NCBI RefSeq assembly: GCF_003957375.1
Contig: NZ_CP025473.1
Coordinates: 2,381,501-2,445,500, forward strand
Direction: 5' to 3'
DNA length: 64,000 nt
Source of the DNA: Enterococcus mundtii
Lineage (GTDB): Bacteria; Bacillota; Bacilli; Lactobacillales; Enterococcaceae
Shown here piece after piece: positions 1 through 64,000 of the stretch. The notes under the pieces were generated by a model. The model saw only the letters and a program-made list of their open reading frames with translations. It had not been told where the DNA came from and searched no databases. Numbering within the stretch: position 1 is the stretch's first letter; the number at the start of each line of letters is the position of its first letter. Made by a program: the position numbers and the translations under genes.

Positions 1-709
1 AACCGATAAAATGTGCAACAAAACGAGTTTTAGGATGTCGATAGATTGTTTCCGGTGTATCATATTGCTCGATAACACCATTATTCATGACCGCGACTTT
101 ATCCGAGATCGAAAAGCATTCTTCTTGATCGTGAGTCACAAAAACTGTTGTGATACCAAGTTGTTGTTGGATACGTTTGATCTCGATCCGCATTTGGACA
201 CGTAGTTTCGCATCTAAATTACTTAATGGTTCGTCTAGGAGTAGTAACTTAGGTTCAATAACCAATGCTCGAGCCAAAGCCACTCGTTGACGTTGCCCCC
301 CTGACAGTTGTTTCGGGTAACGATTACCCAATTGTTCCAATCCACAGATCGCTAACATATCTGCTACTTTTTTGGTGATATCCGCTTTATTTTCTTTACG
401 CAATTTCAAACCGAAAGCGACATTCTCAGCAATCGTTAAATGAGGAAACAACGCATAGCTCTGAAATACCATACCAAAATTACGTTTATGCACAGGAACT
501 TTCACTAATTCTTGATCTTCCAGAACAAAAGAGCCCTCATTCGGCGAAATCAATCCAGCAATCACACGTAGCGTCGTTGTTTTACCGCAACCACTGGGTC
601 CTAATAAAGAAACTAGCTCTCCTTTTTCCATTGAAATAGACAAATCTTCTAATATATTTTGTTTTCCGTCATAACTCACACGGATATTGTTCAAATTTAC
701 AAAACTCAC
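1..709 (-). CDS. ABC transporter ATP-binding protein, PotA-like (C-terminus outside window)
   Basis: ATPase of a spermidine/putrescine-type (COG3842) importer; it powers uptake through the two permeases encoded just upstream. Visible in the translation: Walker A GPSGCGKTTT near residue 38, signature LSGGQRQRVALARAL, Walker B LLLLDEPLSNLDA and the switch His in VTHDQEE. I chose the GTG at 709 because GAGGGGGAGA lies just before it; an in-frame ATG upstream would swallow that ribosome binding site. The gene runs off the left edge, so the C-terminal regulatory domain is not seen. It is the third gene of an operon with permease, permease, ATPase order. The same family also includes iron, thiamine and phosphonate importers, so the substrate is inferred, not shown. 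Confidence 0.9.
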   Translation of the reverse strand, partial: MSFVNLNNIRVSYDGKQNILEDLSISMEKGELVSLLGPSGCGKTTTLRVIAGLISPNEGSFVLEDQELVKVPVHKRNFGMVFQSYALFPHLTIAENVAFGLKLRKENKADITKKVADMLAICGLEQLGNRYPKQLSGGQRQRVALARALVIEPKLLLLDEPLSNLDAKLRVQMRIEIKRIQQQLGITTVFVTHDQEECFSISDKVAVMNNGVIEQYDTPETIYRHPKTRFVAHFIG

Positions 710-770
710 GGTTCTCCCCCTCATAGTTTCCAGTCATTCTCAAGTACGGTTCGATTTCTTCACTCAACAG

Positions 771-1550
771 TTAAGCAATCGAAGCCAATCCTAACGTTTT
801 CTCAATAATAAACATCAAGAAAACTGTTAATACCATGATCATTACTGAAATCGCCGACACAGTCGGGTCATACGTATATTCAATGTAGCTCAACAATGAA
901 GTGGGCAACATCGTTACTCCTGGTCCAGATAAAAACATTGAAACTGGCACATTATTGAATGAGTTGACAAAAGCCAACATAAACGCCGCAAATATACCAG
1001 AAGAAACATTTGGTAAGATGACTTGCATAAAAGCACGGGTTTTGGTACAACCCAACGTCCAGGCAACTTCTTCAATCGAAAAATCTAATTGCTCCATGCT
1101 TGAACCTACGACGCGAATGATATACGGTAGGCTGATCAAAAAATGACCAATCAATAAAGCTTGGATCACCGGCAAGTTAAACTTGATCACAATGTATTGG
1201 AACAAGGAATAGCCGACAACGATACCCGGAATCATCGTTGGTGACAAAAAGAAATTTTTAAAAAGCTGTTTACTCTTCATGTGGTAACGAGAAAGTGCGT
1301 AAGAAGTCGGCACGCCCACTAATAAAGCTAACAGAGTAGCCCCTACACCAATACTTAAACTCAATTTAAAGCTATTCATAAATGTTTCAGAACTTAGCGC
1401 TTTCGTGTACCACTCTAATGAGAATCCATCAATCGGAAATTGTATCGTCGATGATTGTCCAAAAGACGTTACAACAATAATCACTAATGGTAAAAACAAA
1501 AACGCAAAAACTAATACTGCGATGATCGTCATCCCTTTTTGCTTACGCAT
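771..1550 (-). CDS. ABC transporter permease, PotC-like
   Basis: Inner-membrane permease of the same importer, 259 aa, with about six hydrophobic segments. The EAA loop that docks on the ATPase is visible as EEVAWTLGCTKTRAFMQVILP around residues 155-175. It starts at an ATG preceded by GGAGGG and overlaps the upstream permease by 8 bases, which indicates translational coupling. A 61-base gap separates it from the ATPase gene. Family assignment (COG1177) is by overall pattern; substrate is inferred as polyamine but is not proven by the sequence. Confidence 0.88.
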   Translation of the reverse strand: MRKQKGMTIIAVLVFAFLFLPLVIIVVTSFGQSSTIQFPIDGFSLEWYTKALSSETFMNSFKLSLSIGVGATLLALLVGVPTSYALSRYHMKSKQLFKNFFLSPTMIPGIVVGYSLFQYIVIKFNLPVIQALLIGHFLISLPYIIRVVGSSMEQLDFSIEEVAWTLGCTKTRAFMQVILPNVSSGIFAAFMLAFVNSFNNVPVSMFLSGPGVTMLPTSLLSYIEYTYDPTVSAISVMIMVLTVFLMFIIEKTLGLASIA

Positions 1551-2379
1551 GATTCATTTCCCTCCGATCTAAACGTGCAGCAATCATATTCAATCCTTTA
1601 TTCACGATCAGAGTCGTGACGATCATGATCAATGCAATGACACTTGCTGAAGTCCAATCACCTAAAGTCGATGCTTTCTGGTATAAGAAAGTCGCCATCA
1701 TCATATTTTGGTTCCCACCTAAAAGTTGTGGTGTCGTATAAGCCGTCAACGTGCCTGTAAATACTAAAATACTGCCAACGATCACTCCAGGTATACAAAG
1801 TGGCATGACAATTTTATAGAACGTTTTGAACGGACTCGCACCTAACGTTTCGGCAGCTTCCAGTGTTTCTTTCTCAATATTTTCCATCACGCCGACAAGT
1901 GTCATGACCATGGTAGGTAAGAACAAATAGACAGACCCGATAATAATTGCAAACTCCGTATATAGTAAGGCGATGGGTTGTTCGATCAGTCCTATGCGAA
2001 TCAAGAAATTATTGATTACTCCTGTCCTTCCTAAAATGTTGATCCAGGCAAAACTACGGATGACTGAATTGGTCAATAATGGAAACATCGTCATTGCCAT
2101 CAATAAACTTTTCCACTTTTTATCCACACCTGCAATAAAATAAGCAGTTGGAATACCTAAAACGGCAGAAATCAATGTCACAATGACAGAAACGCGAATT
2201 GTTCGAAGAAAAATCTTCAAATTGAAATCATCTGTTAAAAAACTGGTGTAAGCACTTAGACTAGCACCTGTTTCAGTAAAAATAGTTGGCCATATAATAT
2301 TGACCAATGGCAAAATCATAAAAAATAGTAATAAGATCGTTCCTGGTGCAATGATCAAATACGGAACATTCTTCCTCAT
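1543..2379 (-). CDS. ABC transporter permease, PotB-like
   Basis: First gene of the importer operon in view, 278 aa, COG1176-type permease with six predicted membrane segments and an EAA loop (EAAETLGASPFKTFYKIVMP). The open frame extends to an ATG at 2394, but the ribosome binding site GAGGGGGAGA sits inside that extension, so the ATG at 2379 is the better start (protein begins MRKNVPYL). No substrate-binding protein gene is in the window; in this order it would be expected beyond the left edge, after the ATPase. Confidence 0.88.
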   Translation of the reverse strand: MRKNVPYLIIAPGTILLLFFMILPLVNIIWPTIFTETGASLSAYTSFLTDDFNLKIFLRTIRVSVIVTLISAVLGIPTAYFIAGVDKKWKSLLMAMTMFPLLTNSVIRSFAWINILGRTGVINNFLIRIGLIEQPIALLYTEFAIIIGSVYLFLPTMVMTLVGVMENIEKETLEAAETLGASPFKTFYKIVMPLCIPGVIVGSILVFTGTLTAYTTPQLLGGNQNMMMATFLYQKASTLGDWTSASVIALIMIVTTLIVNKGLNMIAARLDRREMNHA

Positions 2380-2394
2380 TATTCTCCCCCTCAT

Positions 2395-2659
2395 TCGTGT
2401 TCTGTCTCATTATAAGAAAAAATACGAACATTTTCAAGAAAACTTTGTCATATATTCAGAAAAAACATGAGTTATATGAAAAACATCGTAAAAAACCTGC
2501 GTTTATCCGTTTTATAAAAAAAATACTCGTATTCATTTTATTTTTTTAGTTATCTATATTTATCCGCCAATCGATTATTTGCAATTAATGCGATTTAATT
2601 ATCAAAAGTGTTGAGGAATACATCTCAAATGAAAGATAAAATCATTTTTTGGGAAAACC
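2395..2659. other. Intergenic region upstream of the ABC operon
   Basis: About 265 bases, very AT-rich, presumably holding the promoter of the leftward ABC operon. I see no gene and no convincing consensus promoter or riboswitch. Confidence 0.4.
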
Positions 2660-2713
2660 AAAAAGAGCAATTACCGAACATTCGCCCAAAAACGTTCGTT
2701 AATTACTCTTTTT
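2660..2713 (-). terminator. Rho-independent terminator of the lipoprotein hydrolase
   Basis: Read on the minus strand, AAAAAGAGTAATTAACGAAC and GTTCGGTAATTGCTCTTTTT pair across a short loop and are followed by a T-rich stretch, just after the hydrolase stop codon. Confidence 0.8.
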
Positions 2714-2720
2714 ATTAGAT

Positions 2721-3611
2721 TCAACTATTCCAGAAAAACTGACTAACTTCTCGATCCACTTCTTCATTTTCATGAAGCATACTATGTGAAGCACCTTCAC
2801 CTTCTTCGACCTTTTCCATTACAGGATTACCATGCTGTTTCAATAAGGCATAAACTGCCAATGCACTATTCAGCGGAACAGTTCCATCACTTAGCTCTAC
2901 TTCACTCAACTGCCCTGCAACCAATAAAAATTGTGTGTCGGTAGAGAGATTTCCTATCATGGTTTGATAATCTTGATACTTTGAAGACACCACTGTTGGC
3001 CCATTTTCGAGTAAATCAGCTAAATTCTGACCGCTATCATCCACAAAATCATTGAAAGGTGCGCCTAGCGCTACAAACTTTTCAACTTGCGGTAAAGTCG
3101 TTTCTTGGCCATACGTGACTAGGTAACGGAGTCCGCTGACCCCACCCATGGAATGCCCGACAATATTTACTTTATTGATTTGATAAGTAGTCTGTAAATA
3201 AACTAAGCAAGCACGTATCCATTCGGCTTGATTCCACTCGTTATTTTCATTATCGGCAAAAAGCACTTGGATCATTGGATTCGTTGCTTGTTGAGATAAT
3301 ATACCTTGCGATTGTATATTTCCATTGACATCAACAGTTAAAGTCAATTCTTGTTTCCCTTTGTTCTCTTTCTCTAAACGGGTGATCATTCCTTTAAATG
3401 AATTGACTGTTCCTTTATAACCATGAACAAACAACGTTGGCACAGTACCCTTTTCTACTGAAACTACTTGACTTGTCATTGTAGTTTCAGTAGATGTAGT
3501 TTCTTTTGAGGATTTGTTTTCTTGCGTTTGACATCCCGCTAAAAACAGCAATACAAGCAGCACCAAGCCACTTAATAGCCGGTTAGAGTTCATTTTATTT
3601 CGTTGTAACAT
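2721..3611 (-). CDS. Lipoprotein alpha/beta hydrolase (DUF915 type)
   Basis: Exported, lipid-anchored hydrolase of the DUF915 surface hydrolase family. The N-terminus has a lipoprotein signal with lipobox LAGC near residue 27, then a Ser/Thr-rich linker. The fold is marked by the oxyanion-side HGYKGT motif, the nucleophile elbow GHSMGG and a late catalytic-type His in HSMLHE. I prefer the ATG at 3611 because AAAGGA directly abuts the ATG at 3620. Substrate is unknown; members are often called cell-surface hydrolases or lipases without biochemical proof. It follows the nusG terminator and has its own terminator, so it is probably its own transcription unit. Confidence 0.82.
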   Translation of the reverse strand: MLQRNKMNSNRLLSGLVLLVLLFLAGCQTQENKSSKETTSTETTMTSQVVSVEKGTVPTLFVHGYKGTVNSFKGMITRLEKENKGKQELTLTVDVNGNIQSQGILSQQATNPMIQVLFADNENNEWNQAEWIRACLVYLQTTYQINKVNIVGHSMGGVSGLRYLVTYGQETTLPQVEKFVALGAPFNDFVDDSGQNLADLLENGPTVVSSKYQDYQTMIGNLSTDTQFLLVAGQLSEVELSDGTVPLNSALAVYALLKQHGNPVMEKVEEGEGASHSMLHENEEVDREVSQFFWNS

Positions 3612-3636
3612 TTTGATCATTCCTTTCGTTTACGAC

Positions 3637-3671
3637 AAAAAAAGAGCTGGAATGACTAGTCATCCCAACTC
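3637..3671 (-). terminator. Terminator after nusG
   Basis: A 28-base near-perfect palindrome (GAGCTGGAATGACT with AGTCATCCCAACTC, wobble pairs only) followed on the minus strand by seven T. It lies between nusG and the hydrolase gene. Confidence 0.9.
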
Positions 3672-3692
3672 CTCCATTATCTTGATCACTGT

Positions 3693-4238
3693 TTAGTCAA
3701 TCTTATCTACTTGATCAAAATCAAGTTCTGTACTTGTTTCACGACCGAACATGTCAATGTTTACTTTAAGTTTTTCTTTTTCTTCATCGACTTCTGTCAC
3801 TTGTCCTTCTAAACCAGCAAAAGCACCTTCGATGATTTTTACGACTTCACCAACTTCTACTTCCAGTTCGTTTTGGCGTAAACTCATACCGATCGAACGT
3901 AAGATATGATTTACTTCTTCTGGTAGTAAAGGTGCTGGCTTGCTTCCTGCACCGTGAGAACCAACAAATCCAGTAACGCCCGGTGTATTACGGACAACAT
4001 ACCATGAAGCATCTGACATGATCATTTCTACTAAGACATACCCAGGGAATGTTTTATGAACGATTTCTTTTTCTTTCCCATTTTTCACTTCAGTTTCTGT
4101 TTCTTCAGGAACAACGACACGGAAAATAAAATCAGCCATTTTCATACTTTGCGCACGTGACTCGATATTTGCTTTTACTTTGTTTTCGTATCCAGAGTAT
4201 GTATGCAATACATACCAATTTTTTTCAAAAGATTCCAT
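3693..4238 (-). CDS. nusG: Transcription termination/antitermination protein NusG
   Basis: 181-aa NusG that binds elongating RNA polymerase and affects pausing and Rho or ribosome coupling. The N-terminal NGN domain begins KNWYVLHTYSGYENKVK; the C-terminal KOW domain holds VGEVVKIIEGAFAGLEGQV near residues 127-145. Length is normal for the family. In most Firmicutes nusG sits directly behind secE; here secE is 2.2 kb upstream with a foreign-looking module in between, and nusG has a TATAAT-like promoter of its own. Good ribosome binding site (GAGGAG) before the ATG. Confidence 0.97.
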   Translation of the reverse strand: MESFEKNWYVLHTYSGYENKVKANIESRAQSMKMADFIFRVVVPEETETEVKNGKEKEIVHKTFPGYVLVEMIMSDASWYVVRNTPGVTGFVGSHGAGSKPAPLLPEEVNHILRSIGMSLRQNELEVEVGEVVKIIEGAFAGLEGQVTEVDEEKEKLKVNIDMFGRETSTELDFDQVDKID

Positions 4239-4261
4239 TGAAGGCTCCTCATTTCATTTGT

Positions 4262-4310
4262 AAAATAAAAAAACCTCAGTTACCCGAAGCTTTTCCTCTC
4301 TTTGATTATA
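4262..4310 (-). promoter_or_regulatory. nusG promoter and leader hairpin
   Basis: On the minus strand a TATAAT is at 4310-4305 with a poor -35. About 15 bases downstream, AGCTTCGG GTAA CTGAGGTT can form a hairpin (with wobble pairs) followed by seven T, resembling a small attenuator before nusG. The promoter makes sense because secE no longer feeds nusG. The hairpin could be fortuitous. Confidence 0.45.
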
Positions 4311-4410
4311 GCACCGTTTGCTGGTTTTTACTAGTGACTTATTTTTTATACATTACTATTTAACAAAGATGTTATTTATTCTTTTTTTAAAAAAATATCT
4401 GTTTTTTATT

Positions 4411-4552
4411 CGTTATTAAAAATATTTTTTCTCTAATATACCCTCAATTTATAAAGAGAAATAATGGATACATATTTTTACGCGTTATTAAATAGAAAGA
4501 TATGTGAAAATATAGACCAAAAAACAGATTATTTATTCTTAAAAATTATAAT
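4411..4552 (+). promoter_or_regulatory. Upstream region of the secreted-protein operon with a direct repeat and -10 box
   Basis: CGTTATTAAA occurs at 4411-4420 and again at 4483-4492, each in a similar T-rich context, and a TATAAT lies at 4547-4552 without a good -35. A perfect -10 with a weak -35 and upstream repeats is the usual look of an activator-dependent promoter; the neighbouring Rgg-like regulator is the obvious candidate. Binding is inferred only. Confidence 0.35.
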
Positions 4553-4591
4553 CATATTTGTAAAGATAATTTATATGAAAGGAGATGACTG

Positions 4592-4645
4592 ATGTATCTA
4601 TTTATTCGTTGGCTTGAGTTGTCTTGGCAGTATGATTTTCGTTGA
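4592..4645 (+). CDS. 17-codon mini-ORF, candidate leader or signal peptide
   Basis: ATG at 4592 lies 7 bases behind a perfect AAGGAG. The product would be MYLFIRWLELSWQYDFR, rich in aromatic residues. It precedes the secreted-protein gene by 55 bases and comes after a TATAAT. Position and ribosome binding site suggest translation, as a leader peptide or as the precursor of a short pheromone for the nearby Rgg-like regulator. It does not match the usual short hydrophobic peptide pattern closely, so function is unknown. Confidence 0.4.
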   Translation: MYLFIRWLELSWQYDFR

Positions 4646-4700
4646 TTGATAAACATCGCTAAAGTAAAGAAACCCTAAATTAGAAAGCGAGGAATAGGAT

Positions 4701-5186
4701 ATGAAAAAAGCGATAGTTTCCCTTATGGCAATGGTGACAATAGGAAATGTTTTAATTCCTTCGACCGTATCTGTAAAAGCTGCCGAAGTATCATCAATTT
4801 CAACAAACGAAAACTTGTTTTCTCCCAAAAAAATTAATGCAACTCTTGAGAATTTCAAAATTTTTTTAGCAAATAAAGGTTTGACAATTGAAGAAGCAAA
4901 GCAGTTGAATAGTAGTGAAAAAGAAGAAATCATCCAAGAATATATTGACTATCTCTCTACAGCTCGTGTTGGTATCAATGTGATATTAGGTACCATTACT
5001 GCTGCAATGACAATCGTTACTGGATTATACAATGCTGGCCATTATGCTGCCAGACAATTAGATACTAGAGGCATATTAACAAAAAAAGAGTATAAGCCCA
5101 ACGGTGGTTGGATCATGGCTGGAATCATCGCTGCTTTCGGGATTCCAGCTGCTATGGGATTTGATGACTATATGTATAATAGGTAA
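4701..5186 (+). CDS. Secreted protein with two hydrophobic glycine-rich segments, unknown function
   Basis: 161 aa, not recognised. Residues 1-27 form a Sec signal peptide (Lys-Lys start, hydrophobic core, cleavage near VKA). The mature part has a charged helical region (about 40-85), a hydrophobic stretch GINVILGTITAAMTIV at 91-106 and a second one at 136-153 (GWIMAGIIAAFGIPAAMG), ending in an aromatic/charged tail. A good GGAAT-type ribosome binding site precedes the ATG. Small exported protein, two membrane-active-looking segments, a tiny membrane protein gene directly after it and an Rgg-like regulator facing it together suggest a bacteriocin-like or surface-active protein with its immunity protein. 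This is inference from context. Confidence 0.75.
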   Translation: MKKAIVSLMAMVTIGNVLIPSTVSVKAAEVSSISTNENLFSPKKINATLENFKIFLANKGLTIEEAKQLNSSEKEEIIQEYIDYLSTARVGINVILGTITAAMTIVTGLYNAGHYAARQLDTRGILTKKEYKPNGGWIMAGIIAAFGIPAAMGFDDYMYNR

Positions 5187-5190
5187 TCTC

Positions 5191-5352
5191 ATGGAAACAA
5201 TAAGACAACTCATTGCATCGATTTTTGGTTGGTTAGATTCTTTCGCATTGATTCTTTGCTGTATCACTGTTTTCTTTTTAAGTTTAAAGGTCTCATCTTT
5301 GGAAAAAGAAATCAAGGAATTAAAGGATGTTTTTCAAAAACATTCAAAATAA
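5191..5352 (+). CDS. Small membrane protein, candidate immunity protein
   Basis: 53 aa, starting at the ATG at 5191 with AGGTAA before it, only 4 bases after the stop of the secreted-protein gene. One strongly hydrophobic span (about residues 12-33, LDSFALILCCITVFFLSLKV) is followed by a charged, heptad-like tail rich in Lys and Glu. A longer frame back to 5104 overlaps the upstream gene and is unlikely. Tight coupling to a secreted hydrophobic protein fits an immunity role, as for many bacteriocins; a holin-like or accessory export role is also possible. No family recognised. Confidence 0.65.
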   Translation: METIRQLIASIFGWLDSFALILCCITVFFLSLKVSSLEKEIKELKDVFQKHSK

Positions 5353-5360
5353 ACATACAA

Positions 5361-5394
5361 TAACCGAAAAGTTTGCTATCTTTTCGGTTTTTTG
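5361..5394 (+). terminator. Terminator of the secreted-protein operon
   Basis: AACCGAAAAG and CTTTTCGGTT pair around an 8-base loop and are followed by T residues. It lies between the convergent small-protein operon and the regulator gene and may serve both. Confidence 0.85.
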
Positions 5395-5417
5395 TTTACT
5401 TCCAAGAAATATCTTTT

Positions 5418-6317
5418 TTAGTCTTCTATGTTAAGGGTATGTTCGATCTTGTATTGTGATTCAAATTTATGTAAATCAGCTAAAAATTCATTCCTCAGCT
5501 TGGTCGCACCAATCAATTTTAACCCTTTGAAAAAATCCTTTAAATTTTTACTGACAGCCTCTCCTTCAATACGGGCAAGTAAAAGTTGATAAAATCGATG
5601 ATATATTTCAGTTTCTCGCTGAAAAATAATTCTGCGCCGAGTCTCGAATAGTTTTTCCAAATAATACTTCGCTAATTTTAGTTCTTCTCTTTCCACCATC
5701 AGTAAAAACACATTATTATAAATACCTGATAATATAGAATGGAAAACCTCAAAATCTCCTTTTTTCATTACATTTTTTTCTACTTCTTTCAACCGCTGCT
5801 TGATGTAACTTGTTTCAAATAAATAGAGGAGAGAGGCAAAGGTAGTCATTTCAAATCTTCCCCACTCATCGATTTTTTCCAGATAATCGGATAATCTTTC
5901 GAGATAACTCGTATCTTTTTTATTTAATTTTTTTATCCCATTGATCTGCTCATACCACTTGTAAGTTTTAACAACAAGATAATTTCTCATGACGACTAAA
6001 TCATCTGAGTGTTCTAATTCTTGTGCTAGTTTTTTTAATTGATAACTAATTGCACCGTTACGTTGTTCTAAATTACGAAACATTTTTTTTAAACTCATAT
6101 TTTTATTAGAGACCCTGTCACCATCAAGATAAAAGATGAATTCATCAATATTCATATTGAGTCGTTCCAATAGTTCTAAAAACACTAGTAATGGTAAATT
6201 ACTTTGGCCATTTTCATATCTGGCTAACGATTCGCGCGAAACAATTCCATCGGCTAGCTTTTTTTGAGAGATGCCTCTGTCAATACGCATTTTTTTTAAT
6301 AATTCATGAACTTCCAT
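5418..6317 (-). CDS. Rgg/MutR-like transcriptional regulator
   Basis: 299 aa. The N-terminus is an XRE-type helix-turn-helix (GISQKKLADGIVSRESLARY, residues 13-32, then ENGQSNLP); the rest is all-helical, like the TPR-type peptide-binding domain of Rgg/MutR proteins, and the length matches that family. The ATG at 6317 has AAGGAGG in front; the frame extends 7 codons further but would bury that site. Rgg proteins are cytoplasmic and often respond to imported peptides and activate a neighbouring gene. Here the convergent secreted-protein operon is the likely target. Exact ligand and target are unproven. Confidence 0.78.
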   Translation of the reverse strand: MEVHELLKKMRIDRGISQKKLADGIVSRESLARYENGQSNLPLLVFLELLERLNMNIDEFIFYLDGDRVSNKNMSLKKMFRNLEQRNGAISYQLKKLAQELEHSDDLVVMRNYLVVKTYKWYEQINGIKKLNKKDTSYLERLSDYLEKIDEWGRFEMTTFASLLYLFETSYIKQRLKEVEKNVMKKGDFEVFHSILSGIYNNVFLLMVEREELKLAKYYLEKLFETRRRIIFQRETEIYHRFYQLLLARIEGEAVSKNLKDFFKGLKLIGATKLRNEFLADLHKFESQYKIEHTLNIED

Positions 6318-6402
6318 ATGTTCCTCCTTACTTATCAACTAGCAAAGTAAAATAATGATCAATGATTCACAAAAAACTTGTTGAATTTTCACGGTTACTA
6401 TC

Positions 6403-6446
6403 AAAAAAAATAGAGCTTCCAATCGATAAATAACCATGGATAGCTC
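6403..6446 (-). terminator. Terminator of the rpmG-secE transcript
   Basis: Minus-strand GAGCT(A)TCCA pairs with TGGAAGCTC, one base bulged, followed by TATTTTTTTT. It lies 24 bases after the secE stop and so disconnects secE from the regulator and from nusG. Confidence 0.75.
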
Positions 6447-6469
6447 ACCTTTTATTTGATTAATATTAA

Positions 6470-6640
6470 TTATTGCAAGATCCATGCAAACAAACTTTGG
6501 ATCGCTGTATCCATCACGAAAAACATTAGTCCGAAGATGATCGATGTCTCGATAACGACTAGTGTATCTTTACGTAATTGTTTTTTACTTGGCCAAGTCA
6601 CTTGTTTCATTTCATCTTTTACACTTTTAAGAAATTTCAT
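6470..6640 (-). CDS. secE: Preprotein translocase subunit SecE
   Basis: 56 aa, missed by length filters. It carries the conserved SecE signature KDEMKQVTWPSKKQL near residues 8-22 followed by a single C-terminal membrane span (VVIETSIIFGLMFFVMD). SecE holds the SecYEG channel together in the membrane. The ATG at 6640 has AAGGAGGAGG upstream. It follows rpmG by 17 bases, the normal arrangement, but the usual next gene, nusG, is displaced by about 2.2 kb. Confidence 0.96.
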   Translation of the reverse strand: MKFLKSVKDEMKQVTWPSKKQLRKDTLVVIETSIIFGLMFFVMDTAIQSLFAWILQ

Positions 6641-6657
6641 CGTAAGCCTCCTCCTTG

Positions 6658-6810
6658 TTATTTTGTCTCTTTATGTAATGTGTATTGATTACAATATTTA
6701 CAAAATTTGTTGATTTCCAAACGCTCGCCGCTTTTTCCTTCACTAATCGACTTCGTATAGTTTCGAGAACCACAAACGGAACATGCTAATGCCGCTTTTT
6801 TCTTTGCCAT
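6658..6810 (-). CDS. rpmG: 50S ribosomal protein L33
   Basis: 50 aa. The sequence contains a zinc-ribbon pattern, CSVCGSRNY early and CKYCNQYT late, so this is the Cys4 (zinc-binding) form of L33. The ATG at 6810 is preceded by GAGGAGGGG. First gene of the rpmG-secE unit, a common arrangement upstream of nusG in Firmicutes. Confidence 0.96.
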
Positions 6811-6853
6811 CCGTTTCCCCTCCTCACTGAAAACCAAATTTATACCATACTAC

Positions 6854-6880
6854 ATTATCACGTAAATTATTTTATGTCAA
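6854..6880 (-). promoter_or_regulatory. Promoter of rpmG-secE
   Basis: On the minus strand TTGACA (6880-6875) and GATAAT (6859-6854) with a 15-base spacer; a TATAAA further down is an alternative -10. Confidence 0.5.
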
Positions 6881-6968
6881 TTAGTGGTCGTACGCTCTAC
6901 TGTTTTTATTTTAGTTGTGATATGATTACTTAAAGGATTTTAAAAATGAACAATCTGGAGGTATGACT

Positions 6969-7613
6969 ATGCTATTAAAAACACTTGTTTACAAAAAAAA
7001 AGATTTGACGACTGTCTCTGAGACGAGCAACTTAGAAGAAGCACTAGAAATTTTAGAAACATCCGGTTACCGTTGTGTACCAATCCTTGATACTTCCGGA
7101 AATATTTTCCGTGGGAACATTTATAAAATGCACATCTATCGCCACAAAGCAAACGGCGGCGATATGACTTTACCGGTCACTCACCTATTGAAAAACGCAA
7201 CGAAATTTATCTATTTGGATACCTCTTTCTTTAAAGTATTCTTTACGATCAAGGAGCTTCCATACATCGCTGTACTTGACAATCAAAACCACTTCTATGG
7301 CATTTTGACACACAGCACGTTATTGAGTATGTTGTCTCAATCTTGGAGTGTAGAACAAGGAAGCTACGTCTTGACAATTGCTTCAACAGGTAAACAAGGC
7401 GATTTAGCGGCGATTTCAAAGATTATCGCAAAATATAGTAGCATTGCTAGTTGTATCACTTTGGACATCGAAAAAGATGAATACATCCGTCGTACCTTGA
7501 TCACTCTACCCGCCCATACAGAAAAAAGTGTCTGTGATTCGATCGTCAATCACTTAGAAAAGAAAAATTACAAAGTGATCGAAATTGAAAATTTACAAGA
7601 TGCTGATAAATAA
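6969..7613 (+). CDS. cbpA: Cyclic-di-AMP-binding CBS domain protein, CbpA-like
   Basis: 214 aa. The N-terminal half is a CBS pair (EEALEILETSGYRCVPILD and the second repeat around FTIKELPYIAVLDNQNHFYG); the C-terminal part (SYVLTIASTGKQGDLAAISKI) looks like an ACT-type fold. This architecture is that of CbpA, a c-di-AMP receptor in streptococci and Listeria, cytosolic. I start at the second ATG (6969), 7 bases behind GGAGG; the ATG at 6963 is too close to it. Single-gene unit that shares a bidirectional terminator with queT. Binding of c-di-AMP is inferred from family. Confidence 0.75.
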   Translation: MLLKTLVYKKKDLTTVSETSNLEEALEILETSGYRCVPILDTSGNIFRGNIYKMHIYRHKANGGDMTLPVTHLLKNATKFIYLDTSFFKVFFTIKELPYIAVLDNQNHFYGILTHSTLLSMLSQSWSVEQGSYVLTIASTGKQGDLAAISKIIAKYSSIASCITLDIEKDEYIRRTLITLPAHTEKSVCDSIVNHLEKKNYKVIEIENLQDADK

Positions 7614-7665
7614 AAACCTGTTTAATGGTTGATATTTACTAACTATTTTTCGAAAAATCATATTT

Positions 7666-7721
7666 CAAAAAAGCCAGAAATCCCAAAATCATTTAAGACT
7701 TTTGGAATTTCTGGCTTTTTT
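7666..7721. terminator. Bidirectional terminator between cbpA and queT
   Basis: AAGCCAGAAATCCCAAAA and TTTTGGAATTTCTGGCTT pair with one mismatch; A-run on the left and T-run on the right serve both convergent genes. Confidence 0.9.
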
Positions 7722-7737
7722 ACTCTATTACAAACAA

Positions 7738-8241
7738 TCATACACGATCGTTGAATTTCACTGCTTGGTCTAGATAATACATCAATGGCGCAGAAACAGC
7801 CATGACGATAAATTCACTTAACGCAAGTGTACCATACGTTGTCCAAAACGCTTGACCGCCAGTTGGTACTAACATATACGCAATCATGAACATACTGATT
7901 GTAAAGAACGCTGTATTTAATGCTAAGCGCACTTTGACATTTTTCACTTTATTTTGGATAAGTGCAGTTAGTCCTAATGCAAGTAGTGTTTGACCACCAC
8001 CGAAAATCACATCCATGACACCAAAACCATAAATGGCATTATAAACGATCACGCCACCTAAGACACCCCATAATAATTTTCGATTGAATACAACTAAATG
8101 ATTCAAACTTTCTGAAATACGAAATTGGATTGGACCCGAAGACACAGGTGCTACCAAAATCGTTAACGCTAGATATAAGGCCATGATCAGTCCATTAATA
8201 ACGACTACCATCAGTCGTTGCCTACTCTTTGTTCTCTCCAT
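7738..8241 (-). CDS. queT: Queuosine precursor ECF transporter substrate-binding subunit QueT
   Basis: 167 aa, five to six membrane segments. It matches the QueT family: the conserved PIQFRISESLNHLVVFN early and GFGVMDVIFGGGQTLLA in the middle are typical. QueT captures a queuosine precursor (preQ0/preQ1 or queuine) and works with the shared ECF energy module. The assignment is strongly supported by the preQ1-I riboswitch directly upstream, which overlaps the ribosome binding site. Confidence 0.93.
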   Translation of the reverse strand: MERTKSRQRLMVVVINGLIMALYLALTILVAPVSSGPIQFRISESLNHLVVFNRKLLWGVLGGVIVYNAIYGFGVMDVIFGGGQTLLALGLTALIQNKVKNVKVRLALNTAFFTISMFMIAYMLVPTGGQAFWTTYGTLALSEFIVMAVSAPLMYYLDQAVKFNDRV

Positions 8242-8254
8242 ATTCTATTCCTCA

Positions 8255-8298
8255 TTTCTCCTAGTTTTGTTAATGCGGGATGGTTGATGAACCGCAAG
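8255..8298 (-). promoter_or_regulatory. preQ1 class I riboswitch
   Basis: Minus-strand transcript reads TTGCGGTTC, loop, ACCATCCCGCA, then the A-rich TTAACAAAACTAGGAG. This is the preQ1-I layout: a short hairpin, a cytosine-bearing loop and an A-rich tail that folds back into a pseudoknot. The tail carries TAGGAG, so ligand binding should hide the ribosome binding site and lower queT translation. Confidence 0.9.
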
Positions 8299-8302
8299 GC
8301 GT

Positions 8303-8332
8303 ATTATAACATAACAATTCTAGATTACAACC
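8303..8332 (-). promoter_or_regulatory. queT promoter
   Basis: TATAAT at 8308-8303 on the minus strand with TTGTAA about 16 bases upstream. Transcription would begin almost exactly at the first base of the riboswitch. Confidence 0.65.
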
Positions 8333-8636
8333 TTCCCTCCACCCCACCATTTCAGCATTTTTACCTTAACCTGAAAAGATTGTTATAAAAAATAAAAGAA
8401 ATAAAAACCAGCAAGACACCTCAAGTAGTTAGCACAAGACCTTATTGAACAGCATCGTTGAGAGATTGAGGCTTGATAGATAAAGGAATCGCACTCTTCT
8501 TATCAAAAAAATGAGGGTCGTTGTTGACTAATACTCCCTAGACCATTCTTTGTTTCTATCTTTTACCTACGTTTTTTCGTTTGTTCTTTATTGTATTTTC
8601 TAGCTTAACTTCTTTTTCATTTCCCCAAACCTCTGC
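8333..8636. other. Gene-free stretch upstream of the diacylglycerol kinase leader
   Basis: About 300 bases with no reading frame of credible length on either strand. I see no known RNA family; nothing can be assigned. Confidence 0.4.
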
Positions 8637-8943
8637 TATAATAACCAAGATTGTCATTCTTTTGACAATAATGACGAGATGCTTTGTTGAACCTTCACTG
8701 GTTGACTCTATTATTCAACCACTGCTTACTTATGGTGAGACGATCTAGTGAAGCATCGTTGATCTATTTACATGACTAAAACCACAAGTATTCACAGTTG
8801 TTGATTAAATCTGACACTGCTTGCTCCCCTTTTGACTATGTCGCCTTGCTATCGTATGTTAATGAGAACTCAGGAAGGAGCCCGACAAGACTTGTTTTCT
8901 CAACTCAAATATGCGATACTTTGGTGCATTCCAGGAGGAAAAA
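8637..8943 (+). promoter_or_regulatory. Long structured leader of the diacylglycerol kinase gene
   Basis: A TATAAT at 8637-8642 opens a leader of roughly 300 bases. Several pairings are visible: TTGTCA/TGACAA at 8651-8668 competing with GTCATT/AATGAC, a long-range GATGCTT (8678) with AAGCATC (8751) that encloses the GGTTGA/TCAACC hairpin, and GCTCC (8824) with GGAGC (8877). It does not match a riboswitch class I know. It may be a cis-regulatory RNA or an independent small RNA. Confidence 0.35.
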
Positions 8944-9948
8944 ATGAATTTTCATTATCACCTATTAATCAACCAAGCTGCTGGTAGCGGAAACGGAAAG
9001 AAAACAGCGGATAAGATTTTACCAATTTTGGATCAAAAGAAACTTTCCTATACAGTTCACTATAGTGAATACAAAGGGCATGATGCTCTTATAGCGGAAC
9101 ATTTAGCCGAAGATACCCTCATTGAATGGGAAAAGGATATCGATGCTAATACGATTGGATGGTACCCACTTCTCATCGTCATTGGAGGAGATGGTACGCT
9201 TCATCAAGTCCTGAATACGTTTCATCATTTATGTGTATCTTTTCCTGTCGGCTTCATACCAGCCGGCTCAGGCAACGACTTTGCTCGTGGAATTGGGTTA
9301 AGCAGAGATCCAGAAAAAGCTTTAGAAACGATTTTAGCAACCAAAGAACCACAAAAAATAAATGTATTGCATTATAAAGAAAAAGTAAACGATCGCGAAG
9401 GGCTGGCACTCAATAATTTTGGGATTGGTTTAGATGCAGCAATCGTTCATACTACGAATCATTCCAATGCAAAAAAACGATTGAATAAGTATAATCTAGG
9501 CTCGCTTTCTTATATTTTTTCTTTATTATATGTTCTTTTCTCACAAAAAGGCTTTCCGATTCTTGTAGATATTGGTGGGAAACGTGTGAATTTTAAAAAA
9601 GCCTTTCTATGTACGGCAACCAATCATCCTTATTTCGGTGGCGGAGTATCGATTGTTCCTACTGCAGATGTAACCAAGCCAACTATCGACTTCGTGGTTG
9701 TCGAACGAGTAAATCTATTTAAAATTGCTTGGTTGCTTCTTTTATTATTACAGAAGAAGCAAATGCACTCGAAGTATTTCCATCACTATACAACAAGCAA
9801 ACTTAGAATTGTTTCTACTATTCCCCAATATGGTCAAGAAGATGGGGAAGATTTAGAAAAACAATCGTTTGATTTACAACTAACAAATAAAACACAGTTA
9901 TTGTGGTGTGAAAAAATAGTAATGAGGGAGGAACAGTCAACCTCTTGA
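8944..9948 (+). CDS. Diacylglycerol/lipid kinase family protein (DagK-like)
   Basis: 334 aa lipid kinase of the DAGK catalytic family. Visible motifs: IGGDGTLHQVLN near residue 80 (nucleotide binding) and PAGSGNDFARG near residue 115. It probably phosphorylates diacylglycerol at the membrane face, recycling it to phosphatidate. I start at the ATG at 8944, 5 bases after AGGAGG; the frame extends 11 codons upstream but that part overlaps the ribosome binding site. Other enzymes of this family act on sphingosine or other lipids, so substrate is inferred. Confidence 0.85.
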   Translation: MNFHYHLLINQAAGSGNGKKTADKILPILDQKKLSYTVHYSEYKGHDALIAEHLAEDTLIEWEKDIDANTIGWYPLLIVIGGDGTLHQVLNTFHHLCVSFPVGFIPAGSGNDFARGIGLSRDPEKALETILATKEPQKINVLHYKEKVNDREGLALNNFGIGLDAAIVHTTNHSNAKKRLNKYNLGSLSYIFSLLYVLFSQKGFPILVDIGGKRVNFKKAFLCTATNHPYFGGGVSIVPTADVTKPTIDFVVVERVNLFKIAWLLLLLLQKKQMHSKYFHHYTTSKLRIVSTIPQYGQEDGEDLEKQSFDLQLTNKTQLLWCEKIVMREEQSTS

Positions 9949-9985
9949 TCTGTGGAGCTCCTTCAGATGGAGCAGCTACCTTTCC

Positions 9986-10031
9986 AAAGAAAAGACACCC
10001 GAAACGTTAGCGTTTCGGGTGTCTTTTCTTT
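9986..10031. terminator. Bidirectional terminator between the lipid kinase and recD2
   Basis: A perfect 21-base stem (AAAGAAAAGACACCCGAAAC and its complement) around a TTAG loop, with A and T tracts built into the arms. Confidence 0.93.
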
Positions 10032-10066
10032 GCTGATACTTCACCCCTCCAACTGATGTTGGCTGT

Positions 10067-12613
10067 TTATGGTCGGATGTTCTCCATACCAATCATTGGA
10101 TCAATCCATTGCTGTTCCACAGCTTCGGTTGTGAGAATGTAATTATCAGGTGATTTTGGTGTTTCAGCTTCTTTCACTTCATTTTTTTCTTCTTCGATGG
10201 CAAAAAGCGAAACCTCCTGCGCTTTGTCGGTCGCCTCTTTACGGCCCTCTATTTGTTTTGTTGGCTCAGACACCTGTTCAATGGCTGCCGAATACGTTCC
10301 TTCTTCAAATGGATCGTCACCTGTCAAGGAATCTTCATAGGCGGCTAATTTCGTACGCAGATTAAGAGTCATTTCATTGTCTTCAATCCGCTTCTTCAGT
10401 GTCGTCAATCGCACTGCGGATTCGTTTTTTGCACATGTCAAATATGCTTGCTCTTCCCCTAACAAAATCAACAATTCCTTACTACGAGTAACCGCTGTAT
10501 ACAACAGATTCCGTTGGAGCATTCGTTGGTATTGATGGACCATTGGCAAAATCACCATCTTAAACTCGCTACCTTGGGATTTATGGATCGAACAACAATA
10601 AGACAGGGTGATCTTATTCCATTCATTTCGTTTGTAACTCACTTCATTGGCATCAAATTGGATGACGAGTTCGTCCACCTTATCTTCCGAATCTTTTGCT
10701 AAAACAATTCCCGTGATTACCCCCATGTCACCATTGAACACATTTAATTCTGGCGTATTGACCAAATGGAGTACTTTATCTCCGATTCGATAAACTGTAT
10801 CATTCCAGTGAACTTCTTTCCGATTCCCACCGCCTGGATTGAAAATATTTTGCATCATTTTATTCAAAGCATCGATACCAGCGGCACCGCGATACATCGG
10901 TGCCAACACCTGAATATCTTGTGCAGTAAATCCTTTGTTTTTCGCCTTTTCCACGATTTTAGAAATCAATGGTTCGATTTGATACGCATCACTTGCAAAG
11001 AAAGAGCGATCCTTTTGATTTTTCGTAAAATCTTCAGGCAATCTTCCTTCTTTGATCTCATGAGCCAAAGGAATGATACTTGAACCATCGCCTTGACGAT
11101 AGATCTGATTCAATTCGATTTTAGGGATTTGATCGATTTCTAATAGATCATGCAAGACTTGCCCAGGACCTACTGATGGCAGCTGATCTTTATCCCCTAC
11201 TAAGATCACTTGCATATTCGTAGGGATCGCCTTGAACAGTGTATTGGCCAACCACGTATCAACCATCGACATTTCATCGACGATCAATAAGCCACCGTCT
11301 AATTCTTTCGTACTGATTGAAGGGGTTTTCTCACGACCATTCAAACCTAAAAGCCGGTGTATCGTACTAGCTGGCAAGCCAGTCGTTTCATTCATCCGTT
11401 TAGCTGCCCGTCCTGTAGGTGCAGCTAAGAGGATTGGAAAAATCTCTTGTGTATATTTCGTTGGATCAAGATCTAAGCCGTTTAGCTCTGCAAACAGATG
11501 AACGATGCCATTGATCACTGTAGTTTTTCCAGTTCCTGGGCCACCAGTCAAGATAAATAGTGGTGAGCGAATCGCTTCAGAAATCGCTTCTTCTTGTGAA
11601 TCCCCATACTGGATACCAAACATTTTCTCAATTCGCCGAATATTCTTTTTAATTTCTTTTGGTTCGTACTTGATTTCCTTTTTTCGACTCAACAAGCGTT
11701 GGATCGAATTGCCAATCCCCCATTCAGAAAAATACAAACTATTTTCATATAGATTCGTTTCTTCTTGTTGGATCTTTCCCTCTTCCACTAACTGAATAAT
11801 GACAGTCGCTACTTGATCCGGTTCGATTTCGATTGGACGACTTGATTCCAAGATTTTGATCGTCTGCTGCAATAAAGATTCAGCAGGTACATAGGTATCA
11901 CCGGTTTGGATCGCCTGTTGGAAAATCTGGTGCAAGATCGCTGCTCTGATACGTCGTGGCGAGTCAGCTGCAATGCCGATTTGTTCAGCTAAATTATCTG
12001 CACGTTTAAAGCCGATTCCTTCAATCTCTTCGACTAATTGGTAAGGATTTTCTTGAATGATATCCAACGCTTCATTTTTGTAAGCTTGATAGATACTAAA
12101 GGCTAATTGACTCCCAAATCCGTAACGGTTCAACCCCATGATCACTTGATCCATGCCATGATTCAAACGGATCGTTTCAGCAATCATTTCTCTTTTTGGC
12201 TTCGTTAAACCTGAAATCTGTTGCAATTGCGCAGGATCTTCGATGATTTTTTCAATCGCGTCTTCACCAAGCAGTTCCACGATTTTCTCTGCGGTTTTTT
12301 TTCCGATACCGGGAAACTTGTCACTTGATAGGTAGTTGACGATCCCATTGGCTGTCGTCGGCTTTTCCTGTTCGTAACGCTCTACCTTCAACTGTCTGCC
12401 ATATTTGGGATGATCAACTAGCTCACCATAAAAACGATACACTTCGTTCTCTTGGATATCGCCGAAACTACCGGTTGCGACAATTTCTTTTTCCCGATAA
12501 TCAACACTTGTTTCACTGACTTGGATGAGCAATACTTTATAAAAATTACTAGGATTTTGAAAAAAGATAGCGGCAACTGTGCCGACAAAATAAGGCATTT
12601 CTTCTGGCTCCAT
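10067..12613 (-). CDS. recD2: RecD2-type DNA helicase
   Basis: 848 aa SF1 helicase, 5'-3', the RecBCD-independent RecD2 form with a long N-terminal extension carrying helix-hairpin-helix repeats (for example KFPGIGKKTAEKIVE near residue 98). Helicase motifs in order: Walker A LTGGPGTGKTTVI near 355, DEMSMVD near 443, GDKDQLPSVGPG near 470, and late VTRSKELLILLG. The last 100 residues are acidic and poorly ordered. Start ATG at 12613 has AAGGAGG in front. Role is in DNA repair and replication fork maintenance. It lies 18 bases downstream of the phosphatase gene, probably co-transcribed. Confidence 0.95.
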   Translation of the reverse strand: MEPEEMPYFVGTVAAIFFQNPSNFYKVLLIQVSETSVDYREKEIVATGSFGDIQENEVYRFYGELVDHPKYGRQLKVERYEQEKPTTANGIVNYLSSDKFPGIGKKTAEKIVELLGEDAIEKIIEDPAQLQQISGLTKPKREMIAETIRLNHGMDQVIMGLNRYGFGSQLAFSIYQAYKNEALDIIQENPYQLVEEIEGIGFKRADNLAEQIGIAADSPRRIRAAILHQIFQQAIQTGDTYVPAESLLQQTIKILESSRPIEIEPDQVATVIIQLVEEGKIQQEETNLYENSLYFSEWGIGNSIQRLLSRKKEIKYEPKEIKKNIRRIEKMFGIQYGDSQEEAISEAIRSPLFILTGGPGTGKTTVINGIVHLFAELNGLDLDPTKYTQEIFPILLAAPTGRAAKRMNETTGLPASTIHRLLGLNGREKTPSISTKELDGGLLIVDEMSMVDTWLANTLFKAIPTNMQVILVGDKDQLPSVGPGQVLHDLLEIDQIPKIELNQIYRQGDGSSIIPLAHEIKEGRLPEDFTKNQKDRSFFASDAYQIEPLISKIVEKAKNKGFTAQDIQVLAPMYRGAAGIDALNKMMQNIFNPGGGNRKEVHWNDTVYRIGDKVLHLVNTPELNVFNGDMGVITGIVLAKDSEDKVDELVIQFDANEVSYKRNEWNKITLSYCCSIHKSQGSEFKMVILPMVHQYQRMLQRNLLYTAVTRSKELLILLGEEQAYLTCAKNESAVRLTTLKKRIEDNEMTLNLRTKLAAYEDSLTGDDPFEEGTYSAAIEQVSEPTKQIEGRKEATDKAQEVSLFAIEEEKNEVKEAETPKSPDNYILTTEAVEQQWIDPMIGMENIRP

Positions 12614-12631
12614 CGAGGCCGCCTCCTTTAT

Positions 12632-13285
12632 TTATAGTAAAGGCTCTGGCTGTCCATTACCTAAAAAATCCACCTGATTCCATACTTTAAGGTCATATGG
12701 TAACAGATTGTTTGGTTCTCCTGTTTCTAAAATCGTCAAGCTACTATTGAATAAACCGCCCATTTCTCGTAACTGACTTAATTCTTTACCAGTCATCCAC
12801 TGGATCGCAGCAGTTAAAGAGGCACCATGTCCTACAAATAGAATAGGCCCTTGATGTTGACATACTGCATCCGCAACAACTGCTTCGATCCGCGTGATTG
12901 CTTCGGTGATTGGTTCTCCTTCAAAAGGTGTTGGATCATATTTATCTAAATGATTTCGTAAATTAGGTAAGTTCTCTGGAAATTTTTTGTACATCTCTTC
13001 GATCGACTGTCCTTCTAGTTTTCCTAAACCTAATTCTCTTAATTTATCTGTATAAATGATTTCTGTCGGATGGTCCAATTCTTGATTGATCCCTTTTGCT
13101 GTATCTCTTGCACGTTTTGCCGTACTGCAATAAATAGCTTCAAAAGGAACAGACTTGACCATTTGGCCGAATGCTTTGATTTCCTCATAACTTTGAGGTA
13201 ACAACGGTGAGTCTCCCTGGCTTCCTTGAAAACGTCTTTCAAGATTCCATTCCGTTTTACCATGTCTTGTAAAGTATAGTTCCAT
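12632..13285 (-). CDS. Histidine phosphatase family protein
   Basis: 217 aa, phosphoglycerate mutase-like branch. The catalytic RHG motif is FTRHGKTEWN near residues 5-14, with the second catalytic His in FVGHGASLTA near 160. Such cytosolic enzymes act on phosphoesters of small molecules; the substrate cannot be told. I start at the ATG at 13285, 10 bases behind GAGGAG; a GTG at 13303 overlaps the ribosome binding site. Confidence 0.85.
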   Translation of the reverse strand: MELYFTRHGKTEWNLERRFQGSQGDSPLLPQSYEEIKAFGQMVKSVPFEAIYCSTAKRARDTAKGINQELDHPTEIIYTDKLRELGLGKLEGQSIEEMYKKFPENLPNLRNHLDKYDPTPFEGEPITEAITRIEAVVADAVCQHQGPILFVGHGASLTAAIQWMTGKELSQLREMGGLFNSSLTILETGEPNNLLPYDLKVWNQVDFLGNGQPEPLL

Positions 13286-13609
13286 AGATGTTAGACTCCT
13301 CACTCCGTACTTGTATATAGACTATCATATAGGATTTTCCCGTTGGACCTTGTAGAAAAGCTTGTTTCTAAAAAATAGAGGCTTTCGCCAATTGAATATC
13401 GCTAAAAATCGATTGTAAAAAAACTGTGCTATCCTTTATGTAGTCTTGTTTTCGATCAGCGATGTTCACGAAATATACTTCAGCCACACCCTCGATCAAG
13501 GGGATGCAAAAGGAAGCTCCTACTCTAGCAAAACGAAGGTTGAGCAACAAGAGAAACTATTTTCTCAACTTCATCTTCTTATTAGGAGCGAAACCTCTCT
13601 TTACAACCT
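13286..13609. other. Intergenic stretch between trmL and the histidine phosphatase gene
   Basis: About 320 bases. A 60-codon minus-strand frame (13368-13550) starts with TTG and lacks a ribosome binding site and family resemblance, so I do not call it a gene. No clear terminator with a T-run was found after trmL. Confidence 0.4.
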
Positions 13610-14113
13610 TTAGTCTAGCTTATCATTTTCGTAATGATGTGTTAACTCTAAATTTGGGAAACCTTGTTGACGCAATGCCTCATACACGATCATTGCCGCT
13701 GTATTCGATAGATTCAATGAACGGACGTGTGTATCATTCATAGGGATACGTAAGCATTTTTCTTCATGCTCGCGCATAAAGGATTCCGGTAATCCAGTTG
13801 TTTCTTTCCCAAACAAAAAGAAATGCTCTTCACCATCTGCAAAGTCTTCATCACTGTATACTTTATTCGCAAATTTGGAAATCAAATGTAACTTTCTATC
13901 GCCTAAATAAGCCATAAATGCTGGTAGATCTGCATGATACGTGATATCCACATCATGCCAATAATCAAGCCCCGCTCGTTTCAGCTGTTTATCATCTGTT
14001 GAAAATCCTAGAGGTTCGATCAAGTGTAACGGTGTGTTGGTCGCTGCACATGTTCGTGCAATGTTTCCTGTGTTTGCTGGAATCAAAGGTTCAAATAAAA
14101 CGATGTGGTTCAT
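13610..14113 (-). CDS. trmL: tRNA (cytidine(34)-2'-O)-methyltransferase
   Basis: 167 aa SPOUT methyltransferase that methylates the wobble ribose of certain tRNA-Leu species. Motifs: [20 protein letters not shown] at the N-terminus, the knot motif [12 protein letters not shown] and [19 protein letters not shown] at the C-terminus. I chose the ATG at 14113 because it gives the exact family N-terminus and has AGAGG in front; the frame runs 20 codons further up without support. Confidence 0.93.
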
Positions 14114-14342
14114 ACTATTCATCCTCTCATGTATATGTGAAATCCATTTTAGACTAAATCTTGATTTTTGCATAAAAAAAAACGTATCAACTCGGTGTCA
14201 GTCACTGCGAGTCGTTACGTTAGTGAAGCTCTTTTCACTATCTTTTATCAGAACAGGAACCTGATAAAAACCAATGAAAAAACAACTTGTTGCTACTATA
14301 TCACCATTAAACGATTTTTGCAACCTTAACTCTATAATATTC

Positions 14343-15200
14343 TTATTGGAATCGTTTTCTCTTATTTCCTTTTAACAATTCTACGTCAATTGTAATTTTT
14401 CTAAGGGGTTCTTCCATCAGCGCCTCTTTTATTTCTTTTGCTACTTGCCATTCCAGTGGCGACATTGCCAAGAGATCACGGCGATTTTGTTCAGGAATCG
14501 TAAATTCATACGTCACACGTTGACGTTCCACTGACACCATTGATTCCATGAATTTGTCAACAACACGTTCGTTAGAATAGTGGTGTTTTTCTGGCTGATC
14601 TGGATAAAAAGCTTGGCGTAATTCTTTTAAATAGCCTGATTGTGGAACGACTTTTAATACCATGCCGTCATCTGCAAGTACTCGCTGAAACTCTTGATAG
14701 TGAGAAGGCGAGAAAATATTCAATATCGTCGAAAATTGTTGATCCGCAAAAGGCAAATTCGTTAAATCCGCGACACACCAAAATGCTTGCATCGGCTGTT
14801 CAGTGGCTGCATAGACACCTTCTTTCGCGATATCAAAGCCAATTGCTTGTTTTAATGGTTGTAATTGATCGATGGCCGCCAAAAAGCTCCCTTCTCCACA
14901 ACCGACATCTAGGACGGTCGCATCACTTGGTAGATGCTTAGCTAACTGTTCGATCAATGGTTGATACATACCTGATTGGATCATTCGTCTTCTTGGAGCA
15001 AACATCCCTTGATCATATTCGGTCTTGATTGCGTGAGATAAAAAATACAACGTTCCCTTTTTAGATAAATCAAAACGATGATTCTTTTGGCAAATAAGCC
15101 CATTCGTGGTCGATAAAAAGGATTCTTGACATAACGGGCAACGGAACATTTGGGCATTCTCTGATAAAAATAGTCGACTCTGGTCTATTTTCTTTAACAT
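14343..15200 (-). CDS. rlmA: 23S rRNA (guanine-N1)-methyltransferase, RlmA family
   Basis: 285 aa. N-terminal zinc finger with CPLC near residue 21 and a later CxxxH pattern (CQKNH), then a Rossmann SAM-binding core (VLDVGCGEGSFLAAI near 97). In Gram-positive bacteria this RlmA(II) enzyme methylates G748 of 23S rRNA and influences sensitivity to some macrolides. The C-terminal part (LLAMSPLEWQ) is family-typical. Own transcription unit; the start ATG has AAAGGA 13 bases upstream, a little far. Confidence 0.88.
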   Translation of the reverse strand: MLKKIDQSRLFLSENAQMFRCPLCQESFLSTTNGLICQKNHRFDLSKKGTLYFLSHAIKTEYDQGMFAPRRRMIQSGMYQPLIEQLAKHLPSDATVLDVGCGEGSFLAAIDQLQPLKQAIGFDIAKEGVYAATEQPMQAFWCVADLTNLPFADQQFSTILNIFSPSHYQEFQRVLADDGMVLKVVPQSGYLKELRQAFYPDQPEKHHYSNERVVDKFMESMVSVERQRVTYEFTIPEQNRRDLLAMSPLEWQVAKEIKEALMEEPLRKITIDVELLKGNKRKRFQ

Positions 15201-15329
15201 AGTGATTATTCATTCCTTTAAAATACGTAGTGAGATAGTCATATAAAGATAAAAAACTTTCTTTAAAAACATTCGTCATCTGATATTGTCTATCATGCTA
15301 TCCCCTTCATCTTACCGTTTGAAGAGCGC

Positions 15330-15358
15330 TTTAGCAACTGTAAAAACTATGGTATAAT
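15330..15358 (+). promoter_or_regulatory. cutC promoter
   Basis: TATAAT at 15353-15358 preceded by TTAGCA 16 bases upstream; a 35-base leader follows with AAAGGAG. Confidence 0.6.
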
Positions 15359-15393
15359 TTCAACAAAAGTAGACATAATAAAGGAGCAAAAAT

Positions 15394-16035
15394 ATGATCA
15401 AAGAATTTTGTGCGGAGAATTATACATCGATCCCGTTAGCCATCGCAAATGGAGCAAATCGGATCGAATTATGTGACAACCTAGCAGTAGGTGGCACTAC
15501 ACCAAGTACTGGTGTCATTGAAGAAGTATTGAGCTACGCTAATGAAAAAAATGTACCTGTCATGACGATCATCCGACCACGTGGTGGTGATTTTGTTTAT
15601 AATGATATCGAATTGAAAATCATGCACACTGACTTGATTGAAGCAAAAAAACTAGGAACTGATGGTGTAGTGATCGGTTGCTTGACTCCTTCTGGTTGGT
15701 TAGATGAAGAAGCACTGGAAGTCTTGATCGACTCCGCAGAAGGCTTACAGATCACTTTCCACATGGCGTTTGACGCAATTCCTCAAGAACGTCAATACGA
15801 AGCCATCGATTGGTTGGTTGAACATGGCGTTCATCGTATCTTGACACATGGCGGTGTTGCCGGTACAAACATCGAAAATAATTTTGTACACTTAAAACAG
15901 TTGATCGCTCATGCAGACGGACGAATCATCATTTTACCTGGTGGTGGTATCACTTCAGAAAATGCACAAGTAGTTGCTGATACTTTAGAAGTCCACGAAG
16001 TCCACGGCACAAAAATCGTTCCTTTGTCTGAGTAA
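15394..16035 (+). CDS. cutC: Copper homeostasis protein CutC
   Basis: 213 aa TIM-barrel protein of the CutC family. Characteristic segments: IELCDNLAVGGTTPSTG near residue 24, IRPRGGDFVY near 63, FHMAFDAI near 127 and ILTHGGVAG near 149. The family has been tied to copper tolerance in Enterococcus faecalis, though its biochemical role is unclear. Monocistronic, with its own promoter and terminator. Confidence 0.93.
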   Translation: MIKEFCAENYTSIPLAIANGANRIELCDNLAVGGTTPSTGVIEEVLSYANEKNVPVMTIIRPRGGDFVYNDIELKIMHTDLIEAKKLGTDGVVIGCLTPSGWLDEEALEVLIDSAEGLQITFHMAFDAIPQERQYEAIDWLVEHGVHRILTHGGVAGTNIENNFVHLKQLIAHADGRIIILPGGGITSENAQVVADTLEVHEVHGTKIVPLSE

Positions 16036-16083
16036 AAAAAGCGAAACTTCCTTGTCCCAGACAAGAGAAGCTTCGCCTTTTTT
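16034..16083. terminator. Terminator between cutC and mgtE
   Basis: AAAAAAAGCGAAACTTC pairs with GAAGCTTCGCCTTTTTT through a stem with one mismatch each side of a CCAG-type loop; works in both directions. Confidence 0.85.
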
Positions 16084-16093
16084 CATCTATCCC

Positions 16094-17455
16094 TTACATA
16101 AAATACCCCATAAACAACGAAGCAATATTGAAATAGATCAATACACTGGTCAAGTCACTCAAAGTGGTAATAAATGGCCCACTTGCAACGGCAGGATCAA
16201 AACCTAAACGATCCATCAACATTGGGATCAAACTTCCCGCAAGATTTGCCACTGTGATTGCAAACAGCATCGCAATACCGATAACAAAACCTAGAATAAA
16301 GTTCTGTTTCCAAAATCCTACGATCAAGAAGATCGTTAGGCCAGTCACAGCACCGGTCACTAAACCCGTCAACACTTCCGCCACGATCAACCGAACAAAG
16401 CCCTGATCTTTTTCATCTGAAATCGCCAGGCGACGTACAGCGACCGCTAACGATTGTGTACCGGCGTTTCCAGCCGTCCCTGTGATCAAAGAAATAAAGA
16501 CAGCTAAAATACTTGCTTCACTGACCAATTCTTCATAATGACTGATCAAAGAGGCAGTTGACATACCTAAAAATAATAAAGTGATCAACCAAGGTAAGCG
16601 ACGAGAAGCTGATTTCACTGGATTCTCATTGATTTCTTCGACGTTGACCCCCGCCAATCCAGAATAGTCACTCGCTGCTTCATCATCGATAACGTCGATG
16701 ATATCATCGACAGTCACGATCCCTAATAAATGATCATCATAATCCGTGACAGGCAACGCAAGAAAGTCGTAGTCACGGAAAGTTTGTGCCACATCTTCTT
16801 GGTCATCGCCTACGTGAACAGATAATACCCGTTCACTCATCAAATCAGAGATCATCGCATCATCATCATTGACAATCAAATCACGCAACGAGATAACTCC
16901 AACGAGTTGATTGTCTTGATTGACTACATAAATGTAATAGATTGTTTCTGCCACATCTGCTTCATTTTTCAAGACATACATCGCCGAACGAACGGTTTGG
17001 TTCGCAACGATCGAAATAAATTCGGTCGTCATGATCGCCCCAGCCGTTTCATCTTCATAATGCAAGAGGTCTTTGATCTCACTCGCATCTTCTGCTGTCA
17101 TCAAGCTAAGATATTTCGCCACTTGTTTCTTATCCAATGTATTCAACAAATCGACCGCGTTATCGGTATACATCTCTGAGAGCATTTCCGCAGCATAACT
17201 AGGACGCATTTCTGCTAAATATTCCTTCATATATTCGTTATCTTCTTCAATGACATCGAACATATCCGCCAATTCCTTTGGCGAAAGATAGGTATAAATC
17301 TGTTGACGATCTGCTTCCTTAAGGGATTGATAGAATTGCCCCTGTTCGTAGATATGCATCTCCAAGAAGTTATTTCTAAAATCCTGAATATTGTTTTCTC
17401 TTAGAGCTTGAGCTAACTGGGCAAATCTTTCCTCTAATTCTTGATTTTCGTCCAA
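16094..17455 (-). CDS. mgtE: Magnesium transporter MgtE
   Basis: 453 aa. N-terminal Mg-sensing superhelical domain, a CBS pair around residues 138-255, and five membrane spans in the C-terminal 180 residues with the signature ITGTAGNAGTQSLAVAVR. It forms a Mg-gated channel. Starts at TTG (17455) behind GAGGTGA; no ATG fits. It is the last gene of the relQ-nadK-rlu-mgtE run, 17 bases after the pseudouridine synthase gene; no M-box precedes it. Confidence 0.95.
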   Translation of the reverse strand: MDENQELEERFAQLAQALRENNIQDFRNNFLEMHIYEQGQFYQSLKEADRQQIYTYLSPKELADMFDVIEEDNEYMKEYLAEMRPSYAAEMLSEMYTDNAVDLLNTLDKKQVAKYLSLMTAEDASEIKDLLHYEDETAGAIMTTEFISIVANQTVRSAMYVLKNEADVAETIYYIYVVNQDNQLVGVISLRDLIVNDDDAMISDLMSERVLSVHVGDDQEDVAQTFRDYDFLALPVTDYDDHLLGIVTVDDIIDVIDDEAASDYSGLAGVNVEEINENPVKSASRRLPWLITLLFLGMSTASLISHYEELVSEASILAVFISLITGTAGNAGTQSLAVAVRRLAISDEKDQGFVRLIVAEVLTGLVTGAVTGLTIFLIVGFWKQNFILGFVIGIAMLFAITVANLAGSLIPMLMDRLGFDPAVASGPFITTLSDLTSVLIYFNIASLFMGYFM

Positions 17456-17472
17456 ACCAATCTCACCTCACC

Positions 17473-18372
17473 TTAATCTTCAAATCGTTTCACTATTGTT
17501 GCCATATCTTTTGCTAAAGGCTGTTTGAATGCTAATAATTTTTCTGTGAACGGATGATAGAACTGTAAGTCATAACAATGCAACGCCTGTCTAGCTATGT
17601 CTTGATCCATCCTTCCCCCATACATGTCATCGCCTAAAAGAGGACACCCGATCGCAGAAAAATGCACTCTGATCTGATGCGTACGCCCCGTATGCAATTG
17701 AATATCAACGAGTGCAATCTCTGCTGATCTGTTTTCTAACCAGTATTCCGTTTGCGCGCTTTTCCCCGTAGAAGAAACTTTGCGTTTTAATAATGATGTC
17801 ATATCACGAGCAATTGGTAAATCGATCTGCCCATGCGCTTTCAACGTAGCCACATCGCCACTGACCAAGGCTTGATATTTTTTGACGAACTTCTTTTCGC
17901 GAAGCTGTACGTCCAATTTTGCATGAGCAAAACCATGCTTTGCAAAAAGCATCAATCCTGAAGTATCTCGATCTAGTCTAGTCACTACGTGGATCACCTG
18001 ATTTTCATAGCCTTGTTGTTTATAATAAGCTTTCACTCGATTCGCCATCGTACCGTTAGGATGGTATTGTGCCGGTATCGAGGATACTCCAGCTGGTTTA
18101 TTGACGACTAAGAGATGTTTATCTTCATAAACGATCTCGATCGGTGTTTCGTCTAAAAGAACCGTTTCATGCTCGCCTTCTGCTGGAATCACAATGGTTA
18201 CCTTATCATTTTGAGCCAAAGAAAACAAGACGTTCTCAACCTGATCATTGACCATGATCGTACCGCCTTGAAACTTGATTTTCGCTAGTAGCCCTTTGGA
18301 GATCCCTTTTTCTTTTAAAAAATATTTTACTTGTTGCGCTTGCTCTTTTTCATAGATCCATGTAAATTCCAT
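17473..18372 (-). CDS. RluA/RluD-family pseudouridine synthase
   Basis: 299 aa. N-terminal S4-like RNA-binding region, then the catalytic motif VTRLDRDTSGLMLFAKH near residue 131 with the essential Asp, and HTGRTHQIRVHF near 228. It isomerises uridine in rRNA or tRNA. It starts 2 bases after the nadK stop; this relQ-nadK-rlu arrangement is common in Firmicutes (called rluE in some annotations). Target position unknown. Confidence 0.9.
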   Translation of the reverse strand: MEFTWIYEKEQAQQVKYFLKEKGISKGLLAKIKFQGGTIMVNDQVENVLFSLAQNDKVTIVIPAEGEHETVLLDETPIEIVYEDKHLLVVNKPAGVSSIPAQYHPNGTMANRVKAYYKQQGYENQVIHVVTRLDRDTSGLMLFAKHGFAHAKLDVQLREKKFVKKYQALVSGDVATLKAHGQIDLPIARDMTSLLKRKVSSTGKSAQTEYWLENRSAEIALVDIQLHTGRTHQIRVHFSAIGCPLLGDDMYGGRMDQDIARQALHCYDLQFYHPFTEKLLAFKQPLAKDMATIVKRFED

Positions 18373-18374
18373 TG

Positions 18375-19172
18375 CTAAACCTCACCAATAAAGGCATCTT
18401 TCACACGGTGCCAAAAATGCATATGTCGATAAGAAGCAAAGTGGATTCTTTCTTCTGCAATCCGATAATAAATGGCTCGTATATTATTTTTTGAAACGTC
18501 CAATTGATCAATCGTCACCAAATAATCTGCGGTATTCTCTAAACGAATTTCCACCCATTCATCTTGAGCAATGACCATCGGCGCACCTAGCGTACGAAAA
18601 ACGCGGTTATTCAATGAAGCAATCTCTGCTAATTGAAATGCATTGATACTTGGATGGATCACAGCCCCACCAACACTCTTATTATAAGCAGTCGATCCGG
18701 TAGGCGTAGATAATGCCAAACCATCACCACGGAAGCTTTCAAATAGTTCGTTCTTGATATACACATCTGCTACCATCGTTCGGTTAGAACGCTTGATTGT
18801 CGACTCGTTCAAAGCAAAAAAATGTTGATCAGGCTTATCATCTAAATAGCTGATTCGAACGTCCAGCAACGGGTAGCTGACACTTTGTTCACGATTAGTT
18901 TTCAGGCTATCGACTAGTTCTTCTAATTCATAGTCCCGCCAGTCCGTATAAAAGCCTAGATGTCCTGTATGGACGCCTAAAAAACGCACATCATTCAAAG
19001 CATGGCTAAATTGATGGAACGCTGCTAATAGCGTCCCATCCCCACCAACTGAAATCACTAACTCTGGTTGCTGATCGTCAATTTTGATATTTGCTTGAGC
19101 CAAAAGATTTTTCAATCGTTCGGTGACTGCTAATGTTTTTGGTTCCTTGTTATGAACGATCGCTACCTTCAT
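18375..19172 (-). CDS. nadK: NAD kinase
   Basis: 265 aa, makes NADP from NAD in the cytosol. The GGDGT phosphate-binding motif is in VISVGGDGTLLAAFHQF near residue 41, the second conserved stretch is LALSTPTGSTAYNKSVGG near 145. It overlaps the end of relQ by 23 bases, with GGAGG inside the relQ coding region. Confidence 0.96.
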   Translation of the reverse strand: MKVAIVHNKEPKTLAVTERLKNLLAQANIKIDDQQPELVISVGGDGTLLAAFHQFSHALNDVRFLGVHTGHLGFYTDWRDYELEELVDSLKTNREQSVSYPLLDVRISYLDDKPDQHFFALNESTIKRSNRTMVADVYIKNELFESFRGDGLALSTPTGSTAYNKSVGGAVIHPSINAFQLAEIASLNNRVFRTLGAPMVIAQDEWVEIRLENTADYLVTIDQLDVSKNNIRAIYYRIAEERIHFASYRHMHFWHRVKDAFIGEV

Positions 19173-19854
19173 CTTTTGCCTCCTTATGTTTATTCTCTTG
19201 ATTGATCAATGAGCGATAATAGGCATCTTCAGATTTGCCTCTGCCATGTGAGAATAACCGTTGTGCTTCTTGGATTTCTTCACGGATATTCGACATTTCT
19301 TCGTCGAGTTGATACGCGGCTTCAGCTGCACGTTGTAATCGTTCACTCATCTCTTCCGGAAATACACCTTGATATTTATAATTCAACGAATGTTCGATCG
19401 TTGCCCAAAAGTTCATCGCTAACGTTCGAATTTGAATTTCTGCTAAGATTTTCTTTTCGCCACTGATCAATTGGACTGGATATTCGATCACTAAATGATA
19501 CGAGCGATATCCACTCGCTTTTTTATTGGTGATATAATCTCGCTCTTGTAATACTTTCATGTCTTTTCGGTTACGGATGATCTCAACCACCTGATGGATA
19601 TCTTCTACAAATTGGCACATGATTCTTAGCCCAGCAATGTCTGACATTTCTTCCTCTAAACGCGCCATTGGGATATGACGCAATTGAGACTTGGTAACGA
19701 TGCTTTCTACCGGTTTGACCCGCCCCGTCACAAACTCGATTGGGACATGGCGATTTTGTTCTCTAAATTGTTTACGTATTCCTCTTAGTTTTACTTTTAA
19801 TTCTGATACTGTTTGTTCGTAAGGTGCTAAAAACTCTTCCCAGTCTCGTTCCAT
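19150..19854 (-). CDS. relQ: Small alarmone synthetase RelQ
   Basis: 234 aa single-domain (p)ppGpp synthetase without hydrolase, TGS or ACT domains. Synthetase motifs: GLRIMCQFVEDI near residue 73, KASGYRSYHLVIEYP near 110 and EIQIRTLAMNFWATIEHSL near 136. RelQ gives basal alarmone and responds to cell-wall stress and RNA in enterococci and Bacillus. First gene of the operon with nadK, rlu and mgtE; divergent from the CYTH gene. The window also carries the long Rel enzyme. Confidence 0.95.
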   Translation of the reverse strand: MERDWEEFLAPYEQTVSELKVKLRGIRKQFREQNRHVPIEFVTGRVKPVESIVTKSQLRHIPMARLEEEMSDIAGLRIMCQFVEDIHQVVEIIRNRKDMKVLQERDYITNKKASGYRSYHLVIEYPVQLISGEKKILAEIQIRTLAMNFWATIEHSLNYKYQGVFPEEMSERLQRAAEAAYQLDEEMSNIREEIQEAQRLFSHGRGKSEDAYYRSLINQENKHKEAKDEGSDRS

Positions 19855-19984
19855 AATCTATACCTCTACTTTGTTAACATTCATAGATATTCTAACATAT
19901 AAACATAGTTTTTTTGCACCTTCTGTCTTTGAAGTTGACCAAAAACAAAAAATTAGGCAAAATAAAAGAAAAGGGGCGAAGCCA

Positions 19985-20560
19985 ATGACTGAAATGTTAG
20001 AGATCGAATTTAAAACATTGCTAGCTAAGGAAGATTACACGCGTTTGCTTTCGCACTATCAACTTACAAAGGAATCCTTCCATATCCAAACCAATATTTA
20101 TTATGACACGCCTGATTTCCAATTAAAACAGCGTGGTTGTGGGTTACGTATCCGCTTATTAGATACTTATGCGGAGTACACATTAAAAACGCCAGCTACA
20201 GAAGGAAAATTGGAAACAACAGACACCTACACACTCCAAGAAGCCACTAAAATGATCGAGGAACAGACACTACCACAAACGGGCGGTGTTTTAAAAAAAC
20301 TTCATGAGCTATCGATCGATTCCAATCAATTGTTTAAAATCGGAGAACTGACGACTAAGCGTGTTGAATTTCCTATTGATGAAGGTTTGTTAGCCATTGA
20401 CGAAAGTTGGGGGGAACAACTTCACGACTATGAATTAGAATTAGAAGTCACTGATGCTGCCAGTGGAAAAGTAGCATTTGAGCACTTCCTTCAACGTCAA
20501 GGAATTCCTTATCATCCTTCAAAAAATAAAATCCAACGAATGTTTGAGGCCAAAAATTAG
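19985..20560 (+). CDS. CYTH domain protein (YjbK-like)
   Basis: 191 aa CYTH (triphosphate tunnel metalloenzyme) protein. The ExExK signature is EIEFK at residues 5-9; alternating charged strands such as CGLRIRLLDTYAEYTLKTP follow. Such enzymes bind or hydrolyse triphosphates with Mg or Mn. It is encoded divergently from relQ, as in many Firmicutes. I start at the ATG at 19985 behind AAAAGGGG; a longer frame to 19871 begins inside the promoter region. Substrate unknown. Confidence 0.85.
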   Translation: MTEMLEIEFKTLLAKEDYTRLLSHYQLTKESFHIQTNIYYDTPDFQLKQRGCGLRIRLLDTYAEYTLKTPATEGKLETTDTYTLQEATKMIEEQTLPQTGGVLKKLHELSIDSNQLFKIGELTTKRVEFPIDEGLLAIDESWGEQLHDYELELEVTDAASGKVAFEHFLQRQGIPYHPSKNKIQRMFEAKN

Positions 20561-20674
20561 AACTCTATCATTTTCACAAGGCTCATGAGTTCATTTTTTC
20601 GGGATTTTCTGGTAAGTTATACGTTGTGAATATTATTCATGATTTGCATAGAATCTAATTTGGGGGAGATTCGT

Positions 20675-21343
20675 ATGATCGAAATCTATTTTTTTGTTAA
20701 TCCATTGGGGAAAAACTGCTTTCATTTAGAGCAACAGCTCGTTCAGTTTATTGATGAGGAATATGGAAAGAAGCCAAAAGACAAAGTACAATTTCGTTTT
20801 CTACCACTAGTTAACTTGCAGACAATCGGGGATGTCATGCAGACTAACGGGATTTCTCAAACTAATCTTGAAGAGCGCAACAAACTATTTTCCATTACTT
20901 ATTCAGCCGCATTAGATTGCAAAGCTGCGCATTTTCAAGGAAAGAAAAAAGGAAGACAATTTCTTAGCCGATTACAAGAAGCAGTCAGTTGTAAAAAAAT
21001 TCCATATTCTCAACAGCTTTCTGAATCGATTTTTTCAGAAATTGGAGATCTAGACATGTTCAAAGAAGATCGCCAATCTGAATTTGTCAAAGAAGCATTT
21101 TTCTCAGACCAAAAAATGGCCCGTGAAATGGGAATAAAGAAACATCCATCTGCTGTTGTTTATAATTATAATCGTGAACAAAATTTTGGAGTATTAGTTG
21201 AAGGCATGAACAGTGTTCGCCAAATCATGGCGATCTGTCAAGGCAAAGAAGACAGCTATCAGCTGTTTGAAAGCCATCCATTGCACGCAACGAATCCACA
21301 ACTTCATTCCGGAAATAGCCATTTATCTTTGCTTTCAAATTAA
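20675..21343 (+). CDS. spxH: DsbA-like adaptor protein, SpxH/YjbH family
   Basis: 222 aa. The thioredoxin-like start IYFFVNPLGKNCFHLE keeps only one Cys where DsbA has CxxC, as in SpxH, the adaptor that delivers Spx to ClpXP. The helical insert and the late KKHPSAVVYNY segment with the cis-Pro position also fit. Start at ATG 20675 behind GGGGGAG; a longer frame to 20639 is unlikely. Its presumed client Spx is encoded at 36.1 kb in this window. Confidence 0.72.
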   Translation: MIEIYFFVNPLGKNCFHLEQQLVQFIDEEYGKKPKDKVQFRFLPLVNLQTIGDVMQTNGISQTNLEERNKLFSITYSAALDCKAAHFQGKKKGRQFLSRLQEAVSCKKIPYSQQLSESIFSEIGDLDMFKEDRQSEFVKEAFFSDQKMAREMGIKKHPSAVVYNYNREQNFGVLVEGMNSVRQIMAICQGKEDSYQLFESHPLHATNPQLHSGNSHLSLLSN

Positions 21344-21371
21344 ATAATAGATGTGTGTATCACACAAAATT

Positions 21372-21411
21372 AAAAGACACAAAACAAGGTAAACTGTTTT
21401 ATGTCTTTTTT
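21372..21411 (+). terminator. Terminator after the SpxH-like gene
   Basis: AAAAGACACAAAACA pairs with TGTTTTATGTCTTTTTT with one mismatch and ends in a T-run. Confidence 0.85.
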
Positions 21412-21453
21412 ACTATTTTTAAATCAGATATATTGTATATGGTTAAACATTTC

Positions 21454-22036
21454 CTACCCCATGAATACGGATCTTTGACTTGACGTACCACGCCCCTCTC
21501 CTTCGGTAGCAATTAATTTCTGACCTTGTGAAGGAGTGCCATTTTCAATATCCAGTATTTTACCTGTTTCAATATTTTGTAATACAAAAAGTCCATCACC
21601 TAAAAGATTACCTACACCTACTTTATACAATCACCCATTTGAATTGAGACCTTGACGTTGCAATTCTTGGATTTCCTTTGCTATCAAAAGATCTTTCTGA
21701 TACAGAGAAGGATGCTGATTTGATAAATCCGTTGAACTGATGAGGATCAGTTGAGAAAGTGTACCTCTCAGTAGCAAAATTATAAAACATATGCCATTTT
21801 TGATTCCATGAGCCAATATTATTGTACATGATTACTTGGTCAAGATTAGATTGACCCAAATCCAACGGCCTTCCCAAACCCATTGCACTTTCAATTCTCA
21901 CCACTTTATTTTTAAAGGCGTCCGCGACATTAGAACCTGGTATGTTTTGATCCAAATCTGCCGAGACTGTTTGACTTCCTCCGACTACTCCTAATGCCGT
22001 TGCTACAAATGCTCCTACCATTAATTTTGTGATCAC
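21454..22036 (-). pseudogene. Secreted ricin-type (beta-trefoil) lectin-like protein, frameshifted
   Basis: The first frame gives 137 aa: a signal peptide (residues 1-26, ending QTVSA), then a region with trefoil-like NQKWHMFYN and SQFKWVIV repeats, then stop at 21623. In another frame, starting right there, the protein continues as YKVGVGNLLGDGLFVLQN, ETGKILDIENG and GQKLIATEGEG before a stop at 21454; these are typical ricin-B repeats. One base gained or two lost at about 21629 explains the break. The start codon is also poor: a GTG at 22036 lies 15 bases behind AAGGGG. It looks like a decaying exported lectin or lectin-like bacteriocin component; a sequencing error is possible. Confidence 0.65.
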
Positions 22037-22281
22037 TTTCGTTTTCTTGTTCCCCTTTTTTTATTTTGATACAAATCGATTTGTTGAACACAGTATGCCA
22101 TTTTTTTTATTTAGTAAATTTACTATGAATTTTTTCATGTTTTTTATTTTTATTATTAAACATAAAAATATATTGTGTGCCAACTATATAAAAAAGAGAA
22201 TCGTCGGCTATTTGAAACACCTACAATTCTCTAATTACTTCTATTAAGTTATAAATGATACACACTGCCACACTAACTTCT

Positions 22282-22548
22282 TTAAACAGCAGAATGATTC
22301 GTCTTTCTTTTTTTATTGACAACAACTAACAAAAGCAAGCATATAAGAAGACTAATGACTCTTAGTGCGGGAGTAAATAATAGCAAGATCATCAAATTGG
22401 CAAACCCTTGAACAATGGCAGAATCCGATTGATACAATTGATCCAATGGCTCTGCAAACACGCTCACATACTTATAAACATACGCAGTAAATAAATACAT
22501 AGCAACACCTACTCCTACGATAAGGATATTTTTTGTTGATTTCGACAA
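22282..22548 (-). CDS. Small membrane protein of unknown function
   Basis: 88 aa from a TTG at 22548, 8 bases behind GGAGG (a GTG at 22563 would overlap that site). Two hydrophobic spans: about residues 8-28 (NILIVGVGVAMYLFTAYVY) and 56-80 (LMILLLFTPALRVISLLI), then a basic tail KKRKTNH. Not recognised. It stands alone between the broken lectin gene and the transketolase operon. Confidence 0.55.
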   Translation of the reverse strand: MSKSTKNILIVGVGVAMYLFTAYVYKYVSVFAEPLDQLYQSDSAIVQGFANLMILLLFTPALRVISLLICLLLLVVVNKKRKTNHSAV

Positions 22549-22831
22549 TTTCTGTTCCTCCACCTAGTGTTTATTGATCGAGTTTCTCTTTTTGTTTCCA
22601 TAATCGGTCAATAAAATTTTTTTATGCTCTAGCCAGAAATCCTCTTTACCTCTAAATAATAAATCCTAAAGAATATATGTACATGTTTCGTTCTAATTAG
22701 AAAAGCTGTAGACATTCATAGATCATCTCCTTATTCGTTGATCAACATTCTTCATCTCCTCACATTTATAACATAAGACAATAATATTCACCTTATACAA
22801 ATCCATTGTATTACTAATGGATCATCAACTC
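22549..22831. other. Intergenic region
   Basis: About 280 AT-rich bases upstream of the small membrane protein gene. An ATCCATT/AATGGAT hairpin at 22801-22822 is visible; no gene. Confidence 0.4.
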
Positions 22832-22873
22832 AAAAAAGGAGTAAAAAAGGGTTGCCCCTTCATTACTCCTTTT
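22832..22873 (-). terminator. Terminator of the PTS-transketolase operon
   Basis: AAAAGGAGTAA/TTACTCCTTTT pair with an inner AAGGG/CCCTT hairpin; on the minus strand T residues follow. Confidence 0.85.
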
Positions 22874-22905
22874 CGCTATCAAATGATCGTAGTCAACACG
22901 CTGAC

Positions 22906-23853
22906 TTATTCCATCATTTGCTTTTTTATCCCAGCAACATCCAACCCAAATTCTTGTTGCAAGAAATCTGGTGTGCCAACTTGACCAAAGCGTTCATTGA
23001 CACCGATTCGTTTCAGAGGAACGCCAATCCCTTCTTCTGCAAGAACTTCAGCGACTGAACTACCCAAGCCGCCAGTAATCGAGTGATTCTCAATGGTTAC
23101 GATTTTTTTCTTGCCAATTGCTTCACTGAGGATCAACTCTCGATCAATCGGTTTGATGGTAAACATATCGATCACTTCACAGCTGATTCCTTGTTCCATC
23201 AATTGTTCAGCGACTTGTAATGTTTCAGAAACGAGTTGCCCTGCTGCAATCAGCAGATAATCCGTCCCTTTACGCAAAACATTTCCTTTGCCTAATACAA
23301 ATGTTGAACCTTTCTCATAAACAGGCGTGACGCCTTTACGATTTCCTCGTACATAATGGATTCCTGACATTTGATGAAATTCTTTGATGATCCATGCCAT
23401 TTGTACGTCATCTGCCGCATCACATACTACGGAATAAGGGATGGCTTTCATTAAAGCCACGTCCTCCCAAGTCGTATGAGTTCCCCCATTGTGCCCTGCA
23501 GCAAATCCCGGATCTGAACCATAAATATTGATGGTATTCCCGCCGTAGCCACCTGAAATAAACAGTTGATCAAATACCCGGCGTGTCGCAAATGGACCAA
23601 AAGTATGGATAAATGGCGTGTACCCTGTCAAACTTAATCCTGCTGCAACGCCAACCATATTTGCTTCGGCAATTCCCATATTGATAAAGCGGTCAGGATG
23701 TTCCTTTCCAATCGCTGTCCAACCACTTGCAGAACCTAGATCAGCATCTAACGCAATGACTTTCTCATCTTTTTCCATCAATTCATTGATGGTTTCTACG
23801 ACACAAATTCGTAATTCTTTTTCGATTACTGTCAATTTAGTTAAATGGAACAT
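22906..23853 (-). CDS. Transketolase C-terminal subunit
   Basis: 315 aa, pyrimidine-binding plus C-terminal domains of a split transketolase. Visible: DADLGSASGW near residue 38, the GIAEANMVGVAAGLSLTG segment with the catalytic Glu near 63, and ENHSITGGLGSSVAE near 253. It pairs with the N-terminal subunit encoded 3 bases upstream. In this PTS operon it probably processes pentose phosphate made from the imported sugar acid or pentitol. Confidence 0.9.
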   Translation of the reverse strand: MFHLTKLTVIEKELRICVVETINELMEKDEKVIALDADLGSASGWTAIGKEHPDRFINMGIAEANMVGVAAGLSLTGYTPFIHTFGPFATRRVFDQLFISGGYGGNTINIYGSDPGFAAGHNGGTHTTWEDVALMKAIPYSVVCDAADDVQMAWIIKEFHQMSGIHYVRGNRKGVTPVYEKGSTFVLGKGNVLRKGTDYLLIAAGQLVSETLQVAEQLMEQGISCEVIDMFTIKPIDRELILSEAIGKKKIVTIENHSITGGLGSSVAEVLAEEGIGVPLKRIGVNERFGQVGTPDFLQQEFGLDVAGIKKQMME

Positions 23854-23856
23854 CCC

Positions 23857-24714
23857 TTATCGCATCCTCTCGATTTTTTCTTCTAATGTTCGGATTGCTT
23901 GATCTGCTGCTTGGTTGACTTGTTCCGTATTGAATTTCACGGAATGATTGGCAGCTAAAGTTTCAAAATACGGAACCCCTTGCCCCTTAACGCTATCAAG
24001 TACCAGACAAACTGCTTGATCAGTCACTTCTTTACATTCGTTGATTGCAGCATCAATCGCTTGTATATCGGAACCCTTTACTTTTAAAGTATAGAAACCG
24101 AATGCTTCCATTTTTTTCTGTAAATCGAACGGGTCAAGGATGTCCTTTGTTTCTCCATCTAATTGCTTCTTATTATCATCGATGATCACGATGCAATGGT
24201 TTAATTTAAAATGAGCGATATATTGGAATGCTTCCCAACATTGGCCTTCATTCAACTCTCCATCTCCCACAATCAAGTACACATAGTTGTCTTTGTTAGC
24301 GTGCTTAAAACCTGTAGCGATCCCCGCAGCTATTGAAGTCCCTTGTCCTAAAGAACCTGTAGTTGCATCAACACCAGGTGTTTTTTTGCAATCCGGATGA
24401 GAAGGCAGTCTTGTTCCACCTTCATTGATCGTCAGTAACCATTCTTTGTCAAAATAACCAACATTTGCTAAAGCACTGTATAACCCAGCTCCTGCGTGTC
24501 CTTTAGATAAGACCAACCGATCACGTTCTTCCCATTGGGGATTTTTAGGATCGATCTTCATCTGCTTACCGTATAAGACGGCTAACAACTCAACGATCGA
24601 AAATGAACCACCTAAATGTCCTTGCCCCATATGTTTGATACTGATCAATGTATCTAATCGTATTTTAGTTGCTAATAATTCCAGTTCTTTTAGCTGCTCT
24701 TCCTTGATGGTCAA
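23857..24714 (-). CDS. Transketolase N-terminal subunit
   Basis: 285 aa, thiamine-diphosphate-binding half. The GDGELNEGQCWEAFQYIAH motif (residues 151-169) with its Asn is the cofactor and metal site; GHLGGSFSIVELLAVLY near 32 and LSKGHAGAGLYSAL near 69 are family markers. Starts with TTG behind GGGGGA. Split transketolases like this are common in Firmicute sugar operons. Confidence 0.92.
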   Translation of the reverse strand: MTIKEEQLKELELLATKIRLDTLISIKHMGQGHLGGSFSIVELLAVLYGKQMKIDPKNPQWEERDRLVLSKGHAGAGLYSALANVGYFDKEWLLTINEGGTRLPSHPDCKKTPGVDATTGSLGQGTSIAAGIATGFKHANKDNYVYLIVGDGELNEGQCWEAFQYIAHFKLNHCIVIIDDNKKQLDGETKDILDPFDLQKKMEAFGFYTLKVKGSDIQAIDAAINECKEVTDQAVCLVLDSVKGQGVPYFETLAANHSVKFNTEQVNQAADQAIRTLEEKIERMR

Positions 24715-24726
24715 AATAATCCCCCC

Positions 24727-26091
24727 TTACTCTGCGACTGTATCTGATTTTTTACTTTTCTTTAAAAGTGTCAAACCGATCAAAACAGCAAGTACAGCGA
24801 CCACACCAGAAATAACTGCAATTTGTCCGCCCATATTTGCTAAGTTTCCTAAAAAGATCCCTGAAACACCATAATCTGTATCTGAGAAAGTTGAACCTTG
24901 GAATCCAAGATCGCCCATTACTGGCATCAACAAGATCGGCATGAAGCTAATGATGATCCCATGGATAAAGGAACCGATGACCGCACCACGTACGCCCCCA
25001 GTGGCATTTCCATAAACACCGGCTGTCGCGCCACAGAAGAAATGAGGAACTACGCCAGGAATAATCACTGTTGTCCCAGCAAAGACCATGATCACTAAAC
25101 TAACTAATCCACCAACAAAACTTGTTAAAAAGCCAATCAATACAGCATTTGGTGCATAAGGGAACACGATTGGACAATCCAACGCTGGAATCGAATTCGG
25201 TACTAATTTTTCAGAGATTCCTTTAAATGCAGGAACGATTTCAGCTAAAATCAAACGTACACCGGCTAAGATCACAAAAACACCTGCGGCAAATGACCCC
25301 GCTTGTTGTAAAGCATAAATAATATAATTCGTGCCATCGCTCAATGTGGTAGTAATATAGTCACTTCCGGCAAACAACGCTACGATCACATAGACGATTG
25401 CCATCGTAATCGTGATACTTACTGTTGAGTCCCGTAAAAAAGATAACCCTTTAGGAAAATTGATGTCTTCTGTTGATTCTTCTTTATTTCCAACATACTT
25501 ACCGATTAAGCCACTCAATGCGTAGCCAAAGTTCCCTGTATGACCTAAAGCTACAGAGTCATTTTTTGTGATTTGACGTGTAAACGGTTGTGCGATTGCT
25601 GGAAAAATTGTATTACAAATGCCTAGCGCTAACCCACCGAATAAAACCAGACTAAACGTACTCATTCCTGTTACACTTAAAATGACTGCAATCATACATG
25701 CCATGTATAACGTTGCATGTCCTGTTAAATAAATGTATTTGTACCGAGTGATTCTCGCAATCAAAATATTGAATGCCATCCCCGCTAACATAATAAGTGC
25801 TGTATATGTTCCATAGGTAGTTAGAGCTAACGCTACGATCGCTTCATTATTAGGAACAACTCCTTGCATATTGAATGCGACTTGAAACATTTCTCCAAAT
25901 GGCGCCAACGAACTTTCTATGACTCCTGCACCAGCTGTCACAACCAGAAATCCTACAAAGGTCTTGATTCCGCCTTTAACAGTCGTTGCCACATCTTTTT
26001 TCTGCAACATATTACCCAATACAGCAATCAATGCCACTAAGATTGCTGGTGTACTCGCAATATCGATCAATAGATCTAAAATACTATTCAT
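24727..26091 (-). CDS. PTS ascorbate-type transporter subunit IIC (UlaA-like)
   Basis: 454 aa with about 11 membrane spans, of the SgaT/UlaA family. Segments such as NFGYALSGLIGKYVGN, GFLTSFVGGLVSLVIM and GATAGVYGNATGGVRGA are characteristic. It forms the membrane channel for phosphorylating uptake. The true substrate could be ascorbate or another acidic or pentitol sugar: the operon has transketolase but no UlaD/E/F-type decarboxylase or epimerase, so ascorbate is not certain. Confidence 0.9.
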   Translation of the reverse strand: MNSILDLLIDIASTPAILVALIAVLGNMLQKKDVATTVKGGIKTFVGFLVVTAGAGVIESSLAPFGEMFQVAFNMQGVVPNNEAIVALALTTYGTYTALIMLAGMAFNILIARITRYKYIYLTGHATLYMACMIAVILSVTGMSTFSLVLFGGLALGICNTIFPAIAQPFTRQITKNDSVALGHTGNFGYALSGLIGKYVGNKEESTEDINFPKGLSFLRDSTVSITITMAIVYVIVALFAGSDYITTTLSDGTNYIIYALQQAGSFAAGVFVILAGVRLILAEIVPAFKGISEKLVPNSIPALDCPIVFPYAPNAVLIGFLTSFVGGLVSLVIMVFAGTTVIIPGVVPHFFCGATAGVYGNATGGVRGAVIGSFIHGIIISFMPILLMPVMGDLGFQGSTFSDTDYGVSGIFLGNLANMGGQIAVISGVVAVLAVLIGLTLLKKSKKSDTVAE

Positions 26092-26119
26092 TTATTTTTC
26101 CTCCCTCCAAAAAATTTTT

Positions 26120-26401
26120 TTATAGTAATCCTTTTTTTCTACATGTCTCAGCTACTTTTTCTTTCAATTCATCTAGATCGATGATACTCTCCAACACAAC
26201 GATTTCGCCTAAATGTTGTGCGCTATCTGCTAAATCTCTACCGATAAAAAAGACATCTGCTAATTCTGGTGCTGCACTTCCCAGATCGTAATGAGCAACT
26301 TCCACTCCACTTATCCCTAGATCACTTAATACGGAATTGATATTCATCTCCACCATAAAACTGGATCCTAATCCTGAACCACATACTGCTGCAAATTTCA
26401 T
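26120..26401 (-). CDS. PTS ascorbate-type transporter subunit IIB (UlaB-like)
   Basis: 93 aa cytosolic IIB. The phosphorylated Cys lies in AVCGSGLGSSFMVEMN near residue 7. Its ATG overlaps the regulator stop codon (ATGA), so it is coupled to the regulator, which supplies the EIIA domain. Confidence 0.92.
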   Translation of the reverse strand: MKFAAVCGSGLGSSFMVEMNINSVLSDLGISGVEVAHYDLGSAAPELADVFFIGRDLADSAQHLGEIVVLESIIDLDELKEKVAETCRKKGLL

Positions 26402-28437
26402 TTTTCATCTTCCCCTTCTTTGATCACATGGATGATTTCTTCTACATCTTTCGCTTCGAGTAATGACGCTAAACGTTCTTTATTCGACAAAATTTTCGTC
26501 AAGCTAGCTAAAGCTTTCAAGTGCATCTCGTTGTCCACTGCTGCTAAACAGATAAATAATTGGATTGGATGTTTTTCATCATCGCTCAATAAGACTGGAT
26601 CAGTTACCTTCAGTAATGACATCCCAATTTCTTTTACTCCATCTTCTGGTCGTGCATGAGGCAAAGCAATTCCTTTTCCAATATGGATAAAAGGCCCATG
26701 TTCAATGACCTTTTCAATCATCGCCCCCACATACTTTTCTTCGATTTTATTAGTCGTTAACAAAGGCTGAGCTGCCTCGGTGATGGCTTCTTGCCATGTC
26801 AGTTGTTTGTCCGTAAAGTATATGGTTTCTTTTGTTAATAATTCTGATAACATCGGCCGTTGATCTTCCCTTCTATTCAATTCTTTGTTTATTTTTCTCT
26901 CGACGATCTGTCGCAGTTTCCTCTTTGTCATTCCTTCTTTTAAATCAATATATGGAAAAATCACTTCCAAAATTTCTTCGATCGAATGCACACCTCTTTC
27001 TGAAACATAAAATGCTTGTTGGACCTTTTTAACTAATTCATTTTTTTCTAAAGGAGTCATGATGGGTTTCACAACATAACTGGTCACCGGTGTTTTTAGT
27101 GGGACACTGGAAAACACCATATCAATGTCTTCCGAAAAACGAAGCATCTGATATTCTTCTGTTGATCGTGCCGGCAAAAATTCGATTTGTGGAAATAGCT
27201 CTTGTAATTCCGATTCCATGATCAAGCCAGAGCTGATGCCACTAGGACAGACGATCATCGCCTTTAATCGTTGGTAATGGTGTCGTTCCTTTTGCTTTCT
27301 GATCTCTCCACCAAATAAAATCGTAAAATAACCAAATTCTGTATCCGGAATCTCGCCAACTAATTGTTTGAGCGGATAAAGCGCTAAACGAGTCAATTCA
27401 AATAATTCTCTATATTGGGTTTTGATTTCATCGATCAACACATTATTCAATGTGAATCGATAGCGGATACGAAAATAAGCGGGAACAAGATGATAAAAGA
27501 AATTCATCAATAATTTCCGGTAGTCAACAAACCGGACAGCGGATAAACGTTCCATCTCATGGATGACCTCTCTTGCACATTCCAATAAAAATTCTACAGA
27601 ATGATCCTCAATATCACCTTGTAAGACAGTCTTTAAAAGCACAGTCAAATAGCATTCTTCTTCTACTTGATTTTTGATTTGACCAAAATCTGTTAAAAAT
27701 TTTTTGCTTGCTTGATAGACATTCAAAGAGGTCAGCATCTCTTTGTCTTTTTCAGTTAGAAAAACTGCTTTTTTTGTGATCCGTGACAATAAAAAACTAA
27801 TAAAATACAACATTTCCTCAAAACGACTAGGAACGATAATTAAATCAAATTCCTCTAAAATACGAAGCAGGCGGTCTCTCACCACAACATAATTCGTTCT
27901 AGAAATGCCATAGATCCCCTCAAAAAGTAACCAGTGGCCGTTCTTGGTGTCTGTTAGTACTCCCACAGTTGAATAAGCTACGCGGCGAACATCAAGTTCA
28001 GCGCCATCTAGGTAGAAGCCTTTTTTTCTCGAATAAAACAGGCGAATGTCTTCTTCTTGGAGTTTCATTCTTAAATTTCTGACATCTTTTAAAACTGTAT
28101 TCTTACTTACATTGAATAATTCTTGAAAATAATAAACAGATAGATCATCAACCATCGAAAAGGCAAGAAGATAGATCATGGCTTGTCTTTCCTCTTCAGA
28201 AAAATATAGTTCCTGTTTTGATACTTCAAAGAGGACTTCAGACCATCGTCGTCGAATCACCTCTGGAATCAGTACCTCCTCTCCAAAGATATTTATTTTT
28301 TGCCCTAGCTTTTTTTCACAAAAATGATTGATTTTTGTTAATTCTATTTTTAGAGTCTCTTCCTCCAAGTTCGTCAGTTTTATCAATTTTTGTCTGTTCG
28401 TTTCCTCAAACAGATAACTCAAGCGGTAATTGATCAT
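26398..28437 (-). CDS. BglG/MtlR-type transcriptional regulator with PRD, EIIB and EIIA domains
   Basis: 679 aa. Order: HTH region (TNLEEETLKIELTKI and the DeoR-like NVSKNTVLKDVRNLRMKL near residues 90-120), two PRD domains (about 185-390), an EIIB-like domain (MIVCPSGISSGLIMESEL near 395, with Ser-Gly where the Cys would be expected) and a C-terminal EIIA of the mannitol/fructose class with active His in GKGIALPHARPEDG near 600. It probably senses substrate through PTS phosphorylation and activates this operon. Start at the ATG at 28437 behind GGGGGA; a TTG at 28455 is less likely. Confidence 0.88.
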   Translation of the reverse strand: MINYRLSYLFEETNRQKLIKLTNLEEETLKIELTKINHFCEKKLGQKINIFGEEVLIPEVIRRRWSEVLFEVSKQELYFSEEERQAMIYLLAFSMVDDLSVYYFQELFNVSKNTVLKDVRNLRMKLQEEDIRLFYSRKKGFYLDGAELDVRRVAYSTVGVLTDTKNGHWLLFEGIYGISRTNYVVVRDRLLRILEEFDLIIVPSRFEEMLYFISFLLSRITKKAVFLTEKDKEMLTSLNVYQASKKFLTDFGQIKNQVEEECYLTVLLKTVLQGDIEDHSVEFLLECAREVIHEMERLSAVRFVDYRKLLMNFFYHLVPAYFRIRYRFTLNNVLIDEIKTQYRELFELTRLALYPLKQLVGEIPDTEFGYFTILFGGEIRKQKERHHYQRLKAMIVCPSGISSGLIMESELQELFPQIEFLPARSTEEYQMLRFSEDIDMVFSSVPLKTPVTSYVVKPIMTPLEKNELVKKVQQAFYVSERGVHSIEEILEVIFPYIDLKEGMTKRKLRQIVERKINKELNRREDQRPMLSELLTKETIYFTDKQLTWQEAITEAAQPLLTTNKIEEKYVGAMIEKVIEHGPFIHIGKGIALPHARPEDGVKEIGMSLLKVTDPVLLSDDEKHPIQLFICLAAVDNEMHLKALASLTKILSNKERLASLLEAKDVEEIIHVIKEGEDEK

Positions 28438-28602
28438 TCCCGTCCCCCATTTCAACTATAATGACTTTCCGTTGGAAACGCTATCACGCTTTGGCCCAAT
28501 TTGACTCGTGTTTTTCCATTTTGATGGACCGAACAGAGTCGACGACGCACCCGTGTATTAAAATTAAAATAAAAAAGGAAGTCACCAAAAATAAATCTTA
28601 CA
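28438..28602. other. Upstream region of the PTS regulator
   Basis: Promoter region of the leftward PTS operon. A 66-codon minus frame here starts with no ribosome binding site and is compositionally random. No gene seen. Confidence 0.4.
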
Positions 28603-28654
28603 AAAATAAACAGCGAAATCCCAAAATAGGAAAAACAATTTCCGGATTTCACTG
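28603..28654 (-). terminator. Terminator after the ABC-F gene
   Basis: CAGCGAAATCC (28611) pairs with GGATTTCACTG (28644), one wobble, and is followed on the minus strand by TTTATTTTTG. Confidence 0.75.
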
Positions 28655-28730
28655 CTTATTTCAGTTGCCTATTTTTGGCACTCCCTTTGACTCTCACTTA
28701 GCAACAATAGCAAGCTCGTTTTACGCTGAT

Positions 28731-30203
28731 TCAATCTCGTCGAATCAGTTTTCGATCCTTTATTTCATAGACTTGATCTGCCACTTGTTGAACAAAATAA
28801 GGGTCATGCGAGGTAAACAAAACAGTTCCATGATATTGTTTCAAAAAATACTCTAGCGCATCCATTGTCCGCAGATCAATAAAATTAGTCGGTTCATCTA
28901 GAAGTAATACGTTGGAAGGCTTAGCAAACAACGTTGCTAGTGACAGCCGTGTAGCCTCACCTCCACTTAACGAACCAATTGATTGTTGGATGATCTCCGG
29001 TGAAAAGCTTAAATGGTGAAGTATACTTCGGATCAAACTTTCTGGATATTCGGTCTGACGCATCAAATACTGTAGGACGGTCATATCCTCAACATAGTGA
29101 TAATCCATTTGCTCATAGACAGCAAAAGTAACTTTGGGACTAAGCTTCACTCCATTTTTTTACTGTAAGATGTGTTGTAATAAACTAGATTTTCCACTGC
29201 CATTCGATCCAATAATCGCGATATTTTTTCCTAGAGCGAAGGCAAAGTTAACTTCACCAAGCAGGACTTTTTCATTATAATGGATCGTCACTGATTCACC
29301 TACGACTGGGAACTTATTGTGTAAAACAGTTGTTTCTGACTGCGGGAAATCAATCGGATGCTTTTTTTGTACTCTTGCGACTTCTGATAATTTTTCTAAA
29401 CGTTTCTCCATTGACTTCGCCGCTTTCATTATCCCTTTTTGACCACTTTCTTTTTGTTTTGTTCCTGACAAACGATCAGGTTTCCGACTATTTTTATTAC
29501 TTCTGCTTTTTTGATTGGAAGATTGCGCCATTTTTTTTGCTTGCTGCTCTTTTTTGATCATGCTATTTTCTAATTTTTTACGTTCTCTCAAATAGTCATC
29601 ATGCGCTCTTTCTTGAGCAATTACTTCTTGCTCTTTTTGCTTTAGATAGTCATCATAGTTCCCTTGATACTCATTTATCGTATGTTCCGATACTTCCCAT
29701 ATCTTGTCAGCTAATTCATTGAGAAATAAGCGATTATGGCTAACAAAAACTATGGTTCCATAATAATACCGAAGTTCTTCAATCAACATTTGCACGCTTC
29801 GTTGATCTAAATGGGTGGTTGGTTCATCTAATAACAAACCTGGTGTGTACGTAGATAATACTTGTGCCAAACGATATTTCGTTTCTTCACCACCACTAAA
29901 GTGAGCCACTTGATTGGGGACTCGGAAACGGCTAAGTAACTCAAAATCGATTTCTTCGACTGGATGCTGATCAAGGGTATTGATCTGTGCAAAATATTCA
30001 AAATCAACCCTTCGATCTATTCTTCCTTTTTCTGGTAGAATTTCTCCAGCTAATAATTTAAGTAACGTCGATTTCCCGCTACCATTATCTCCGACGATAC
30101 CGATCTGCGCATTCTCATAAATCGCTTGCTCATTGATTGTTAATACTTCTTTTCCGTCATACGTAATCTCGATCTCTTTTAATTGCATTACTAACGCTTC
30201 CAT
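28731..30203 (-). pseudogene. Msr-type ABC-F ribosomal protection protein, split by an in-frame stop
   Basis: Two ATPase domains in one polypeptide without membrane spans, the ABC-F type that clears macrolides and streptogramin B from the ribosome; closest in layout to MsrC of E. faecium. Domain 1: GDNGSGKSTLLKL near residue 35, FSGGEETKYRLAQ, LLLDEPTTHLD. A Lys/Gln/Ser-rich linker follows, then domain 2: GSNGSGKSSLLQH, LSGGEATRLSLAT, LLLDEPTNFID. A TAA at 29162-29160 interrupts the frame right after domain 2 Walker A; the same frame continues (KNGVKLSP...) for 143 codons to 28731. ATG at 30203 has AAAGGAG. Restart at GTG 29150 is possible but would separate Walker A from Walker B. Probably inactive unless read through. 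Confidence 0.85.
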
Positions 30204-30250
30204 TATTTGCACTCCTTTTGTGTAAATGAACATCCTTCTAACGGAAACAC

Positions 30251-30281
30251 AAAAAAGAAGCAGCCTGCGAAAGACTGCTTC
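30251..30281 (-). terminator. Attenuator terminator upstream of the ABC-F gene
   Basis: GAAGCAG/CTGCTTC stem (GAAGCAGTCTTTCGCAGGC in the transcript) followed by six T. It lies between the leader ORF and the ABC-F start, the position of an antibiotic-responsive transcription attenuator. Confidence 0.85.
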
Positions 30282-30370
30282 TTCAGGAATTTTGTCCATA
30301 CTAAAAAAGCATAGAAAAAAAGCAAAGTTCCCGTGAACTGTCATTTACAAGTTGTTTTTAAACGATTCAA

Positions 30371-30412
30371 TTAATTGTTTAAAAATACTTGATCCAAATA
30401 AAACAACCACAT
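30371..30412 (-). CDS. Leader peptide of the ABC-F gene
   Basis: 13 codons, MWLFYLDQVFLNN, with AAGGAG 9 bases upstream of the ATG at 30412. It precedes the attenuator terminator. In other ABC-F genes a drug-stalled ribosome on such a peptide lets RNA polymerase read through the terminator. An alternative 24-codon frame begins 7 bases earlier but is too close to the ribosome binding site. Confidence 0.6.
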   Translation of the reverse strand: MWLFYLDQVFLNN

Positions 30413-30443
30413 GGCCCATCGCTCCTTTTCTCTAATTAAATTT

Positions 30444-30480
30444 ATTTTATCATGAGCGAAACCGTTTGACGAACGGTTTC
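30444..30480 (-). promoter_or_regulatory. ABC-F promoter with a 9-bp inverted repeat
   Basis: GAAACCGTT TGACG AACGGTTTC (30458-30480) is a perfect inverted repeat covering the -35 zone; TAAAAT at 30449-30444 is a plausible -10. The repeat could be an operator or a terminator of an earlier unit without a T-run. Confidence 0.45.
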
Positions 30481-30559
30481 AAGGTTAATAAAAGATACTA
30501 CATTGAGTAATTAGATGGTAGCATTGCTTCTTGACCTCTGATCTATTCAAACTCAAGAA

Positions 30560-31591
30560 CTATGAGATGACCAACAGTGATTTGATTGCTTTTCGTTCAT
30601 CCATTGCCTCATAAGCAGCTTGAACTTGATCTAACTCGAATTGTTGCGTAAAGACTTTACCTGGTTCGATTTCATTTGATAAGACTGCTTCTAATAGTGA
30701 AGCTCGGTCGTGAGTCGTCACAGCCGCAATCCCTCCACGTAAGCCAATATTACGATAAAACAAAGCGTTCGTATCCAAATCATCTACGTGAGGGACGCCA
30801 ACACGTCCAACAACCGCACCTGGTCGACCTACTTTTACAGCCGTTTCAACTGCTTGTTGTGTTCCTACGCATTCTAACACTGCATCCGCACCGGCACCTG
30901 TTAATTTCATGACCTCAGCGATTGCTTCTTCTCCACGAGCCGCAATGATATCCGTTGCTCCAAATGTCAAAGCTAGCTGTTGACGGTCTTCATGTCGACT
31001 CATCGCAATGATTTTTGATGCGCCTAACAATTTTGCTCCAATGACTCCGCATAACCCTACAGCTCCATCTCCGATCACAACAACTGTATCTCCTTCTTTC
31101 ACCTCAGCACTCACTGCTGCATGATAGCCCGTTGCCATAACATCCGCCAACGTAACAAAAGAGTTTAACATATCATCAGAATAATCTTCTGGTTTACCAG
31201 GGATTTTTACTAATCCCCAATTCGCATTGCGATAGCGAATATACTCTGCCTGATACCCTGTTGAACCTGAAGTATCTGATAAACAATCTCCATCAAACCC
31301 AGCTAAACAAGCCTCACATTCCCCACAACCATGGGTAAAAGGCACAATAACAAAATCACCCGGTTGAACATTTGTAACATCTTCTGCTACCTCTTCAACA
31401 ATACCAATCGCTTCATGTCCCGCAGCAGATCCTGCTTCTTTTTTAGAGATACCACGATACCACCATAAATCAGAACCACATACACTTGCACGTACCACAC
31501 GAATGATTGCTTCGTTTTCTTGATTCAATTCTGGCTTAGGCATTTCTTTGATAATCATTTTCCCTGGTTCTAAAAATACTGTTGCTTTCAT
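30560..31591 (-). CDS. Zinc-dependent medium-chain alcohol dehydrogenase
   Basis: 343 aa MDR-family NAD(P)-dependent dehydrogenase. Catalytic zinc ligands in VCGSDLWWY and GHEAIGIVEEV, structural zinc lobe CGECEACLAGFDGDC near 90-104, and the nucleotide-binding GDGAVGLCGVIGAKLLG near 172. Start at the ATG at 31591, 8 bases behind AAGGAG. The substrate (alcohol, polyol or aldehyde) cannot be told from sequence. Monocistronic. Confidence 0.88.
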   Translation of the reverse strand: MKATVFLEPGKMIIKEMPKPELNQENEAIIRVVRASVCGSDLWWYRGISKKEAGSAAGHEAIGIVEEVAEDVTNVQPGDFVIVPFTHGCGECEACLAGFDGDCLSDTSGSTGYQAEYIRYRNANWGLVKIPGKPEDYSDDMLNSFVTLADVMATGYHAAVSAEVKEGDTVVVIGDGAVGLCGVIGAKLLGASKIIAMSRHEDRQQLALTFGATDIIAARGEEAIAEVMKLTGAGADAVLECVGTQQAVETAVKVGRPGAVVGRVGVPHVDDLDTNALFYRNIGLRGGIAAVTTHDRASLLEAVLSNEIEPGKVFTQQFELDQVQAAYEAMDERKAIKSLLVIS

Positions 31592-31811
31592 AGCTTCCAC
31601 TCCTTAGATTAATTGCTTCTAGTATATCCCCTTGAGTCAACTCCAAGTCAAATAAAAACAATTATAACCATTTTTTTACCAATAAGACGGAAGAAAATGA
31701 ACTCGCGTTTATATACCCGCTATTGTATCATAACTTTGAAAAGAGAGCGTTGCATCAACAACTCTCTCTTCAGATAGCACTGTTTGACTAGTGGCTAGTT
31801 TATTCAGTTAC

Positions 31812-31858
31812 AAAAAATAACCGTTAAACCTTCCGAAGTTTAAAGAGCGGTTATTTTT
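31812..31858. terminator. Terminator overlapping the end of the small toxin gene
   Basis: AAAAAATAACCG and CGGTTATTTTTT pair, with an inner AAAC/GTTT pairing. The toxin stop codon lies inside the stem. A bidirectional terminator shared by toxin mRNA and antisense RNA is a hallmark of Fst-type loci. Confidence 0.85.
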
Positions 31859-31934
31859 TGTTGTCTTTGTCGCTGACGATCGAGACCAATGTTGCAAACG
31901 ATAATGTAAACATCCATGCCTCAAACACAGACAT
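31851..31934 (-). CDS. Type I toxin-like small membrane peptide (Fst/holin-like toxin family)
   Basis: 27 aa: MSVFEAWMFTLSFATLVS then IVSDKDNKK. One membrane span plus a charged C-terminus is the pattern of Fst-like and the so-called putative holin-like toxins of Firmicutes. AAAGGAAT precedes the ATG at 31934, and the stop codon lies in the terminator stem. A 16-codon frame (MLICGFLLERNKHVCV, from 31983) with a strong AAGAGGTGAT overlaps the toxin start and could control its translation. An antisense RNA from the plus strand is expected but I cannot point to its promoter with confidence. Confidence 0.7.
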   Translation of the reverse strand: MSVFEAWMFTLSFATLVSIVSDKDNKK

Positions 31935-32092
31935 GCTTATTCCTTTCTAGAAGAAAGCCACAGATCAACATAGGTATCACCTCTTTTCTTAAGGCTAGCC
32001 ACCGCATCAACTTTACTATCCCTGTCAATATACTATAAACCGAAAATCCAAACCTTAATTTTTGAATTCTCATGTTATTTTTAACAGTAAGA

Positions 32093-32138
32093 ACCGGAAA
32101 AGTGTTGAGTGAGAAACTCACACACTTTTCCGGTTTTT
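32093..32138. terminator. Hairpin terminator downstream of pepF
   Basis: ACCGGAAAAGTGTTGAGTG pairs with CACTCAA-type complement ending CACTTTTCCGGT; T-run is best on the plus side but the hairpin lies just after the pepF stop. Confidence 0.7.
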
Positions 32139-32196
32139 GGCAGGATCAGAACGGACCTAGAAAGATCCAATCAATAGATCACTCAACACATGATTT

Positions 32197-34008
32197 CTAT
32201 AATTCTTCCACTAATGCTTCTAATTCATTTAATCGTTGTTCAAACACGGCCATTGCATCTTCAATATAAGCTGCTTGGGTCATGTCCACACCAGCTTTCT
32301 TCATTACTTCTACTGGATAATCGCTGTTTCCTGCTTTTAGATACGTTAGGTAAGCATCTAATGCACCTGGTTCTTTCTCCCAGATTTTCTTCGCTAAAGC
32401 AGATGCAGCAGAAAATCCTGTTGAGTATTGATAGACATAATAATTATAGTAGAAATGTGGGATACGCGCCCATTCATCTTTGATTTCTGGATCTTTTTCA
32501 ACAGCCGGACCATAATACTTAGCATTTAATTCGCCATAGCTTTCACTTAGGTACTCACTCGTCAAAGGTGTTCCTTTTGCATCTTCTTGATGCATGAAGT
32601 GTTCAAACTCTGCAAATTGTGTTTGACGGAAAATTGTTCCTTTAAAACCATCTAAATAATGATTCAAGACATAAGCACGAACCCGAGGATCTTCTTCGGT
32701 CGCTAATAAATGTTCGGTCAAAATATTTTCATTTGTTGTTGACGCAATCTCGGCTAAAAAGATTGAATAGTCGCCGTAGACGAAAGGTTGATTCGAACGT
32801 GTGAAATAGCTGTGGACACTATGTCCCATTTCATGGACCAAGGTGAACAGTTGATCCAACGTATCATGCCAGTTCATCAGGATGTAAGGGTTGGTATCAT
32901 AACTACCAGAAGAATAAGCGCCACTGCGTTTCCCTTTATTCTCGACTACATCAATCCAACGGTTTGAAAATGCTTCTTTTACGACAGCTAGATATTCTTC
33001 TCCCATTGGTGCAAGTGATTCAATGGCTTTTTCTACTGCTTCTTCATACGTAAATTTGATTGGTGCTTCACCTAATACTGGCGTATACAGATCATACATA
33101 TGCAACGTATCTAAATTTAATAGTCGTTTACGTAGTTCCATATATCGATGCAATAACGGCAAATGTTTGTTCACAACAGTAACTAAAGTATCATAAACAC
33201 TTTCAGGAATATGGTTATTGCTTAGTGCAGCTTCTCTGGCAGAAGCGTATCGACGTGCTTTGGCTTTGAAGTTGTGTCCTTTGATATGTGTTCCAAGTGT
33301 GGAAGCAAAGGTGTTTCTAAATTGTGCATATACGCTGTATAGTCCTTTGAACGCTGCTTCACGTACTTCGCGATTTGTACTTTCTAATAATTGACCATAT
33401 ACACCATGCGATAATTGGATCTTTTCACCATTCTCACCAGTGATTGTTGGGAACTCTAAATCAGCATTATTCAACACTGCAAAGGTACCACTTGAAGCAC
33501 CAAAGATTTCTCCGGCTCCAGCAAGTAATGCTTCTTGATCTGCTGACAAGATGTGTGCGCGGTTATCAACCATTTGTTTGACATAATGACGATAAACTTC
33601 TAATTTTGGTTCTTCTTCAAAATATTGCCAAATTTGCTCATCAGAAAGTTGCAATACTTCTGGCTCATACCAAGCAATTGCTTCACTCACTTTTGAAAGT
33701 AAACTTCCAGCACGAGCATACAATGCTTGATATGTCGTATTTGTCGTATCTTGATCATTTTTTAAATGGGAATAGACATAAATAAGCTCAACTTTACGAT
33801 ACATTGTTAAGACAAATTCAAGCGCCTCCAAAAATGCTGTTGCTCCATTGCCTAATGTTCCTTTATAATGCTCAGAATTTTTTAATTCTTCAGTCAATTC
33901 TTCGTACTTTTTATCAAATTCTTGATCGCTTGAAAAGATTGGTGTTAGGTCCCATGTCAATTTGTCAGGCAAATCTTCTCTATTTGGTAACTTCGTTGTT
34001 TCGCTCAT
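32197..34008 (-). CDS. pepF: Oligoendopeptidase F
   Basis: 603 aa zinc metallopeptidase of family M3, cytosolic, cuts peptides of roughly 7-17 residues. The HExxH zinc site is LVHEMGHSVHSYF near residue 385 with the distal Glu in FLAEIASTTNE about 27 residues later. Start at the ATG at 34008, 8 bases behind AAAGGAG; a GTG at 34017 overlaps that site. Its neighbour coiA is the usual partner in lactic acid bacteria. Confidence 0.96.
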   Translation of the reverse strand: MSETTKLPNREDLPDKLTWDLTPIFSSDQEFDKKYEELTEELKNSEHYKGTLGNGATAFLEALEFVLTMYRKVELIYVYSHLKNDQDTTNTTYQALYARAGSLLSKVSEAIAWYEPEVLQLSDEQIWQYFEEEPKLEVYRHYVKQMVDNRAHILSADQEALLAGAGEIFGASSGTFAVLNNADLEFPTITGENGEKIQLSHGVYGQLLESTNREVREAAFKGLYSVYAQFRNTFASTLGTHIKGHNFKAKARRYASAREAALSNNHIPESVYDTLVTVVNKHLPLLHRYMELRKRLLNLDTLHMYDLYTPVLGEAPIKFTYEEAVEKAIESLAPMGEEYLAVVKEAFSNRWIDVVENKGKRSGAYSSGSYDTNPYILMNWHDTLDQLFTLVHEMGHSVHSYFTRSNQPFVYGDYSIFLAEIASTTNENILTEHLLATEEDPRVRAYVLNHYLDGFKGTIFRQTQFAEFEHFMHQEDAKGTPLTSEYLSESYGELNAKYYGPAVEKDPEIKDEWARIPHFYYNYYVYQYSTGFSAASALAKKIWEKEPGALDAYLTYLKAGNSDYPVEVMKKAGVDMTQAAYIEDAMAVFEQRLNELEALVEEL

Positions 34009-34138
34009 CTGTTCCACTCCTTTTGTTCATCTTTGCAACTATGCTTTTCTGAATAAAAAATAATAGTTACTTTTTACTTACTCTTTTGAGTTTATCATAA
34101 CTCTTTCATGTTTTGTATATGGAATTCTTCTCTGATTA

Positions 34139-35134
34139 TTATTTTTGTACTAAACGTTTACACTCTTCATAAAACAATCGATAAATTTTTTGTTCATCAA
34201 TCAAAGGAAATAACCACTCATTTTTATATTTCTTGATTTCCTGATACCACTTATCGAAAGAACTTGTTTTCTTATCATTCTCTTTGCATTTCATCTGTGA
34301 AAACAGCAACCGATAAAAGAATACTTGTTCAGAAAAAAAGCAAAAGAAATCACTTCCTTCATAGAACCACGATTCAAGATAAAGCACATGCTTCTTTCTT
34401 AGATAGCACTGTTCTTGTACTCCCAATACTTTTTTATTTTTTCGAATGATTTGTTTTGCTAACCAATCTTTTGCTTTCACGGAAGAAGGACTTGGTATTT
34501 TTCGCAATGAGCCACTTTCGACTTCTAATACTGTTAATAGCTCTTTCTCGAAAAAGGACCAAGAAGATTGTTCAAACCTGATTTCCCCCGATAAGTCTGT
34601 GAGTATCTGACTATATAAGTAAACCTTTTGCGTAGACCAGTCGATTTGCCAAAAGTGGAGCTGTCGTAAATCGTCATAGTAGCAAAACTTTTTTTCTAAT
34701 CTTAAGCGATCGTTCCTTTTGAAAAATTTCATTCCTAATAGCCACCAAACAACATACCCATTTGCTTTGTAATTGATCGTTCTTTCGATCATTCGCTCAT
34801 AAGACAATGGAGAGCATTGGATCTCAAACGCATGATGACCAACCAAGATATCCGGACGTTGCATCAGTTGTGATAGATACCCTTCCATTTCTACTCTTGG
34901 ATAGCTTTTTTTCAACCATCGGAAACATTGTCTTTTTAGATTAAGATGCTCTTCAGATTCCGCCTCACTAAATACTTGGCAGCCCAAAGTATCATGATGG
35001 AAAAAATGGGGGATCCTCTTCATTCCTCTTTTTAAAAATACCTGATTCCCACAGTTTGGACAATAGTAGTCGTACTCTTTTGTTGCATCAGTTGCTAAAA
35101 AAACAGACCCTTCTTTGTCTTTGGCGAGTAGCAT
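34139..35134 (-). CDS. coiA: Competence protein CoiA-like
   Basis: 331 aa. N-terminal zinc-ribbon-like YYCPNCGNQVFLKRG near residue 21 followed by IPHFFHH, and a nuclease-like core with RPDILVGHHAFEIQCSPLSY near 95-114 (D-ExQ pattern). CoiA promotes recombination during transformation where competence exists. Start at ATG 35134, since AAAGGAAGTGAG lies upstream and the ATG at 35152 precedes that site. Whether the strain is competent is unknown; no cin-box was identified by eye. Confidence 0.88.
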   Translation of the reverse strand: MLLAKDKEGSVFLATDATKEYDYYCPNCGNQVFLKRGMKRIPHFFHHDTLGCQVFSEAESEEHLNLKRQCFRWLKKSYPRVEMEGYLSQLMQRPDILVGHHAFEIQCSPLSYERMIERTINYKANGYVVWWLLGMKFFKRNDRLRLEKKFCYYDDLRQLHFWQIDWSTQKVYLYSQILTDLSGEIRFEQSSWSFFEKELLTVLEVESGSLRKIPSPSSVKAKDWLAKQIIRKNKKVLGVQEQCYLRKKHVLYLESWFYEGSDFFCFFSEQVFFYRLLFSQMKCKENDKKTSSFDKWYQEIKKYKNEWLFPLIDEQKIYRLFYEECKRLVQK

Positions 35135-35169
35135 CGACTCACTTCCTTTCATTAGATAAATACGCCAAC

Positions 35170-35198
35170 AAAAAAGGTCTCAACAAATGTTGAGACCC
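35170..35198 (-). terminator. Terminator of mecA
   Basis: GGTCTCAACA/TGTTGAGACC stem, minimal loop, followed by six T on the minus strand. Confidence 0.92.
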
Positions 35199-35253
35199 TC
35201 GACAAAGCATACCTAGCAATGTCAACTATCGCTATGTTAGCTTATCCTATGCT

Positions 35254-35904
35254 TTATTCAAAATAAAATTTTATACGTTCCAGCGCATTACGTTCCATCA
35301 ATTGCTGCCCGTATTCATTCAATGCTTCAGCTGTTCGTGTACTTTTTTCAGCGAATTCTAAAATACGTGCATATTGATTTTCAACATCGATTTGATTTAG
35401 ATTTTCCATCCAAAAGTGAACAACTAAATAATAACGTTCTTCTAATTGGTATAGATCTGTCCAAGCTGATTCTAACTGAACATCATTGGCAAGCTGGATC
35501 ACTTGCTCAAAGTCATTGAATACAAAGATTGCTCGTTGTTCACTTGCAGTAGTTGATTCTGTTAAGTCGCTTTCCTCTTCATTTGTAAGCATTTGATCTT
35601 GAAGAAACTCACTAACATCTGCGCTATTCAACGTCGATTCATTGTTTTGACCGATCTCTTCGTCTGGCATATTCTTACTGATAAACAGCTCTAGGCCATC
35701 CCCTTTTGGCAAAACTTGGAAAGTGACAGCTTCGCTACTTTGGAACTCCTCTTCAATATCCACTTCTTCTAAGATACTATAAAAAAAGTTTTCAATTTCT
35801 CTGTGGTTACCTAATAAATCTAAAAATGAGACCCCACGTTCTTCTAGGTCATCATGACCAATCATTACACGAATCGTATTCTCATTGATATGTTCCATTT
35901 CCAT
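35254..35904 (-). CDS. mecA: Adaptor protein MecA
   Basis: 216 aa ClpC adaptor (unrelated to the methicillin-resistance gene of the same name). The N-terminal substrate-recognition domain begins MEMEHINENTIRVMIGHDDL; an acidic linker near 95-125 leads to the C-terminal ClpC-binding domain (IFVFNDFEQVIQLANDV onwards). It targets proteins such as ComK/ComX-type regulators and Spx for degradation. Own terminator; spx lies directly upstream. Confidence 0.94.
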   Translation of the reverse strand: MEMEHINENTIRVMIGHDDLEERGVSFLDLLGNHREIENFFYSILEEVDIEEEFQSSEAVTFQVLPKGDGLELFISKNMPDEEIGQNNESTLNSADVSEFLQDQMLTNEEESDLTESTTASEQRAIFVFNDFEQVIQLANDVQLESAWTDLYQLEERYYLVVHFWMENLNQIDVENQYARILEFAEKSTRTAEALNEYGQQLMERNALERIKFYFE

Positions 35905-36014
35905 ATGCTACACCTCACTTTATCCCAACTATCCATATAGATTAATTGTAGCGAAATAAGAATAAATGTAAAGAAAAAATCATTAAGTCCTAAAAAAATA
36001 CAATTTATTTTTAA

Positions 36015-36053
36015 TAAAAAAAACTTAGAAAGACATCACATCCTCCTAAGTTT
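36015..36053 (-). terminator. Terminator of spx
   Basis: AAACTTAG (36021) pairs with CTAAGTTT (36046); eight T follow on the minus strand. Confidence 0.8.
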
Positions 36054-36066
36054 CATTCTGTGTTTT

Positions 36067-36465
36067 CTATAAACCAGCCATTAGCTGGGCTTGACGTAAT
36101 TCTAATTGACGAACATCTCGTGGTAAGAAACGACGAATTTCATCTTCATTAAAGCCAACTTGTAGACGTTTGTTATCGATCATAATTGGTCTACGTAACA
36201 AACCAGGATTGTTTTGTACAAGCTCTAAAAGTTCTTGTAATGGTAACTCATCAAGATCCATGTTTAATTTTTGGAAAACTTTTGAACGGGTAGAAATAAT
36301 TTCTTCTGTTCCGTCTTCCGTCATTTGTAAAATTGCTTTTAATTCAGAGCTATTAAGAGGTTCTGAAAAAATATTTCGCTCTACAAATGGAATCTGATGC
36401 TCTTGCAACCACGCACGAGCCTTTCTGCAGGAAGTACAACTTGGGGAAGTATATAGTGTTAACAA
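36067..36465 (-). CDS. spx: Transcriptional regulator Spx
   Basis: 132 aa ArsC-like regulator that binds the RNA polymerase alpha C-terminal domain and controls thiol-stress genes. The redox switch CTSC is at residues 10-13 and the RPIM motif near 92. Starts at TTG (36465) 9-10 bases behind AAAGGAG; upstream frame is closed. A TATAAT at 36545-36540 gives its promoter. Clp adaptors MecA and an SpxH-like protein are both in this window. Confidence 0.95.
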
Positions 36466-36545
36466 CGTGCATCACTCCTTTTTGTGATTATAGCCACATT
36501 TTTGTAACAGAAGATCCTGAATATCTTCCATCTGTTTCTATTATA

Positions 36546-37195
36546 CCCAATCAACATTTAAATAGCTAGCTTTTTTTTAAATTATTTTAAAAAAAAATGA
36601 AAGTTATCTAAGACAGATATTCAGTTAAACCAAGGTTTCTACTTAATTCTAAGTAAAAAAATTAGAGTTTTCAAATACTTTTACAATACAAAAAACACAT
36701 AACACAGCACAAAAATCTGTACTAGTCTTTTTGAAAACTTTAAGAATGATAGCGTTTTTTTCACGTGTAATGTTTTTTATTTATTTAATAACAAAAAATT
36801 TTTTAAACTTAGAAAATAAAAAAAACTAAAAAAATGTTGATTTTAACGCGACTATAAAATTGAAGTAACGGATGCGTTCAATGGAAAAGTCAAAACCTAC
36901 TAGCCAGCTTGCTAGTTAACGTTATTTTATATTTTACTAATTTTATTTTTTCTGTATTAAAAAAACAAGTTGTCTTTTGTTTTATTTATTTTTTACTATT
37001 ATAATCCATTTGGCGAAGTGGAAAATAGATTTGTTGATTTCTTTATAATAAAATTAATTATTTTTAGTTAAAAAAACTAAAATACACAAACCTTATTCTG
37101 TCAAGTAATCAGAAATATAGTAATAAAAACCTTTAAATCTCAACGTTTTTATCACCTTTTTTTTGATACAATAAGCGAGGATTTGTGAAAAGATA
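36546..37195. other. Long, very AT-rich intergenic region between spx and the HAD gene
   Basis: About 650 bases with long A and T tracts, well above the AT content of the neighbourhood. Divergent promoters must lie here. ACTAGC/GCTAGT forms a small hairpin at 36899-36916. No gene, known RNA or repeat family seen. Confidence 0.4.
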
Positions 37196-37219
37196 GAATA
37201 TTGAAAGGCGTGTAATAAT

Positions 37220-37942
37220 TTGATTAAATCAGTTGTATTTGATGTTGACGATACAATGTATGATCAGCAACAACCATTTAAGAATTCAGTTCAAAGCGTG
37301 GTACCTCAAGTAGCAAAAGAAGATATGCATGGATTATATATCCGTTTCCGCCATCACAGCGACGAGAATTTCCCAAAAGTCATGGCTGGAGAATGGACAC
37401 TTGATTATATGCGTGCACACCGCATTAGTCAGTCCTTAATCGATCTAGGTTATTCACCTATCTCTGATGAAAAATGCTTGGTTTTCCAAGAAGTCTACGA
37501 AGAGGAACTAGCAAATATCTCTCTTCATCCTGAAGTAAAAAAAACACTTGATTTTCTTAAAGAAAAAAATATTCCATTAGGGATCATCACCAATGGACCA
37601 ACTGATCATCAAACAAAAAAATTAAATCAACTTCAATTAACAAATTGGATTCCTGCTGATTGTATGCTAGTTTCTGAAGCAACTGGCTTTCAAAAACCAG
37701 AAAAGGAAATCTTCCAATTAGCCGAGAAAACTTTCAATATGTCACCTAATGAAACCCTATACGTTGGCGATAATTACGAAAACGATGTGTTAGGTGCTAA
37801 GAGTGCCAATTGGCAGACGTTATGGTTTAATCACCGCAAGCGTTCCGTCAACGAGCATCCGGTGTGTGATGTAGAGATCAATGAGTTCGATCAACTGCTA
37901 TCCGCTATAAAAACTGCTGTAGGAGAAGCTCAGCTTGTCTGA
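37220..37942 (+). CDS. HAD-superfamily hydrolase
   Basis: 240 aa phosphatase-like protein. Motif I FDVDDTMYD near residue 8 (nucleophile Asp), motif II GIITNGPTDHQ near 116, motif III Lys in FQKPEKEIF near 155 and motif IV YVGDNYENDVLGAK near 178. Cap domain between motifs I and II. Starts at TTG 37220 behind GAAAGG. Substrate unknown. Own terminator. Confidence 0.87.
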   Translation: MIKSVVFDVDDTMYDQQQPFKNSVQSVVPQVAKEDMHGLYIRFRHHSDENFPKVMAGEWTLDYMRAHRISQSLIDLGYSPISDEKCLVFQEVYEEELANISLHPEVKKTLDFLKEKNIPLGIITNGPTDHQTKKLNQLQLTNWIPADCMLVSEATGFQKPEKEIFQLAEKTFNMSPNETLYVGDNYENDVLGAKSANWQTLWFNHRKRSVNEHPVCDVEINEFDQLLSAIKTAVGEAQLV

Positions 37943-37975
37943 TCAAATAAGCATCTGCGAATAAATAAACAAGCA

Positions 37976-38030
37976 AAGCCAAGGAAGATCACTGCGCAGA
38001 TTTGCGAGGCTATCTTCCTTGGCTTATTTA
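37976..38030. terminator. Terminator after the HAD gene
   Basis: AAGCCAAGGAAGAT pairs perfectly with ATCTTCCTTGGCTT around a 22-base loop that holds a second small CGCA/TGCG hairpin. Convergent with the helicase gene. Confidence 0.85.
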
Positions 38031-38078
38031 CTGTTTCCTGTATAAGAGAGTAATTACTCAATAAATGATCTTTACGTT

Positions 38079-41000
38079 TTATTCGTCATTTTCACCAATA
38101 CTTAGAATCAAACGAATATCGTCTTCTGTTAGTTTCGTCAATTGTTCTTCGTTTCCTTGGATTACTTTTTGGAACAATTCTCGTTTTTCTTGCTGTAAGG
38201 AATCCATTCGTTCTTCGATTGTTCCTTCAGCAATCATTCGCCATACTTCAACAACATTTTTTTGTCCAATACGATGGGCTCTTCCAGCAGCTTGTTCTTC
38301 GATCGCTGGGTTCCACCATAAATCATAAAGGATGACTGTATCTGCGCCAGTTAGATTTAACCCAGTCCCTCCTGCTTTAAGTGAAATAAGAAAGACATCT
38401 TTTTCACCCGCGTTGAAAGCATCGACCATGGTTAAACGATCTTGTGCCTTTGTACTTCCTCGTAAATAAAAGGTACTTAACCCTAATTCAGCTAACTCCT
38501 CTTGAAGGATCGTCAACATACCTGTAAATTGGGAGAATAACAAGACACGACGGTTATTTTCTTTTGCTGCTAGTAATAAATCTTTTACTTGTTCTAACTT
38601 ACCTGATCCACCTTGATAGTCTTCTACAAACAAGCGAGGATCACAACAAATTTGACGTAAACGTGTCAGTCCTGCCAAGATGCCGATCCGATTCTTTTTG
38701 AACGACTCTGAATCCATAGCTGATACTTCTTCACGCATTTGTCTCAAATAGGCAAGATACACTGTTTTTTGTTCTTCCGTCAACGCAGAATAAAGGTTCA
38801 TTTCAGTTTTTTCTGGTAAATCTTTGAGAACTGTTTGCTTATCTCGTCTTAAAACAAAAGGTCGGATCATTTGCGCGATTTCATCTGTCGTCAATTCTCT
38901 AAAACGTGTCCGATTCGGAAAGAACCCTGGCATGATCGTAGCAAATAGTGACCATAGTTCTTCAAGGCTATTTTCGATTGGTGTCCCACTTAAAGCAAAC
39001 CGCTGCGGAATATGCAACTCTCGTAAAGCTTGAGCAGTCTTTGTGCTGCTATTTTTCACCATTTGCGCTTCATCTAAGACTAAATAATTAATTGTCGATG
39101 ATTGATATTCTGAAAGATCCTGACGTAAGCTCGCATAAGAAGTAACACGAATATCTACTTTTTCAACTAACAAAGTTTCTCGCTCTTTCTTATTGCCATT
39201 GATCACTTGGACACTCAATGAGGGCGCAAACTTTTTCACTTCGGCTTGCCAGTTATAGATCAAACTCGCCGGTGCTACAATCAAGGCGTCCAATGAACCT
39301 TTTTCTTCTTTCTCCGAAAGCAGAAAAGCAATAGTCTGCAACGTTTTCCCTAGACCCATTTCATCAGCTAAAATGCCACCAAATTGATAATGACCTAACA
39401 TTTTCAACCATTGGAATCCTTGCTTCTGATAGTCTCTAAGCTCTGCTTGTAAATTCTTTGGTAAAGCGGCTTCGTAATTCGTAGGATCGATCAAGTCTTG
39501 AGTCATTTGTTGGAAAGAATCGCCAAAACTAGCATTACTTCCTGTAAATTGTTCTTTGATCATCAATCCTTGATTTTTTGGCACTTGGATAACGCCATCG
39601 TCTGAACGGATCGTATCTCTGAATTGTTGTAGGATTTTGCTTGTTTGTTGGAATTCTTCTGAATCAAAAGACAATACCTGTCCACTTTCTAAGGTATAAA
39701 ATGAATCATTTCTTAACAAACTCTGCAAAACATTGTCGATTTCATGCTCGTTGATTCCTGTCACATCAAAGCGGATATCTAGCCATGATCCTGTTTCTTC
39801 TACTTCAATCTGTGGTTGGTGTTTTTGTGCATCTAGATATAATTCCCGTAATTTTTTTCCTATACGGACTTCTCCAAATTGACGAAAAACAGCTAATTCT
39901 GTCCGGAAAAACTGATACAATGCTTCACCTTCAGGTAATGGACGTTCGTAGCCCGTTTTATTTTTCCGGTAACGGTACATACGAAACAAATCAAGAACCC
40001 GATGTTCTTGCGCCGTATCTCTCAATATTTCGGTAGTTTGCTCAGCAAGCGTTTCATGTCGTTCATCTGTGGAGAACACAACATCTCCATATACAAAATC
40101 GATCCTTGCTTGAATTTTCCCTTTCATTTTTTTAAAAACAAAGACAAACTCTACTGGAATATCTGCGACTTCTGCTGTCACTTCATCATCAATAGCAACG
40201 GTTCCTATCTGATCTAAAAGCGGTAAAATTTCTTTAAATAAAGAAGACAATTCTTTTTTATGAAAGGCAACTTCTGGCTCTTCAAAACGTTTCATCAGTT
40301 GTTTCCAAGTCAAATAGATCGTCTGTTGCTGTTTAGTCAAATGATAGATAGTACCTTGTCTGATCCCCCACTGATAGTGAGACAAGTACAAATCAAAGTC
40401 ACTTACGGCAGTCAATTGATACTGTATTTCTCTCTTCTTGACTTGAAAACTTAGCGGTTTCGTATCGTCTGAAAACTGGATGCCATGATAAGTTTGATCA
40501 TTGATCTGTAGTTTCAAACGTGTCGATTGATTCATACGCTCTAACAAAGATTTCGACTGATCGATTGGCAAAAGTAAGTAACGCTTGTCTAATTTCCCTT
40601 TTACCAAGACACCGTTTGCGCCTAATAATGTTTGCGTCTGTGCAATACCTGCGAATAGATCCATTAGTTGTTGATCTTCTTGTTGGAAAACTCGGTGCTC
40701 TAAACGGAATTGATACTGTTTATTGACCGTATAGTTTTCTTCTTCTGTATACGCCTGTAAAAATTCATAAATATTTTTTACGATGTATGTCTTCTTAGGT
40801 GTTTCTAGAAAGCCCACACGTAGATATACCGCCAAAATAGACAGTTCTGGATGGTATTGATTGGTTTCGATCTGTTCGACATGATAATCGATCACTAAGG
40901 GTTGCAAGGATTTAGTAGAAGTCTTCCCTTTTAATCGGGCAAATCCTTTTGTCAACAGTTCTCCTTCACTGGACTTTTTCGTTGGTTCAATCATTTTTTG

Positions 41001-41273
41001 ATCTTTCTGCATGATACGAGAAAGTTGTTTCGATCGTAAATAAAGTTCTACTGCAACAGTGTGCTTGCAATAATGATGTTCTTCCCAGTATGGGCATTGA
41101 CAGTAGTCGATTTCTTTTGCTGTACCATCTAAATCAACTAAATACAGCTCACTACCTAAAACCTCTGCATGCCACACATTGTCTTCTTGATCTGGGACAA
41201 CCGATAACACACGGTCTTCTTGCAAATATTGACGCCCTCTTGCAATGACTTTTTCCGGAATACTCCATTTCAT
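38079..41273 (-). CDS. Snf2/SWI2-family helicase-like ATPase with SWIM zinc finger
   Basis: 1064 aa. An N-terminal SWIM finger (CQCPYWEEHHYCKHTVAVEL, residues 58-77) is followed by a long bacterial-SNF2-type region and the SF2 core: ADEMGLGKTLQTIAF near 640, LDEAQMVKN near 735, ALSGTPIENSLEELWS near 762, and the C-terminal LKAGGTGLNLTGADTVI and QAAGRAHRIGQ motifs. A DNA translocase that may remodel RNA polymerase or other complexes. Start at ATG 41273; it follows sbcC by 18 bases, so it is part of the sbcD-sbcC unit. Confidence 0.92.
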   Translation of the reverse strand: MKWSIPEKVIARGRQYLQEDRVLSVVPDQEDNVWHAEVLGSELYLVDLDGTAKEIDYCQCPYWEEHHYCKHTVAVELYLRSKQLSRIMQKDQKMIEPTKKSSEGELLTKGFARLKGKTSTKSLQPLVIDYHVEQIETNQYHPELSILAVYLRVGFLETPKKTYIVKNIYEFLQAYTEEENYTVNKQYQFRLEHRVFQQEDQQLMDLFAGIAQTQTLLGANGVLVKGKLDKRYLLLPIDQSKSLLERMNQSTRLKLQINDQTYHGIQFSDDTKPLSFQVKKREIQYQLTAVSDFDLYLSHYQWGIRQGTIYHLTKQQQTIYLTWKQLMKRFEEPEVAFHKKELSSLFKEILPLLDQIGTVAIDDEVTAEVADIPVEFVFVFKKMKGKIQARIDFVYGDVVFSTDERHETLAEQTTEILRDTAQEHRVLDLFRMYRYRKNKTGYERPLPEGEALYQFFRTELAVFRQFGEVRIGKKLRELYLDAQKHQPQIEVEETGSWLDIRFDVTGINEHEIDNVLQSLLRNDSFYTLESGQVLSFDSEEFQQTSKILQQFRDTIRSDDGVIQVPKNQGLMIKEQFTGSNASFGDSFQQMTQDLIDPTNYEAALPKNLQAELRDYQKQGFQWLKMLGHYQFGGILADEMGLGKTLQTIAFLLSEKEEKGSLDALIVAPASLIYNWQAEVKKFAPSLSVQVINGNKKERETLLVEKVDIRVTSYASLRQDLSEYQSSTINYLVLDEAQMVKNSSTKTAQALRELHIPQRFALSGTPIENSLEELWSLFATIMPGFFPNRTRFRELTTDEIAQMIRPFVLRRDKQTVLKDLPEKTEMNLYSALTEEQKTVYLAYLRQMREEVSAMDSESFKKNRIGILAGLTRLRQICCDPRLFVEDYQGGSGKLEQVKDLLLAAKENNRRVLLFSQFTGMLTILQEELAELGLSTFYLRGSTKAQDRLTMVDAFNAGEKDVFLISLKAGGTGLNLTGADTVILYDLWWNPAIEEQAAGRAHRIGQKNVVEVWRMIAEGTIEERMDSLQQEKRELFQKVIQGNEEQLTKLTEDDIRLILSIGENDE

Positions 41274-41291
41274 TGTTATCAATCTCCCTTC

Positions 41292-44200
41292 TTAACCAAA
41301 ATGGTAGCGTATTTCACTCTGTCCACTACCTTTTGTATCAATTCGTATTTGTTGCAAGACACGTTCTTTCAACTCACGTACATGGCTGATGATCCCGATC
41401 ATCCTGCCTTCGCTTTCAACTGTTTCTAATGCTTCCATCGCCATTTCCAAGGCTTCTTCATCCAGTGAACCAAACCCTTCATCAATAAACAATGCTTCGA
41501 TCGTGATCCCACCAGCTTGCGCTTGAATCACTTCTGCCAAGGCTAAAGCTAATGATAATGCAGCAATAAAGCTTTCGCCTCCGGATAAAGTATGCGATCC
41601 TCTGGTCGTTCCTGCTTCATCATCGTACACGTTGATCTCCAGACCAGTCTTTCCCCGGTAACTACCGACTTCTTCATCTAATTCAAACTGATAGCGGCTT
41701 TTTGTCAATCGTATCAAATGTTCATTAGCGACTTGCAAGACTTCTTGTAAATAAACTTGCAAGACATAACGTTCAATGCTTGTTTTTTTAGGATTTTCAC
41801 CATTCATCGTCTGTGATAATTGTTGCAACTGGATCAATTCATCTAGTTGTTCCTGACTATTTTGATAACTTGTAGTAAATTCCATGACCACTTTCTGATT
41901 GGTTTTATACTCTTGTTGTAAGTGATAGATCAATTGTTGCTGCTCTTCAATGTGTTGTTTGATTTTTTCGATTCGTTCACTCAACACTGTCAAATCTTGG
42001 GATTTTTCATCATAGGTGACATGTTCCAATTGTTCTAAGCGAGTGGAAAGCACCAACTGTTTCGTTTGATACTCCTTGATCGTTGTTTTTCTATTTTCGT
42101 ATGTGACTGTTTCTTTTAACAACGCTGCTATTGCTTCTTGCGAAGAAAAATCAGTGTGTTGCTCCAAGAAACTAGAGATTTTACATTGTTCTTTCCCATA
42201 TTGAGCAGTTGTCTTTTCGATTTGTTCAGTCAACGTTTCGATTTTAGTCGTCAAAACAGCTGATTCTTGCTGGAGTTTCTCACCTTGGGCCATTTGCTCT
42301 TCCAATTCTTGCTTGCTCTTGCTCGACTGTTTGGCTAATTGATCAGCTTCTTTTACTAAAGTATCAATGTCTTCTGTTACTAATTGTTGACTCAATCCTG
42401 CCATCTCACCTTGGAGTCGTTGGATTTTTTCATTATGGAGCATTTGTTGCGCTTTGATCTGTTCAATTTGTTCTTTGTTGCTGGCTAGTTCTTCCATGAC
42501 CCTTACATGTGCTTCTTCTGCTTTTTTGATTTCCTTTAAACGAGCATTGAGGGTTTTCTCTATTTCCGCCAACCCTTGAACAATATTTTCTTGCACATCT
42601 ATTTGGAAGGTGTCTTTTAACTCTGTGTTCAAATAAATTGCTTGTTGATCCAACTGTTGACTCGTTTCCATTTGTTGCTGGCTTAAACGAGCAAGCTGTT
42701 GGTTGATTTTTTCGATTTCTGCTTCTTTCCGACCAATTTCTTGATGCGTTTTTTCGATCGATTGTTCTGCTTGGACCATTTTTTCTTCAAGCACAGCTAA
42801 GTTTTCTTGCACTGATTCACGATTATCCGGTGTCAATGGATGCTCCGTTGCACCACACACTGGACAAGGTTCACCAGGTATCAATAGGGTTTGTAAATAA
42901 GTAATTTGTTGCTTTGCCCAGTCGCTTTTACATTGATTGAAATCGTGTGTTTGTTGTTCAAGTAATCGTTGTTTTCCTACCAATTGCTCTGTTGTTTGTT
43001 CAAAGTACTGATGATTTTTTACTAGTTCTTTGTCAAGGTGATCAAGGTGTTGCTGTTGTTCACAGTAACGTTCCCCTTCTAAACGTAAACGTTCATAAAC
43101 CAACTGTTTTTCTTGTAGTTCCCCTTGTGTTGCTAAAACGGTTTGACTCATTTGTTGTCTTTCTTGAAGGATCAATTGCTGATCTGCCAGTTGTTGGATT
43201 TTTTGCTGTAATTCACTGACTTTTTTTTCTATTACGGAAAATTCCGATTGTTTTTTTCTGAAAGTATCAGCCACTGGGATCAATCGTTGCTTTTCTTGGA
43301 GCATTTGACTCATTTTTGCTATTTTTTTTTCGGTATTTTCTCGTACGTCCGCCTGTTCTTGCCATTTCTGTAAATCACTTGCCACCTTATTGAAAGCAAT
43401 AATTAGTTGCTGTTTTTCACTTTCCTGTGTGGTAAGTGATTCTTGGTATTCTTTGCTACGTTCAAGCGGGGTGCGCAATTGCTGAGCAACTTCATAATGA
43501 GAAATCCACCTTTGGTGCTCCTCGATCACTTGCTGTTGCTCATTGAGCATTTGTTGTTCTGCTAATAATTGTTGCTTTTCTTCATAAGCAGATTTTTGAT
43601 TTTTCCCGTGGTAGTAATCCGTCTCGCTGATTTTTTGTTCTTCTTTCAGTTGCTCTAATACTTCTTGCTCTGATGCGAGTCTTGTTGAAATTTGATTTTG
43701 ATGCTCGTGCCACTCATTGATCACTGTCTCAAAAGATTGTAGACCAGCCGGTTGCTTCTCCTCATAGGAACTAAATTGCCTTTGCAATAAGACTAATTCT
43801 TGCTCCAAATGATCCAGTTCTTTTTGCTTGTTCTTGGCTTTTTCTTTCAATTGTTCGGTGAATCGTTGAAAGAATTGTGTACCAAATAAGTTACGTAAAA
43901 CTGTTTCTTTTTCACTACTAGAGGAAATCAAGAAATTCCGAAATTCTCCTTGTGGCAGTAAAACGATCTGTGAAAATTGTTTCGCATCTAAATTCAATAG
44001 TTCTTTGATTTCTTGATCAACTTCACTACGTTTTGTTAATTGTCGAATTTCTTTTCCTTTTTCATCAAAGATCGTTAAACTGACTTTTGCCGCCTGTTTT
44101 CTCATGCCTTCACCCTTGCGTTTAGCTAACAATTGTTCAGGCTTACGTTCGACTTCATAACGCAACTGTTGATGTTCAAACGAAAAAAAGACACTCGTTT

Positions 44201-44423
44201 CGTCTTCTGGTGTCGCAAATAATGACCGCATCTCTTTGCCAGACCGCAACCTTCCAGATGTTTCTCCAAAAAGCGCATAGGTCATACCATCAAAAATCGT
44301 TGTTTTGCCAGACCCTGTTTTTCCTGTAATCAAAAACAAGGCCGCTTGGGTCAATTTTGAGAAATCAATCGTTTCATCGATAAATGGGCCAAAATTTTTC
44401 AATCGTAACGTCTGTGGTTTCAT
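41292..44423 (-). CDS. sbcC: Exonuclease subunit SbcC
   Basis: 1043 aa SMC-like ATPase. Walker A ITGKTGSGKTTIFDG near residue 33, very long coiled coils rich in Gln/Glu/Leu, a zinc hook CPVC near 527 in the middle, and the C-terminal LSGGESFIAALSLALAL plus FIDEGFGSLDEEALE. With SbcD it opens hairpins and processes blocked DNA ends. It starts 6 bases after sbcD. Confidence 0.95.
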   Translation of the reverse strand: MKPQTLRLKNFGPFIDETIDFSKLTQAALFLITGKTGSGKTTIFDGMTYALFGETSGRLRSGKEMRSLFATPEDETSVFFSFEHQQLRYEVERKPEQLLAKRKGEGMRKQAAKVSLTIFDEKGKEIRQLTKRSEVDQEIKELLNLDAKQFSQIVLLPQGEFRNFLISSSSEKETVLRNLFGTQFFQRFTEQLKEKAKNKQKELDHLEQELVLLQRQFSSYEEKQPAGLQSFETVINEWHEHQNQISTRLASEQEVLEQLKEEQKISETDYYHGKNQKSAYEEKQQLLAEQQMLNEQQQVIEEHQRWISHYEVAQQLRTPLERSKEYQESLTTQESEKQQLIIAFNKVASDLQKWQEQADVRENTEKKIAKMSQMLQEKQRLIPVADTFRKKQSEFSVIEKKVSELQQKIQQLADQQLILQERQQMSQTVLATQGELQEKQLVYERLRLEGERYCEQQQHLDHLDKELVKNHQYFEQTTEQLVGKQRLLEQQTHDFNQCKSDWAKQQITYLQTLLIPGEPCPVCGATEHPLTPDNRESVQENLAVLEEKMVQAEQSIEKTHQEIGRKEAEIEKINQQLARLSQQQMETSQQLDQQAIYLNTELKDTFQIDVQENIVQGLAEIEKTLNARLKEIKKAEEAHVRVMEELASNKEQIEQIKAQQMLHNEKIQRLQGEMAGLSQQLVTEDIDTLVKEADQLAKQSSKSKQELEEQMAQGEKLQQESAVLTTKIETLTEQIEKTTAQYGKEQCKISSFLEQHTDFSSQEAIAALLKETVTYENRKTTIKEYQTKQLVLSTRLEQLEHVTYDEKSQDLTVLSERIEKIKQHIEEQQQLIYHLQQEYKTNQKVVMEFTTSYQNSQEQLDELIQLQQLSQTMNGENPKKTSIERYVLQVYLQEVLQVANEHLIRLTKSRYQFELDEEVGSYRGKTGLEINVYDDEAGTTRGSHTLSGGESFIAALSLALALAEVIQAQAGGITIEALFIDEGFGSLDEEALEMAMEALETVESEGRMIGIISHVRELKERVLQQIRIDTKGSGQSEIRYHFG

Positions 44424-44429
44424 ACTTGA

Positions 44430-45548
44430 TCATTCCGTTTCTGTGAGTTCTTGCAACGTTTCTTCTAACCAGCTCATTTGTTGTTCTGTCATCGGTTCAT
44501 CCACCATTTCAGTAAAGAATGTTTCCGCGAGTTTCTTTGGTTGCTTGATTTCAAGTGTCTGTCGTTTGCTTGTGGAACGATGCCGTCCATTGACACGTTC
44601 GACACCAAGTATTCGAGGATAGATTGCTCGTAGTTGATTCATCATGTTAGGGATAACTGCGCGATCTTTTAAATAAATCTGCAAATAATTTTCTCGGTTG
44701 ATCGTATGGTAAAAACTTGGATCTAATAATTCTTTAAAACTAGCAGTTACTTCAGCGAGATCATACAAAGGTGTGATTTCTTGAAAATCCAACACCAAGG
44801 TGTCAGTTAGATCAACGATCCAAACACCTTTTTTCTGATTGATTTCTGAAAGCGAGAATTTAAGCGGCGAACCACTGTATCTAGCATTTTCTTGCTGCAA
44901 GGCCGCTTGATTATGGAGATGTCCTAACGCGACATAATCAAATGGCTCCAATAAACTACCTGGAATCGCATCTAGTCCGCCCACTTCGATTTTTGTTTCT
45001 GAATCTGATTTCTTACTACCAGTCACAAAAAAGTGACTGACTAGCACCTGTTTTTTTTCAGGATCAAAAGCGAGTTGCATCTGGTCAACCACTTTTTCCA
45101 TTGCTTGTTGGACCGTGCGGATCGTATCATCTTCAAAATAACTTCTAGCAGAGATTGGTTCAAAATAAGGCAATAAGAAAAATTGAGTATTTTGATAGTC
45201 GATAGGTTGGAAAGCTTCAGCAAATCGGGTGTGTAAAAAAAATTTTGTTTGGCTGAACCATTCCGTGCCAGCAGATAATCGAACACTACTATCATGGTTT
45301 CCAGAGATAGCGAAAATCGGGAATTTTTCGTTCAGGTTCCAGTTGATCATCAGCCGATTGAATATCTCTACGGCTTCTACGGCTGGGATGCTTCGATCAT
45401 AGAGATCACCTGCAATGACGATCGCATCCACTTTTTCCTTTTTCGCAATCGTTAAAATCTCAGATAGTACATGTTCTTGCTCTTTAAGTAAATCGTAGCC
45501 CTGCAATTTTTTTCCTATATGCCAATCTGCTGTATGTAAAAAACGCAT
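44430..45548 (-). CDS. sbcD: Exonuclease subunit SbcD
   Basis: 372 aa metallophosphoesterase nuclease. Metal-binding motifs in order: TADWHIGKKL at residue 7, IAGDLYDRS near 46, SGNHDSSVR near 84 and ALGHLHNQ near 207. Partner of SbcC encoded directly downstream. Confidence 0.95.
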   Translation of the reverse strand: MRFLHTADWHIGKKLQGYDLLKEQEHVLSEILTIAKKEKVDAIVIAGDLYDRSIPAVEAVEIFNRLMINWNLNEKFPIFAISGNHDSSVRLSAGTEWFSQTKFFLHTRFAEAFQPIDYQNTQFFLLPYFEPISARSYFEDDTIRTVQQAMEKVVDQMQLAFDPEKKQVLVSHFFVTGSKKSDSETKIEVGGLDAIPGSLLEPFDYVALGHLHNQAALQQENARYSGSPLKFSLSEINQKKGVWIVDLTDTLVLDFQEITPLYDLAEVTASFKELLDPSFYHTINRENYLQIYLKDRAVIPNMMNQLRAIYPRILGVERVNGRHRSTSKRQTLEIKQPKKLAETFFTEMVDEPMTEQQMSWLEETLQELTETE

Positions 45549-45642
45549 CTCATCACCTCAAAAAAATATCCTTCTTACTATTATAACACTTCCATCAAGG
45601 ACATGACAGCTAGAATCACTTACAAAAAGGGGGTTTTATAAC

Positions 45643-45694
45643 AAAAAAAGCGATAAAGAAGCGGCGTCTTAGACAATCCGTTTCTTTTATCACT
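45643..45694 (-). terminator. Terminator downstream of plsC-like gene
   Basis: AAAAGCGATAAAGAAGCGG pairs with CCGTTTCTTTTATCACT-type complement; seven T follow on the minus strand. Confidence 0.75.
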
Positions 45695-45711
45695 CATCGA
45701 ATAAAGAACAA

Positions 45712-46347
45712 TTATTCTGTTTCATTCTTTTTTATGATCTCATATTTAAAATCAGGATTTACTTCCTTGTCTAATTTATCAAATGCAGCTTGTGTACGTC
45801 GCTCGATTTCTGCCATTCCTTCCTTGTCAGTTTTTTTGATATCTGACAAGTCGATCGGTTCACCAAAGCGAACAATCACACGTTTTCGTTTGAATAAATC
45901 ACCTAACGTGAGCGGGCCTTGGTACACAGCTGGAACGATTTTTACTTTGGCCATTTTGGCAATCAATGCCATTCCGCCTTTCAACTCAGTCGCATGTCTT
46001 GTCCCACTAGGAAACATGATCAATCCTAGATCGGTTGATTTTAGAATCTTGACAGGTGTCTTGATCACACTTGGTCCCGGATTATCCCTTTTGACTGGAA
46101 AAGCATTCGAACGGGTTAAAATGAATCGCAAAACAGGGTTTTTGAACAATTCTTCTTTCGCCATAAAGCTAAACGATTTAGGGGATGCAGCAACAGCGAG
46201 ATACAACGGGTCCCACCAAGTGCGGTGCGGTGCAACAAGTATGTAATTCTCGTCTTTGGGTAAGACTTCTTTATTCTCATAGCGGGCATTGCCATTGATA
46301 ACAGCTAAGATCACTTTCACGAGCCCGCGCATAAATCGATAGAACAT
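45712..46347 (-). CDS. 1-acyl-sn-glycerol-3-phosphate acyltransferase (PlsC-like)
   Basis: 211 aa membrane-associated acyltransferase that makes phosphatidic acid. The catalytic HxxxxD is HRTWWD near residue 41 and the substrate motif FPSGTRHATELKGG near 113 (variant of the usual EGTR). An N-terminal hydrophobic helix anchors it. Divergent from the trmN-like gene. Confidence 0.88.
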   Translation of the reverse strand: MFYRFMRGLVKVILAVINGNARYENKEVLPKDENYILVAPHRTWWDPLYLAVAASPKSFSFMAKEELFKNPVLRFILTRSNAFPVKRDNPGPSVIKTPVKILKSTDLGLIMFPSGTRHATELKGGMALIAKMAKVKIVPAVYQGPLTLGDLFKRKRVIVRFGEPIDLSDIKKTDKEGMAEIERRTQAAFDKLDKEVNPDFKYEIIKKNETE

Positions 46348-46478
46348 ATTCTCTTCCTTTCTTTGCTTCTCGTTCCTATAGTATGCCTAAAAAAGACCGA
46401 TTTGACAAGTTCTCTTGGTTCTTTTGAATAAAAATAGTATACTACATACGATTAGTTTTTTCATTTGGAGGGAATTAG

Positions 46479-47213
46479 ATGCTTCACGAACATGAACGTA
46501 TTGACCAATTATATGCAAAAGATATTAAGATTATCCAAAGTTCCCAAGTTTTTTCCTTTTCTTTAGATGCCGTATTGCTTGCTCATTTTGCTCGTGCGCC
46601 AAAAAATGGTCAAATCGTTGACCTTTGTTCGGGGAATGGTGCTGTCGGGCTATTTTTAAGCAAACAAACACAGGCAAAGATCGATGCAATCGAACTACAG
46701 CCACGCTTAGCTGACATGGCTCGACGGAGCATTTCCTTGAATCATTTAGAACAACAAATGACCGTGCATACGATTGACTTAAAAGAAAGCTTATCGGTTG
46801 TCAGACACAACTCTTGTGACTTAGTCGTCTGCAACCCCCCTTACTTTAAAGGCTTACCTACAAACAAAAAAAATCCAAATGAACATCTAGCAATTGCCCG
46901 ACATGAGATCCATACAACGTTGGAAGAAGTGATCCAAATCTCCGGCAAGTTATTAAAAACAAATGGTCGCTTAGCTCTTGTACATCGCCCAGAACGTTTC
47001 TTAGAGATTTTGACCCTTATGCAAACCTATCAGATTGCACCGAAACGTGTTCAGTTTGTTTATCCTAAAGTAGGCAAAGAAGCAAATATTTTATTGATTG
47101 AAGGAATCAAGCAAGGAAAAGCCGATGGTTTCAAAGTTTCTCCACCTTTATTCACCTATGATACGCAAGGTGAGTATACCCCTGAACTCCGTGAGATGCT
47201 TTATGGAGAATAA
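46479..47213 (+). CDS. tRNA1(Val) (adenine(37)-N6)-methyltransferase-like protein
   Basis: 244 aa class I methyltransferase. SAM motif VDLCSGNGAVGLFLS near residue 48 and the N6-adenine methyltransferase signature VVCNPPYFKG near 117. Family TrmN6/YfiC (YabB in Bacillus). Good GGAGGG ribosome binding site. The GIY-YIG gene overlaps its 3' end by 11 bases, the conserved arrangement in Firmicutes. Confidence 0.87.
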   Translation: MLHEHERIDQLYAKDIKIIQSSQVFSFSLDAVLLAHFARAPKNGQIVDLCSGNGAVGLFLSKQTQAKIDAIELQPRLADMARRSISLNHLEQQMTVHTIDLKESLSVVRHNSCDLVVCNPPYFKGLPTNKKNPNEHLAIARHEIHTTLEEVIQISGKLLKTNGRLALVHRPERFLEILTLMQTYQIAPKRVQFVYPKVGKEANILLIEGIKQGKADGFKVSPPLFTYDTQGEYTPELREMLYGE

Positions 47214-47490
47214 CCATTACTTTTATGTATTGCACTGCCAAGATAATACGTTCTATGGAGGATATACCACCGATTTGGCTCGTCGTTTACAGGAACATAA
47301 CAATGGTACAGGCGCTAAATACACTCGTTTGCAAAAGAGACGTCCTGTAAAAATGATCCATGCAGAAGGATACTCTACAAGAAGTGAAGCCACAAAAGCC
47401 GAAGCCGCGTTCAAAAAACAAACACGCCGGCAAAAAGAAAACTATTTGAAGACACATCCTTCTCTTTCTTTACCTGATCAAACGGAGTAA
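47203..47490 (+). CDS. GIY-YIG nuclease family protein (YazA-like)
   Basis: 95 aa single-domain GIY-YIG protein. The motif reads FYVLHC...FYGGYTTDLARRLQEHN, with the conserved Arg and the later Glu in AKAEAAFKK. I start at the ATG at 47203, which gives the family N-terminus; the open frame reaches back to 47098 inside the upstream gene. Function of these small proteins is unknown. Confidence 0.87.
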   Translation: MENNHYFYVLHCQDNTFYGGYTTDLARRLQEHNNGTGAKYTRLQKRRPVKMIHAEGYSTRSEATKAEAAFKKQTRRQKENYLKTHPSLSLPDQTE

Positions 47491-47504
47491 AAAAAATTTT
47501 AGAG

Positions 47505-47561
47505 AAAAAGAATGCCTCAACGAAAGATCGGAGAACGATTTTCGTTGAGGCATTCTTTTTT
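47505..47561. terminator. Bidirectional terminator between the GIY-YIG gene and oatA-like gene
   Basis: AAAAGAATGCCTCAACGAAA pairs perfectly with TTTCGTTGAGGCATTCTTTT; T-run follows. Confidence 0.92.
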
Positions 47562-47614
47562 GTAAGAGTTATCCTACTGATCTGGTCAAAACATTGCTGT
47601 CACAACCTCAGTTT

Positions 47615-49546
47615 TTATTCACTTACTTGAGTACTATCAGATAGAGTGTCACTCGTACTAGTCGAAGCAGTCTCACTCGTTTTGCTTGTCTCTGATTCTT
47701 TTGTTCCACCTAATAGTGCTTCACTGACTAGATGGATATAATTCAACATACCATCTGGATTTGGATGGACTTGATCATCATAGAACCATTCACTGTGATC
47801 GTTACTATAACCGTACCAATCAATCACTGTCATGTTGTCATATTTCTTTTCCATTTCTGTGAGCATGGTGTTGACTTCATTTTGCCAGCGCTTCGTTGGT
47901 ACGCGAACATTGACCCAGTAAACTTTACGATCCCCGATCGCGTTCATCAAGCTATCAAATTGCGCCTCAGAAAAAGAGCCATTTGTTCCTAACCCAATTA
48001 ATACCGTATCTTTCAATAGATCCCGATTTTTCAATTCTTCGATATAAGGAACGCTTGTATAGAGTTGACGACCAACATCACCATCTACGACTACTTGCGG
48101 ATATAGTTCTTTTAAATCTGCCGCAGCATCTAACATGACTGAATCACCAAATGCAGTTAGCTCTAGTTGTTGGGCTTTTTCCCCTTGCGCTTTGGTCAAA
48201 TCATATTTATCCAAAATCGCTTGGTCAATAGGTGCTACATTATTGCCTTGATTATTCTGACTTTTTTCAGCTAGTTTTTTACTTTCAGCAATATTCTTTT
48301 GTAATTGCTCTTGGTCCGCTGTCACAGCATTTTTAGGTGCAGTGACGAACCCGACTAAGGCAATCGCTACGACTAAGGTTCCAGGGACTACCCATGGCTT
48401 TTTCCAACTGAAAATAGGTTTGGTGAACCAGCCTTTGACGATGCGAAATGTTTGGCTATAATCAAAGCGTGCCAATGGACGTTCGATAAAGCGGTACGAC
48501 AGTTCACTGATCAATAAAATCAATGTGATTTCAATGACCGTGTGTAGCAACACATGATCAGCGATACCTGATACTTTCGCTTCGTAAAAAATCATTACCG
48601 GAAATTGGTATAAATAGATTCCATAACTTCGTTTACCGATCCAACTAAAGACCGGATTCGTCAACCAGCGATTCAAGCTCGCACCGGGATGCGCTGTGAC
48701 TGCCACAAGAACCATACATAAAAGACTGACTAAAAAGAACCCGCCATAATAGATAAAGCTCAAATGGTCATCTAAGAAAAAGAAAAAGAGGATCAAGATG
48801 AGCAACGAACTAAAACCCGCTAAATTCAATACTTTCTTTGCTTGTTTAGGGATATTTTTCTTCAATCGCGTACTTGGCCAAACAAAAGCCAATGCACTCC
48901 CCATCCAAATCGAGAACAAGCGAGTATCTGTCCCATAATACACACGAGTAGGATCGCCATTTGGCGAGTACAACACCATCATCAAAATCGCCGAAGCAAT
49001 GGCTGTGCCCATAATGACATAAAAAATATTTTTTTTCTTACGGACAAATACCATGAGTAATACAAAGATGATCGGCCAGATCAGATAGTTCTGCGCCTCT
49101 ACTGCTAAGGACCAAATATGGGTAAATGGCGACTCATTTGCAAAACGATCAAAATAGGATAATCCATTATTGATCTGCCACCAGTTATTGACATAGAATA
49201 AACTGCTAAGTACAACGCCCCGAAGATTATTCAACAATCCTCGCTGGAATAGCGTAATATATGCTGATGCAGTAATAAGCAAAAAAACGAGCCCAGGATA
49301 CAGTCGTTTCATTCGCCGAACATAAAATTGCCAAATATTGATTTTTCCATTTTGTTCCCACTCTTGTCGTAAGAGATCAGTGATAAGATAACCTGAAACG
49401 ACAAAAAATATCGGAACACCTAGGTAACCACCCTTCATACTTGTTGGCAACAGGTGGTATAGAATAACTCCGATGACCGCTAATGAACGAATTCCATCGA
49501 AGCCCGTGATATACCGGCTACTTTTTAATCTTTTTTGTTTTTCCAT
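47615..49546 (-). CDS. OatA-like peptidoglycan O-acetyltransferase
   Basis: 643 aa. Residues 1-400 form an acyltransferase-3 membrane domain with about 11 spans (start ITGFDGIRSLAVIGVILYHL). After a linker, an extracellular SGNH domain carries the catalytic Ser in LTAFGDSVMLDAA near 470 and the Asp/His pair in DDQVHPNPDG near 600. The tail is Ser/Thr-rich. OatA acetylates N-acetylmuramate and gives lysozyme resistance; some members modify other polymers, so the exact acceptor is inferred. Confidence 0.88.
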   Translation of the reverse strand: MEKQKRLKSSRYITGFDGIRSLAVIGVILYHLLPTSMKGGYLGVPIFFVVSGYLITDLLRQEWEQNGKINIWQFYVRRMKRLYPGLVFLLITASAYITLFQRGLLNNLRGVVLSSLFYVNNWWQINNGLSYFDRFANESPFTHIWSLAVEAQNYLIWPIIFVLLMVFVRKKKNIFYVIMGTAIASAILMMVLYSPNGDPTRVYYGTDTRLFSIWMGSALAFVWPSTRLKKNIPKQAKKVLNLAGFSSLLILILFFFFLDDHLSFIYYGGFFLVSLLCMVLVAVTAHPGASLNRWLTNPVFSWIGKRSYGIYLYQFPVMIFYEAKVSGIADHVLLHTVIEITLILLISELSYRFIERPLARFDYSQTFRIVKGWFTKPIFSWKKPWVVPGTLVVAIALVGFVTAPKNAVTADQEQLQKNIAESKKLAEKSQNNQGNNVAPIDQAILDKYDLTKAQGEKAQQLELTAFGDSVMLDAAADLKELYPQVVVDGDVGRQLYTSVPYIEELKNRDLLKDTVLIGLGTNGSFSEAQFDSLMNAIGDRKVYWVNVRVPTKRWQNEVNTMLTEMEKKYDNMTVIDWYGYSNDHSEWFYDDQVHPNPDGMLNYIHLVSEALLGGTKESETSKTSETASTSTSDTLSDSTQVSE

Positions 49547-49843
49547 TCATTCTTCCAACTTTTCATAAACTTTTTTCATTCGTAATATACGTGCATTACC
49601 AAAAAATAGCAAGTAAAAACTTCATAAAAGTTGCCACTTTATACTATAATCCCATAGTTCATCAAAAAAGAACACATTTTTAAGTAACTTTAACAAAATT
49701 TCAAATATAACAAGTTGGCTAATTGTTGCTTGGATATGGTTTCATTATTTTTCGTTGATGGGCGAGAAATAATGGAATGAATTCTACTCTTAGCATGGAT
49801 AAACATCTGGAATAGCCATTTAAAAATTTGGCCCTCCCAAAAA
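49547..49843. other. Intergenic region upstream of the oatA-like gene
   Basis: About 300 AT-rich bases holding the oatA-like promoter; no gene or known RNA recognised. Confidence 0.4.
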
Positions 49844-49880
49844 AGAATCAATAAAAGCTATTCTACTTTACTTGATTCTT
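49844..49880 (-). terminator. Terminator after the small ATPase-partner gene
   Basis: AAGAATCAA and TTGATTCTT pair; six T follow on the minus strand. It lies 148 bases after the gene at 50.0 kb. Confidence 0.7.
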
Positions 49881-50027
49881 ATCGGAACATTGTAAATACT
49901 CCAAACATCTATGCTCCTTAGTTGCAAGTACTCTGTCACTCCTTTTCTATGATCACTTTAATCACTCATTCCTACTTATTACGAAAAAACATCACCTGTT
50001 CTTTAGCAGACAGATGATCGTTCTCTT

Positions 50028-50261
50028 TCATATCATATATTTAATTTTTTTCAAAATAAGTGTTGCCATTTCAATTTTATGAACTCCAGGTTGTAGCATT
50101 TCCTCTGAAAATCCATCCCTTTCAAATGTAGTACCGTCTTTGGGTAAAACGGCTAGAGACATTAATTCGAAGATCTCCTCTTTAGTGATTTGATCAATTT
50201 GAATCCAAGTTTCTTCTCTTGCAAAGCAACCTTTATTATCATCAATTTTCAAGTATTTCAT
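50028..50261 (-). CDS. Small hypothetical protein beside the decayed ATPase
   Basis: 77 aa, MKYLKIDDNKGCFAREETWI at the N-terminus, acidic middle. AAGGAGAG precedes the ATG at 50261. I recall similar small proteins encoded directly after TrlF/PHP-type AAA ATPases in lactic acid bacteria; the gene here likewise follows the remains of such an ATPase and was probably its partner. With the ATPase broken it is likely an orphan. Function unknown. Confidence 0.55.
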   Translation of the reverse strand: MKYLKIDDNKGCFAREETWIQIDQITKEEIFELMSLAVLPKDGTTFERDGFSEEMLQPGVHKIEMATLILKKIKYMI

Positions 50262-51032
50262 AATTATCTCTCCTTGTTTTGTAGGTTCGTTTGCCGACTT
50301 CCAGACAATTCAATTGCACAGACAGATTGCTAACGGAACTGTCGTTAGATGCACCGATTCTATTATTATGTGTAGAGACAAAAACAGGAATATGTTTAGA
50401 AATATCTTGTAGGACAGTATTTATTCTGTTGTTTAAAATCATATTATCAAAAGAAGACTCAGGTTCATCAATAAGAAGTAGATTCTATTTGAGTGAATCT
50501 TCTATTTTTCTGAGAAAATTATATTCTGCTCGTCACTCCCAGAAACGGGATTCAGCTCTTTGTTTAATCTGTCAATTTGCATTTTAACAAAGTATTTTAC
50601 AAAGTCAGCATGCTCTAAAATATCTTTGTTTTTTAAAGCTTGTAGGTAGTCAAATGGTTGATCATAACATTTAAAGACTTCAATAAAGGAAGTTTGCTTT
50701 TTTATGATGTTCAGAACTTCTTGAGCGCCTCTAAAAGGTCTTTTTGATTTTCTAATTGTAAAATCGTAAACTTCGGTTTCGTCCAATATCTTATCTTTTT
50801 ATAGTTCTTTGGTTATGTTATTGCACTCATTTATCATTTTTGTATCATCAATTATTGTCACTTGTTTTAAGATATCTTCTTGCATATGTCTAGCAATCAA
50901 GTTAGGAGGAATTTTTTCTAACCACTCTTGATCGGGTACATAGTCAAGGTAATTACCAATCGTCGTTAGGACTACATCATCACTAGCCAATTCTACTAAT
51001 CCAATTTGAATTGCATGGTGGCTATCCAAGTT
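50242..51032 (-). pseudogene. Decayed AAA ATPase gene (TrlF-like C-terminal part)
   Basis: Fragments that read as one protein if repaired. 51029-50799 (DSHHAIQIGLVELASDDVVL...) ends at an in-frame TAA and continues in the same frame through 50502 (KRPFRGAQEVLNIIKK...). At about 50505 an A-run lost one base; in the shifted frame IEDSLK is followed by a TAG and then by Walker B LLLIDEPESSFDN and PVFVSTHNNRIGASN, ending at 50242. The LIDEPESSFDN and STHNN pair is typical of TrlF-like and related PHP-AAA ATPases, some linked to phage defence. No Walker A remains nearby, so the 5' part is lost. At least two stops and one frameshift make it a relic. Confidence 0.7.
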
Positions 51033-51176
51033 CAGATAAGTGGTTCATATGATCATACTTCATAAATCTTATGAAGGAAGACGCCTTTTACCTGTTGAAA
51101 TATCGTTAGCATAAATGATTATTTTCAGTTCCTTAATCGCAGCAATCATTTCTGGTATGCTAGCGCCAAGAAGATC

Positions 51177-51217
51177 AAAAAAACACAGCGACAACCGATC
51201 AGTTATCCACTGTGTTT
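51177..51217 (-). terminator. Terminator of the YitT-family gene
   Basis: AAAACACAG and CTGTGTTTT arms, 22-base loop, extra T residues on the minus strand. Confidence 0.8.
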
Positions 51218-51239
51218 TATCTAACTATTTTACTAAAAT

Positions 51240-52115
51240 CTAAATCCCATCTTCATAAAAACGTCCGAGAATTTGAACATTTTCCGCAATACTGACAAAT
51301 GCTTGCGGGTCAGAAGATTTCATTGCTTCACGTAACAAAGGAAGCTCATAGCGAGTAACGATCGTCATTAAGACTGTTTGTTTATCATGCTTATACGCAC
51401 CTTCTGCTTCATTGATGATCGTGATCCCACGACGCATACATTTTTGGATGGCTTCAATCACTGCTTCAGGATGTTTAGTCACGATCATGACTTGCATCTT
51501 TTTTTGTTTCGTATAGACGACATCCGTCACTTTACCACTCACAAAAATCGACAAAGCACTATAAAACATATACTGCCAACCGAAGAGCAAGCCCGCTACG
51601 AAAACAATCAGTGCATTGAAATAAATGGAAATAGAACCGATGGATCGACCTGTTTTTTTACGGATCGTAATACTCACGATATCTAATCCGCCAGAAGATA
51701 AGCCATTTTTTAATGCTAAACCAATACCAACCCCATTGACGGCACCACCGAATATCGCACAAATGATCGGATCGGTGGAAAGAATCGTTTGTGGCAAAAG
51801 ATGGATACTAAGCGAAGTTAATGTCACAGTGATAAATGTAAAAATCGTAAATTTCTTTCCAAGTTTAAACCAAGCTAAAAAAAATAACGGGATATTCAAT
51901 AAATATAATGTGGTTGAAACAGGGATTTCAAAACCAATTACTGATTTAGAAAGCGTCGTTAAGATTTGTGCAAGACCGGTTATCCCACTTGAATAGATGT
52001 TTCCTGGTTGATAAAAAAAGTTCAATGCAACTGAAGCAATCAGTGCATAGACGATCGACACCGAAAGTTTGGTCGTATAATCATGATACGCCCAATTTTC
52101 GAAAGTTTTTTTCAT
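51240..52115 (-). CDS. YitT family membrane protein
   Basis: 291 aa. Five to six membrane spans in residues 1-190 (for example GLALKNGLSSGGLDIVSI), then a cytosolic DUF2179 domain (KMQVMIVTKHPEAVIEAI, GRFYEDGI at the end). The family is widespread in Firmicutes with unknown transport function. Monocistronic. Confidence 0.88.
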   Translation of the reverse strand: MKKTFENWAYHDYTTKLSVSIVYALIASVALNFFYQPGNIYSSGITGLAQILTTLSKSVIGFEIPVSTTLYLLNIPLFFLAWFKLGKKFTIFTFITVTLTSLSIHLLPQTILSTDPIICAIFGGAVNGVGIGLALKNGLSSGGLDIVSITIRKKTGRSIGSISIYFNALIVFVAGLLFGWQYMFYSALSIFVSGKVTDVVYTKQKKMQVMIVTKHPEAVIEAIQKCMRRGITIINEAEGAYKHDKQTVLMTIVTRYELPLLREAMKSSDPQAFVSIAENVQILGRFYEDGI

Positions 52116-52215
52116 GAAAAAAGCCTCGCTTTATCTGGTATGCCCTTATTATATGATCTTTTAGAATATAATCAAGAGACTTCTTTGAAAAATAGATTGG
52201 AAATTCCAATATAAG

Positions 52216-52285
52216 AGAAAAAAGGTTGCTCCAGTGTCACTAGCGCGAATCAATCGCGACTTATTAGTGACTCTTTCACAACCTT
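52216..52285 (-). terminator. Terminator of hisS-aspS
   Basis: A long imperfect stem: AAGGTTG/CAACCTT outer arm, TCACTA/TAGTGA middle arm and CGCGA/TCGCG tip; six T follow on the minus strand. Confidence 0.88.
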
Positions 52286-52321
52286 GGCATTCCTATGAAA
52301 ATAACTTCTCTTTCTTATTTG

Positions 52322-54088
52322 TTATTCAACATCTGTAACGTCGATGTTCAATTCAAATAATTGAAGATCAGAAACAGTGCTTGGTGCATCACTCATGACA
52401 TCAGCTGCTTTACCATTTTTAGGGAAAGCAATCACTTCACGAATGTTTTCCTCACCTGCAAGCAACATCACAAAGCGATCAAGTCCCAAGGCAATTCCTC
52501 CATGTGGTGGGAAGCCATAGTCTAATGCACTTAATAGGAAACCAAATTGCTCTTCCATTTCTTCTTCAGAAAAGCCTAGTGTTTTTAATACTTTTTCTTG
52601 TAATTCTCTTGTATGGATACGTAACGATCCCCCGCCTAATTCATAGCCGTTCAAGACGATGTCATACGCTTCTGCGTAGACTTTTGCCGGATCAGTTGCC
52701 AATAACTCGACATCGGATGCTTTAGGCATTGTAAACGGATGGTGCGCGGAGACATAGCGGCCTTCTTCTGCTGAATATTCAAATTGTGGCCATTCTGTCA
52801 CCCATAAGAAATTGAATTTTGATTCGTCGATCAAGTCTAATTCTTTTCCTAAGCGAGAACGAATTGCTCCAAGAGTGGCTGCAACGATTTCTTCTTTATC
52901 TGCACCAAATAATAAAATATCCCCAACTTCAGCGTTTGTTGCATGGATCAGTTCTTCAGATGCCTCGCCCATAAATTTCGCAATCGGACCTTTCAAGCCA
53001 TCTTCTTCTACTTTTAACCAAGCTAGTCCTTTTGCGCCAAACTGAGTGGCATATTGTCCAAGATTATCTAAATCTTTACGTGAATACTTGCTTGCTGCAT
53101 TTTTCGCATTCAGCGCTTTGACCACTCCACCATTTTCAAGCGCCATTTGGAAAACTTTAAATTCAACGTCTTTCACAACCGTGCTCAAATCGATCAATTC
53201 CATGTCGAAACGTGTATCTGGCTTGTCACTTCCATAACGGCTCATCGCTTCATCATACGTCATACGTGGGAATGGCAAAGTGACTTCGATACCACGTACC
53301 TCTTTCATCACTTTAGCAATCAATCCTTCTGTATAGGTTTGGATTTCTTCAGCAGACAAGAACGTCGTTTCGATATCGACCTGTGTAAATTCCGGTTGAC
53401 GGTCGCCACGTAAATCTTCATCACGGAAACAACGAACGATTTGATAGTAACGATCAAATCCAGCATTCATCAATAATTGTTTGAACAACTGTGGTGACTG
53501 TGGTAAAGCATAGAAATGCCCCGCATGGATACGAGAAGGTACTAAGTAATCTCTCGCACCTTCTGGTGTTGATTTGCCCAAATAAGGTGTTTCAATATCC
53601 AAGAAATCATGGTCATCCAAGTAATGACGGATCGCTTTCGTTGTGTCGTTGCGCAATTTGATATTTTTCGTCATTTTTGGACGACGTAAATCAAGATAGC
53701 GATACTTCAAACGAATCTCATCACTAATCGTTTGTTCATCCTCAATCAAGAAAGGTGGTGTTTTGGCCTGATTCAAGATAATGATTTCATCCGCGATGAT
53801 CTCAAATTCACCCGTTGCCATTTTAGGATTGATTGCCAATTCATCCCGATTTTTTACTGTACCTGTCACTTCGATGACGTATTCACTACGGCATTTATCT
53901 GCGATTTCCCATGCTTCTTTATTGATTTCTGGATTAAAAACAAGTTGAACGATCCCTTCACGATCACGTAAATCGATAAAGATCACGCCACCTAAGTCCC
54001 GTCTTTTTTGTACCCAACCTTTTAATGTAACTGTTTGTCCTAACTGCTTTTCTGAAACCAGTCCACAGTAAACTGTTCGTTGTGCCAT
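52322..54088 (-). CDS. aspS: Aspartyl-tRNA synthetase
   Basis: 588 aa class II synthetase. N-terminal OB-fold ([20 protein letters not shown]), class II core with [40 protein letters not shown] and the final [16 protein letters not shown], plus the bacterial GAD insertion. The ATG at 54088 is 7 bases behind AGGAGG; an ATG one codon earlier overlaps the hisS stop. Co-transcribed with hisS under T-box control. Confidence 0.97.
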
Positions 54089-55395
54089 CATTTTTCCTCC
54101 TGTTCAGTAGATAATGTCATTTCATCATAGACTTTATCAAAGTGGTCATAAATATCTTCTAGTGCAAAGCTTTTCTCTGTACGATTAGCCATTGATTTGA
54201 CGTTGATCGTTTGATTTGCTAGTTCATCCGCACCAATCACTAAGACCAACTTCGCATCGGCTTTGTCTGCTGTCTTAAATTGTGCTTTGGCTTTACGTCC
54301 CATAAAATCACGATCTGCGGAAAAACCAAAATCACGGATCGCTTGAACGATTTTCAACGCTTCGATATTTGTTTCTTCGCCTAGTGCCACCACATAGGCA
54401 TCTAATGTATTCATTACAGGGACAGCTACTTCTTCTGCCTCCATCGTTAATAAAATACGTTCGATCCCCATCGCAAAACCAAATCCTGGTGTCGCTGGTC
54501 CTCCTAGTTCTTCGACCAAGTTGTCATAACGGCCTCCCGCACAAATCGTTGCTTGTGCGCCCATTTTAGGTGCGTCACTCATCACTTCAAAAATCGTATG
54601 CGTATAATAATCTAACCCACGAACCATATTGCTGTCGATTTCATACGGTACATCTAACGCATCCAACATGGCAATCACTGTTTCAAAATGTGCTTTTGCT
54701 GTTTCACTTAAATAATCTAAGATCGAAGGCGCTTCTGCTACGAATTTTTGATCACGTTTGTCTTTACTATCCAATACACGTAATGGATTTTCATGTAAAC
54801 GACGTTGTGAATCTTCGCTTAATTCTGCTTCGAACGGTACAAGGTAATCGATCAACGCTTGACGATACGCTTGTCGCGTTTCTTGATCGCCTAAAGAGTT
54901 GATCACTAAACGGATTTGACTGATTCCTAATTGTTTGAAGAAGTCTAAGGCCATCACCATGCTTTCAACATCCGTCGCAGGATTGTCTGAGCCAAATGCT
55001 TCGACACCGATTTGATGGAATTGACGTAAACGACCTTTTTGAGGACGCTCATAACGAAACATTGGTCCCATATAAAATGTTTTGTAAGGTTTTGTATATT
55101 CTGGTCCAAATAATTTATTCTCAACAAATGAACGGACGATTGGTGCAGTTCCTTCTGGACGAAGCGTCACATGACGCTCGCCCTTGTCGTAAAAATCATA
55201 CATTTCTTTTGAAACGATATCAGTCGTATCCCCTACGCTACGAGCAATCACTTCATAATGCTCAAAAATCGGCGTGCGGATCTCATTATATTGATAATCT
55301 TTGAATAATAAACGCGCAGTTTCTTCAACAAATTGCCATTTTTCAGATTCTCCAGGTAAAATATCATTTGTTCCTTTAGGTCTTTGGAAGCTCAT
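54088..55395 (-). CDS. hisS: Histidyl-tRNA synthetase
   Basis: 435 aa class II synthetase. Motifs: [12 protein letters not shown] at the N-terminus, [36 protein letters not shown], the His-specific [13 protein letters not shown] and [14 protein letters not shown]-terminal anticodon-binding domain. AAAGGAGAG precedes the ATG. Its stop overlaps the aspS start region. Confidence 0.97.
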
Positions 55396-55436
55396 CTTTT
55401 TCTCTCCTTTTCTTCACACTATGTAATCAATGCCAA

Positions 55437-55673
55437 CAAAAAACACCCTTGTTCGCCATGAACAAGGGTGAATGATTATTTCATACACGGTACCACCTAT
55501 ATTTGAAAGATTGCTCTTTCCTCTCACGATTAACGCTCGTTTACGGGACGGCTTTGCACGCGTCCATCTCCAGAGTGTCTTTCAGAAACTACTTGTTTTA
55601 GATCGCTCTCAGCCACGACGATCCTCTCTTATAAAGCATTTAGTTACTTACTCGCTCTTTCATCGATATTTAG
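55437..55673 (-). promoter_or_regulatory. T-box leader of hisS-aspS
   Basis: The transcript holds the T-box core AGGTGGTACCGTG (55500-55488), followed by the terminator CACCCTTGTTC/GAACAAGGGTG with T-run. The upstream Stem I part has AGTAAGT facing GAAAGACAC; the specifier loop then reads GACAC at 55579-55575. GAC (Asp), followed by A, fits best; the overlapping CAC would be His. Uncharged tRNA pairing here should favour the antiterminator and raise hisS-aspS expression. Confidence 0.9.
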
Positions 55674-55679
55674 ATATTA

Positions 55680-55708
55680 ATTATAACCTACTAAAAACAC
55701 AGCGCAAA
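55680..55708 (-). promoter_or_regulatory. Promoter of the hisS-aspS T-box transcript
   Basis: TATAAT at 55685-55680 with TTGCGC 16 bases upstream (a TTGACT lies 6 bases further away). Confidence 0.55.
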
Positions 55709-55801
55709 GTCAAGTAGATTCTTATTGATTTCTTTTCAAAGTCTTTTTGATTCAGCTTTTTTTCTTTTTGATTTAGACTAAATAAAAAAGGAGGTAGAAC
55801 A

Positions 55802-56752
55802 ATGTCAGAAGTAAAAATCGGTCATTCTCAAGTATATGCCGAAGCAATCGGCTTAGGTGCAAATGCCGTCGGAGGGCACAATCTTTTTTCAGGATTAGCG
55901 GATGAAACTGGAAAAAAAGTCGTCAGAGCTGCCTTAGATAATGGCTTGAACCTTATTGATACTGCTTATATTTATGGTGAAGGTCGTTCGGAACAATTGA
56001 TTGGAGAAGTCTTGCAAGAACCGGCTTATGATCGTTCCCGTATGATTATTGCCACCAAAGCAGCACATCTTCCAGATCAACCGGAAAAATTTGATAACTC
56101 TCCTGAATTTTTGAAGAAATCAGTCGATGAAGCGTTAGAGCGTCTGCAAACAGATTATATCGATATTTTTTATATCCATTTTCCAGATGAAGCAACACCT
56201 AAAAATGAAGCAGTTGCCGCTTTACACGAACTGAAAGAAACTGGGAAAATCCGTGCTATCGGTGTGTCTAATTTCAATTTAGAGCAATTGAAAGAAGCCA
56301 ACCAAGAAGGCTATATCGATATCGTACAGGATCAATTCAGTTTGATCCATCGCACAGCGGAAAAAGAATTATTTCCTTACCTCGATGCTAACGAGATTGG
56401 TTTTGTACCTTATTTCCCACTTGCTTCAGGTTTATTGACTGGCAAGTATGATCTAGAAAGTCCAAAACACTTTTCTGAAGACGATCCTAGAAAAAACAAA
56501 CCAAACTTTCAAGGTGAACGTTATGAACGAATCATCACAGCGGTTGATCAACTCAAACCGCTTGCTGAAAAGTACCAAGCAACCACTGCTCAATTGGTTT
56601 TAGCTTGGTATATCGCACACCCGCGGATTTCATTTGTCATTCCTGGTGCAAAGAAACCCGAACAAGTCGCAGACAATGCCAAAGCCTTGGATATCCATTT
56701 ATCCTTAGAAGATGTCCAAACAATCGATCAGTTATTCCGAGAGTTTAAATAA
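55802..56752 (+). CDS. Aldo/keto reductase
   Basis: 316 aa NADPH-dependent TIM-barrel reductase. Catalytic tetrad positions visible: Asp/Tyr in LIDTAYIYGEGRSEQL near 48, Lys in MIIATKAAHLP near 82, His in DIFYIHFPDEATP near 123; coenzyme loop near the C-terminus (ISFVIPGAKKPEQV). AAAAGGAGG precedes the ATG. Substrate unknown. Confidence 0.9.
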   Translation: MSEVKIGHSQVYAEAIGLGANAVGGHNLFSGLADETGKKVVRAALDNGLNLIDTAYIYGEGRSEQLIGEVLQEPAYDRSRMIIATKAAHLPDQPEKFDNSPEFLKKSVDEALERLQTDYIDIFYIHFPDEATPKNEAVAALHELKETGKIRAIGVSNFNLEQLKEANQEGYIDIVQDQFSLIHRTAEKELFPYLDANEIGFVPYFPLASGLLTGKYDLESPKHFSEDDPRKNKPNFQGERYERIITAVDQLKPLAEKYQATTAQLVLAWYIAHPRISFVIPGAKKPEQVADNAKALDIHLSLEDVQTIDQLFREFK

Positions 56753-56756
56753 TACT

Positions 56757-56798
56757 CAAAAACAACCATCGCGAGAAAATGCGGTGGTTGTTTTTTTT
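56757..56798 (+). terminator. Terminator after the aldo/keto reductase
   Basis: AAAACAACCATCGC pairs with GCGGTGGTTGTTTT, followed by T residues. Confidence 0.92.
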
Positions 56799-56815
56799 AT
56801 TATGTACAAGATGTT

Positions 56816-57038
56816 TCAGCATAACCTTAGCTCTTTTTTCATTTCATCATGCAAAAGATTTTCATCAATTTTCTGATGATCCTTCATCACTTCATTATAG
56901 ATAGCCAAGTCAATTTTTTTCTAGCCTACCTACTATCATCGTTCTGGCTAATTCCGTTATTGTCAGTCCTTTCAAATCAGCCATTGCCAAAATAAATGAT
57001 TTTTCTTCCTCTGATACACGAATTGTAATCTCACTCAT
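56816..57038 (-). pseudogene. RelB/DinJ-like ribbon-helix-helix antitoxin, frameshifted
   Basis: MSEITIRVSEEEKSFILAMA and the rest of the ribbon-helix-helix part read cleanly to 42 codons, then a stop. Dropping one A from the run of seven A near 56915 restores IDLAIYNEVMKDHQKIDEN and LLHDEMKKELRLC before a stop at 56816, which completes a normal 73-aa RelB-type antitoxin. Total length is 3n+1, consistent with a single inserted A. No RelE-like toxin follows; the next gene downstream on this strand is far away. An orphan relic of a toxin-antitoxin pair. Confidence 0.7.
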
Positions 57039-57074
57039 TCCATCACACTTCTTGTATATTTTTATAGAACGAGA

Positions 57075-57118
57075 TCGGGAGAGAAGGACTCTATTGCCTA
57101 ACAGGCTACTTCTCTTCC
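57075..57118. repeat. Hairpin downstream of the P450 gene
   Basis: GGGAGAGAAG and CTTCTCTTCCC pair with an inner GCCT/AGGC hairpin. No T-run follows on either strand, so it may be an mRNA-stabilising or degenerate terminator hairpin for the P450 transcript. Confidence 0.45.
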
Positions 57119-57206
57119 CACTACCTAATCCATTCTTACGTAAGAGATAAAAGCGACTGTTACTTTTGTCTCTCCCTCACTAAGCAAGCCAGGCTCAAAA
57201 TCCATA

Positions 57207-58466
57207 TTACTCTTTATATAACAATCCTCGACTATTCGGATAAGTCGGAAATTGATTGAATGGAATCGTCCAATCTTGTTCTGGCACAGAAAAGGCAAAA
57301 CGATTCACTAATTGATCGGAAAAGACACGTAAACTATGCAACGTGATCCATTCGCCTGCGCATCGGTGCATTCTTCGGAAATCACCGCCACCTTGCGCAA
57401 TCATTTCGTATTCTTCTTCATAAGAGATTTTTTTCGCTTTACCAATATACCGTTTGATCAAAAATGCCTCTGGTGAATCTACTGTCCGTTCATCATGATT
57501 TGTTCCATACAAATCTAAAATCACCCAACTATCTTTAAGAATGCGATAACCATCTACTTCTACATCTTGCAAAGCAAAGGCGGGTAACATTGGGAAAAAT
57601 GGATAATACCGACGCATCTCCTGAATAAAAGGATCCTGTAGTTCCTTAAAATCATTTTTTAGTTGTTGATAGATATCTGGTCGGCTGAAAAGAGCATGCC
57701 CCATCAAAACCGCCCAGACGGTCAATGCCACGGTCGGCCGAATGATATTCAACAACTCTACCGCAGCAATATCCAATGGTAAGCGATTGCCCTTAAGATC
57801 AGTCGCATGTGCAAAAGCATACAGGGGGACATTTTCTTTTCCGGCTACTGGATTTGCTCGTGCTTCTTCCAACAACTCTTGCGCCCATTTCTCTGATTTT
57901 TTCCGATTTTCTACACCTTTAAAATGATCGATTGGCGAAGTGACTGTCCCACTGATCATAGAGATCTGATAATCTGCCAGTTGGTTGATCTCTTCTTCTG
58001 AATAATCTGCTAAGTTGATTCCTGACCATTCACAGATGGTGGTAAAAAGTACTTTTTTACTCAGGTCAAATAACTCAAAGGTACCATGTTGTTGTTCCAA
58101 TTCATGTGCCAATACTCGATCCAATATTTGATGATAGTCTTCCATTCGCTCTGGTGTCATCAAATCCATAAAAATTGCTTTACGGTGATGATGCTCCGCG
58201 CCATCTAAAGACTGCACACCGTCCTTTCCAAATAATGTTTTTTGGACCATTTTAGGCATCGCACCTTCTCGTTTGAAATTTCTTGGATCATAAAAACGTT
58301 TCGCTGCCTCTTCCCCATAGATGATCACAGCTTCCTTATTGAATATCTTTGCTTTCACAACAGGTGATTGAGCTTCTTCTCTTAACTTCCCGAGCATTTT
58401 GTAGCCCTCATTATAGTATTTTTTGATTTCGGTCATTTTGATATCGACCACTGGGATTTCTTGCAT
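57207..58466 (-). CDS. Cytochrome P450 of the CYP152 (fatty-acid peroxygenase) type
   Basis: 419 aa. The heme-thiolate loop is GGGDFRRMHRCAGEWITLHS near residues 359-378. The distal IIRPTVALTVWAVLMG stretch near 240 has the Arg-Pro pair in place of the usual acid-Thr, which is the mark of CYP152 enzymes (CypC/YbdT) that use hydrogen peroxide and the fatty-acid carboxylate. It should hydroxylate fatty acids at alpha or beta carbon in the cytosol. AGGAGG precedes the ATG. P450 genes are uncommon in lactic acid bacteria, so transfer is possible. Confidence 0.88.
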   Translation of the reverse strand: MQEIPVVDIKMTEIKKYYNEGYKMLGKLREEAQSPVVKAKIFNKEAVIIYGEEAAKRFYDPRNFKREGAMPKMVQKTLFGKDGVQSLDGAEHHHRKAIFMDLMTPERMEDYHQILDRVLAHELEQQHGTFELFDLSKKVLFTTICEWSGINLADYSEEEINQLADYQISMISGTVTSPIDHFKGVENRKKSEKWAQELLEEARANPVAGKENVPLYAFAHATDLKGNRLPLDIAAVELLNIIRPTVALTVWAVLMGHALFSRPDIYQQLKNDFKELQDPFIQEMRRYYPFFPMLPAFALQDVEVDGYRILKDSWVILDLYGTNHDERTVDSPEAFLIKRYIGKAKKISYEEEYEMIAQGGGDFRRMHRCAGEWITLHSLRVFSDQLVNRFAFSVPEQDWTIPFNQFPTYPNSRGLLYKE

Positions 58467-58610
58467 AGTTTTTTGCCTCCTAATAAATAACTTTAGATAT
58501 TATTAGGATACTCCTTGTACAATAAAACTGACAAAAGAAGTGTTTGAAACCAAGTGATACCATTTATTTCTCTTGCGTTGCCTAACCTTGAATAAAAGCC
58601 TTCCTCATCA

Positions 58611-58934
58611 CTAATAAGATTTCATTATAACGTTCTGTGACTCTGTCACTCACCTCATTCCTTCGTCTAGCTTTGTAGTCAACTCGTGAAATGCCCCTTT
58701 AAACCGCACGTCTTTTCTACCATGTTTGTAAAAAGACAAAACATAGACATCATAAAATAAATTATAGCTTCTAAAGGGATATTCTACTTACATCTAAAAG
58801 ATATAATGGCATTCTAAAATAGTGAAAGGGGCTCCTTTGAACAATTTTTTATCTGGCGTTGTCCAGTAATCAAAGCCATTATCATAGCGGTGGGAAAGTA
58901 TCTCGTCTATCGTTGTCTGCTTTTTATTAGTCAT
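58611..58934 (-). pseudogene. Relic of a prenyltransferase-like protein gene
   Basis: ATG at 58934 with GGAG upstream gives MTNKKQTTIDEILSHRYDN then FDYWTTPDKKLFKGAPFTIL and stops after 46 codons. Further along, in line, a second block reads NLFYDVYVLSFYKHGRKDVR, FKGAFHELTTKLDEGM before more stops. From memory these correspond to the N-terminal and C-terminal ends of a roughly 250-300 aa prenyltransferase-like/cyclase-like family of Firmicutes; the middle is missing. So this is an internally deleted relic. Confidence 0.5.
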
Positions 58935-59018
58935 TAGCAAGCAACTCCTATGTTCCATTTTATCGTATATCAATACTCCTGATGAATAGAAAATGAAAAC
59001 GGATTCTCGGATAAAGGC

Positions 59019-59070
59019 AAAAAAAGACTGATTTTGAGAAACTCCATCAAAATCAGACTGATCTTTTTTT
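59019..59070. terminator. Terminator of rel-dtd
   Basis: AAAAAAAGACTGATTTTGA pairs with TCAAAATCAG...TCTTTTTTT around a 9-base loop. Confidence 0.88.
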
Positions 59071-59079
59071 ATTCATTTA

Positions 59080-59526
59080 TCATTTATTTTGAGAATCAAT
59101 AATGATCGTCACTGGGCCATCATTCACAAGAGAAACCGCCATATCTGCACCAAATTCTCCTGTTTCAACTGTGATACCTCGTTGTCTTAGCCCTTCGTTA
59201 AATGCTTCGTATAAAGGAATCGCTGTTTCCGGACGTGCTGCTGCGATAAAACTTGGTCGATTGCCTTTTTTTGTGTCTGCAAAAAGAGTGAACTGAGAAA
59301 TACTCAACAGCGTTCCTTTGACATCTTCAATACTTAAATTCATTTTTCCTTGTTCATCTTCAAAGATACGCATCTGGGCAATTTTTTTTATCAAATAATC
59401 TACGTCTGTTTGCGTATCTGTATCATGAACACCTAGCAAAATCAACAAGCCATGATCGATACGACCCACTTCTCGTTCGTTGATCGACACAGCTGCTTGA
59501 CTCACTCGTTGGATCACTGCGCGCAA
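59080..59526 (-). CDS. dtd: D-aminoacyl-tRNA deacylase
   Basis: 148 aa. Removes D-amino acids (and glycine from tRNA-Ala) from tRNAs. Conserved [20 protein letters not shown] near residue 75-94 and the cross-subunit NDGPVT near 136. Starts with TTG 59526 behind GGAGG. It lies 11 bases after rel, the standard pairing. Confidence 0.96.
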
Positions 59527-59537
59527 GGTACTACCTC

Positions 59538-61751
59538 CTAGCCATTCATCCGGCGGACGCTATATACATCCGGTACGGTCTTGATTTTATCGACAATACT
59601 TTTCAAGTGTGACAAGTTACGTATTCCTACTGTCAAATGGATCGTCGCCATTTTGTCTTTATTCGTTCGTGCTTCGACACTGTTCAGATTTTTAGTCATC
59701 GCATTCACTGTCTGCAAGACGTCATTTAACATGCCAGAACGATTATAGCCATAGATCTCTAAATCAGCATCATACTCTTTGTTCGTATTTGAAGTGTCTT
59801 CCCATTCAACGTCAATCAACCGTTCTTCCACATTTGGTTTGTCTGGTTGGACATTTGGACAGTCTTTGCGATGGATCGAGATACCACGTCCTTTGGTGAT
59901 ATAGCCCACGATGTCATCACCTGGTACAGGATTACAACAACGGCTGATCCGGATCAACAAGTTTTCAACACCTTGGATGACGACGCCACCTTCATGACGA
60001 ACCTTCACTTTTTCAGGCTCTTTTTTAGGTTGATTCATCAACTCTTCTGCTTCTTGTTTTTGTTGCTCGATTTTTTGTTCTTTCCGCTCTTTTTCAGTCA
60101 AGCGATTAGCCATCGTCAATGGACTTACTTCGCCATAACCAATCGCAGCATACATATCTTCTTCTGTTTGAAAATTCAAGCGTTCTAATGCGTCATGTAA
60201 TTTATTTTTTGAAAGAATCTCCTTTGGTAAAAAGCCAAGATCCGTAATACACTTCACTAAAGCTTCATGGCCCTTCGTCACATTTTCGTCTCGATCTTGA
60301 CCCTTGAAGAAACGTTTGATTTTATTTCTCGCTTTACTTGTGGCTACTAATTTCAGCCAATCACGACTTGGCCCAAATGAATTTGGCGAAGTCAGAATCT
60401 CAATGATATCACCATTCTTCAATTTGTAATCTAATTGGACCATTTTCCCATTGATTTTGGCACCGGTTGTTTTGTTTCCGATATCTGTATGGATGCTATA
60501 AGCAAAGTCTAACGGTCCTGATCCTTTAGGAAGCTCAGTCACATCGCCTTTGGGAGTGAACACATAGACTTTATCACTAAAGATATCGCCTTTCACACCC
60601 TCCATGAATTCAGAAGCATCGTAACTTTCATCTTGCAGTTCGATGATCTCATGGAACCAACTTAACTGTTTGGTCATCCCATCAGGTTCAACTTTTTCGC
60701 CTTTTCCTTCTTTATACGCCCAATGAGCAGCTACCCCAAACTCAGCGATTTCGTGCATTTCTTGGGTACGGATCTGGATCTCGACAGGGTTGCCAGCTGG
60801 TCCGATAACAGTCGTATGCAACGATTGATACATATTCGCTTTAGGCATCGCGATATAATCTTTGAATCTACCTGGCATAGGTTTCCATTTCGTATGGATT
60901 GCTCCTAGTACTGCATAACAATCTTTGATCGAATCCACGATGACCCTAATTGCAAGTAGATCGTAAATTTCATTGAACTGCTTTTTTTGATCCTTCATCT
61001 TCCGGTAAATGGAATAAATGTGCTTCGGACGACCATAGATTTCCGCAAAAATACCTAATTCTTCCGTCGCTAAACGAATATCCTCTACAGCCCCACTAAC
61101 GTAGTTTTCACGTTCTTCTCTTTTTGTCTGCATCAGGTGGACGATTCGATAATATTGCTTTGGATTAAGATAACGTAATGCCGTATCCTCTAATTCCCAT
61201 TTGATTCGACTGATCCCTAAACGATGAGCAAGCGGTGCGTAGATTTCCAATGTTTCTTGCGCAATGCGTCGTTGTTTATCTTCCCGCAAATGCTTTAACG
61301 TACGCATGTTATGTAAACGATCGGCTAACTTCACCATGATTACACGTAAATCTTGAGCCATAGCTAATAACATTTTGCGGTGATTTTCCGCTAGTTGTTC
61401 TTCGTGGGATTTATATTTGATTTTCCCTAACTTCGTCACTCCGTCCACCAACATTGCCACGTCGTTCCCGAAGGCTTCTCTTAAATCTTCTAAGGTTACT
61501 TCTGTATCTTCTACCACATCATGTAAAAAACCAGTGGCAACCGTATGGGGGTCCATTCGTAGATCTGCAAGAATCCCTGCAACTTGGATCGGATGGATGA
61601 TATAAGGTTCTCCTGATTTACGAAATTGTCCCTCATGTGCAGTGGTCGCGTAATCACATGCTTTTTGCACAAAAGCGACATGTTCAGGTCCCATGTATTG
61701 GCTAACCATCTTAATAACGTCAGGCCCTGTTAATATTTCTTCTTTTGGCAT
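59538..61751 (-). CDS. rel: Bifunctional (p)ppGpp synthetase/hydrolase Rel
   Basis: 737 aa. HD hydrolase domain ([24 protein letters not shown]), synthetase domain ([50 protein letters not shown]), TGS domain ([18 protein letters not shown] near 400), zinc-finger region with [15 protein letters not shown], and a C-terminal ACT domain. Mediates the stringent response on the ribosome. Start at ATG 61751 behind GGGGG; the ATG at 61760 is too close. Confidence 0.96.
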
Positions 61752-61885
61752 GGGAAACATCCCCCTTTCTATTCATAATCAAAACAGATATTTTTTTCGT
61801 AAGAAAGCATTTTTTATAGCTTAGGATTAAATAATTGTTCTTATTATACCGATTGTGTCAATGATTTTCAATTCCGTACAAAAGG

Positions 61886-61914
61886 AAAAATGCTCCCTTC
61901 GCTTTGAGGGATCA
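61886..61914 (-). terminator. Terminator downstream of rsmE
   Basis: Minus-strand TCCCT CAAAGCGA AGGGA followed by GCATTTTTCC. Confidence 0.65.
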
Positions 61915-61980
61915 AGAAAACAGAAAAAGTCATTCATTTGCTTTGTAGAAGATCGTTATCCCTAACGATTAACTCGCCTA

Positions 61981-62742
61981 TTACTTGCTAAGTGCTTGTA
62001 ATTCAAGTTGAAAACTTGCGGCACTCAACAAATACAAGGGGGCAGTTTCTGTTCGTAGGATTCTTGGACCAAGACCACAAAGAATGCCACCTTGTGATTC
62101 AAAATGAGCGACTTCTTGTGGTGATAATCCGCCTTCTGGGCCAAACACTGCAAGGATCCGAGTGCCTGGTAAAACAGATTGAAGTATTTTGGCCAAATTA
62201 GCGGCTTCCCCTTGTTTTGCTGATTCTTCATATGCAATCAGAAGGACATCATACAAACTGAGCGTCTCATAAAATTCCTTTTCTGTCTCCATTAAAGATA
62301 CTTGCGGTACGACTTGGCGATGCGACTGTTCCGCAGCTTCCTGTGCAATCTTGACCAACCGTTCTTGCCGCTTTTTGCGTTTTTTGGCATCCCATTTAAC
62401 GACAGAAGTCGCAGCAGGAAATCCCACAAACCCGTGAGCGCCTAGCTCTGTTCCTTTTTGTACGATCCAATCCAACTTATCCCCTTTAGGATATCCGCTA
62501 GCAATCGTGATCTTGCAGGGTAATTCTTTTTGAACACTTTCTTTCGCCACTTCGACTAAGAAGACTTCATTCTCCTTTATTTCATTGATTTCTGCAATGA
62601 TTGCGATTTGGTCGTTAAATGCTAAATAGACCTGATCTTTCACTGCCATACGCATGACTCTTACCATATGATGGTAAGCTTCACCTTCTAATACATAATG
62701 TTCTTGTGGGCGATAGGATTCATCTAGAAAATATCGTTGCAT
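61981..62742 (-). CDS. rsmE: 16S rRNA (uracil(1498)-N3)-methyltransferase
   Basis: 253 aa SPOUT enzyme with an N-terminal PUA-like RNA-binding domain (HYVLEGEAYHHMVRVMRM) and C-terminal knot motifs GPEGGLSPQEV and LGPRILRTETAPLY. Methylates U1498 of 16S rRNA. It begins immediately after the prmA stop codon, in the conserved prmA-rsmE operon upstream of rel. Confidence 0.95.
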   Translation of the reverse strand: MQRYFLDESYRPQEHYVLEGEAYHHMVRVMRMAVKDQVYLAFNDQIAIIAEINEIKENEVFLVEVAKESVQKELPCKITIASGYPKGDKLDWIVQKGTELGAHGFVGFPAATSVVKWDAKKRKKRQERLVKIAQEAAEQSHRQVVPQVSLMETEKEFYETLSLYDVLLIAYEESAKQGEAANLAKILQSVLPGTRILAVFGPEGGLSPQEVAHFESQGGILCGLGPRILRTETAPLYLLSAASFQLELQALSK

Positions 62743-63690
62743 TTAATCCACCTCAGGTTTTTTTAGCATAATGGCATACCAATCTTTTTGTTGGAACACT
62801 TGGTCAACAACAAAACCTTGTTCTTCCATCGCCGTAAGAACCATTTCTTTCTTCTCTTCAATAATTCCAGAAACGATCAACGTCCCAGTTTGTTTTAGTA
62901 AACGCCACGCATCAGGAATCATCAACAAAATGATATCTGCCAAAATATTAGCTACGATCACATCGCTCTCAATCTCGATACCTTTTAATAGGTCATTGGC
63001 TGACACATGCACATCTTTTGCTACTTTATTTAGATCCATATTTTCTTTTGCTGAACGCACTGCCACTTCATCGAGATCATACGCATAGACTTCTTTTGCT
63101 CCTAAATGCTTCGCCGCAATGCTCAACACTCCGGAACCAGTACCGACATCTAAAAGCGTTTCTCCACCTCGCAAGGTCGACTCCAGCGCTTGTAATGTCA
63201 AAGAAGTCGTTGGATGTGTCCCTGTTCCAAACGCCATCCCTGGATCTAATGTAATGATTTTTTCTAATGGATCATTCGTTTGATAACTTTCCCAACTTGG
63301 TACGACCGTTAGTAGCCGTGTGATTCGAACCGGATGATAATATTTTTTCCAAGCCGTTGCCCAATTGCTTTCTTCGACTTCACTCACCGTCACAATGTTC
63401 TTACCTATTGCTAATCCAAATTTGGGTAATTTTGTCACGCGTTCTTTGATAAAAGGTAAAATTTCCGGTAAAAAAATCGTTTCAGGGAAATAAGCCATCA
63501 CGATGGCCCCCTCTTCAATTGTTGTAAAATCTTCTTTTGTTAGGATTTCTCCGTAAGGATCAGATTTAAAATTTTCGACGTCCAATGAATCTTCGATCGC
63601 GACACCACTCGCTCCTGCTTCCATTAAAATATTTGCGACTGCTTCAACCGCTTCACTCGCCGTTTCGATTTTGACTTCATTCCATTTCAT
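62743..63690 (-). CDS. prmA: Ribosomal protein L11 methyltransferase
   Basis: 315 aa. N-terminal L11-recognition domain (EVKIETASEAVEAVANIL), then a Rossmann methyltransferase: LDVGTGSGVLSIAAKHLG near 180 and NILADIILLMIP near 247. Also DPGMAFGTGTHPTT near 155, the family signature. Trimethylates L11. It follows the DUF3013 gene by 12 bases. Confidence 0.96.
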   Translation of the reverse strand: MKWNEVKIETASEAVEAVANILMEAGASGVAIEDSLDVENFKSDPYGEILTKEDFTTIEEGAIVMAYFPETIFLPEILPFIKERVTKLPKFGLAIGKNIVTVSEVEESNWATAWKKYYHPVRITRLLTVVPSWESYQTNDPLEKIITLDPGMAFGTGTHPTTSLTLQALESTLRGGETLLDVGTGSGVLSIAAKHLGAKEVYAYDLDEVAVRSAKENMDLNKVAKDVHVSANDLLKGIEIESDVIVANILADIILLMIPDAWRLLKQTGTLIVSGIIEEKKEMVLTAMEEQGFVVDQVFQQKDWYAIMLKKPEVD

Positions 63691-63702
63691 ATACGTTGCT
63701 CC

Positions 63703-64000
63703 TTAATAGCTAGGATAAGGTAAATAGACATCTTTACCATTTAGTTGTTTTTCTTCGACTAAACGTGCGAATACGTGGTTGTCCCATTTCAATTCAAAGA
63801 CAGCTGATTCGTCTTCTGCATCTAAAAAATCTAAAAGGTCGCTTTGACCTTGTGCTAAAACATCATTCAGGTAGTCGATCAGTGCATCAGCTACGGAAGT
63901 TGTTAAACCTTTCTTGCCTTCATAAGGGATCATTGCCAGATAATCTTGCTCATCAAATGTTGATTTTTCTGGGTTGAATAATAAGACGCCATCTTCAAAT
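63703..64000 (-). CDS. DUF3013 family protein (N-terminus outside window)
   Basis: C-terminal 98 aa of a longer cytosolic protein; the frame is open to the right edge and includes FEDGVLLFNPEKSTFDEQDY before AMIPYEGKKGLTTSVADAL. This acidic small protein, encoded just upstream of prmA, matches DUF3013 proteins of lactic acid bacteria. Function unknown. Confidence 0.75.
   Translation of the reverse strand, partial: FEDGVLLFNPEKSTFDEQDYLAMIPYEGKKGLTTSVADALIDYLNDVLAQGQSDLLDFLDAEDESAVFELKWDNHVFARLVEEKQLNGKDVYLPYPSY

What the first reader, a model, noticed from the sequence alone, without database searches (positions are those of the whole stretch)
4239..6469. secE and nusG are separated by an accessory regulator/secreted-protein module
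rpmG-secE-nusG is one of the most stable gene orders in Firmicutes. Here secE is followed 24 bases later by its own terminator, nusG has its own TATAAT promoter, and about 2.2 kb in between hold an Rgg/MutR-like regulator convergent with an operon of a 17-codon mini-ORF, a 161-aa exported protein and a 53-aa membrane protein. A peptide-sensing regulator plus exported hydrophobic protein plus tiny membrane protein is what a quorum-controlled bacteriocin or surface factor with immunity would look like, and none of the three products belongs to a family I recognise.
Basis: partly seen in the sequence, partly recalled or inferred. Interest (0 to 1): 0.8.

Follow-up and report, generated by a model that had tools for sequence, protein, structure and literature searches.

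The report
Probable bacteriocin-immunity cassette beside nusG
Between two housekeeping genes of a gut bacterium (very likely Enterococcus mundtii) sits a small add-on that looks like an undescribed bacteria-killing protein, its self-protection protein and a regulator with a possible tiny signal peptide; none of this has been tested in the laboratory.

Summary
In detail: 2.2 kb between secE and nusG carry an Rgg regulator convergent with a mini-ORF, a 161-aa exported protein and a 53-aa membrane protein. In 12 of 15 same-genus genomes the gap is about 106 nt; three, one nusG clade, carry the module. nusG's own promoter is ordinary (15 of 15).

The 161-aa protein belongs to an unnamed family (C-terminal GFDDY): signal peptide, variable pro-region, conserved C-terminal half, with a tiny membrane protein encoded next, in Enterococcus, Bacillus plasmids and another genome of the order. 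In five genomes the precursor is missing or broken while the tiny gene is open, as expected of immunity; in one both look decayed.

The Rgg's subfamily sits beside various bacteriocin-like operons. TGTGAAAATnnnGACCA-N27-TATAAT precedes this operon; all five sites with 0-1 mismatch in 105 genomes lie at such Rgg loci, but 4 of 13 such loci lack it. The mini-ORF ends WLxxxWQxDxR, matching one at an E. thailandicus Rgg locus: a candidate pheromone.

Best explanation: Rgg plus mini-peptide activates a bacteriocin-immunity operon. Operon control is well supported, bacteriocin and immunity fairly, the pheromone tentatively. Nothing was tested at the bench.

The parts
6470..6640 (-). secE (flank)
   Evidence: 56-aa ORF; match in 15 of 15 genus genomes
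6403..6446 (-). terminator of secE, hairpin plus T-run
   Evidence: fold -14.1 kcal/mol, z -2.1; conserved in G004 and G008; not listed by the scan
5418..6317 (-). rgg: Rgg/MutR-type regulator, 299 aa
   Evidence: Pfam Rgg_C 1.4e-12 and HTH_3 1.3e-10; solved Rgg-type relatives; dN 0.08, dS 0.45-0.49 against G008/G004
5362..5389 (.). hairpin between the convergent units
   Evidence: z -4.7
5191..5352 (+). 53-aa membrane protein, one hydrophobic segment and charged tail; proposed immunity protein
   Evidence: a small membrane ORF follows the precursor at 13 of 14 loci that can be judged; kept without precursor in G004/G008; dN 0.10-0.11, dS 0.34-0.39
4701..5186 (+). 161-aa exported precursor, proposed bacteriocin; residues about 87-161 the likely active part
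   Evidence: 9 of 105 family genomes match, own included; Bacillus plasmids; G490; C-terminal half 35-72% identical to nine relatives, pro-region 10-21%
4592..4645 (+). mini-ORF MYLFIRWLELSWQYDFR, candidate Rgg pheromone (or leader peptide)
   Evidence: RBS AAAGGAG; shares WLxxxWQxDxR with the mini-ORF of L081
4547..4552 (+). -10 box TATAAT of the operon, without a -35 hexamer
   Evidence: not among the sigma-70-like sites
4503..4519 (+). proposed Rgg operator TGTGAAAATATAGACCA, 27 nt before the -10 box
   Evidence: 0 mismatch here and at two other Rgg loci, 1 at two more; no other site with 0-1 mismatch in 105 genomes; 0 of 200 Markov simulations reach its score
4305..4310 (-). -10 box of nusG, ordinary for the genus and not part of the module
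   Evidence: same element in 15 of 15 genomes
3693..4238 (-). nusG (flank)

Best explanation
An inserted, peptide-controlled bacteriocin cassette. Shown by sequence: (1) the module lies between secE and nusG in one nusG clade of three genomes; (2) the 161-aa protein starts like an exported protein and belongs to a family whose C-terminal half is conserved and whose pro-region is not; (3) its gene is followed by a tiny membrane-protein gene across genera; (4) the operon promoter has a -10 box, no -35 box and, 27 nt upstream, an element found with 0-1 mismatch only at genes of this Rgg subfamily. Inferred: Rgg binds that element and activates the operon; its ligand is the peptide made by the operon's first ORF, giving positive feedback; the precursor leaves by Sec, is cut, and the C-terminal 70-75 residues act on membranes of related bacteria; the 53-aa protein sits in the membrane and protects the producer. 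My estimate per step: Rgg controls the operon 0.85; precursor is a bacteriocin 0.75; 53-aa protein is immunity 0.7; mini-peptide is the Rgg ligand 0.5.
For: Insertion. Family and two-gene pairing. Tiny gene open without an intact precursor: absent in G004 and G008, truncated in G009, frame-shifted in G013, interrupted in G015; low dN/dS in the pairs measured. Regulator: 13 subfamily genes, most of them, by my reading, beside exported precursor-like proteins, thioredoxin-like or ABC genes. Operator. Peptide.
Against: No activity, expression or binding data. AlphaFold gave a poor model (mean pLDDT 48). The operator was read by eye off loci on which it is then tested; with up to 3 mismatches the genus gave 19 sites against 10 for the reversed control, with up to 2 the family gave 10 against 5, so only the 0-1 mismatch sites stand out. 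In 4 of 13 Rgg loci (L082-L085) none was found; in L029, L030, L081 and L086 the score alone (15-16 of 20) is reached by 5-37 of 200 simulations. The peptide match rests mainly on two intact mini-ORFs; elsewhere the similar frame lacks a start, is interrupted or runs on, and no mini-ORF with an RBS was found in G004/G008. In G033 precursor and small gene both look decayed. Here the Rgg is convergent and 1.8 kb from the operator.
Confidence: 0.62

Rival explanations
1. Same bacteriocin-immunity operon under Rgg, but the mini-ORF is a leader peptide whose translation tunes the downstream genes; Rgg senses something else, or its peptide is encoded elsewhere.
For: The mini-ORF lies directly upstream of the precursor with a good RBS; it lacks the Lys-rich hydrophobic form of SHPs (recalled); several relatives carry only interrupted versions.
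Against: The leader RNA folds no better than shuffles (z 0.33) and no Rfam family reaches its threshold; the C-terminal match lies upstream of an unrelated operon, which favours a shared ligand.
Confidence: 0.25
2. The 161-aa protein is an EntV-like factor acting on fungi or biofilm, or a surface factor, rather than a bacteriocin against relatives.
For: Same layout as EntV: signal peptide, pro-region, about 70-residue C-terminal active part (passages of PMC9562342 and PMC6606811). EntV itself is called a bacteriocin there, so the two roles need not exclude each other.
Against: No cysteine and no LPxTG in the window protein, while EntV needs its disulfide; none of the 6 and 4 weak PDB hits (best E 0.11 and 0.64) is EntV; the SdrG hit is below cut-off; a tiny membrane gene kept alone fits self-protection.
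Confidence: 0.12
3. The tiny membrane protein is itself the effector (leaderless peptide or membrane toxin) and the exported protein its partner or antagonist.
For: In G004 and G008 the promoter drives the tiny gene alone, with a strong RBS.
Against: Signal peptide and conserved C-terminal half are on the other protein; a toxin gene would not be expected to be the one kept alone in several genomes.
Confidence: 0.1

Closest known systems
EntV / enterocin O16 (EF1097) of Enterococcus faecalis
   Same: Exported precursor of 160-170 aa whose C-terminal 70 or so residues are the (here: likely) active part; cell-density control (Fsr there; recalled, and in an abstract listed)
   Different: No EntV among the weak PDB hits, no cysteines, a paired tiny membrane gene, Rgg instead of Fsr
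Rgg/SHP, RopB/leaderless-peptide and ComRS circuits of streptococci
   Same: Rgg-family regulator with a short peptide ORF close by; leaderless peptides of 8-10 residues are known for RopB (passages of PMC13361665)
   Different: 17-19 aa peptide ending in Arg, no SHP-type leader; operator TGTGAAAATnnnGACCA-N27-TATAAT, compared with streptococcal boxes from memory only
Bacteriocin plus small membrane immunity protein pairs of lactic acid bacteria (recalled)
   Same: Precursor gene directly followed by a gene for a 46-68 aa membrane protein; immunity genes without bacteriocin
   Different: Neither protein matches a Pfam or NCBIfam model above cut-off, nor a PHROG at E below 0.01

Membership tests
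Rgg/MutR/GadR regulators | N-terminal HTH plus Rgg C-terminal domain | tested here: met
   HTH_3 and Rgg_C above cut-off; full-length match to solved relatives; TIGR01716 at 26.9 bits is below its 36.9 cut-off
Rgg/MutR/GadR regulators | binds a short peptide (not shown for every member) | not testable with these tools
   candidate peptide only
SHP pheromones | Lys-rich start and hydrophobic C-terminus (recalled) | tested here: not met
   MYLFIRWLELSWQYDFR has no Lys and ends in Arg
EntV / enterocin O16 | two cysteines forming the disulfide needed for activity | tested here: not met
   no cysteine in the 161 aa; requirement from passages of PMC9562342 and PMC6606811
EntV / enterocin O16 | sequence similarity to EntV | tested here: inconclusive
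   no EntV among 6 and 4 weak PDB hits at E up to 10; not checked that 7ROA is in the copy, and no direct alignment was made
Exported bacteriocin with immunity gene | signal peptide, short exported product, adjacent small membrane gene | tested here: met
   hydrophobic N-terminus with AxA-like site (read by eye, no predictor run); 53-aa neighbour with one hydrophobic segment
Exported bacteriocin with immunity gene | inhibits other bacteria; neighbour protects | not testable with these tools
   needs the bench

The most novel reading that the evidence does not exclude
A portable switch: one Rgg subfamily, one operator (TGTGAAAATnnnGACCA-N27-TATAAT) and a new class of 17-19 aa pheromone ending W-x-[IY]-D-x-R have been reused within this group of enterococci in front of several unrelated bacteriocin operons, among them an undescribed bacteriocin family (GFDDY) with tiny membrane immunity proteins that reaches Bacillus plasmids; sister species keep only the immunity gene under the same switch and could listen in on the signal.
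Probability: 0.4. Interest if true: 0.75.

Novelty: new variant of a known kind. Interest (0 to 1): 0.6.

Why it matters
It gives a bacteriocin-immunity family that the searched libraries do not name, a defined promoter element that links an Rgg subfamily to several different antimicrobial-looking operons, and a testable peptide signal for Rgg control outside streptococci. If the operon is silent without its signal, ordinary screening would miss it, and the peptide offers a direct way to switch it on. The lone immunity copies in two sister genomes are a natural test of immunity.

Tried and rejected
EntV membership: rejected on cysteines; sequence test inconclusive. Structure: the precursor model was too poor (pLDDT 48), so no fold search was run; the second structure job was not used. 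Viral contigs: two scans, 68 and 9 pattern matches, none confirmed. Phages: none, searched only with the Bacillus relative at E up to 0.1. The window protein against plasmids: none at E up to 10; its relatives L011 and L013 led to three Bacillus records. Adhesin idea (SdrG_C_C 0.028, below cut-off) rejected. Rfam: none above threshold. A pattern for W-x-x-D-x-[RS]-stop gave 25 hits in 15 genomes against 4 for the reversed control; 3 lie within 1.5 kb of an Rgg gene, but these 3 helped define the pattern, so I rely instead: of 9184 distinct mini-ORFs of 12-30 aa in the loci then held, besides the window's own only 2 share six C-terminal-anchored residues with it, one being the L081 mini-ORF, the other (L007) elsewhere and counting the start Met. 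Insertion footprint: no clear target-site duplication seen by eye. Literature: eight searches, of which I saw the listed top rows; none that I recognised describes this family or this Rgg-bacteriocin link. I read passages of PMC9562342, PMC6606811 and PMC13361665 only; subscription journals are mostly not held.
Full report
Host. The window lies in a 2.77-Mb chromosome with a 58-kb second contig. The first 20 kb of that contig are 100.0% identical to a plasmid recorded as Enterococcus mundtii (NZ_CP029067.1), so the host is very likely E. mundtii. Other genomes bear handles; some are named by equal contig lengths (G003 E. thailandicus, G012 E. sp. MSG2901, G013 E. sp. ZJ1622, G001 E. ratti, G011 E. 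villorum, G033 E. sp. RIT-PI-f).

The module. nusG and secE were found in 15 of 15 genus genomes; the gap is 105-108 nt in 12 and 1.7-2.2 kb in three (G000, G004, G008). These three form one clade in a nusG tree (95/94), so one insertion followed by descent is the simplest account. The secE terminator is conserved in G004 and G008.

The exported protein. Matches occur in 9 of 58 genomes with the single protein and 9 of 105 with a profile (300 genomes of the family were asked for, 105 came), own genome included both times; 7 of the 9 are among the 15 of the genus. A pattern-led scan of named genomes confirmed 9 loci, all Enterococcus. Three of 72,556 plasmid records, Bacillus altitudinis (two) and B. 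pumilus, hold relatives. In a class-wide sample 3 of 398 genomes matched: our own, G490 of another family of the order (2e-17) and a doubtful one (5.7e-4). Against nine relatives the C-terminal 75 residues are 35-72% identical and the pro-region 10-21%. All ten rows share G-F-[DE]-D near the end.

The small protein. At 13 of 14 loci where it can be judged, an ORF of 46-68 codons for a small membrane protein follows the precursor region at once or overlaps its end (window, L003-L008, L010, L011, L013, L087, L088, L136); in L009 both look decayed; L012 and L057 are cut by contig ends. Three of the 13 (L005, L008, L010) have a broken precursor. In the two Bacillus records this 46-codon ORF is not in the gene table shown, which is known to be incomplete. 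The enterococcal type-1 proteins align with the window's at 23-32%, G008/G004 at 79-81%; the others resemble it only in size and layout, and the G490 one may have two membrane segments. In G004 and G008 the precursor is absent from the locus and not found in the genome; in G009 it is truncated, in G013 frame-shifted, in G015 interrupted; the small ORF is open in all five. Its dN/dS between window and G008/G004 is 0.26-0.32, that of rgg 0.16-0.17 (only 53 codons for the former). Whether the precursor was lost in the G004/G008 line or gained in E. mundtii is open.

Other cassettes. In the enterococcal relatives whose upstream side is held (L003, L004, L005, L007, L008, L011, L012, L013, and a shorter one in L006) a divergent HTH gene, most with C-terminal membrane-like helices, stands before the pair (HTH_3 2.9e-17 for L003); in L010 it looks truncated. 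So the pair is the constant unit and the regulator is exchangeable.

The regulator. Thirteen genes match the window Rgg at E 1.1e-35 or better, all in the genus (top of the list): G000, G004, G008, two each in G010, G003, G005 and G011, one each in G013 and G014; the next is at 1.9e-26. Their surroundings, by my reading with families: G010:C9 a PqqD-like protein (above cut-off), a 70-aa peptide and ABC genes; G003:C45a a thioredoxin-like protein (above the Pfam cut-off); G003:C45b a 110-aa exported protein that I take for lactococcin-972-like from memory (no family hit) with an ABC gene; G013, G010:C13 and G011:C12 a 273-aa exported protein (broken in G010:C13) with a thioredoxin-like protein (G013's: PedC_BrcD 3.6e-9, below cut-off; Pfam Thioredoxin above); G014 a 280-aa protein and a thioredoxin-like one; G011:C16 ABC genes; G005:C2 a 254-aa exported protein and a thioredoxin-linked one. 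G005:C10 shows nothing of the sort; G004 and G008 have the lone small gene. G005:C2 and G011:C12 Rggs are interrupted. In a tree of 11 of the 13 (the interrupted two left out) the window, G008 and G004 Rggs group (100/100), and the three without the operator group together (90/88).

The operator. In one search I saw TGTGAAAATnnnGACCA 27 nt before TATAAT by eye in the window, G010 and G003, with weaker versions in G014, G004 and G008. Scored on 20 positions: window, L078 and L079 20, L080 and L108 19, L081, L086 and L029 16, L030 15; L082-L085 do no better than simulation. In 200 Markov simulations per locus none reached the top five; 5 to 37 reached the weaker four, which are credible mainly by position. 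Genome-wide: 19 sites with up to 3 mismatches in 15 genus genomes against 10 for the reversed control, 10 with up to 2 in 105 family genomes against 5. The five with 0-1 mismatch are all at Rgg-subfamily loci; the five with 2 are in other genera and were not inspected. The two G005 sites came out of the scans, not out of the eye. The window promoter has no -35 hexamer (absent from the list), which suits an activated promoter.

The mini-peptide. Downstream of the operator the window has MYLFIRWLELSWQYDFR with a good RBS; G003:C45b has MIILQLFDWLNNGWQIDVR at the same place. They share W-L-x-x-x-W-Q-x-D-x-R-stop. Similar frames that lack a start or are interrupted occur at G010:C9 (DWFIDVR), G005:C2 (KWFIDVC), G005:C10 and G011:C12; G013 and G010:C13 have TTG-start ORFs with GWWIDCR inside that run on. 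Of 9184 distinct mini-ORFs, besides the window's own, two reach six C-terminal-anchored identities, one being that of G003:C45b. This is suggestive, not proof.

Status. The chain Rgg plus peptide, operator, operon, export, trimming, membrane attack, immunity is the best reading; shown and inferred steps are separated in Best explanation. EntV is the nearest characterised layout that I know of, but cysteines are absent and no sequence match was seen. In the passages that I saw of a 2026 review of Rgg systems (PMC13361665), Enterococcus appears only with enteropeptins and a reference.

Noticed in passing
L087:4336-4476 and L088:4384-4524, Bacillus altitudinis plasmids: A 46-codon ORF (hydrophobic segment plus charged tail; ATG start in one, TTG in the other) directly follows the relative of the window protein and is not in the (incomplete) gene table shown.
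   Followed up: partly
L003, L004, L010, L032, L084: In G012, E. thailandicus (G003) and G009 a GFDDY cassette lies about 3 kb from nusG on its other side, next to a serine-dehydratase-like gene, and the Rgg relative of E. villorum (L084) is about 2.3 kb from nusG: repeated arrivals near nusG.
   Followed up: partly
window 4239-4300 (-): The nusG leader holds a block (about CTTCGGG..ACTGRGGTTTTTTTATTTTACAA) seen with small changes in 15 of 15 genomes, perhaps an attenuator; no Rfam hit above threshold.
   Followed up: no
window 4372-4381 and 4529-4538: TTATTTATTC occurs twice, once between operator and -10 box and once near nusG's promoter; both copies are in G004, one exactly in G008.
   Followed up: no
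L108:2373-6392: G005 carries two different exported precursor-like proteins, a duplicated 124-aa membrane gene and a thioredoxin-like gene beside an interrupted Rgg with a 1-mismatch operator.
   Followed up: no
L136:1498-2153: G490, a genome of another family of the order, has a 162-aa relative followed 2 nt later by a 54-aa membrane ORF.
   Followed up: partly
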